Shown one piece after another: positions 1 to 33,026 of a stretch of DNA of 33,026 nucleotides. The position numbers were made by a program, and so were the translations under genes. Source of the stretch: Candidatus Nitrosopumilus sp. GTDB taxonomy: Archaea; Thermoproteota; Nitrososphaeria; Nitrososphaerales; Nitrosopumilaceae. A model generated the notes under the pieces. It did not search any database and was not told the origin of the DNA. It worked only from the letters and a program-made list of their open reading frames with translations. Position 1 is the stretch's first letter. Every line of letters starts with the position of its first letter. The stretch is taken from NCBI GenBank assembly GCA_013911135.1, contig JACERO010000065.1, forward strand, positions 1 to 33,026, given 5' to 3'.

Positions 1-622
1 CAAATTGTTATTAGTTGATAGAGAGTTTTTTACAGCTGGAATAATTTCTGTGATAAAACAAAAACACTTGAAATTTCTAATGCCTGCAAAAAAGACTCCA
101 AGAATTAAAGATGCCATTTTACAATATGTTAATGGAGATAGAAAATCAATTTCAAATTGTATGATACAATCCGCATCAGGGCATGTCGAGTCATTTACTC
201 TAGTCATTTTACCAAACAAGAATGCAAGAAAAAAATCAAATCTTACAGACCAGTACATTACATTTGCAACAAATATTTCACCAAAAGAAATATCACACAA
301 CATACAATCCATTCCAACTGATTACAAGCAACGGTGGGGAATAGAGACAGGTTATGCCTGCATAGGAAGATTCAGACCAAAAACTATAGTTCAAACCAAT
401 CCATAAGGTTGCTATACTTTTACTATTCATTAATTTTGTACAATGCATGGATTATTACAAATTTGATAATATCTGAAGAATCGGATATACAAAATTACAA
501 ACCAATCATATCAATTGAAACTCTCAAATATTTCTTTGTGAAAATGATTGTGTATTATTTTAGAAATAACAAAAATAATTATTTCCTAGAATGTGTAATT
601 TGATGTACTTTCCCATCTACTG
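1..622 (+). mobile_element. Insertion sequence, right part (copy 1, cut by window edge)
   Basis: This stretch carries the C-terminal part of a DDE transposase and ends 19 bases past its stop codon. The right boundary is placed at 622 because the same 622 bases recur inverted at 32405-33026 and identity stops exactly there (t at 623 against g in the other copy). The outer end, read inward, is CAGTAGATGGGAAAGTACAT and is probably the terminal inverted repeat. The left end of the element lies outside the window, so the full length and the target duplication cannot be seen. Confidence 0.85.
2..603 (+). pseudogene. IS transposase, C-terminal part, frameshifted
   Basis: A DDE transposase fragment related to the IS4/ISH3-like group. 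It shows LLVDREFF (second catalytic Asp region), a PAKKTPRIK stretch, and the YKQRWGIETGY signature, which matches the Y-(2)-R-(3)-E pattern carrying the last catalytic Glu. The first frame runs to a stop at 404-406 (ending RPKTIVQTNP). The family-like continuation (SSNQSIRLL, then a hydrophobic helix around YFYYSLILYNAWI) is in the -1 frame and ends at the TGA at 601-603. The switch lies near the A5 run at 379-383, so either one A was lost or ribosomes slip -1 there. The N-terminus is beyond the window edge. Both copies in the window share the same frameshift. Confidence 0.8.
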
Positions 623-695
623 TCTGAAGGATTTGATTCTATAAATTTCCTAGGAGATGTAATTTTTAGAGATTATCTGTAAAAATAGTATCTCC
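623..695. other. Short intergenic strip between the IS and the next gene
   Basis: I see no gene here. It contains the left copy of a 20-base direct repeat (663-682) whose other copy overlaps the leuB 3' end. Confidence 0.5.
663..682 (+). repeat. 20-base direct repeat, copy A
   Basis: TTTTTAGAGATTATCTGTAA occurs here and again at 1109-1128, exact over 20 bases and diverging immediately on both sides. Copy B covers the last codons and stop of leuB. Copy A may therefore be a duplicated piece of the leuB 3' end, with 446 bases from copy to copy. Confidence 0.85.
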
Positions 696-962
696 TCACA
701 AATCGTGGGGCTTATTATCTAGAAAATAATTATTCTTTAGCAAACTCATACTTATCTCGAAATGATTGGCCATTTGATGTATCTCTTCACCTCTTTTTTC
801 TACTAGCCTCATAATCTCCGTGGCTCTTTCAACAGAAACATATTGGTTGTTGTTACCCCTAAAGCGATTACCTGGGATTTGTCCGAGTGCTAAACATTTT
901 AGTTCAATTTCATGAAGTTCATTATTTTTATCATTTTCAACTTTTTTATCTGGATCAATCAA
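696..962 (-). CDS. Hypothetical protein, about 88 aa
   Basis: I do not recognise this family. The protein is charged at the N-terminus (Lys/Asn/Asp-rich, about residues 1-20). A more structured part follows with QIPGNRFRGNN and an amphipathic helix around VERATEIMRLVEKRGEEIHQ. The only usable start in this frame is a TTG at 962. An ATG at 983-985 is preferable as a real start, but it runs into TAG after six codons. If one A were restored in the CAATAG stretch it would join this frame as MQNNNQIELIDPD. So the gene may be frameshifted at its start. It lies between the IS and leuB, inside the segment bounded by the 20-base direct repeat. Confidence 0.5.
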   Translation of the reverse strand: MIDPDKKVENDKNNELHEIELKCLALGQIPGNRFRGNNNQYVSVERATEIMRLVEKRGEEIHQMANHFEISMSLLKNNYFLDNKPHDL

Positions 963-1091
963 CTCTATTGATTATTATTTTGCATTTTATTTAAATTCAA
1001 TCATACATTTGTTTTCAAAATCAAATACAAAAACACTTTCCAACAAACAAACGTCCATCACAACTTTAGTTATATCGCGTTTTGAGTGACT

Positions 1092-1113
1092 GGGAAGGGG
1101 GCTTTCCCTTTTT
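1092..1113 (+). terminator. Hairpin followed by a T run (plus orientation)
   Basis: GGGAAGG (1092-1098), a GGG loop and CTTTCCC (1102-1108) form a 7-bp stem with one G-U pair, followed by TTTTT at 1109-1113. This has the shape of an intrinsic terminator on the plus strand, but no plus-strand gene runs into it. On the minus strand it sits just past the leuB stop without a T run. Its function is unclear. Confidence 0.3.
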
Positions 1114-1128
1114 AGAGATTATCTGTAA
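1109..1128 (+). repeat. 20-base direct repeat, copy B, over the leuB 3' end
   Basis: The second copy of the repeat at 663-682. On the minus strand it contains the last leuB codons and the stop (TAA at 1112-1114). Confidence 0.85.
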
Positions 1129-2125
1129 TCTGTTTTGTAAACTCTGTAGTTGACACATCTCCACCAATATCCTTAGTTTTTACGCCTGATTTTACCAAAT
1201 CAAAGATAGTAGATTCTAATTTTACACCAACCTTAATGCATTTTGAATCATTATGTTTGGCACCAAGCCAATCAAACATCATCTTAATTGATAACAAAAA
1301 CGACGAGGGGTTTGCAATATCTTGCCCTGCAATATCAAATGCTGCACCATGTACTGGCTCAAAGAGTGCAAAGTTATCTCCAATGTTAGCAGCTGGTGCC
1401 ATCCCTAAACCACCTACTACTTGTGATGATTCATCAGATAAGATATCTCCAAACAAGTTTGTAGTTACAATAACATCAAACTGTTCTGGTTGACGAATTA
1501 AATTCATTGCACATGCATCAACATACATTTGCTCAAATGTAATATCAGGATAATCTTTTGATACATCAGTGCAAGATTGGGCAAACAAACCATCAGTAAC
1601 TCGCATTACATTTGATTTATGAACACAAGTTACTTTTCTCATAGAGTCACGTTGCATTGCAGTCTCAAATGCATACTTTGCAATTCTTTTAGAAGCTGCC
1701 TTTGAAATTACTCTTAATGCTACTGCAGAATCTCCCACACGAAACTCTTGGCCTCGATAAAGATCCTCTGTATTTTCTCGAACTATCACCATATCAATAT
1801 CATCACGTAATGCAGGCATGTGTGGATATGATTTTGCAGGTCGAATGTTAGCATAAAGATCAAGCATTCTCCTCAACACTACAATAACATCAGCTGCTGA
1901 TTCTCCAACAGGAGCTTTCAAGCACGTATCAGAGTCTTTTATGATATTAATTGTCTCATCAGGAAGTGCCTTTCCTGTCACTTCAAGTGTTTTATCTCCA
2001 GCTAACAATTTGGTTATTTCAAATTTCAAATCATATTTCTCATTAATGGTATTAAGTACAGAGACCGCAGAATCTGATATTTCAGGACCAATTCCATCAC
2101 CAGTAATTAATGATATTTTATACAT
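1112..2125 (-). CDS. leuB: 3-isopropylmalate dehydrogenase
   Basis: Oxidative decarboxylation of 3-isopropylmalate in cytoplasmic leucine synthesis. The 337-aa protein is a full-length member of the isocitrate/isopropylmalate dehydrogenase family. It has ITGDGIGPE at the N-terminus, VRENTEDLYRG in the substrate loop, FGDILSDESSQVVGGLGMAP (metal-binding Asp residues), and EPVHGAAFDIAGQDIANP near residue 260. The Asp in HGAAFDIAG corresponds to the residue that favours NAD in isopropylmalate dehydrogenases. Isocitrate or homoisocitrate dehydrogenase are the alternatives by sequence, but the leuA/ilv neighbours argue for LeuB. The gene is separated from leuA by 335 bases and has its own AT-rich box (TTATATT) about 25 bases upstream of the ATG, so it is probably a leaderless, separately promoted gene. 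Confidence 0.88.
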   Translation of the reverse strand: MYKISLITGDGIGPEISDSAVSVLNTINEKYDLKFEITKLLAGDKTLEVTGKALPDETINIIKDSDTCLKAPVGESAADVIVVLRRMLDLYANIRPAKSYPHMPALRDDIDMVIVRENTEDLYRGQEFRVGDSAVALRVISKAASKRIAKYAFETAMQRDSMRKVTCVHKSNVMRVTDGLFAQSCTDVSKDYPDITFEQMYVDACAMNLIRQPEQFDVIVTTNLFGDILSDESSQVVGGLGMAPAANIGDNFALFEPVHGAAFDIAGQDIANPSSFLLSIKMMFDWLGAKHNDSKCIKVGVKLESTIFDLVKSGVKTKDIGGDVSTTEFTKQITDNL

Positions 2126-2312
2126 AGTGTCTCATCACAATAAGAGAATATAATGTCACCTTCATTTTCAATCTAGGGTGTAGGTGAAAAGAACGTTCTA
2201 CCAGTTAGATACTGTCTACAAATAATGTGAAGAATTATGAAAATATGTACTTCTTTACGCTGTAATTTGTAGCCAAATTTGTTCAAATAATTTTTCAAAT
2301 ATACTATACTTA

Positions 2313-2417
2313 ATGACTGAAGCAAGACAGGTAACCCGACAAATTTTACAGCCTACTTTAACCTATGTTGCAGTTGCCTCTTTTTTTGTTGTAGTTTCAG
2401 CCGTCCTAATTCGTTGA
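2313..2417 (+). CDS. 34-aa single-pass membrane micro-protein
   Basis: An ATG-to-TGA frame of 34 codons in the gap between leuA and leuB, on the strand opposite to both. The N-terminus is polar (MTEARQVTRQILQP). It is followed by one hydrophobic helix of about 18 residues (TYVAVASFFVVVSAVLI) and a closing Arg. An AT-rich box (CAAATAATTTTT, about 2284-2295) lies about 20-29 bases before the ATG, as expected for a leaderless archaeal transcript. I do not recognise the family. The shape is that of a small accessory subunit of a membrane complex, but that is only inference. Confidence 0.55.
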   Translation: MTEARQVTRQILQPTLTYVAVASFFVVVSAVLIR

Positions 2418-2460
2418 GTTTTTTAGATTCTAAACTCGGCAAATTATCTTTATTTTTTTA

Positions 2461-3975
2461 CTAGCTTACCTGTTTTTCTTTTAACATCTTTTTGAGCATT
2501 ATACGATTAATACCATCAATGACTGCTTGAACACTTGTAGTTACAATATCCTCACCAACTGATTTTGCAGAAACTCTATTTCCTTGTGCATCCTCTACAC
2601 TAATGGTTACTTCACACAAGGCATTAGCACCACCAGAAATTGATGCCAATGCATAGTCTTTAATTCTAATTTCCGAAATTTTTCCCGTAATCTTTTGAAT
2701 TGCATTAAGTGATGCATCAACAGGACCAACACCGTGATCAGTTCCGGAATACTCTTTTCCATCAATAGTTAATTTTACAAATGCATAAGGCATTGTTCCA
2801 ATTCCAGTGGATACTGAGAATCCAGTTAACTGTACAATTCGTTTAATTCCTTCATCACCTAAAACATCACTTGCAATTGATAACAACTCTACATCTGAAA
2901 TTTGCTTTCCTTGATCACCTAACACTTTAACTTTGTCTAGGATTTGTTGTGATTGTTCTTCATTTGGTTTTACTCCAAATTCTGCAAGCATTGCATTCAT
3001 TCCATGAATTCCTGCATGTTTTCCAACACGAAGTCTCCTCTTTCGTCCTACTAATTCCGGACTGATTGGTTCGTATGTTAATGGGTTATTCAATACACCA
3101 TGAGTGTGAATTCCAGATTCATGTCCAAATGCATTATCTCCAACTATAGCCTTGTTTGGCTGGATTTTGATTCCTGCAATCTTTGAAACATATCGTGATG
3201 TATCATAGATTAATTCAGATTTGATGTTTGTTTCATATTTTTGCTCAAATGGTAAACATTGCAATGCCATGGAGAACTCTTCTAATGATGCATTTCCTGC
3301 ACGCTCTCCAATTCCATTAATGGTAACATGTGCACATGCAGCTCCTGCATGAATTCCAGATAATGCGTTTGCAACTGCTAATCCAAAGTCATTATGACAA
3401 TGAACACTGACTGGAAGTTTTGTTACATCAACTGTATCACGAGTTAATTCGGCCATATACTCTGGAGTACAATATCCTACAGTATCAGGAATGTTAACCC
3501 TATCAGCTCCAGCTTTTGCTACTTCACCAAATACTTTTTTTAAGAATTCTCTATCAGTTCTAGTTGCATCCTCAGCTGAGAACTCAACTTGGAGACCACG
3601 AGATTTTCCATATTCTACTGCTTCAATTGCTTTTTCAAGTGCTTGGTCATGAGTCATCTTGAGTTTATGCTCTAAATGAATGTCGGATGTTGCAATGAAT
3701 GTGTGAATATAGTTTAGTCCTGCATCAACTGCAGAATCAATATCTTTTTTGATAGTTCTAGTTAGTCCTACAATCTCACAAGATAATCCTTCGCTAGTAA
3801 TCATTTTTATTCCTTTAAATTCACCTTCGGAAATTACAGGAAATCCTGCTTCTATCGCATCAACTCCAAGTTCATCAAGTTTTTTTGCAATAGATAATTT
3901 TTGATCAGGTGACAATGAAACACCAAGTGTTTGTTCTCCATCTCTTAATGTTGTATCAAATATTCTAACTTTCAT
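2461..3975 (-). CDS. leuA: 2-isopropylmalate synthase
   Basis: Condenses acetyl-CoA with 2-oxoisovalerate, the first committed step of leucine synthesis. The 504-aa protein has the HMGL-like TIM barrel in front: FDTTLRDGEQ at residues 6-15, VHCHNDFGLAVANAL and GIGERAGNASLEE. The linker (ESGIHTHGVL, GRKRRLRVGKHAG) and a C-terminal LeuA dimerisation/regulatory domain follow, from about residue 370. The length fits LeuA proper. Citramalate synthase has the same architecture and cannot be excluded by eye. The ATG overlaps the ilvN stop in ATGA (3972-3975), so the gene is translationally coupled to ilvN. Leucine feedback through the C-terminal domain is known for the family. Confidence 0.9.
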   Translation of the reverse strand: MKVRIFDTTLRDGEQTLGVSLSPDQKLSIAKKLDELGVDAIEAGFPVISEGEFKGIKMITSEGLSCEIVGLTRTIKKDIDSAVDAGLNYIHTFIATSDIHLEHKLKMTHDQALEKAIEAVEYGKSRGLQVEFSAEDATRTDREFLKKVFGEVAKAGADRVNIPDTVGYCTPEYMAELTRDTVDVTKLPVSVHCHNDFGLAVANALSGIHAGAACAHVTINGIGERAGNASLEEFSMALQCLPFEQKYETNIKSELIYDTSRYVSKIAGIKIQPNKAIVGDNAFGHESGIHTHGVLNNPLTYEPISPELVGRKRRLRVGKHAGIHGMNAMLAEFGVKPNEEQSQQILDKVKVLGDQGKQISDVELLSIASDVLGDEGIKRIVQLTGFSVSTGIGTMPYAFVKLTIDGKEYSGTDHGVGPVDASLNAIQKITGKISEIRIKDYALASISGGANALCEVTISVEDAQGNRVSAKSVGEDIVTTSVQAVIDGINRIMLKKMLKEKQVS

Positions 3976-4454
3976 GATCCACTCCTTTGCAATGCTGCAA
4001 CTCCAGTTCGGGCTATATCAATAATGCCAAATGGTTTTATCAATTCCTCAAATGCTTGGATTTGATGAGGAGTTGCAGTCAATTCTACCATAAGTGATTC
4101 TTTTTTCACATCATGTACTTTTCCGCCATATGCATTAGCTATCTTGTTAATCTCCATACTATCATTAGCATTGCTAAGATTTATCATAAAAAGACAGAGT
4201 TCTCTGTATACTGTTTTGTGCTCATCTAATTGCCTGACTTCTACTGTATCAATCATTTTTTCGAGTTGTTTTACAATCTGTACAACTCGCTTTTCATCAC
4301 TATTAGTAGTAATAGTCATCCTAGAATAATCTGGATTCTCAGTCACCCCTACTGAAATACTATCAATGTTAAAGTTCCTAGATCTGAAAAGATGAGTTAC
4401 CTTAAACAAGATTCCAGTTTTGTTTTCAACTAAAAGAGAAATAATTGCCCACAT
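3972..4454 (-). CDS. ilvN: Acetolactate synthase small (regulatory) subunit
   Basis: Regulatory subunit of acetohydroxyacid synthase, which binds the large subunit and transmits valine-type feedback. The 160-aa protein begins with an ACT domain (SLLVENKTGILFKVTHLF, then NIDSISVG at about residues 29-36), followed by the typical second ACT-like half (YRELCLFMINL onward). The length is normal for IlvN. It lies 9 bases downstream of ilvB and overlaps leuA by 4 bases, so ilvB-ilvN-leuA form one operon. Confidence 0.93.
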   Translation of the reverse strand: MWAIISLLVENKTGILFKVTHLFRSRNFNIDSISVGVTENPDYSRMTITTNSDEKRVVQIVKQLEKMIDTVEVRQLDEHKTVYRELCLFMINLSNANDSMEINKIANAYGGKVHDVKKESLMVELTATPHQIQAFEELIKPFGIIDIARTGVAALQRSGS

Positions 4455-4463
4455 AATTAATCA

Positions 4464-6176
4464 CTATGATGGTAATATCATATCCTCAAGCGAAGTTCCA
4501 GGAGCTACAAATGGTAATACGTCTTCTTCAGGGTCAATTGGAATGTCAATTACAGTTGCAACATCACTTGATAATGCAGTTTTGATTGCTTTGTCAAGCT
4601 CATCCATGGACTGTGCTCTAATTCCTTGAGCTCCATATGATTCTGCTAATTTAACATAATCAGGAATATGACCTTGGTCTACTCCAATCATTCTTCTCTT
4701 ATAGAATGTTCTTTGCCATTGTGCTACCATCCCTAATGTGTAATTATTTAAAATAAACACGATTACTGGAATGTCTTCTTGAATAGCAGTTGCAAGAGAA
4801 TTTTCAGTCATTGCAAAGCTTCCATCCCCTGCAATATCCACTACAGGAACATCAGGGCGTGCTACTTTGGCACCAATTGATGCTGGAAATCCCCAACCCA
4901 TAGTACCAAGTCCAGTTGAACTAAAGAAAGTACCAGGTTGAATTACATCATAAAATAATGATACCCACATTTGGTGTTGTCCTACTTCAGTAGTTACAAT
5001 AGCTTCTGGAGGTAATAATTCACGAAGTTTACGTAAAATTTTTGCAGCACCCATTTCACCTGGATGAATTTTCAAGTTTTCTTTCCAGTATACTTTTGTC
5101 TCTTTGACATGTTTAACCCAAGGAGTCTCTTCAGTTTTTTTGATGGCTCTCTGTAAAAGTAATTTTATCATTATTCGAAGTGATGCTTTAACATCTCCAA
5201 CTACTGCAACCTGAGCTTGTTGATTTTTACCAATCTCTGCAGGATCTACATCCATGTGAATGATTTTGAGCCTCTTTTCAAACGTCTCAAAGGTTCCAAC
5301 TGATCTATCAGAAAATCTAGTACCTATTGCCAATACACAATCAGCTTCTGTCATCATTTTGTTTGCCTCTGCATGTCCATGCATTCCAATTGGCCCTAAT
5401 GATAAAGGATGGTTTTCAGGAAATGCACCCTTGCCTTTGAAAGTAGTAACTACTGGAAGCATAAGCGTTTCAGCAATAGCTTGCAATTCAGCAAAGGCAG
5501 ATGAAATAATAGTTCCACCACCAGCTAAGATGATTGGTTTTTCTGAATTAAGTAACATGTCAACTGCTTTTTCACATGCTACAATATCAGGATCAGTCCA
5601 AGGATGATAGCCTTGAATTTTAAATTCATCAGGAAATTCCATCTCTGCTGTTCCTGTTTGAACATCTTTTGGAATATCAATAAGTACAGGTCCTGGTCTG
5701 CCAGTTTCTGCAATGTAGAATCCTTTTCTTACAGCTTCTGGAACTTCACCAGGTGTTCTTGGCTGAAATGCATATTTTACAACAGGATTTGACATTCCAA
5801 TAATATCACTTTCTTGAAATGCATCGCGTCCAATCATATCTACTGCTACTTGGCCAGTTACTGCAATCATTGGTGCAGAATCAGCTTGAGCTGTTGCAAT
5901 TCCAGTTAGTATGTTAGTGGCGCCAGGTCCGGATGTTGCAAAACAAACACCTGGTTTTCTGCTAACTCTACCAAAACCATCAGCCATATGAGCTGCTGAT
6001 TGTTCATGTCTTGCCAAAATATGTCTAATATCACATCTAGCAAATTCATCATACATTGGAAGATTTGCACCTCCCGGTAAACCAAACACTTGTTTGACGC
6101 CTTCTTTTTCCATAGCCGTCATCAAGGCCTTTGCACCAGTCATAGTTTCCATTTTATTTATCAAATCAATCGCCAT
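4464..6176 (-). CDS. ilvB: Acetolactate synthase large (catalytic) subunit
   Basis: ThDP- and FAD-dependent enzyme that makes acetolactate or acetohydroxybutyrate, the first shared step to valine, leucine and isoleucine. The 570-aa protein has three domains. The N-terminal Pyr domain has ARHEQSAAHMADGFGR with the catalytic Glu, then SGPGATNILTGIATAQADS. A central FAD/NAD-like domain follows. The C-terminal PP domain has GTMGWGFPASIGAK and a GDGSF...NNYTLGMV cofactor motif. It is complete and unbroken. It is the first gene of the operon with ilvN and leuA, and an AT-rich stretch (AAAATTTTAACTTTATTAAA) sits just upstream of the ATG. Confidence 0.95.
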   Translation of the reverse strand: MAIDLINKMETMTGAKALMTAMEKEGVKQVFGLPGGANLPMYDEFARCDIRHILARHEQSAAHMADGFGRVSRKPGVCFATSGPGATNILTGIATAQADSAPMIAVTGQVAVDMIGRDAFQESDIIGMSNPVVKYAFQPRTPGEVPEAVRKGFYIAETGRPGPVLIDIPKDVQTGTAEMEFPDEFKIQGYHPWTDPDIVACEKAVDMLLNSEKPIILAGGGTIISSAFAELQAIAETLMLPVVTTFKGKGAFPENHPLSLGPIGMHGHAEANKMMTEADCVLAIGTRFSDRSVGTFETFEKRLKIIHMDVDPAEIGKNQQAQVAVVGDVKASLRIMIKLLLQRAIKKTEETPWVKHVKETKVYWKENLKIHPGEMGAAKILRKLRELLPPEAIVTTEVGQHQMWVSLFYDVIQPGTFFSSTGLGTMGWGFPASIGAKVARPDVPVVDIAGDGSFAMTENSLATAIQEDIPVIVFILNNYTLGMVAQWQRTFYKRRMIGVDQGHIPDYVKLAESYGAQGIRAQSMDELDKAIKTALSSDVATVIDIPIDPEEDVLPFVAPGTSLEDMILPS

Positions 6177-6387
6177 AATTTTAATAAAGTTAAAATTTTG
6201 AGCATACTTTACAGTAGAACAACAACTTGTAAATTCTTGCTAATTGGTCCAATTATTTCTGTGCTCATTGAAATCAAAAACAAAACCAATTGATAATTAA
6301 TAAAGATTCCCAGAAAAATAATCGTTATTTTGCCTAAATTGTGCAGAAGACTTAAACTAATTATTTTCATATTTCAAACTAACTGTT

Positions 6388-6792
6388 TTGATAGATAGTG
6401 AAGAAATCATAAAAATTATTGAAACATTATTTCAAGCTGGAGTAACAAAAGATCTAACTAAACTAAAAGAGATACATCTTGATGATTCTAGATTTTCAAG
6501 CTTTAGTGATTTGCCACCATATGATCTTAAAGACTATCAAACTACAATAGAGTTAGAAGAATTAAGATTTGTTAGCATTTCAGATTATAGTTATGAAATC
6601 AAAAATCCAAAAATCAGTATTTTTGGAGATACCGCAATTGTAGCAATGGAATTAATTCAACAAGGAATGCTAGTAGATAACAAAGCATTCACAGGAGAGC
6701 ACATGAAAATTAATGGGAGAGCAACATTTGTGTTGATAAAACAACCAACATGGAAAATTGTACACATTCATCTCTCAAAGATAGAGAGATAG
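6388..6792 (+). CDS. NTF2-like (SnoaL/DUF4440-type) protein
   Basis: A 134-aa protein with the order expected of the NTF2/SnoaL fold. N-terminal helices (IIKIIETLFQAG) lead into strands around YSYEIKNPKISIFGDTAIVA, then a last pair GRATFVLIKQ and TWKIVHIHLS. The family includes ketosteroid-isomerase-like enzymes and pure binding domains, so the substrate cannot be read from the sequence. It starts at TTG (6388-6390). It is convergent with the aldolase gene, whose stop begins two bases after its own. Confidence 0.65.
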   Translation: MIDSEEIIKIIETLFQAGVTKDLTKLKEIHLDDSRFSSFSDLPPYDLKDYQTTIELEELRFVSISDYSYEIKNPKISIFGDTAIVAMELIQQGMLVDNKAFTGEHMKINGRATFVLIKQPTWKIVHIHLSKIER

Positions 6793-6793
6793 A

Positions 6794-7675
6794 CTATTTC
6801 TTAGTTTGATTAGGTTTGTTTTGAGGTTTATTTGATTTGTTTTGATTAGGTTTGTTTTGAGGTTTATTTGATTTGTTTTTCTTTTTTGGATCTTCGTTAA
6901 CTATTTTTTTGTACAAGTTGTATGCTTGGTCAACATTTGCATTTCCATGAACTATAGATCGTACTGCTTTAATCATTGCAATAGGATGTTCTGATTGCCA
7001 AATATTTCGTCCCATATCAACACCAACTGCACCACTTTTGATTGAGTTGTATGTTAATTGTAATGCATCACGTTCTGGGATTTTCTTTCCTCCTGCAACA
7101 ATAATTGGAACAGGGCATGATTGAACAACTTTCTCAAAATTTTCACAATAGTATGTTTTGACAATATGTGCTCCTTGCTCAGCTGCAATTCTGCATGCCA
7201 ATGAAAGATATCTTGAATCTTTACCTAGTTCTTTTCCAACTGCAGTAACAGCCAATACAGGAATTCCATATTTTTCTGCTTTACTGACTAATTTCCCAAG
7301 ATTTACAATAGTTTGATGTTCATATTTGGAACCAACAAATATAGACATTGCAAGTGCGCTAGCGTTAAGTCTAATTGCATCTTGAATAGAAACTGTAATT
7401 TCTTCTTGAGATAAATCCTCACCAATAATACTTGAACCACCAGAAACTCTCAACACCATTGGAGTATCAGTGGTTGCAGGAACACATGTTCTCTGAACGC
7501 CTCTTGTAACCATTAAAGAGTCACAATATTTCAAAAGAGGTGCAATTACCTTTTTTGGATTCTCTAATTTTTCAGTTGGACCAAGAAAGTATCCATGATC
7601 AACTGCTAACATTAATGCGCGATTATTATGTGGTTTAATGATTTGTGATATTCTATTTTTTAATCCCCAGTCCAT
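6794..7675 (-). CDS. LsrF-like class I aldolase (DeoC/LacD/FbaB superfamily)
   Basis: A TIM-barrel Schiff-base aldolase/thiolase, 293 aa. From MDWGLKNRI, through LAVDHGYFLGP (residues 23-33), GGSSIIGEDLS and AVTAVGKELGKDSRY, to HIVKTYYCE (probable Schiff-base Lys), IIVAGGKKIPERDAL and GVDMGRNIWQSEHPIAM, it resembles bacterial LsrF, the AI-2 breakdown thiolase. The alternatives are the archaeal fructose-bisphosphate aldolase and the ADH synthase of the archaeal shikimate route. I do not claim an AI-2 role. The last 30 residues are a Lys/Asn/Gln/Pro tail absent from the core family. It is made by a perfect duplication of a 12-residue unit (NKSNKPQNKPNQ). The alcohol dehydrogenase gene ends 46 bases upstream on the same strand. 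Confidence 0.8.
   Translation of the reverse strand: MDWGLKNRISQIIKPHNNRALMLAVDHGYFLGPTEKLENPKKVIAPLLKYCDSLMVTRGVQRTCVPATTDTPMVLRVSGGSSIIGEDLSQEEITVSIQDAIRLNASALAMSIFVGSKYEHQTIVNLGKLVSKAEKYGIPVLAVTAVGKELGKDSRYLSLACRIAAEQGAHIVKTYYCENFEKVVQSCPVPIIVAGGKKIPERDALQLTYNSIKSGAVGVDMGRNIWQSEHPIAMIKAVRSIVHGNANVDQAYNLYKKIVNEDPKKKNKSNKPQNKPNQNKSNKPQNKPNQTKK
6805..6876 (+). repeat. Tandem repeat, two perfect 36-base units
   Basis: Units at 6805-6840 and 6841-6876 are identical and begin TTTGATTAGGTTTG. They lie in frame within the 3' end of the aldolase gene and encode NKSNKPQNKPNQ twice. Confidence 0.95.
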
Positions 7676-7721
7676 TTCTCTTCGATTTTGAAAGAATCGA
7701 AATACCTTTCTTAAGCCTTTC

Positions 7722-8750
7722 TTATTTTGTAATGATTATTTTCATGGCATTATCACCACTACGTGCATGATCAAATGCTTTTTGAGAATCAACAATTTGG
7801 TATGTATGCGTGATTAGTTGTTTAACATCGATTTTAGAAGATTCAATGAGATCAAGTGCATCAGCAGTATCTTTGTCAGATGCAGCATAACTAGTAACAA
7901 GAGTGATCTCTTTGGAATAGATTTTACTCATATCCAAATCCAATTTTGCTCCTTTTGAAGGAACACCAAACATCATAACTACACCACCTTTACGTACCAT
8001 ATCAATTGCATCCTCAAGTGCATTAAGACTACTAGTTGCAACAATTGCCACATCTACGCCTCTATTCTCAGTATGATCTAAAATCTTTTGTTTTCGGGTC
8101 TCATCCATTGAATTAATTGATTCAGCAATATTGAATTTTTTGGCAAAATCCAATCTAAAATCATTAACATCAAGACAGAATATTTTTGAGAGTTTCTTTA
8201 TCTGAGCCAACATCACATGCATCATTCCTGTAGGACCTACACCAAAAATTGCTGCAGAGTCACCTTTGTAATAACGAAATTTAGTCCATGCCCTCACACA
8301 ACATGCTAGTGGTTCAATCATTGCTGCTTCCTCAAAACTTAGAGAGTCAGAAATTTTTAAAACACCACCATGTGAAACGTTCCAGGCAGGTACAACATAT
8401 TCTTCAGACAAACCACAAGGAGAAAGATTAGTTTCAGAATATTTTTGGCACATTGTTTCATTACCATGAATACACAAATGACAATTATAGCAAGGAACAT
8501 GATGATGAGTAAATACTCTATCACCTTTTTTGAAATTTGTTACATCAGAGCCAACATCTAAAACTACACCTGCTGGTTCATGTCCTAAACGCATAGATGG
8601 TTGTCCATATTGCCCAAAAACTTTTTCCACATCAGAGCCACAAATTCCACAAGCATGCATCTGTACTAAAATATCACCAGACTCTAACGTTGGTTTTTCT
8701 GTTTCATCAACAGAGATTACTGATGGTTCTTTTACAAATACTGTTTTCAT
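7722..8750 (-). CDS. Zinc-dependent medium-chain alcohol dehydrogenase
   Basis: An NAD(P)-dependent sorbitol/threonine-dehydrogenase-like oxidoreductase, 342 aa. The catalytic zinc site is visible as CGICGSD (Cys37) and GHEPAG (His57, Glu58). The structural zinc lobe is complete at Cys87, Cys90, Cys93 and Cys101. The Rossmann fold follows at about residue 170 (FGVGPTGMM), with a cofactor strand ending CLDVND. The Asp there suggests NAD, as known for the family. The substrate is unknown. Its placement just upstream of the LsrF-like aldolase in the same direction suggests consecutive steps on a sugar-phosphate or hydroxyketone, which is inference. Confidence 0.85.
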   Translation of the reverse strand: MKTVFVKEPSVISVDETEKPTLESGDILVQMHACGICGSDVEKVFGQYGQPSMRLGHEPAGVVLDVGSDVTNFKKGDRVFTHHHVPCYNCHLCIHGNETMCQKYSETNLSPCGLSEEYVVPAWNVSHGGVLKISDSLSFEEAAMIEPLACCVRAWTKFRYYKGDSAAIFGVGPTGMMHVMLAQIKKLSKIFCLDVNDFRLDFAKKFNIAESINSMDETRKQKILDHTENRGVDVAIVATSSLNALEDAIDMVRKGGVVMMFGVPSKGAKLDLDMSKIYSKEITLVTSYAASDKDTADALDLIESSKIDVKQLITHTYQIVDSQKAFDHARSGDNAMKIIITK

Positions 8751-8791
8751 GGTAAGATATTGAAATATTGATTATAAGTAGATTAAAAGAA

Positions 8792-9085
8792 TCATACACC
8801 AAGGATCTTCTTGAGCACTACTCTGTAATTAACTTCAGTTTTTTCACTTCCAATTGAAGGTAATGAAAAGACAAGAGTATCTTTTTCAGCTCGAAGTGCT
8901 GTTAATTCATCATTAATTGATGCTGTAATATCATCACTGACTAAAACCAATCCAACATCAGAATCATCTGTCAATCTCTTAATTTCATCCAACGCCTTTT
9001 CGGGTGATTCAGAAATGATACCTGGAACTCCAGCCAATTGGAAACTAGTTACAAATGATTTGCTGCCAACAGTAAAGATTTTCAT
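8792..9085 (-). CDS. atpF: A-type ATP synthase subunit F
   Basis: The small central-stalk subunit of the archaeal A1A0 ATP synthase, 97 aa, the normal length. It has the family order: MKIFTVGSKSFVTSFQLAGV, then a P-E-K-A-L helix, GLVLVSDDI and the closing segment FSLPSIGSEKTEVNYRVVLKKILGV. No other ATP synthase gene is in the window, so it is encoded apart from the main cluster. It is divergent from the gene at 9175. Confidence 0.8.
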   Translation of the reverse strand: MKIFTVGSKSFVTSFQLAGVPGIISESPEKALDEIKRLTDDSDVGLVLVSDDITASINDELTALRAEKDTLVFSLPSIGSEKTEVNYRVVLKKILGV

Positions 9086-9174
9086 AGTTAAAATTTTTGT
9101 CCATTCTAATTTAACCCTTTTTGGGAGGAATTACTTCAGGAAAGATTGATTTAGCTTGAAAAATCAATGAATTC

Positions 9175-9474
9175 ATGGCAGAAATTGATACTCAAAAAGA
9201 AATCTATCTATTCCTTCATGGAAGAATGGATCTGAAAGAAAAAGCAATGAAAGCACTCACTGCAAAAGGATTTGCAGATGACAAAGTCATTATGGCCTTG
9301 CCAAGTAAAGTTGGAAATGTAGGGGACTACATGGCAATGTTATGGATGCCACCAAATCCAGATCACATTAAGATTCAACAAATTACAAAAGTTGAAGAAG
9401 TAGAACCAGAAGGAATGATTGGTCTTTGGAAAGGTGTTTCAAAAGACGATATAGACACTACACCATTAGAATAA
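9175..9474 (+). CDS. Hypothetical protein, 99 aa
   Basis: Not recognised. It is a compact, soluble-looking protein with a strand-helix start (EIYLFLHGRMDLKEKAMKAL), a middle segment MALPSKVGNVGDYMAMLWMPP, and an acidic C-terminus. It has no cysteine pairs and no membrane segment. The codon use and clean reading frame look like a real gene. It is divergent from atpF with a shared 89-base upstream region and ends 2 bases before the convergent gene at 9477. Confidence 0.7.
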   Translation: MAEIDTQKEIYLFLHGRMDLKEKAMKALTAKGFADDKVIMALPSKVGNVGDYMAMLWMPPNPDHIKIQQITKVEEVEPEGMIGLWKGVSKDDIDTTPLE

Positions 9475-9476
9475 GG

Positions 9477-9737
9477 TTAACTAAAACCAGCACCAAAATC
9501 ATTACCTTTTTCTAATATATCACCAGTATCAGAATTTTTTAATTTTCTATAAAGAAGTGTTTCATAAACGAGCTTCATTGCATTTTCATCATCAAGGTTA
9601 CAATCTTCTTTAATTTGGTTTTTGTATTTTTCTAATTTTGTAATATCTTGTTCATCAAGTGAGACATCATCATGAATCATTAGATTTGCAATTTTCTCAA
9701 TTTCAGAATTCTGCTGGGCTTCATCCACAAGTTTCAA
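9477..9737 (-). CDS. Hypothetical acidic helical protein, 86 aa
   Basis: Not recognised. The sequence is mostly helix-forming and rich in Asp, Glu, Lys and Asn, for example QQNSEIEKIANLMIHDDVSL and LEKYKNQIKEDCNLDDENAM, with a short Gly-containing C-terminus (EKGNDFGAGFS). No signal peptide or membrane span. It lies 35 bases downstream of the SWIM protein gene on the same strand and may share its transcript. Confidence 0.6.
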   Translation of the reverse strand: MKLVDEAQQNSEIEKIANLMIHDDVSLDEQDITKLEKYKNQIKEDCNLDDENAMKLVYETLLYRKLKNSDTGDILEKGNDFGAGFS

Positions 9738-9772
9738 TAAAATTTCTAGTTATTAACACATTCGAAGAACAT

Positions 9773-10075
9773 CTACAAATCAGAAAGCAACCCTGAAAGA
9801 AAATCAACATATTCATCATCAGAGAAAATAATTTTTTCAAATTTATTTTCTCTTTGAGCAAGCTCAGCAGATTCCAAGTGATAGCAAGTAGTTTTTCCAT
9901 TTAATTGACCAAAATAAAATCCAGGACAAGTACAATAACTACCATCAGGATCAATCCAGTGCTCTTCACCTTTCCCTACTACTGTCCAAATTTTTCTTTG
10001 ACTGGGCTCAAAAATATGCAGTTTTACACGTCTTTCAGAAACTAATGTTTCAACTCGGTCAAAGTCTTTGTTCAC
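9773..10075 (-). CDS. Stand-alone SWIM zinc finger protein
   Basis: The 100-aa protein carries the SWIM pattern C-x-C...C-x-H: CTCPGFYF at about residues 48-55 and TCYHLE at about 63-68, with a preceding GSY strand (WIDPDGSYCTC). SWIM domains bind DNA or protein. Stand-alone archaeal SWIM proteins have been linked to RecA/RadA paralogue complexes, but no such partner is beside it here. It is divergent from the metallophosphoesterase gene. Confidence 0.75.
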   Translation of the reverse strand: MNKDFDRVETLVSERRVKLHIFEPSQRKIWTVVGKGEEHWIDPDGSYCTCPGFYFGQLNGKTTCYHLESAELAQRENKFEKIIFSDDEYVDFLSGLLSDL

Positions 10076-10109
10076 AAGGATTTAATCACATATCTTTAGT
10101 ATAACTTTG

Positions 10110-10859
10110 ATGCTACAAACTAGAATAATCCCATCAAAGCCTGCATTAATTCTAGAAGGTAAAAAAAAGAACCTCATAGTTACTGATATTCACATAGGAT
10201 TTGAAAATAGTTTAGCGTCAAACGAGATTTTCATAGGCAAAAATTCTACAATAAATGAAACAATTCAAGAATTATCAGAAATCATAGATACAGAAAATCC
10301 GGATTCAATAATCTTGTTAGGAGATATCAAATCAAGCATTAAAAGTATTTCAAGAAATGAATGGGATGAAGTTCCAATGTTTTTTAAAAAAATTAGAGAA
10401 AAATGTGATGTAATACTAGTTCCCGGAAATCATGATGCAAATATTCAGAAATTAGTTCCAGATAATATTTCTATGATTAGTTCAACAGGGATGATAGAAG
10501 AAAATATTTTACTTACACATGGTCACACAATGCCATCAGAAAATTTTTCTCATGTTGACAAAATTATCATGGGCCACATACATCCAGTATTTTTTCAAGA
10601 AGATTCTGTGATAAACGGACAAAGAGTCTGGTTATCAATTAAGACAGAAAAAGAAAATTTTTTCCCAAATAAATCAGGAGAACTAGAAATAATCGTAATT
10701 CCATCATTTAACAAGTACTTTTATGCAACACATAGAAAAAAATACAAAAAATCAATTTCACCAATCATTGATAAAATTAAAACTGTATCTAGTGCAAGAA
10801 TAGTTACACTTGATGGAACAATTATTGGAGATGAATCAATAATTGATCAAGTGATTTGA
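10110..10859 (+). CDS. Archaeal ICC-like metallophosphoesterase
   Basis: A calcineurin-like phosphoesterase of the small archaeal type (often found near Lhr helicases), about 249 aa. Its metal-binding motifs are complete and in order: VTDIHIGFE, LLGDIKSS, VPGNHDAN, LTHGHTMP and MGHIHPVF. The substrate is unknown; a nucleic-acid or nucleotide phosphodiester is usual for the superfamily. I take the ATG at 10110 rather than the TTG just before it. Its stop abuts the end of carB. Confidence 0.85.
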   Translation: MLQTRIIPSKPALILEGKKKNLIVTDIHIGFENSLASNEIFIGKNSTINETIQELSEIIDTENPDSIILLGDIKSSIKSISRNEWDEVPMFFKKIREKCDVILVPGNHDANIQKLVPDNISMISSTGMIEENILLTHGHTMPSENFSHVDKIIMGHIHPVFFQEDSVINGQRVWLSIKTEKENFFPNKSGELEIIVIPSFNKYFYATHRKKYKKSISPIIDKIKTVSSARIVTLDGTIIGDESIIDQVI

Positions 10860-13800
10860 TTATTCAAATTTGTCATAAGGCTCAATTGGTTCTTTAGTAG
10901 TTTCATTATCTTTGAGCCACTCCAAAGTTTTTACAAATGAATCTGCTAATTCAATAGTTGTCAAAACAGGAATTCCCAATTCCAAAGATTTTCGCCTAAT
11001 TTGAAATTCATCATCAAGCATTCCAACATATTTTTCTAAAGTAGTAGTACTTGGAATGTTTATGATAAAATCAATCTTTCGTTCATATAGAAGATCAGAA
11101 ATATTTGGTTTTCGTTCAGGCTCTGAAATTTTATGAGCTATTTCTATTTGACCTATTTTTTCTTCAAAGAATTCTGCAGTATGTTCAGTTGCCAAAATTT
11201 TGAATCCAAGGTGTTTGAGTTTTGCAATAGCTGCAACAAGTTTTTGTTTATTTTGTTCACCGCCAACAGTTACAAGGGCAGTTCCTTTATCAGGTAAATG
11301 ATAACCAACTGAAATCAAACCTTTTGATAGTGCATCATGGAAACTATTTCCGAAACAGGCAGCCTCACCAGTGGATTGCATCTCAACTCCTAATGTAATA
11401 TCTGCACCTTGTAGTTGCATAAAGGAAAATTGTGGAACTTTGATTCCATAGTTGTGAATCTTTTGCCACTTGTTTTCAGGTATTTTAGGCAGAGGTTTAT
11501 CCAAAATAGCCTTTGATGCAAGAGAAATTAGATTCATTTTAACAAGTTTTGAAACAAATGGCATAGAACGTGACGCTCTAATGTTTAGCTCAATTACATA
11601 GACATGATCATCATGAACCAAGTATTGGAGGTTAAACGGACCTTTGACATTAAAGGTAAGAGCAATCTTTTTTGTATATTCATTAATGGTCTCAATGATT
11701 TTGTTACTTAATCTCCATGGTGGGATACACATCATAGCATCTCCTGAGTGAACACCAGCACTATCAATGTGCTCAAGAATTGCACCAATGATTACTTGTT
11801 CTCCATTACTGATTCCATCAACATCCACTTCAAGGGAGTTTAACATGAATTTTGAAATTACAACAGGGTGATCAGGTGAAACATCAGCTGCTGCCTTGAC
11901 ATACATCTTTAGTTCTGTTTGAGACCAAACAACTTTCATGGCAGCACCAGAAAGAACATAAGATGGCCTTACAATTACTGGAAATTCAACTTCTTGTGCA
12001 AAGTTTTTGGCTTCATTAAGATTTGAGAATGCTTGCCAACGTGGTTGCTGTATGTGTAGTTTATCAAGCTCTGCACTAAACTTTGAACGATTTTCTGCCC
12101 TATCAACATCAGATGCACTAGTTCCCAAAATATTTACACCGTGTTTAGCAAGACCAGGAGTTAGATTATTTGCAGTCTGTCCTCCAACACAAGTAATTAT
12201 TCCTTTAGGATGTTCAAATTCAGTAATATCTAAAATTCTTTCTTGAGTTAATTCTTCAAAGTATAATCGTGTACAAATATCATAATCAGTAGATACTGTT
12301 TCGGGATTACAGTTTACTACAGAGATATTTTTTTCACCGTTTTCTTGTAGACCCCAAACCATATTGACAGTGCCCCAATCAAATTCTACGCTACTTCCAA
12401 TTCTATAGGGTCCAGCTCCTAGTACAACAATTCCTTTTTCATCAGATGGAATCTCAATGTCATGAGAATGACCACCATATGTGAGATATAGATAGTTTGT
12501 AACTGCAGGCCATTCTGCTGCAAGCGTGTCAATCTGCTTTACAGAGGGTAAAACACCCAATTTCTTGCGTAAATCACGCACTTCATCAGGTGTTTTGCCT
12601 TTAACACGAGCAATTTGCTTATCTGAAAAACCCATTTTTTTGGCTTCCCAAAGGAGGGATTCTCCTAGTTCAGAGTCTTTTAATTTTGATTCAATATTTA
12701 CAATATTTTTTATCTTTTCAATAAACCAAGGATCAATTGTAGAGAGTTTGTAAATTCGCTCAACTGAAATTCCCATCTTTAATGCAATTGCGACATTGTA
12801 CAAAATATGATCATCATGATAAGTAAGTTTATTTTCAATTTCTTCTTCGTTGTAGGTTTTTCCATTAACACGATTAAGAACTAGACCATCGTTTCCAATG
12901 TCTAGCATTCGAATTGATTTTTGAAGTGATTCCTCAAAAGTTCTACCTACTGCCATTACTTCTCCTACTGATTTCATTGCGGGTCCAAGTTTTCTATTCA
13001 CAAGTTCAAACTTTTCAAAATCCCATCGAGGATGTTTACATACAATATAATCAAGTGATGGCTCAAAACATGCAGTAGTACTTTTTGTAATTCTATTTAC
13101 TAGTTCTGATAAATTATAACCCAATCCAATTTTTGCAGACATGTATGCTAGTGGATACCCTGTTGCTTTACTTGCAAGAGCAGAAGAACGTGAAAGTCTT
13201 GGATTTATTTCAATTGCAACATATCTGTCAGAGTTTGGTTCAAGTGCATATTGAATATTGCATTCACCAACAATTCCCACATGTTTGGTTGCACGTAATG
13301 CTGCAGAACGCAACATATGATATTCATGATTATCAATTGTTTGTGATGGAGCAACTACAATATTATCACCAGTGTGAGCTTTCATAGAAAGAACATTTTC
13401 CATGTTACAAACAATGATATTATTTCCATCATAATCCTGCATTACTTCATACTCGATTTGTTTCCAGTGTTCAATGTATTCTTCAATTAGGACTTGGCCA
13501 ACAATACTTGCTCTGAAACCTCGCTCAACAATCTCATGAAGTTCAATTTCATTATAGGCAACGCCACCACCTCGTCCACCCAGAGTATATGCAACACGAA
13601 TTATTACAGGATATGATAATTCTTCAGCTGCTTTTTTAGCATCATCAAAGTTAGTCACGGTTTTGCTTCTCAAAACAGGAACTCCTAATTCATTCATTGA
13701 ATCCTTAAAGAGTTGCCTATCCTCAGTTTTCTGGATTCCTTTAATTGAGGTTCCAAGTACGTTAACACCATATTTTTGAAGTATACCAGATTCATCTAAC

Positions 13801-14102
13801 TTAACCCCACAATTAAGAGCAGTTTGTCCACCATATGCCAACATAATTCCATCTGGTCTTTCTTTTTCGATAATTGATTTTACATACTCTGGGTTTACTG
13901 GAAGTAGATACACTTGATCTGCAAATCTAGTATCTGTTTGGATTGTTGCAATGTTTGGGTTGATTAAAACACTTTTCAATCCATCTTCATGTATTGCTTT
14001 GAGGCATTGACTTCCAGAGTAATCAAATTCACCAGCTTCGCCAATTTTAATGGCCCCACTTCCCAATACAAGAATTTTCTTTAAGGATTCATTCTTTGGC
14101 AT
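10860..14102 (-). CDS. carB: Carbamoyl-phosphate synthase large subunit
   Basis: Makes carbamoyl phosphate for pyrimidines and arginine from bicarbonate, ammonia and two ATP. The 1,080-aa protein is full length. The first ATP-grasp half begins at LGSGAIKIGEAGEFDYSGSQ, with EINPRLSRSSALASKATGYP as a metal/ATP motif. The oligomerisation region follows. The second half begins at VLGAGPYRIGSSVEFDW, with ELNIRASRSMPFVSK. The C-terminal MGS-like allosteric domain runs from about residue 935 (GTALVTVGGEQNK). It lies 4 bases downstream of carA. No frameshift occurs across 3.2 kb, which matters for judging base quality elsewhere in the window. Confidence 0.97.
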   Translation of the reverse strand: MPKNESLKKILVLGSGAIKIGEAGEFDYSGSQCLKAIHEDGLKSVLINPNIATIQTDTRFADQVYLLPVNPEYVKSIIEKERPDGIMLAYGGQTALNCGVKLDESGILQKYGVNVLGTSIKGIQKTEDRQLFKDSMNELGVPVLRSKTVTNFDDAKKAAEELSYPVIIRVAYTLGGRGGGVAYNEIELHEIVERGFRASIVGQVLIEEYIEHWKQIEYEVMQDYDGNNIIVCNMENVLSMKAHTGDNIVVAPSQTIDNHEYHMLRSAALRATKHVGIVGECNIQYALEPNSDRYVAIEINPRLSRSSALASKATGYPLAYMSAKIGLGYNLSELVNRITKSTTACFEPSLDYIVCKHPRWDFEKFELVNRKLGPAMKSVGEVMAVGRTFEESLQKSIRMLDIGNDGLVLNRVNGKTYNEEEIENKLTYHDDHILYNVAIALKMGISVERIYKLSTIDPWFIEKIKNIVNIESKLKDSELGESLLWEAKKMGFSDKQIARVKGKTPDEVRDLRKKLGVLPSVKQIDTLAAEWPAVTNYLYLTYGGHSHDIEIPSDEKGIVVLGAGPYRIGSSVEFDWGTVNMVWGLQENGEKNISVVNCNPETVSTDYDICTRLYFEELTQERILDITEFEHPKGIITCVGGQTANNLTPGLAKHGVNILGTSASDVDRAENRSKFSAELDKLHIQQPRWQAFSNLNEAKNFAQEVEFPVIVRPSYVLSGAAMKVVWSQTELKMYVKAAADVSPDHPVVISKFMLNSLEVDVDGISNGEQVIIGAILEHIDSAGVHSGDAMMCIPPWRLSNKIIETINEYTKKIALTFNVKGPFNLQYLVHDDHVYVIELNIRASRSMPFVSKLVKMNLISLASKAILDKPLPKIPENKWQKIHNYGIKVPQFSFMQLQGADITLGVEMQSTGEAACFGNSFHDALSKGLISVGYHLPDKGTALVTVGGEQNKQKLVAAIAKLKHLGFKILATEHTAEFFEEKIGQIEIAHKISEPERKPNISDLLYERKIDFIINIPSTTTLEKYVGMLDDEFQIRRKSLELGIPVLTTIELADSFVKTLEWLKDNETTKEPIEPYDKFE

Positions 14103-14106
14103 TTGT

Positions 14107-15258
14107 TCATTTCTCCATAAGATGTTTTAGCTCTTCAAAGACAAACTTGCAATCAAAAGGACCTGGTGAAGCCTCTGGATGAAACTGTACTGCAATACAA
14201 TTTTGTTTTTTGTGTTTTATTCCTTCAACTGTTTTGTCGTCTGCATTTGTAAACCATAAATTAAAATCAGATTTTTCTAAAGACTCAGGAGTAATTCCAT
14301 ATCCATGATTCTGACTAGTAACATAGACTTGATTATTTTCTAAATTGACACAAGGTTTGTTTTGTCCTCGATGTCCATACTTTAGTTTGTAAGTTTCAGT
14401 ATTTCCTGCAATTCCAATAATTTGTGCACCTAAACAAATTCCCAATGTGGGAATATTGTTTTCGATTAATTTTTTAGCAGTATCAATTGTATCAGGACAT
14501 TTTTGTGGATCACCAGGACCACTACTAAGTACAACCCCTTTAGGATGGTAAGACATTATTTTCTCATATGTAGTATCCCAAGGAACCAAAATTGCTTTGT
14601 AACCAAGTTCACGAACATTTCTTAAAATTGCATTTTTTGCACCAGTATCAATTACAACAACGGATTTATCATCATCACCATAAACTTGTTCTTGTTTTGT
14701 AGATACTATATCCATGAATTGCTCAGAGTCATAATGAACCGCTGATGCAAGTTCTTTTTTGACTTGCTCAACATCAATTTCAGAATCAGATATCACAAGA
14801 GCAGCCATCATAACACCTCCTGTCCTGAGTTTCTTTGTTAATTCACGAGTATCAATTCCAGATATTCCAGGTACCTTTTCGTTGTACATCCACTCATCAA
14901 GAGTCATTGAGAGATTCCAATGACTGGCAGTTAGAGATAACTCATGAACCACCAAACCGCGAATTTGTATTTTATCGGATTCAAAGAATTTTGGGATACC
15001 ATCATCGTCCTTGATTGAAGGATCAGGAACTCCATAATTTCCAACTAGAGGATACGTGAGTGTAAGAATTTGACCATTATATGATGGATCAGTTAGAGCT
15101 TCCGGGTATCCAACCATCCCAGTGTTAAAGACAATTTCACCAAAAACAGTTGTAGAATAACCAAAACCTTGACCATCAAGAACAATACCATCATCAAAAA
15201 CCAGCTTTCCAAACTTGTTTGCGTGTTTTGATTTTTTGGTAGTTATTGTTACCCTCGT
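14107..15258 (-). CDS. carA: Carbamoyl-phosphate synthase small (glutaminase) subunit; start unclear
   Basis: Supplies ammonia from glutamine to CarB. The amidotransferase domain is intact: LSSGPGDPQ, GICLGAQIIG with the nucleophile Cys, SQNHGYG, and FHPEASPGPFD with the His-Glu pair. The first ATG in frame (15115-15117) falls inside the conserved N-terminal domain (NTGMVGYPEALTDPSYN), so it cannot be the natural start. Open reading continues upstream as KFGKLVFDDGIVLDGQGFGY and further to RVTITTKKS, back to a stop at 15280-15282. No ATG, GTG or TTG occurs in that stretch. I end the feature at an ACG codon (15256-15258) as a best guess; ATT codons lie a little further upstream. An AT-rich box (CTTAAATTAATATT) lies just upstream. 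Confidence 0.85.
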   Translation of the reverse strand, partial: TRVTITTKKSKHANKFGKLVFDDGIVLDGQGFGYSTTVFGEIVFNTGMVGYPEALTDPSYNGQILTLTYPLVGNYGVPDPSIKDDDGIPKFFESDKIQIRGLVVHELSLTASHWNLSMTLDEWMYNEKVPGISGIDTRELTKKLRTGGVMMAALVISDSEIDVEQVKKELASAVHYDSEQFMDIVSTKQEQVYGDDDKSVVVIDTGAKNAILRNVRELGYKAILVPWDTTYEKIMSYHPKGVVLSSGPGDPQKCPDTIDTAKKLIENNIPTLGICLGAQIIGIAGNTETYKLKYGHRGQNKPCVNLENNQVYVTSQNHGYGITPESLEKSDFNLWFTNADDKTVEGIKHKKQNCIAVQFHPEASPGPFDCKFVFEELKHLMEK

Positions 15259-15337
15259 TGAGTCCGAATGAATATTAATTTAAGTTTTTGTTCGGAAAAG
15301 AAATGGAAAAGTATTGATCGCAATAAAATTTGTCTGA

Positions 15338-16531
15338 TCAGAGTGCTTTGAACTCTTCGCTCCATTTGTGATAAGCACGAATCATTTCAGTAGAAACACT
15401 TGGTTTTCTTCTTGTCATGATATTCTTAAAATCAGAAGTGGTAAGTTCTCTCGGTTGTACAGGTGTTTCACCCTCTATTGGTTCATGATAATCTGGAGAA
15501 TTAAATATTTCATGTACTGTTTTAATTTGTGCGGCTTGACAGACATCTTTAATATCACTTGCACTATATCCATCAAACAGTTTTGCCAAGTCAGCAGGGT
15601 TTACTTTGAAATCTTTTCTTAATGGAGCAGTATATTCCTCAAATAGGTGTTGTCTGGCTTCTTGTGATGGTAGTGAAACGTAAATTCTCTTTTGAAATCG
15701 TCGTAAGAAAGGCCAATCAAGACTCCATGGTTTGTTTGTTGCTCCAATTACATAGAGCATCAAATCTTTTCCTTTACCATTAACACCATCCATCTCAGTT
15801 AGAAATTGGTTTTTGGTTCTTACTTCTCCACCAACTTCACTAGTTCTGGAACCCAATAAAGAATCAACTTCATCTACAAACAAAATAACAGGTTTGCCTT
15901 CTTTTTCAGCATATTGTCTTGCCATAGTAAATAATTTTGAAACATTCTTTTCTGCTTCACCTAACCATTTACTCATCATAGATGATGCATCGACATTGAT
16001 AAAATAACCATCCATCTCATTTGCAGTAGCTGCTGCTAGCATTGTTTTTCCAGTACCTGGTGGTCCGTATAGTAGCATTCCTTTTGGCCATCCAAGAGGA
16101 AACAAGTCAGGTCTTTTAGCAGGATATATGATTGATTCACGTAATGCACTTTTAGCATCCTCCAAACCAATTACTTGTGCCCATGTAACATCAGGTTTTT
16201 CTTTCATCACAAGGTCTTCAAAGTCATTTTCTGCTTCTTGTCTTTGTACAGATGCCTTTTGATCTTTAGATGATGCTTTTGGATCAACTGCAGGTTCTAC
16301 TCCATGAGCCTGTTGTAATGCATTAATTCGATTATGATAAGAGTTACATCTTTCTTTGTAAATTTGGTTTAGTTTGCTTTGAGGGTATAGTTGTAATAGT
16401 TTTACAAGTGCATCAATTGCATGCTGATAGTGTGAAATTGCCATACCACGAGCACCTTGAGAATCATATTTGATTGCCTCTGAGGCATATTTACTAGCAG
16501 TATTTTCTAATTCTTGTGGGGCTAAACTCAT
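15338..16531 (-). CDS. cdvC: Vps4-like AAA ATPase CdvC
   Basis: The ATPase that remodels or disassembles ESCRT-III filaments in archaeal cell division. The 397-aa protein has an N-terminal MIT domain (about residues 5-77, three helices), a linker, and one AAA module. Walker A is GPPGTGKT at residues 156-163, Walker B is ILFVDEVDS at about 216-224, and the sensor/Arg-finger region has ATNKPWSLDWPFLRRF. A Vps4-type C-terminus follows. It is the last gene of a three-gene minus-strand operon with an ESCRT-III-like protein and an unknown partner. Confidence 0.93.
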   Translation of the reverse strand: MSLAPQELENTASKYASEAIKYDSQGARGMAISHYQHAIDALVKLLQLYPQSKLNQIYKERCNSYHNRINALQQAHGVEPAVDPKASSKDQKASVQRQEAENDFEDLVMKEKPDVTWAQVIGLEDAKSALRESIIYPAKRPDLFPLGWPKGMLLYGPPGTGKTMLAAATANEMDGYFINVDASSMMSKWLGEAEKNVSKLFTMARQYAEKEGKPVILFVDEVDSLLGSRTSEVGGEVRTKNQFLTEMDGVNGKGKDLMLYVIGATNKPWSLDWPFLRRFQKRIYVSLPSQEARQHLFEEYTAPLRKDFKVNPADLAKLFDGYSASDIKDVCQAAQIKTVHEIFNSPDYHEPIEGETPVQPRELTTSDFKNIMTRRKPSVSTEMIRAYHKWSEEFKAL

Positions 16532-16536
16532 CGTAA

Positions 16537-17025
16537 TTACCTACGCATATGTCCTTGAGAATTTTGTTGGTATTTAGTGGTGTTAAGCTCTGTGGCAAAA
16601 TTGGTTAAATTAATTGCACTTGTCTCAGCCTCAGAATAATCAGGTCCATCACGATATCTCTTTTTGAAATCAGATTTCTCAGAGATGTGCACATGCATGT
16701 CTTTTACTTTGTTGATAGAGTCTTCAGCTGAAATTATCAATTCAGAGATTTCATCATCTAAATTATCTAGTGAATGAGCAGTATCAGAGATAATTGATAC
16801 AAAGTGCTTTAGAATTGAGTGTGTCTCTTTTTTGTCATCATACTTGCATAGCATAAAATCAGCAATTCCAACAATTTTGTCTAAATCTTGCAGTTCCTCT
16901 AGTGTGAGTTTATCTATTTTATCAGAAGATTTAGTCTCTGATAGTTTTTTGTCAATTTTTGAAGAGAGTGATCTTATACGTTCAATATCTTTTGAAAAGT
17001 TCCGTTTAGAATTTAGTGCTATCAA
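16537..17025 (-). CDS. Unknown helical protein between ESCRT-III-like gene and cdvC
   Basis: A 162-aa protein of unknown family. It is nearly all predicted helix with heptad-like spacing (IERIRSLSSKIDKKLSETK; LDNLDDEISELIISAEDSI). A short basic and polar tail (about residues 120-162) includes FKKRYRDGPDYSEAE and ends QNSQGHMRR. No membrane span. It starts at a TTG that overlaps the preceding stop in TTGA (17022-17025), and it ends 5 bases before the cdvC coding region. This tight packing implies joint translation and a role with the Cdv machinery, for instance as a divergent ESCRT-III-like or adaptor protein. That role is inferred from position only. Confidence 0.7.
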   Translation of the reverse strand: MIALNSKRNFSKDIERIRSLSSKIDKKLSETKSSDKIDKLTLEELQDLDKIVGIADFMLCKYDDKKETHSILKHFVSIISDTAHSLDNLDDEISELIISAEDSINKVKDMHVHISEKSDFKKRYRDGPDYSEAETSAINLTNFATELNTTKYQQNSQGHMRR

Positions 17026-17630
17026 GTGTTACATACTTTAAAAAAATCAAGATTAGGGTACTGCTTACTAATTTTAGAGTCCACCATCAACTTTACTTCA
17101 TTAAGCAAAGTTGAGGATTCTTCATTTGAGTGACTAAAGTCAAATCTTGCCTTTGTGAGGGTGGCAGAATCCAACACAATACTGCATAAGTGTACAGACA
17201 ATTCAGATAGTTTTTGACTGCAATGAGGAATTATATTAAATAATTGTGCACTAATGGTTCTAATCATAGGGATAGTTGCAGGAAGAACTTCGGGAATACT
17301 ATTTACATTTGATATTCTTCCAGTTCTTTTTTTTATTTGAGAGAGAGTTTCCAAAGAAAAGGTCATAATTTGTTCTAGTTTAATTGCTTTAAGATGAATA
17401 TCATTAGTTTCATCAAAATCAATAACTAAAGATTTGTTTGATTTTCTTAGGTCATGTCTTTTTTTTGCAAGAATCTCAACAATTTCATCCAATAGAGTTA
17501 GAGAATATTCCAATCTAGGAACAAGAGCAACTGAATGAGAAGCAATTGAAGATTCTAATGTAGAAACATTGCATCTAACCAACATACCATTTAGTGGATC
17601 TAGATTTTGTATTTGAGGACATTGTGACAA
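17022..17630 (-). CDS. ESCRT-III-like (CdvB-family) protein
   Basis: A 202-aa, mostly helical protein. The stretch EVLPATIPMIRTISAQLFNI (about residues 113-132), followed by PHCSQKLSELSVHL and NEESSTLLNEVKLMVDSKI, matches the order seen in archaeal CdvB proteins (a conserved IPxIRTIS-type helix, then a Ser/Glu-rich helix). ESCRT-III proteins polymerise on membranes at the division site. I see no winged-helix or broken-wing C-terminus, so this is probably a paralogue rather than the main CdvB. It starts at TTG (17628-17630) and heads the operon with the 162-aa protein and cdvC. Confidence 0.65.
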   Translation of the reverse strand: MSQCPQIQNLDPLNGMLVRCNVSTLESSIASHSVALVPRLEYSLTLLDEIVEILAKKRHDLRKSNKSLVIDFDETNDIHLKAIKLEQIMTFSLETLSQIKKRTGRISNVNSIPEVLPATIPMIRTISAQLFNIIPHCSQKLSELSVHLCSIVLDSATLTKARFDFSHSNEESSTLLNEVKLMVDSKISKQYPNLDFFKVCNT

Positions 17631-17744
17631 TTAATTCAGTAACCACAGTTACACCTATCTGCAGATACAATTTTGATTTTTTTTGAGCAGTTGTTTAAAG
17701 GAATTTAGCTCTCAATTTTACCTAATAACAAATCAAGTAAAAAC

Positions 17745-18905
17745 ATGGTAAATGAGCATGCATTAACAGTCAGTTTAGAAGAATTTGGATTAAGCAAATA
17801 CGAAGCACAGGCATATGTATCCCTAATTGCAAAGGGGACAATTTCTGCAGGTGAATTGGCATATTATTCTGAGATTCCACGAACTAAAATTTATCCAACT
17901 TTGTTAAAACTAGAAAAAAAGAAGCTGACAATAATTTCAAAGAGTAAACCAATAATGTGTACAGCAATAGCACCTGAAGATGCATTTGATGGAATTATTC
18001 ATGAACAAATCAACAAGGTAAATGCAATGAACACATTGGTTTCAAATTTGAAGAAGGCAAGTGAAGAAAGTAGAAAGTCAAGAGGGTCTGAAGAAAAAAG
18101 ATATTTTCAAATTGGCGTAAATAATGTTTTAGCTCAACTCCAAATTATGATCGAAGGTTCCAAATCATCAATTAAGATAATGGTTGATCCATGGGGTTTT
18201 GGATTACTAGCTGAATGCAAAGAACAACTACTATCAGTTTTACGTCGAAATCTAGATGTCAAAGTGCTTGTTTTACCAACACAAATTTGCTCGGAATCAT
18301 ATAGAGCAATTCCTGAGGGAGTGGAAATTAGAGCATCAGAGATTACTCAAAATTGCTTTATCTTTGATGAAACTGAATTATTATTGGTAAACAATACTAA
18401 TGGAGAAGGAGCAATTTTTTCATCAACTGAAATTCTTGGAATTAATCAAGAAAGAGTATTTTCTAATATTTGGAAAAATGCAACAAAAACTAAAGCTCTT
18501 GCAGACATGACAAAAACAGAAGCACAGGAGATTTACAAAATCATCAAGACTGTTAATGAAACAGGGTTGATGTATGTTCTAAATTCTTTAATGATATCAA
18601 AAAAGCAGGGATCAAACATACTCAAACTATTGGAGAAAAATGGAATTTCTTTCAAATCAAAATCACTTGATGAGATCATAGAGATAATGGATGCGATAAT
18701 GCAGATTACATGCTCAGGACACGTAAACTTTGAAGCAAGCACCAAAAATATTACAATCGAATCAAAACTAAACAGTGGACATTCTCTACCTTGGGTCTCT
18801 ATTTTGGATGGATGTCTTCAAAGACAAGGCTACAAAACCAGAACAATTTATCAAAATAATTCCAACAAAGGCAAAAAAGTCCACATTAAGATAACTAAAA
18901 ACTAG
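17745..18905 (+). CDS. TrmB-family transcriptional regulator
   Basis: A 386-aa DNA-binding protein. Residues 8-75 form the TrmB winged helix (EEFGLSKYEAQAYVSLIAKG, then ELAYYSEIPRTKIYPTLLKL as helix-turn-helix). A coiled stretch follows, then a PLD-like regulatory domain (about residues 115-255: YFQIGVNNVLAQLQIMIEGS, IKIMVDPWGFGLL). The C-terminal 110 residues are less familiar. TrmB proteins sense sugars in Euryarchaeota; the ligand in this group is not known. It is divergent from the ESCRT-like operon with 114 bases between the starts, so it could regulate that operon, itself, or both. Confidence 0.85.
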   Translation: MVNEHALTVSLEEFGLSKYEAQAYVSLIAKGTISAGELAYYSEIPRTKIYPTLLKLEKKKLTIISKSKPIMCTAIAPEDAFDGIIHEQINKVNAMNTLVSNLKKASEESRKSRGSEEKRYFQIGVNNVLAQLQIMIEGSKSSIKIMVDPWGFGLLAECKEQLLSVLRRNLDVKVLVLPTQICSESYRAIPEGVEIRASEITQNCFIFDETELLLVNNTNGEGAIFSSTEILGINQERVFSNIWKNATKTKALADMTKTEAQEIYKIIKTVNETGLMYVLNSLMISKKQGSNILKLLEKNGISFKSKSLDEIIEIMDAIMQITCSGHVNFEASTKNITIESKLNSGHSLPWVSILDGCLQRQGYKTRTIYQNNSNKGKKVHIKITKN

Positions 18906-19114
18906 AGCCAAAATAGAGTGAATAATCCTTAAAAATAGACATAAATTTTTCAAAACCCTCAGGTGACGGTAAATTAGTTCAAGATTCTTGTAATTTTTAG
19001 TTAATTTTACGTCTGAAGTTTGGATATCATAGTAAAATTCTGAAACAAATCAAAATTCCATATGTTAAGAATAGACAAATAAATCCTCATAACCATTGTG
19101 ATAACCAATTGTTT

Positions 19115-19480
19115 ATGAGTTATAGCATACTTGTAGCAGAGGATTCTAATTTTATGAGAGTAATGATAAAACAAATCTTGAAGAACATTGAGAATGTGGG
19201 AGAAATTCATGAGGCAGCTGATGGTGTTGAAGCAGTCAAAAAATACAAAGAGAAGAAACCAGATCTTGTAACTATGGACATAGACATGCCAAACATGAAT
19301 GGACTTGATGCTTCAAAACAAATCAAATTGTTTGATTCCAAAGCAAAGATAGTGATGGTAACATCTTCAGACCGACTTGATACTAGAGAAGAAGCAGAAA
19401 GAATTGGAGTAATAGGATGGATTGGAAAACCATTTAACCGTGAAGAAATAAAAAAAGTAGTTGCTGCTCTTTCAAAATAA
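19115..19480 (+). CDS. cheY: CheY-like single-domain response regulator
   Basis: A 121-aa receiver domain without an output domain. All CheY residues are present: acidic pair Glu9-Asp10, phospho-acceptor Asp55 (VTMDIDMP), Thr83 (MVTSS) and Lys105 (GKPF). I take the ATG at 19115; a TTG two codons earlier is possible. Such proteins relay chemotaxis signals to the archaellum motor in motile Nitrosopumilus-like archaea. No other che gene is near, and the only archaellin in the window is broken. Confidence 0.88.
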   Translation: MSYSILVAEDSNFMRVMIKQILKNIENVGEIHEAADGVEAVKKYKEKKPDLVTMDIDMPNMNGLDASKQIKLFDSKAKIVMVTSSDRLDTREEAERIGVIGWIGKPFNREEIKKVVAALSK

Positions 19481-19743
19481 TAAACAGTTTTAACTACAAT
19501 TTTTTTCTGTGACAATATTTATTGTAGAAATAATCATGCGATATTGATTGATAAAATTTAAGTTTTACAGCGGTAATGTCTGGGTAAAATTCTCAAATAA
19601 CCTCCTTTCTAGATTTTAATTTTCTTTTAACAATAAAGACAATATTGTATTGGAACGTAGAAGATTTGGATTAAGTATCGTATTACAAGAGTATCACTAA
19701 TTTCTCTGTGATTAAATAAAAAATTAGAAATTTTCATGGATGT
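19481..19743. other. Intergenic, no gene seen
   Basis: AT-rich sequence between the convergent ends of cheY and the large surface-protein gene. I find no convincing small ORF, tRNA or strong hairpin. Confidence 0.5.
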
Positions 19744-22700
19744 TTATTTTTTACCAGAATAACGTTGTATTTTAACTCCAGATTCAGATACATCAAGTGT
19801 CATAATTGATGGACCTACGATTTGGTAATAGCCCTCCACACCTAGTAATTCCACATAATACGATGTATCAAGATTAAAACTAATAGGACAAAATCCACGT
19901 TCATTAATATCGCAAACTTGATCATAGTATGTGTTTTCAGAGTTACCTACTTTTTTGTATATTTCTGGTTCTGTACCTTTAGCAAGTTGTTTACCATTTC
20001 CATCTTGAAAATGCCAAAGCAAACATGATTTACCGCCATATTCATTGTCAAAACAATAATTATTTGCTTGAATAATTACAGTTCTTTCAGCAGTAATTGG
20101 CAGCATACTTGAATATTCGTTGTTACCAGGAGGCCATTCTAAAATCATCATGTCTCCATCTCCAACATAGTCTGTATGTGGAAAAGTAAATGTAACAGAT
20201 GATTTAGCAGGTTCTGCAGGAGTACGTATTTCACTTGAAGTTAAATACCGTATAAATGTAATAGTTCCATTCTCATCAAGTTTCCCATAAGGCATTGAAC
20301 CATGCCACCATTCTTTAGATTGTGTAAGAGATTCTACTCCAATAATATATTCTCCATCTATGCGTGCCTCTGCCCATTCATCAGGTATCTCTCCAGTTAA
20401 AATAGCCAGAGTCCATGAATATAGCACCTTGTGATCAAATCCAGCTTCAGTATAATATTGTGCTTTTTTATCAATTACACAAAGAATCCTGTCAGGTGGC
20501 GTGTCCATTTTAATTAATTTTTCTAAATGTTCTTGATTGACACTTAGACAATTAGATGTATCAAATTCTGATTTTGTATATTGCTCAAAATTAAAGTCAA
20601 CTAAATAAGATGGACCAATGTACACATTTGGAGGCTTTGGGATCATGCTGCTTATAGATACGGTATATTTTTTAGTATCATTATGTACCCGTAATTTTTG
20701 TTGAATGATTCCATCGTCATCAATGTTATGTACACGTTGTGATGGCTGTGTAATTTCTGAAGAGCTTAAGAATTCTTCAATATCAAGAATAGCAAATCCC
20801 GATGTAGGGATACCAATTAAATTCTCAAATGTTATTAAAACGGTGGCATCAGAATTGAGTGCTCCATTATATTGTGTTGAAATGTCAGTTATACAAATCA
20901 ATTCTTCAGGAGTTTTACTCTTTATTGCCTTATCAAAGATCTTTTGATCAATTTCAATACATTTTGATGTATCAAATTTTGGTTTAGGTAAATCAAAGAA
21001 TATAGAATCAAAACTACTTTGAATTTGCATAAAGGTTCTACCATTTTTTGTAATAATCTCCCAATCTCCTCCAATTGGTGGTAATGCGTCTTCTGCCTCT
21101 AGTTTTTCTTTATCTACAATGATATAATCAATGTCCATAATTCTAAAGAAATCTGGATCATCATATTTTTTTTCTGTTAAATCAGATTCATTTGTAAATA
21201 AAAGACGTAGGGACTCTGTATATTTTGGAACATTAACTATTTTTTCGGTAAATAAATTGTTGCCATAACTCCAGGATAATGTTTTTTCAAAAACAATTTT
21301 TTCATCTATTTCTCCAACGATGTTTACTTCAACAGGAGATGGAAAATCATTTTTTATCATGATTTTAATTGGTTTTGTATGCCCAAAGTCTTTTTGAAGA
21401 TTTTTCTTTTTACTAGTTAACTCATTAGGTGTTGTCTCTTCATTAGATTCATCTACATCTTTTTCATTTCCATTTTTCTTGCATGGATCTTCTTCTCCAA
21501 ATGCTAATGGTATTTCAAAAATGAGTTTAGGACCATTAAATGAGCCTAATTTTTTATCTTTACATGGATCTGAGATTATTATGTCAAGTGAGAAATCAAT
21601 GGGGTAATTTTTAGGGTAATGATTTTCAGAGCAAGGTCCGCCATCATGGGTGTCTCCATCATTATATCCATTATACACACAATTTGCTTTCCAGTTAATT
21701 TGATACGTTCCCGGTTTAATTGACGGTGAAGAAACAATTAAAATATTTTCAATCACCTTGTTCTTTTCATGAGGTTGTAATATTATTTCAGTAAGTTTTT
21801 CAGTACCCAATAGAAATGGGGCAGGATGTATTGGATCTTTCATTGATTTTGACGAAATTTGATAATCAACTTTTGTATTATAATTCCCTGTGTTTAAGGT
21901 AATTTTGTACGTACATACATCTCCGGCCTCTAGAATAATTTTTTTCTTAAATAGATCTACTAGTTCTGAATTTTTACAGATATTATTTGGTAATTTTGGT
22001 ATTATTCTTATGGTATCTTGTGATGCATGTGATTCAGAAGTTTTTTCAGGTTCAGGAATTATTTCAGGATCTGTTTTTTCATCTATAACTTCAATGGTAA
22101 CTGTTCTTGGAGGTAGACAAAATGAATTGGTGGAACCCCCAAGAAAATCACATTTAGTTTCATAAACAAACTGATACTGTCCAGGTGCTTGATCTTTAGG
22201 AATAGAAATTTCATATGGTATTTCACATATCTTTCCAGACTCAACTAATGGGAATGAAAATATTTTTTGAGAATACCATGAAATATTTTCACCAACAACT
22301 GTCACGTCATTTGAAGTATTAGAATTTCCAAATGCGGATGTTGTTTGTGTAACTTCTAGTGTCTCTCCAGGATTTGCCTTTATATTTGTCCAATCAGAAG
22401 GAGATATTGAACCAATGTCTTCACAATTTGCAGTAGCAACAGATTTGTTGATAATTACTGGAATAGTATCAGGAATGATGGGTTCTGATTCATCTAAATT
22501 GCCAGAACCAGTTTTTTGAATATCACGTAGAATTCCTTTAGAGGTTAATTTATCTCCATTCTTTGCATCAGGTTTCACTTCAATCTTAAGTATCATTTTA
22601 TCGTTAATTTGACCAGAATTTTTAGCAATACAACTAGCCACAAAATCCAAGCCACCTATGAACTTGGTAATTCTACATTCTTCAACTATGCTACCGTCTT

Positions 22701-22755
22701 TTTCTAGCTTGATGCTATTCACTTGATTTTGATCAAAATATACTCTTAATTTCAA
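19744..22755 (-). pseudogene. Giant secreted/surface protein, C-terminal part (1,003 codons)
   Basis: The largest piece of a gene that seems to start at 23698. Its own start would be a TTG at 22755 sitting in the previous part's stop, and the sense of the protein runs straight across if one A is restored in the A8 run just upstream (HKKKLKLRVYFD). The sequence looks extracellular: beta-rich, with many Cys. Two related Ig-like domains each end in PGxYQ...C...G...C (about residues 190-215 and 345-375). There is a Glu/Asp/Lys-rich linker, and a duplicated motif KFDTSKCIEIDQ / EFDTSNCLSVNQ (about residues 590 and 728). No ATPase or protease motif and no C-terminal membrane span. Family unknown. 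Confidence 0.7.
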
Positions 22756-23144
22756 TTTTTTTTGTGGGGGGATTTGTGATTTATTTCAAGAGTGTATGTG
22801 ATTGTATCTCCTGAAACAACTTCGGTAGGAGGAGAACCTTTTGCTCCAAAATATGCTTCTGATTCTGATTTAACAACGTCCAATTGATTCTTACATGTGG
22901 TATTAGTTTTTGATAATTCGCTTGTGGATACAGCTAGGGTTAGCTCTAATCGTTCTCTATCAGGTTTATCTTGCTTTATTACAATTGGAATATTTTGGGC
23001 TCCTTCCAATAGTTCAACAGGTAATGATGTGGATATACGTACCATATTCTCTTCATTGTCTCGAGTTAAATCATATGCTGTAATAGCAAGCAAGCCTGCA
23101 GATAATGGTACTGTTACAATTGCCGTAGAAACTCCCATGGCCAA
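22752..23144 (-). pseudogene. Giant surface protein, middle part (frameshifted)
   Basis: A 130-codon piece beginning MAMGVSTAIVTVPLSAGLLA. The same frame is open further upstream to about 23206 and reads NWRWCSAGFGIGVTGLAM, so the hydrophobic segment (FGIGVTGLAMGVSTAIVTVP onward) is longer than the ATG suggests. It joins the part ending at 23150 if one A is restored in the A5 run of TTTAAAAAGAACTGG (HNLKKNWRWC). The C-terminal half (about 90 residues) is beta-rich (MVRISTSLPVELLE, then SGDTITYTLEINHKS). Confidence 0.65.
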
Positions 23145-23149
23145 ACCTG

Positions 23150-23698
23150 TTACCCCAATTCCAAAACCTGCAGAGCACCAACGCCAGTTCTTTTTAAATT
23201 ATGCCCTGGGATATCGTTTTCCCAAATTTTAAAGGCTAACCAAATAGAATCATGTGGACTACAACCAGAGTGAGTGTATATTATATTACTTGATGATCCA
23301 TCAGGTTGGGGGGAACTTGGAATTTGACCTTGTGTATTATATCGTATAGTATCTCTGAAAACATTTTTTTTGTATTTTACTGATTCTATCCACTGGTTCC
23401 CATTAGCAGGTAATGAAGGTATTTTAAATTCAGATATAACTGGAAGTGTTTTATTCAGTAGTGGGTGATTGTTATGATAAACACCATGATCAATAACTAT
23501 CTCTGCTCCATTATTTCCTTCACCATATGTCCATTTCTGTGGAACTAGAATTTCTTTTATTTTAATTTCAATTTTAAGAGGCGGATTAAGATTATGTCCT
23601 AAAGATGGTTCATGCACAAATGATATAGGAGGGGTAATGATTAAACCTAAAAATGCAACTACCAAAATGCTCAGAATCATTAATTTAGATATTTTCAT
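23150..23698 (-). pseudogene. Giant surface protein, N-terminal part with signal peptide
   Basis: I take the ATG at 23696-23698 (MKISKLMILSILVVAFLGLI), which gives a classic signal peptide or N-terminal anchor and overlaps the stop of the CFI-box gene in ATGA. An ATG 18 bases earlier would place extra residues before the signal. About 150 extracellular-type residues follow, including EIVIDHGVYHNNHPLLNKTL and IYTHSGCSPHDSIWLAFKIW. After GHNLKRTGVGALQVLELG the frame stops at 23150-23152, whereas the neighbouring frame continues the protein. Restored, the whole gene (23698 to 19744) would encode about 1,315 residues. Confidence 0.65.
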
Positions 23699-24330
23699 GA
23701 TTTGACTAGTCTCCATTTATTTGCATATTTTGAAATATTGTAAATTATAATTGCAGGAGCTGCCAAATACATTCCCAAGTTTAATGCAATTACTGAAATT
23801 CCAAATCCCAACACTTCAACATTGTTTCCATCTTCAGCCAATGTTAAAATTGATAGCGAACTAATCATTGGAGTGATTGCAAGTTTGACAGTTTCTTTGA
23901 AGATTGGATTTTCACGTTGTATATCTGCAATGTATGGTGAGAATGAGTAATAGAATTGATTAAATCCGGTCATAAATGACATGCCTGATGTTGTACTCAT
24001 TACAATGTTGTCTCTAACTTCTCTAAGAAATTGAACTTGTGGTGCTAACTCACTACCATATGCTGCTGTTGCAATAAGACACCCACCACCTTTTTCTTCA
24101 ATATCTTTGATTATTAGTGATTCTTCAGTTGTTGGTAAATTTACACTTGCAGTTTTTTGTATTAAATCTAATTCATTAGTCAATGCTAGTTTATATTTTG
24201 TAATAGATTCTTCGAATTGATTGTTATTTTTTAAATCAATTGCTTCATTTAGAATTGAATGGAATTTTTCTAATTGAGGAACAGTTAATGATAATTGTTC
24301 AAATTCAAAATCAATTGAGTTTAAAATTCT
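23695..24330 (-). pseudogene. CFI-box membrane protein, C-terminal part
   Basis: Holds the CFI-box typical of Nitrososphaerota exported proteins: GGGCLIATAAYGSELAPQVQ, then FLREVRDN and GMSFMTGFNQFYYSFSPYIA. Two hydrophobic helices follow near the C-terminus (ITPMISSLSILTLA; EVLGFGISVIALNLGMYLAA). A TTG at 24181-24183 could start a 162-aa protein. The frame, however, is open back to 24330 and meets the gene at 24334-24690 in the same frame, with one TAA (24331-24333) between them. The 49 codons before the TTG read as normal protein (FEQLSLTVPQLEKFHSILNE), so the two pieces are one gene interrupted by a stop. Confidence 0.75.
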
Positions 24331-24690
24331 TTAAGATTCTTTTAATTTGTAATTTTCAATTTCTTCAGGTGTCATTTGTGTCCAAGGTTCTAACTCTTTT
24401 GTTAGAATAGAAAGATGTTCTCCTATTTCATCTAAAGGTAACAAACTTACCTCTTCAAGTATTTCTTCAGGTATTGGGGTTTCTTTGAGAAATTCTGAGT
24501 CAGGAGTATTAGAAATTAAAGATAATTCTTCTGAAGAGGAGTTAAGCATTAATCGAATAGTGTCTATGTATTGCTTGTACTCAAAATAATCTTCTTGTGC
24601 AAATGAACTACCAAAAGAGCCAATTGAAATTAGCAATACAATACTGAATACAATTTGATACTTTCTCAAAAACCTCCCCAATTTTGACAT
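24331..24690 (-). pseudogene. CFI-box protein, N-terminal part with signal peptide
   Basis: 119 codons: MSKLGRFLRKYQIVFSIVLL begins a signal peptide ending near SSFAQE, followed by an acidic helical stretch (YKQYIDTIRLMLNSSSEELS). Its TAA (24331-24333) lies in the same frame as the CFI-box part. The ancestral codon may have been CAA (…KLKES-Q-RILNS…), a single C to T change. With readthrough or repair the protein would be about 331 residues: signal peptide, helical region, CFI-box, two membrane segments. An AT-rich box lies about 20 bases upstream of the ATG. Confidence 0.7.
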
Positions 24691-25075
24691 GTTTTAATAT
24701 CTACTTAAATGGTTCTTAGATTCATTTATTATGAAAATAACGGCATATGATTTCAAAAATTTATAGTTGTAATCATAGGCCGTCAAAGTGTCTTTATGTT
24801 TTAGTTCAGTTCCCCAAGATCCAAATGGTTTCTGCCTGTCAATTTTTAAAAAAAGTTTAAAGTTTAACAAAATTCTAGTCATAGTGGAACACAAAAAAGA
24901 TACACTACAGTACCACATCCCATCCGGTCCACCATAATATTTTATCAAGTCATAACAGATTTGAATCAATTAGGTTCAAAAATGTTTTACACAGAAATTC
25001 CGATTCCAAAATTTGAATTTTATCAAATGTTACTAGAGATTTGCATATACAGGATAAGCAGAAACTATTTTGTTG
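24691..25075. other. Low-content region with no confident gene
   Basis: A minus-strand open frame at 24694-24969 (91 codons, starting in-frame as MIQICYDLIKYYGGPDG) has an odd composition and I do not trust it. On the plus strand a GTG at 24884 opens a 17-codon frame reading VEHKKDTLQYHIPSGPP up to TAA (24935-24937). An AT-rich box (GTTTAAAGTTTAAC) lies about 20-30 bases before it. It could be a truncated micro-gene. Confidence 0.35.
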
Positions 25076-25183
25076 TCAGTTATCTTCATACTCTTGTCTG
25101 ATTAATTCAAGAGTGTTAGGATCTAATTTCTCAAAATACTTTTTCAATTCTTCTTCATTTAATTTTTCATCATGAAATAACAT
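25076..25183 (-). CDS. Micro-protein, 35 aa, acidic
   Basis: An ATG-to-TGA frame reading MLFHDEKLNEEELKKYFEKL, followed by DPNTLELIRQEYEDN. It is strongly helical and acidic, with clean coding-type composition. An AT-rich box (AATATTAAAATT) lies about 20-28 bases upstream of the ATG, consistent with leaderless transcription. Family not recognised. Confidence 0.55.
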   Translation of the reverse strand: MLFHDEKLNEEELKKYFEKLDPNTLELIRQEYEDN

Positions 25184-25278
25184 TCTATTTTAAAATTGGA
25201 ATTTTAATATTCATTGTTAGTAGATAACAAACATGTACTAAATGCTCAAAATCTAATGATTTTAGTAAAAAAAGTTTC

Positions 25279-25773
25279 ATGAAAAAACTAAAATCAGACA
25301 AATTAGTCACAATAGTCTTGATTGAAGAGAAACTAGAGGCCTTAGGAATAAAACTTCCAAATCCTCCAACACCAGCAGGATCATATGTTCCTGTAGTAAG
25401 GACTGGAAATTTACTCTACATTTCAGGACAAATCCCCATGGAAGATGGTAAAGTGATCTTTACTGGAAAAGTTTCAGATAATAACTTGGAAATTGCTCAA
25501 AAATCTGCAAGAATGTGTGCAATTAACATTTTAGCACAAATCAAAAGACAAGTTGAAGATTTGGATAAAGTTTCCAAAATAGTTAGATTATCAGGATTTG
25601 TAAATTCTGTTTCAGAATTTTCACAACAACCCAAAGTTATCAATGCAGCTTCAGATTTATTTTTTGAAATATTTGGTGAGAAAGGAAAGCACTCCAGAAT
25701 TGCAGTTGGAGTATCTAGTTTACCATTAGACTCTATGACAGAAATTGATGCAATCATTGAAATTTCAGAATAA
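25279..25773 (+). CDS. RidA/YjgF-family protein
   Basis: A 164-aa member of the RidA (YjgF/YER057c/UK114) family, which in its archetype hydrolyses reactive enamine/imine intermediates. It shows VPVVRTGNLLYISGQIPMED, a helix with AINILAQIKRQVEDLDKVSK, and the C-terminal HSRIAVGVSSLPLDSMTEID with the conserved Arg. This longer subgroup often starts SIEEKL; here IEEKLEALGIKLP follows a TTG at 25318, which is an alternative start 13 codons downstream of the ATG at 25279. Enamine chemistry would fit a cell making branched-chain amino acids, but the gene is not linked to the ilv operon. Confidence 0.85.
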   Translation: MKKLKSDKLVTIVLIEEKLEALGIKLPNPPTPAGSYVPVVRTGNLLYISGQIPMEDGKVIFTGKVSDNNLEIAQKSARMCAINILAQIKRQVEDLDKVSKIVRLSGFVNSVSEFSQQPKVINAASDLFFEIFGEKGKHSRIAVGVSSLPLDSMTEIDAIIEISE

Positions 25774-25816
25774 GATTTGGAAATTTTCTCAAATAGATTT
25801 TTTGACTACAGTGTTC

Positions 25817-26008
25817 ATGGTTCAGATGTGCCGTGGATTGTGTGAGCGTCTAAAATCAACTTCATTTACAAACAATCTACGTTACAAAATTGGTCAAAAA
25901 TGGTGTTCATTGTGTGCATTATTTTTCTTTACTGAAGAAAATTCATGTCCATGCTGTAAAACCAGATTAAGAGCAAGAAGCAAAAAAGATGACTTGTCAA
26001 GAATGTAA
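25817..26008 (+). CDS. Small Cys-rich zinc-ribbon-like protein
   Basis: A 63-aa protein matching a small family common in Nitrosopumilus-type genomes (MCRG-C start, GQK-C-x2-C, CPCC, LR-R end). It reads MVQMCRGLCERLK, then RYKIGQKWCSLCALFF and ENSCPCCKTRLRAR. Six cysteines in three pairs suggest zinc binding. I place the start at the ATG at 25817 (a second ATG is at 25826) because codons further upstream do not resemble the family. The function is unknown. The next gene overlaps it by 20 bases. Confidence 0.75.
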   Translation: MVQMCRGLCERLKSTSFTNNLRYKIGQKWCSLCALFFFTEENSCPCCKTRLRARSKKDDLSRM

Positions 26009-26150
26009 CCATGAAAAAGGAAAATGTCAGTGTTTTTGTTGTTGTTCAATATCACAGATAGGATGTATTTACTGTGTTCTCCCAGTTTTAGGATATAGAC
26101 AAATTAAGAAAATTAGTAGAAAAATGAGAGATAGAAATAAACCTAAATGA
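25989..26150 (+). CDS. Cys-rich micro-protein, 53 aa
   Basis: Reads MTCQECNHEKGKCQCFCCCS, then ISQIGCIYCVLPVLGYRQIK and a basic tail KKISRKMRDRNKPK. Nine cysteines fall in the first 32 residues, in C-x2-C and CxCxCCC groupings that fit metal binding. A short hydrophobic stretch (IGCIYCVLPVLGY) follows. It overlaps the preceding Cys-rich gene by 20 bases, so the two are probably made together. Not recognised as a named family. Confidence 0.6.
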   Translation: MTCQECNHEKGKCQCFCCCSISQIGCIYCVLPVLGYRQIKKISRKMRDRNKPK

Positions 26151-26170
26151 TTTGAAAAATACAATAGCAC

Positions 26171-26539
26171 ATGTACAATTTAGAAGAGATAAAATCAGAA
26201 AAATGTATTTCACTTGAAACATATAGAAAAAATAATCAACCAGTGAGAACCCCTGTTTGGTTTGTAGTTAAAGATGATTTGATTTATGTTGTTACTCGAG
26301 ATCAAACGGGTAAAGTGAAACGTCTTAGAAATAATCAACAAGTAAAATTTGCAACATGTAATTTCAAAGGAAAAATTAAAGGCCAATGGACATCAGGAAC
26401 TGCTAAAATTTTAACAGAAGATGAAACCACAGAGATGGTAAAATTGAGAGATAAAAAGTATGGATTTATGGCGAAAATTGCCAAATTTCTAAGTAAAGGT
26501 AAAGGTAAGTTTTTAGCATTCTCAATTAAAATAGATTAA
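26171..26539 (+). CDS. PPOX-fold (pyridoxamine-phosphate oxidase-like) protein
   Basis: A 122-aa protein of the split-barrel flavin/F420-binding group. The family order is visible: ISLETYRKNNQPVRTPVWFV, then DLIYVVTRDQTGKVKRLRNN and VKFATCNFKGKIKGQWTSGT. The C-terminal helix/strand (KKYGFMAKIAKFLSKGKGKF) is short, as in the F420-dependent PPOX class. Cofactor and substrate are not determinable here. It lies 20 bases after the Cys-rich pair on the same strand. Confidence 0.75.
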   Translation: MYNLEEIKSEKCISLETYRKNNQPVRTPVWFVVKDDLIYVVTRDQTGKVKRLRNNQQVKFATCNFKGKIKGQWTSGTAKILTEDETTEMVKLRDKKYGFMAKIAKFLSKGKGKFLAFSIKID

Positions 26540-26562
26540 ACAATTTTTTGTAACTTTATCTC

Positions 26563-27014
26563 TCACTTTAGTTTGAAAGCAGTCAATCCTGCAAATCCAA
26601 AAATTATTCCTAATCCCACATAAGCTAAAACTTGACTATACTCAATTAGCACTGCAGACACACCAGTTCCAACAACACTGGGAAGTAAAGATAATGCATA
26701 CAACCACCAGCCACAACAGCCAAGAGGCACTAGAGAGAAAAATGAGAAAAAGGATGCAGTAACAACACTCCCTGAATTTCCACCTAATGCTTTTTTCTTT
26801 ATTTCAAGTTTGCATTCTAACAATTTGCTTTTCTCAGATAAGAAAACTTGTAAACCAATTCCTATTCCCATTCCAATTATCACTATCGAGTTGAGTTGGA
26901 ATGCAGCACTAATTGCAGCTAGTGGTTCTAATGCAGGAGTTGTAATTACAACTACTGAAAGATACACAACTATTGTAATAATTCCAACAAGGATTGCTTT
27001 TGAATCGGTTTCAT
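26563..27014 (-). pseudogene. Four-helix membrane protein, start frameshifted
   Basis: About 150 codons of a hydrophobic protein with helices around LSVVVITTPALEPLAAISAA, NSIVIIGMGIGIGLQVFL, ASFFSFFSLVPLGCCGWWLY and LAYVGLGIIFGFAGLTAF. The open frame with a usable start begins only at a GTG (26967), which would cut the first helix. An ATG directly follows the previous gene's stop (27012-27014). Restoring one A in ATGAAACCG gives MKTDSKAILVGIITIVVYLS, a natural beginning. So either translation starts at the GTG or one base is missing. The family has a GCCG motif and no function known to me. It follows DUF3179 directly. Confidence 0.6.
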
Positions 27015-28123
27015 CTATTCATCACCATAAACTAGAGTTTGGGGATGAAATGCAATCCATTCAAACCAAAATCCAGGCTCAATTGACATCCGTTCTAATT
27101 GTTCACCTTCATACTCACCAGATATTGATAATCCATCATAGATCCATTCAGAGTTTCTCTGAGAATCAAAATTTTTTCCATCCACATATTCAAAATCTAA
27201 CATCACACCATTAATGGTTCTCTCAAAAGCACGAGAGTTTTCAGAATACAATGAAATCAACATTACAGGAGTTTCTCCAATAGAATCATTGATAATAACA
27301 TTTGATTCAATCTCATTTTGTTTGTATGCTTTGTAGATATTATCTTGATTAAATCCAATGATTATTTCTTTGGAATGCATTCTGTCATCACTATTCTCTA
27401 CTGGGAACATTATTCGTGGTTCTGTGTAATAATTACCATAAGGATCAGTGGCATACGAACGAATGTAACTAGTGTCAGTTGTTAACACCATGTATCAGGA
27501 TGAAGTTTCTTCCAATCACCTCAAGTAATAACATCAAAAGGAATCAAATTCAGTTGATATCCAGTGAGTGGACCTTTAACTGCCATTCCAAGTGCTTGAC
27601 TCCAATAAGATTCAGTAAATCTATCATACATCAACAAATTACTGTTGTATAATTTTCCCGAAGTTCCAAATTCTACTTCTTGTCCATCAATAACTCGCTC
27701 AAAAACTTGATTTGTGTAACATAGCGGGCAGTAAGTAACAGATACAGGAACCCCACCAACTTTATCATTGACTATTTCATGCTAAACCAAAATAAAGATA
27801 GGATAAGCTTTTGTCTCCCCATTAATCTCCATTCCAACAACAGTATCAGAATCAGACATAAATTGAGAACCCAAAATATCAGCAAATACAGGATTATCAA
27901 TTGATGGAATTCCATCTTTTGGAGGACCGCCACCTCTTATCTTATCAAGTGGGATACTATGTTTTACACCATTTGTCTCCATTATACTAAAAACAGAAGA
28001 TTTTGAATCATCTCCAGTTGAAACAGGAGTAATAACAGTAATTTCAGGAGATGCAACCTGAAATGCAATTGCCAATACTACAAGTGCAATACCAATTACA
28101 GATGCAAGAATCTTTAGATTCAA
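27015..28123 (-). pseudogene. DUF3179 protein, broken by two stops and a frameshift
   Basis: The N-terminal part (ATG at 28123) has a membrane anchor (ASVIGIALVVLAIAFQVA) and the family motifs PLDKIRGGGPPKDGIPSIDNP and GMEINGETKAYPIFILV, then TAG at 27782-27784. Reading continues in frame with HEIVNDKVGGVPVSVTYCPL and SGKLYNSNLLMYDR, to TGA at 27521-27523. Both stops stand where the family has Trp (ILVWHEIV; TWGDWK). A one-base loss near 27491 (HPDT-[M]VLTTDT) shifts the last 158 codons (SYIRSYATDPYGNYYTEPRI to the end). DUF3179 proteins are exported or anchored, with a CPLC motif; the function is unknown. Confidence 0.85.
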
Positions 28124-28220
28124 TTTTAAATAATTTTGGGTTGTAAAATATTAAAAAATTACTCCAACTATATTTTGGATTTGGGTAAATCCTTTTAATG
28201 AGTTTCAAAAAGGTCTATCC

Positions 28221-28635
28221 ATGAATACAGAAGCAACTCTAAAGGGAAATGTATTACATTATATCACTCACTGGGGGATCAGAGCATCAATTGGAGCCAT
28301 ATTCATAGTTTAAAGAAATTTGATTCTAGTTGGAAGAATGGTTAGTCACTATTGGGATTCCACCTGAAATGTAATTGCCAATTGCATTAGCAGAGTTCAT
28401 TGGAGGAATATGTCTAGTCGTAGGAGTATTGACACGAGTCACAGGTTCTATATTTGCAGTGATTTTACTTGGTGCAATATTTCACATTAGATGGGAAAAT
28501 GGATTTTTTGTTTCTCAAGGAGGATGGGAATGAGATTTGGTAATGTTAGCTGCAGTTCTTGCAATTATTGCTGCAGGACCAGGAAGAATATCAATTGCAC
28601 ATATAGCAAAAAAAATCCCTAGATTTTTACAGTGA
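28221..28635 (+). pseudogene. DoxX-family membrane protein, broken
   Basis: Pieced together, it reads as a DoxX protein: NTEATLKGNVLHYITHWGIR, SLKKFDSSW, VTIGIPPEM, LPIALAEFIGGICLVVGVLT, LLGAIFHIRWENG and AGPGRISIAHIAKKIPRFLQ. Lesions in order: a small deletion of 3n+1 bases near 28308-28313; loss of one G near 28331-28333 (SSWEEWLV restored); TAA at 28372-28374, where PPEMQLP is expected (CAA); and TGA at 28531-28533, where GGWEWDL is expected (TGG). DoxX proteins are four-helix membrane proteins, some linked to terminal oxidase or sulfur and oxidative-stress functions. It is divergent from DUF3179 and ends one base before the convergent DHH gene. Confidence 0.82.
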
Positions 28636-29706
28636 TTATTTAATTTTTTTATTTAATTCTGTAATGAATTTTTTTATTTTTGGTTTTGGAATTACACATC
28701 CACATGCCCTATCATGTCCACCACCAGAACCTCCAAGATCAGTTGCTAAAATATTAACAATTTTACCCAAGTGAACTTTACAGTTTTTTGAACCTCGAAC
28801 TGAAACAGCATAGATACCATGATCAACTCTTTCTTTGTATGCAACACCTACATCTTTGCCAGATAATCCCATTACAAAATTAACAGCACCACTTGCGCCA
28901 GCGTCTAGAATTTTCATATAGCCAAGATTTTTCATAGTTTTCATTCCTTGTTTCACTTTGACAATCATACGAGAGAGTTTTTCGACTTGGATTTGAGCAA
29001 ACTCAAAAGTATTTGGAATATCATGTGGAAATTTAGAGTCTGCCAATTCTTCAACTAAATACAACAAATAATCTGGTTCTTTTTGATGCCCAACAATATT
29101 GTAGGTAAGTACTGTTGCACTAATTAGTGCAAATTGTCGATCATAAATTTGAAGTAATTTTGACCCAATTGGTCTATCTTCCATATAATCAGTGATAGCT
29201 GCACATGTTGCAACAAAAGAAGCATGATCATTGAGCTTGGATTTGAATGCAGTATAAACCTGAACAGCAGTGCATTCATGGATATCATGAATAACTTTGA
29301 CTTTGATTTTCTTTAATGATTTTAGAACAACAGGATCAATGTCATGATGATCAATGTAAGTAACTGTAATTTTATTTTTTCTAAGAGTAGTCATAATGTC
29401 TATAAATTCATCTTGTGTCTTTTTGCTAAGTCCCAGATCACAGATGTACAAAGATTTTAGTTTTTTATCTAAAACCACTTGCTGCAGTGCTTCCATTTGG
29501 CCAGGATAGTCAACAAGAATTGCATCTCCACCAAAGGCTTGTCTAATTAATGCAGCAGAACTAATTCCATCAGCATCCTCCTTGTGAGAAATACAAATAA
29601 CTTTTGTTCGTTGTGACTTGATAGTTTTTTTGGCTGTAAGTTTTTTAGTGCTAGATTTTTTCACAGTTTTTTTACTTTTAGATTTCTTAGTTTTAGAAAC
29701 TGCCAT
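28636..29706 (-). CDS. DHH-family phosphoesterase with Lys-rich N-terminal tail
   Basis: A 356-aa member of the DHH/DHHA1 group (RecJ-like or nanoRNase-like). After a Lys/Ser/Thr tail of about 35 residues come the metal motifs: HKEDADGISSAALI, YICDLG, YIDHHDID (the DHH itself) and ATCAAITDYMED. The DHHA1 end GGSGGGHDRACGCVIPK contacts substrate. Oligonucleotide or DNA exonuclease activity is typical. The archaeal RecJ-like GAN that works with the replisome is one possible counterpart, but I cannot settle the subgroup. The basic tail may bind nucleic acid. Confidence 0.87.
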   Translation of the reverse strand: MAVSKTKKSKSKKTVKKSSTKKLTAKKTIKSQRTKVICISHKEDADGISSAALIRQAFGGDAILVDYPGQMEALQQVVLDKKLKSLYICDLGLSKKTQDEFIDIMTTLRKNKITVTYIDHHDIDPVVLKSLKKIKVKVIHDIHECTAVQVYTAFKSKLNDHASFVATCAAITDYMEDRPIGSKLLQIYDRQFALISATVLTYNIVGHQKEPDYLLYLVEELADSKFPHDIPNTFEFAQIQVEKLSRMIVKVKQGMKTMKNLGYMKILDAGASGAVNFVMGLSGKDVGVAYKERVDHGIYAVSVRGSKNCKVHLGKIVNILATDLGGSGGGHDRACGCVIPKPKIKKFITELNKKIK

Positions 29707-29750
29707 TACGATTAGAAAATTATGCCCTCATTTAAATGAAGAATGAAAAA

Positions 29751-29966
29751 TTAAGATTTTCTAAAAGACTTTTTGATGCTTTGATTAATCAAAGAACTAG
29801 AATCAAGATAAACATCATAAAATGATAACCCTTCCATCTGAGTTTGATGATCAATTTCTTGAATTTTTTTTAGTTCTTCTGTGGATGCATCAAGTATCAA
29901 ATCATCTAATTTTTGCAAGTGTTTACGCTCGGCTGGAGACATTAATTTTTGATTAAAAATTTTCAT
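29751..29966 (-). CDS. Small helical protein, 71 aa
   Basis: Reads MKIFNQKLMSPAERKHLQKL, a helix LDDLILDASTEELKKIQEID, then MEGLSFYDVYLDSS and a basic end. The segment EGLSFYDV resembles KGITFYNMVF in the protein at 31564-31770, also near the C-terminus of a small helical protein, so the two may be distant paralogues. Function unknown. Confidence 0.6.
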   Translation of the reverse strand: MKIFNQKLMSPAERKHLQKLDDLILDASTEELKKIQEIDHQTQMEGLSFYDVYLDSSSLINQSIKKSFRKS

Positions 29967-30155
29967 TTATGACCAAAAGTTGGCAATTTAGACTAATTGG
30001 GTAGCAAAATGTCAGTAGGCATGTCACAGTATTGTTTGCTTGAAACGATCAAACAGCTATAAAATAATGAACAGTGGTTAAATAACTCAATGATTGGTAG
30101 GTATCATTGTTTTTCATATGCACTTCTCCATTATATCACACCCACCAAATCAGAT
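29967..30155. other. Intergenic, no gene seen
   Basis: AT-rich spacer upstream of the zinc-finger remnant. It includes an AT-rich box (CCATTATATC, about 30128-30137) that could serve the following micro-ORF. Confidence 0.4.
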
Positions 30156-30265
30156 TTGAAGGATAACTCCTGAATCCTACAGAATGCAAACACTGTAGAA
30201 ATGAAAATGTTAGATGGATGAAGGATTTTTGTTCTGATGATTGTGCTAAAGATGCCTATGATTAA
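30156..30265 (+). pseudogene. Treble-clef-like micro zinc finger, frameshifted
   Basis: The open frame 30170-30265 reads NPTECKHCRNENVRWMKDFC, then SDDCAKDAYD and TAA. Two cysteine pairs (C-x2-C and C-x3-C) are separated by 13 residues, as in small FCS/treble-clef fingers. It has no ATG, GTG or TTG start after the upstream stop. A TTG at 30156 reads LKDNS in the neighbouring frame and would join if one C were restored in AACTCCTG. It is either a broken micro-gene or a gene with a non-standard start. Confidence 0.4.
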
Positions 30266-30396
30266 AAATTGTTACAATTCGATTATCGGTTTTACATGGA
30301 TAATCATAGTAAAATCAAGTCATAACTTACTACAAATGGTGTTTGTGTACATTATTTTGGCGAAAATATAATAGAAGATTTTTTGATATGCTAAAC

Positions 30397-31560
30397 ATGG
30401 AAACTAAAAACATCGGCTTGCGTGGAATTGAGATTGCAGATACCAAAATCTCAAATATAGACGGAGAACAAGGCAAGCTCATTTATCGAGGATATGACAT
30501 TTTAGATCTTGCAAAAAATTCAACTTTTGAGGAGACAGCATATTTGCTGCTTTATGATAGTCTACCAAACAAACATCAACTAAATGAATTCAATGCAAAA
30601 CTGATTGATGCGAGAACCATTCCAAAACAAATGCAAAAGAACATGGGGAATTGGAGAAAAGATGCAGATCCTATGGATATGCTTCAAGCATTTGTTGCTG
30701 CACTTGCAGGATATTTTGATGAAGAATTTTCAAATAAAGATGCTAGTTATGATAGAGCAATTAATCTAGTTGCAAAAGTTCCCACAATCATTGCAAGTTG
30801 GCAGAGAATTAGAAATGGGTTAGAGGTTATAGAACCTGATCCTTCTCTAAGTCATGCTGCAAATTTTCTATACATGATGTCTGGTGAAAAACCAGATCCT
30901 AAAGTTGAGAAAATCTTTGATATATGTTTAATTCTTCATGCTGATCATACTTTCAATGCATCAACATTTACAGCAAGACAAGTTACATCAACAAGAGCAC
31001 ACATGTATTCAGCAACTAGTGCTGCAATTGGTGCATTAAGTGGTGAATTACACGGAGGAGCTAATACAGAAGTTATGAAAATGTTGGTAGAGATTGAAGA
31101 AATAGAAAAAGTTCAACCATGGATTAAAGAAAAAATGGGTAATGGAGATAGAATTATGGGAATGGGTCATGCAGTTTATAAAACATACGATCCACGAGCG
31201 CAGGTTCTAAAAGAATTATCAAGAAAACTTGCAGAAGAAACCAAAGAGATATGGTTTGCTTTAACAGAAAAAGTGGAAACTGTAACTATTTCTGAAATGA
31301 AATTGCAGAAAGATAGAGACATTTATCCAAATGTGGATTTGTACAGCGCGTCAATTTACTATATGTTAAAAATTCCAGTAGACCTCAATACACCAATTTT
31401 TGCAATTTCAAGAGTTGTTGGATGGACAGCCCATATCATTGAAGAAAAATTTGCAGAAGCGGCACCAAAGCCAGCACTATACAGGCCAAAAGCATCCTAT
31501 GTTGGAAAATATTGTGGTCCAGAAGGGTGTGAATATAAAACTCTAGACTTGAGAAAATAA
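30397..31560 (+). CDS. gltA: Citrate synthase
   Basis: Condenses acetyl-CoA and oxaloacetate; in ammonia-oxidising archaea it feeds 2-oxoglutarate synthesis in a largely biosynthetic TCA route. About 387 aa. It has TKISNIDGEQGKLIYRGYDI at the front, HADHTFNASTFTARQVTSTR, GELHGGANTEVMKML (catalytic His), MGMGHAVYKTYDPRAQVLK (second catalytic His) and NVDLYSASIYYMLKIP (catalytic Asp). The C-terminus ends YCGPEGCEYKTLDLRK. I take METKNIGLRG (ATG at 30397). An ATG at 30388 and a longer frame from 30343 exist, but the upstream codons do not resemble the family. An AAATATAA box about 30 bases before the ATG supports this start. Confidence 0.93.
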   Translation: METKNIGLRGIEIADTKISNIDGEQGKLIYRGYDILDLAKNSTFEETAYLLLYDSLPNKHQLNEFNAKLIDARTIPKQMQKNMGNWRKDADPMDMLQAFVAALAGYFDEEFSNKDASYDRAINLVAKVPTIIASWQRIRNGLEVIEPDPSLSHAANFLYMMSGEKPDPKVEKIFDICLILHADHTFNASTFTARQVTSTRAHMYSATSAAIGALSGELHGGANTEVMKMLVEIEEIEKVQPWIKEKMGNGDRIMGMGHAVYKTYDPRAQVLKELSRKLAEETKEIWFALTEKVETVTISEMKLQKDRDIYPNVDLYSASIYYMLKIPVDLNTPIFAISRVVGWTAHIIEEKFAEAAPKPALYRPKASYVGKYCGPEGCEYKTLDLRK

Positions 31561-31563
31561 TTT

Positions 31564-31770
31564 TTAATTTCTTGTACTAAGCCACTCTTTTGCTTTAGAG
31601 TTCACATCATGTTTATACAGCACTTCAAAAACCATATTATAAAATGTGATACCTTTTTTCTGTGCCTGATCATCGAGCCATCTTATTCCATCTGCTAATT
31701 CAGGATCATACTCAGAGAATTCGACTAGTTCATCTACCATCTTTGAGAAGAATGCGTGGGATTCAAGCAT
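31564..31770 (-). CDS. Small helical protein, 68 aa
   Basis: From the ATG at 31768-31770: MLESHAFFSKMVDELVEFSE, DPELADGIRWLDDQAQKKGI, TFYNMVFEVLYKHDVNSKAK. A longer frame starts at 31824 (TTG), but an AT-rich box (GTCAATATATT) lies inside that extension, so the downstream ATG is more natural. It is acidic and soluble, and related by eye to the protein at 29751-29966 in the FYxxxF region. Convergent with citrate synthase. Confidence 0.65.
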   Translation of the reverse strand: MLESHAFFSKMVDELVEFSEYDPELADGIRWLDDQAQKKGITFYNMVFEVLYKHDVNSKAKEWLSTRN

Positions 31771-31989
31771 GAATACACCTTTCAATCTATGATCATAAAT
31801 GACGTATTCACAATATATTGACAAAAAAGGTAGATTTTTCGGGGTTATAGACTAGTTTTGATCGGATAGATCATAATTTTAGAAAAATTTCTTGAAATAA
31901 TTATTCAAAATTCAAATTTTTGCAAATTTGTCATTTGTTCAAATTAGACGTACATTTCAATATACCATATTCATAAGATAATCTATTGT
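31771..31989. promoter_or_regulatory. Divergent promoter region upstream of archaellin
   Basis: Very AT-rich, with CAATATACCATATTCATAAG about 20-40 bases before the archaellin GTG; either TATAC or CATATTC could be the TBP site. The minus-strand box for the 68-aa gene is GTCAATATATT on that strand, near 31810-31823. Confidence 0.4.
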
Positions 31990-32404
31990 GTGAATCTAGA
32001 AAAAAAAGGATATCATCGGGGGGTTATTGGAGTAGAAACTGCAATTATTCTAATATCTGCAGTTTTAGTGGCTGCTGCCTTGTTAGCTGTTGTATTTAAT
32101 GCAGGATTTGCTACAATACAAAAAACAAAAAGTTTCATCATAGCAGGAGTTATTGAATCAAGAAGTGTAGTTTAATTGTTTCAGGATCAATGGTAAGAAT
32201 TGCATCTATTGTAGAAGATAAACTAAATGCAACTGCAATTCCAATTAAAGTAGCAATGAGCGGTAGTGAACCAATAAATATTAGTGCAGGAGATGCTACA
32301 GTTAGATATATCACTCAAGACATAAAAAACGATGATATCTACACTCATGTAATTGTTGATGGAGTATATTCTAATCTGCAAGATGCAATGCAAAAAGCAC
32401 CCAC
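31990..32404 (+). pseudogene. Archaellin, frameshifted and truncated by IS
   Basis: The filament subunit of the archaellum. A GTG start gives NLEKKGYHRG and then VIGVETAIILISAVLVAAAL, a class III signal peptide cut after RG by the FlaK/PibD-type peptidase, with the hydrophobic assembly helix. The first frame ends at a TAA (32173-32175) after ESRSVV. The expected continuation (SLIVSGSMVRIASIVEDKLN, then NATAIPIKV) is in the -1 frame, so one base was lost or two gained near 32164-32172 (AGTGTAGT). The second frame runs to KAPTS, where the IS begins at 32405; about 138 residues remain and the C-terminus is missing. Confidence 0.88.
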
Positions 32405-33026
32405 CAGTAGATGGGAAAGTACATCAAATTACACATTCTAGGAAATAATTATTTTTGTTATTTCTAAAATAATACACAATCATTTTCACAAAGAAATATT
32501 TGAGAGTTTCAATTGATATGATTGGTTTGTAATTTTGTATATCCGATTCTTCAGATATTATCAAATTTGTAATAATCCATGCATTGTACAAAATTAATGA
32601 ATAGTAAAAGTATAGCAACCTTATGGATTGGTTTGAACTATAGTTTTTGGTCTGAATCTTCCTATGCAGGCATAACCTGTCTCTATTCCCCACCGTTGCT
32701 TGTAATCAGTTGGAATGGATTGTATGTTGTGTGATATTTCTTTTGGTGAAATATTTGTTGCAAATGTAATGTACTGGTCTGTAAGATTTGATTTTTTTCT
32801 TGCATTCTTGTTTGGTAAAATGACTAGAGTAAATGACTCGACATGCCCTGATGCGGATTGTATCATACAATTTGAAATTGATTTTCTATCTCCATTAACA
32901 TATTGTAAAATGGCATCTTTAATTCTTGGAGTCTTTTTTGCAGGCATTAGAAATTTCAAGTGTTTTTGTTTTATCACAGAAATTATTCCAGCTGTAAAAA
33001 ACTCTCTATCAACTAATAACAATTTG
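32405..33026 (-). mobile_element. Insertion sequence, copy 2 (inverted, cut by window edge)
   Basis: Reverse complement of 1-622. Its outer end lies inside the archaellin gene, so this copy inserted there. The rest of the element is beyond the window. Confidence 0.85.
32424..33025 (-). pseudogene. IS transposase, C-terminal part, frameshifted (copy 2)
   Basis: Same protein pieces and same frameshift as copy 1: first frame from the window edge to 32621, second frame ending at 32424. See the entry at 2-603 for motifs. The identical frameshift in both copies means either the copies spread after the shift or the shift is used in expression. Confidence 0.8.

Follow-up and report, generated by a model that had tools for sequence, protein, structure and literature searches.

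The carA gene of Nitrosopumilus-like archaea and of the relatives examined appears, by comparison of their sequences, to begin at a very rare AUU or AUA codon and not at AUG. In the window, the whole 33,026-nucleotide stretch of DNA that was analysed and an entire contig (G000:C11) of a 1.71 Mb draft genome in 107 contigs, carA very probably starts at the ATA at 15246-15244, where most relatives carry ATT. The nearest named relatives of the window are Thaumarchaeota, for instance Nitrosopumilus. The explanation as a whole, an ATA start behind a short leader whose weakness is probably selected, is given a probability of roughly 0.8. The features of the coding region are the following:

10860..14102, minus strand: carB, with an ATG start 4 nt after the carA stop and no insert in the window genome
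14107..15246, minus strand: carA (carbamoyl-phosphate synthase small subunit), 379 aa if ATA is the start
15115..15117, minus strand: ATG, first standard in-frame start of carA and an internal Met (Met in 149/149 aligned loci)
15244..15246, minus strand: ATA, proposed start codon of carA (ATT or ATA in 146/147 distinct related loci)

On the minus strand, the carA frame is open from the TAA at 15282-15280 to the stop at 14109-14107, and between this TAA and the ATG at 15117-15115 it contains no in-frame ATG, GTG or TTG. Two segments conserved in carA, KFGKLVFDDG and GEIVFNTGMVG, both lie upstream of this ATG. The first-pass annotation had described a conserved N-terminus beyond the reach of any standard start and a carB gene directly following; the window frame and the related loci bear out the former, and the 4-nt gap before the carB ATG at 14102 agrees with the latter. 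The frame matches the profiles expected of a glutamine-dependent small subunit (CarA), PF00988, PF00117 and TIGR01368, all above cut-off. With the upstream part included, the Pfam domain CPSase_sm_chain (PF00988) is matched from profile position 1, which corresponds to residue 26 of the stop-to-stop frame, as opposed to position 30 without it, so that the form starting at ATG lacks 29 profile positions; TIGR01368 is matched from position 2 versus 32. Solved CarA chains, such as 1bxr_B, which we take to be the E. coli enzyme, align from query residue 24. Since the full Pfam and TIGR domains need the upstream residues, the upstream stretch is, by its domain matches, part of the enzyme. Directly upstream of carA (15338-16531, minus strand) lies a gene for an AAA ATPase with MIT and Vps4_C domains (Vps4/CdvC-like); farther away (19744-22755, minus strand), a TTG-start frame of 1003 aa gave no Pfam match at E 0.001.

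For comparison, carA places were fetched from 83 of the 95 genus genomes, the window's own included; three genomes with split matches (G029, G046, G050) were left out of the fetched set, and nine others, perhaps incomplete, gave weak matches only (best E 1.9e-15 to 5.5e-4). Added to these were 80 named loci, 39 from other genera of family f1, 28 from other families and 30 further ones from f8 and f2. The f1 loci, the named loci (to which no family is assigned) and the window form a set of 147 distinct loci, after removal of 54 duplicates, the copies of the window locus L001 and L005, and the truncated L081. At the aligned start codon, 93 of these carry ATT, 53 ATA and one ACG (L206), and ATG, GTG, TTG and ATC occur in none of the 147; most orthologues thus have an AUU-type (Ile) codon and no AUG at this place. 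The codon recurs in named genomes, among them N. salaria BD31 (L062), Nsub (L065) and Nitrosarchaeum BD3 (L085). ATT is likewise found in 38/38 loci of f8, presumably Nitrososphaeraceae (a guess), and in 4/4 loci of f2, counts that refer to the fetched loci and not to every f8 genome. It is also present in L216 and L220 of f2 and in L212 and L213 of f3, each with an ATG three codons later, which speaks against an ATT start in these two families. Other families of the order, represented by one or two loci each, mostly have TTG, ATG or GTG within a few codons. In a single f11 locus, L227, the stretch from the stop to the internal ATG holds no standard in-frame start and an ATC stands behind AGGAGG; this ATC may be another non-standard start.

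In 93 of the 147 loci, the interval that runs from the in-frame stop to 14 codons beyond the aligned position is free of ATG, GTG and TTG; the other 54 have such a codon somewhere in it. Between the stop and the start codon proper, a standard in-frame codon (for example TTG at -5 or ATG at -4) is present in 50/147 related loci and 15/38 f8 loci. The combination of 93 loci without any standard codon and 0/147 with one at the position itself exceeds chance.

Several features mark the ATT/ATA codon as the point at which translation begins. In-frame stops lie as near as one codon upstream, and within one to three codons in several lineages (TAG AGG GTC ACA before the ATA in Nitrosopelagicus loci, TAA AAA or TAA AAT before the ATT in f8 loci), which rules out any general start farther upstream. 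A GAGGG motif is separated from the codon by 5 nt in 125 loci, by 6 nt in 12 and by 8 nt in 5, and the reading frame is therefore not kept upstream of the codon. Neighbouring codons on both sides change the encoded residue, but the ATT/ATA codon does not. Parsimony on the 126 loci with GAGGG and a 5-nt spacer gave flat numbers of changes at codon positions 1/2/3 in the upstream interval -36 to -13 (117/112/133) and at -12 to -1 (18/18/19, the GAGGG columns being constant through the choice of loci), and a strong third-position bias downstream, from +3 to +44 (75/86/221); the coding signal starts after the ATT/ATA codon. Across 160 sequences (four short or unlike sequences skipped, loci below 53.7% identity left out), the start codon changed 19 times: nine times to ATT, nine to ATA, once to another codon and never to ATC or ATG. 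Changes to ATC made up 100 of 313 at eight other Ile columns, versus 0 of 18 at the start codon, an outcome with an approximate chance of 0.001 if ATC were as likely as elsewhere. The parsimony counts are approximate, as they come from one tree with arbitrary tie-breaking. The position of the codon, its conservation and the coding character of what follows are matters of observation. For the f8 locus L207, a start at ATT predicts MPTLQQTYTGYAAK or PTLQQTYTGYAAK, and an upstream start predicts IPTLQQTYTGYAAK after trypsin; for the window, the protein is predicted to begin (M)TTKKSKHANK.

A genome-wide control compared G187, a genome of another genus, with 940,000 of the 1,360,076 bases of G003, yielding 889 non-overlapping reciprocal-best frames. 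In 27 cases, conservation at half or more identity extended at least 6 residues beyond all standard starts in the two genomes alike. Among large protein genes, only carA has a long conserved upstream stretch in this screen; by eye, the other long cases (at least 22 residues) resemble rRNA-region or antisense frames, and most of those with 6-14 residues resemble tails of the preceding gene. The screen detects long extensions only, and neither short ones nor genes with a chance upstream TTG or GTG. A search of a plasmid collection gave only weak bacterial matches.

The region in front of the codon contains elements of a promoter and of a possible ribosome-binding site:

15252..15256, minus strand: GAGGG, 5 nt before the start; its GAGG could pair with CCTC of the 16S rRNA tail
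15253..15255, minus strand: predicted transcription start, placed by the TATA spacing of another genome (G187)
15278..15283, minus strand: TTAAAT, a TATA-like box that contains the in-frame TAA at 15282-15280
15315..15321, minus strand: GCGATCA, upstream of the TATA-like box, a candidate regulatory site

Of the 141 loci with both box and GAGGG, 137 have the box 27 nt ahead of the motif; in the 144 loci with a box, its distance to the codon is 37 nt in 123, 38 in 13, 40 in 5, 36 in 2 and 26 in one. For comparison, TATA-like hexamers were located in 216 genes of G187 whose upstream space is free (83 of 749 frames, without a standard codon in the range tried, having been dropped beforehand); they peak 28-30 nt before the start codon, as is typical of leaderless genes. 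Ordinary leaderless genes of the same clade have a TATA-like box of the same kind as carA, but its peak in G187 is at 28-30 nt, compared with 37 nt in most carA loci. As the box is farther from the codon than the G187 peak, transcription should begin within or next to GAGGG, and a leader of approximately 7-10 nt is predicted, with the transcription start placed by the promoters of another genus. In the region from -18 to -4, GAGG occurs in 8/216 and GAGGG in 0/216 of the G187 genes. The 3' end of the 16S rRNA of the same genome as the window reads GGATCACCTCCTTA, and the duplex of its tail with the leader, formed through GAGG and lying partly at the predicted 5' end, reaches about -6 to -7 kcal/mol versus -20 for a perfect match; several f8 loci keep ATT without GAGGG. 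The combination of TTAAA, A or T, 19-23 nt and GAGGG has nine matches in G187 and G003 together, of which two are carA. In 104/147 related loci, GCGATCA stands between 38 and 130 nt ahead of the start, and by this recurrence it might be a regulator site.

Of the competing explanations, a lineage-dependent start is the least improbable, but still unlikely: translation would begin at the upstream TTG (-5) or ATG (-4) where these are present, as the 50 related and 15 f8 loci with standard upstream codons would allow, and at ATT/ATA elsewhere. Positions -4 and -5 vary, however, and include stops, the predicted transcription start lies at or after these codons, and ATT/ATA is retained even where an upstream TTG or ATG exists. 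Translation from the internal ATG at 15117, with the upstream homology as a mere remnant, is very unlikely: although no standard start precedes it in the window frame and it encodes Met in all 149 aligned loci, the third-position-biased changes and conserved residues begin at the ATA, and the 29 Pfam positions would be cut away. Slightly less probable again is initiation within the gene, either at a CTG located 14 codons after the ATA (GGAAAG CTG) or at some other near-cognate codon. CTG is a known rare start codon and occupies this place in 97/149 loci, but CTA, CTC, CTT, TTA or ATA stands there in 44/149, and the 13 preceding codons evolve as coding sequence; because the codon varies as expected of an ordinary Leu codon, it is not a general start. 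That the window genome holds a pseudogene, or an error of assembly or reads, can practically be dismissed, even though the genome is a draft in 107 contigs, since 146 further distinct loci among the relatives, drawn from numerous separate assemblies, share the codon class.

Among the remaining candidates, ACG was rejected as a general start: four codons ahead of the ATA, 57/149 loci have ACG and 10/149 have TAG. The upstream AGG was also rejected in this role. An AUG supplied by splicing or from a remote position was discarded as well, as the 12 nt preceding the codon lack an ATG in all three frames in 143/147 loci, and the 60 nt preceding it do so in 120/147. The first-pass annotation had named ATT, ACG and CTG as possible starts and, alternatively, a lost ATG. 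Its ATT type survives, ATT being the aligned codon in most relatives, whereas ACG and CTG do not as general starts, and the ATA favoured here was absent from its list. The lost ATG, or read error, is ruled out by the relatives, as ATG is absent from the aligned place in all 147 related loci and in all 42 of f8 and f2.

In carB, which the window genome carries uninterrupted, the GEAGE and FDYS codons are separated by an insert of 20-40 nt in 108 of 192 distinct loci with a carB anchor (13 further entries lack the anchor), for example in L006, L032, L085, L207 and L374. It occurs in 68/144 f1 and named loci, 37/38 of f8, 1/1 of f3, 0/1 of f2 and 2/8 of others; it brings a stop in 94 of the 108 and a frame shift without a stop in 14, and its removal restores EAGEFDYS in all 108. 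A four-pair helix (pairs formed in 94, 108, 108 and 108 of 108) and an inner helix (108, 108, 108 and 106, with a fifth pair in 50) are both maintained with changes on both sides, and a shift of one strand by one or two positions disrupts most pairs, but not all. Single folds show two helices and a 3-nt bulge in 8 of the 12 printed and do not in the other 4. By these sequence features, the insert is likely an archaeal bulge-helix-bulge mRNA intron. Insert and odd start codon go together, for example in L006, L032 and L076: among f1 and named loci, carB starts with CTG or CTA in 59/68 with the insert (CTG 55, ATG 7, CTA 4, AAA 2) versus TTG or ATG in 73/76 without it (TTG 40, ATG 33, CTG 2, ACT 1). 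Many CTG-started carB genes carry a GGAGG-like site; CTG starts of carB are absent from G187 and G003 and thus lay outside the reach of the genome-wide screen.

UUG is a common alternative start codon, which AUU and AUA are not known to be. A non-AUG start of carA is not unique, because the E. coli gene is reported with a TTG start (PMC6245113): the same gene in another domain of life also avoids AUG, but uses UUG in place of AUU/AUA. By analogy, the nearest model for the AUU start of carA is E. coli infC, the gene for IF3, whose AUU start, according to titles cited in PMC9845219, limits infC expression and whose change to AUG abolishes autocontrol. In both cases, AUU stands where AUG would be one change away; carA differs in being archaeal, in encoding a metabolic enzyme, in using AUA too and in its short predicted leader.

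The start could operate in the following manner: The transcript would begin within or beside GAGGG, leaving a leader of the short length predicted above, and the initiator Met-tRNA would read AUA or AUU with a third-base mismatch. Such a start would presumably be inefficient and would limit the synthesis of CarA and perhaps, via coupling across the 4 nt to carB, that of CarB. The weakness is probably selected, because an AUG encoding the same protein is one mutation away and yet absent in 147 + 42 loci; that selection has favoured it as a brake on the operon's first gene, and hence on CarA synthesis, is about an even bet. The distribution of the codon suggests that a weak start has persisted over very long evolutionary times. 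It is rather doubtful that AUU/AUA became established early in this archaeal order as a device of regulation, possibly combined with nucleotide sensing at the 5' end, which would make it an archaeal metabolic counterpart of infC. In that case, translation of carAB would depend on how strictly the ribosome discriminates against near-cognate starts, and the predicted 5' end AGGGU, in which a pyrimidine follows a run of G, could, in an operon of the pyrimidine pathway, add nucleotide sensing by start-site choice or slippage.

No report of an AUU/AUA start of carA was found in a search of open-licence papers. In annotations of this marine and soil clade, tools that accept only ATG, GTG and TTG have probably misplaced the start sites of an essential enzyme. 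An AUU/AUA start across two families would provide a natural and testable case of near-cognate initiation in archaea and of the use to which it is put.
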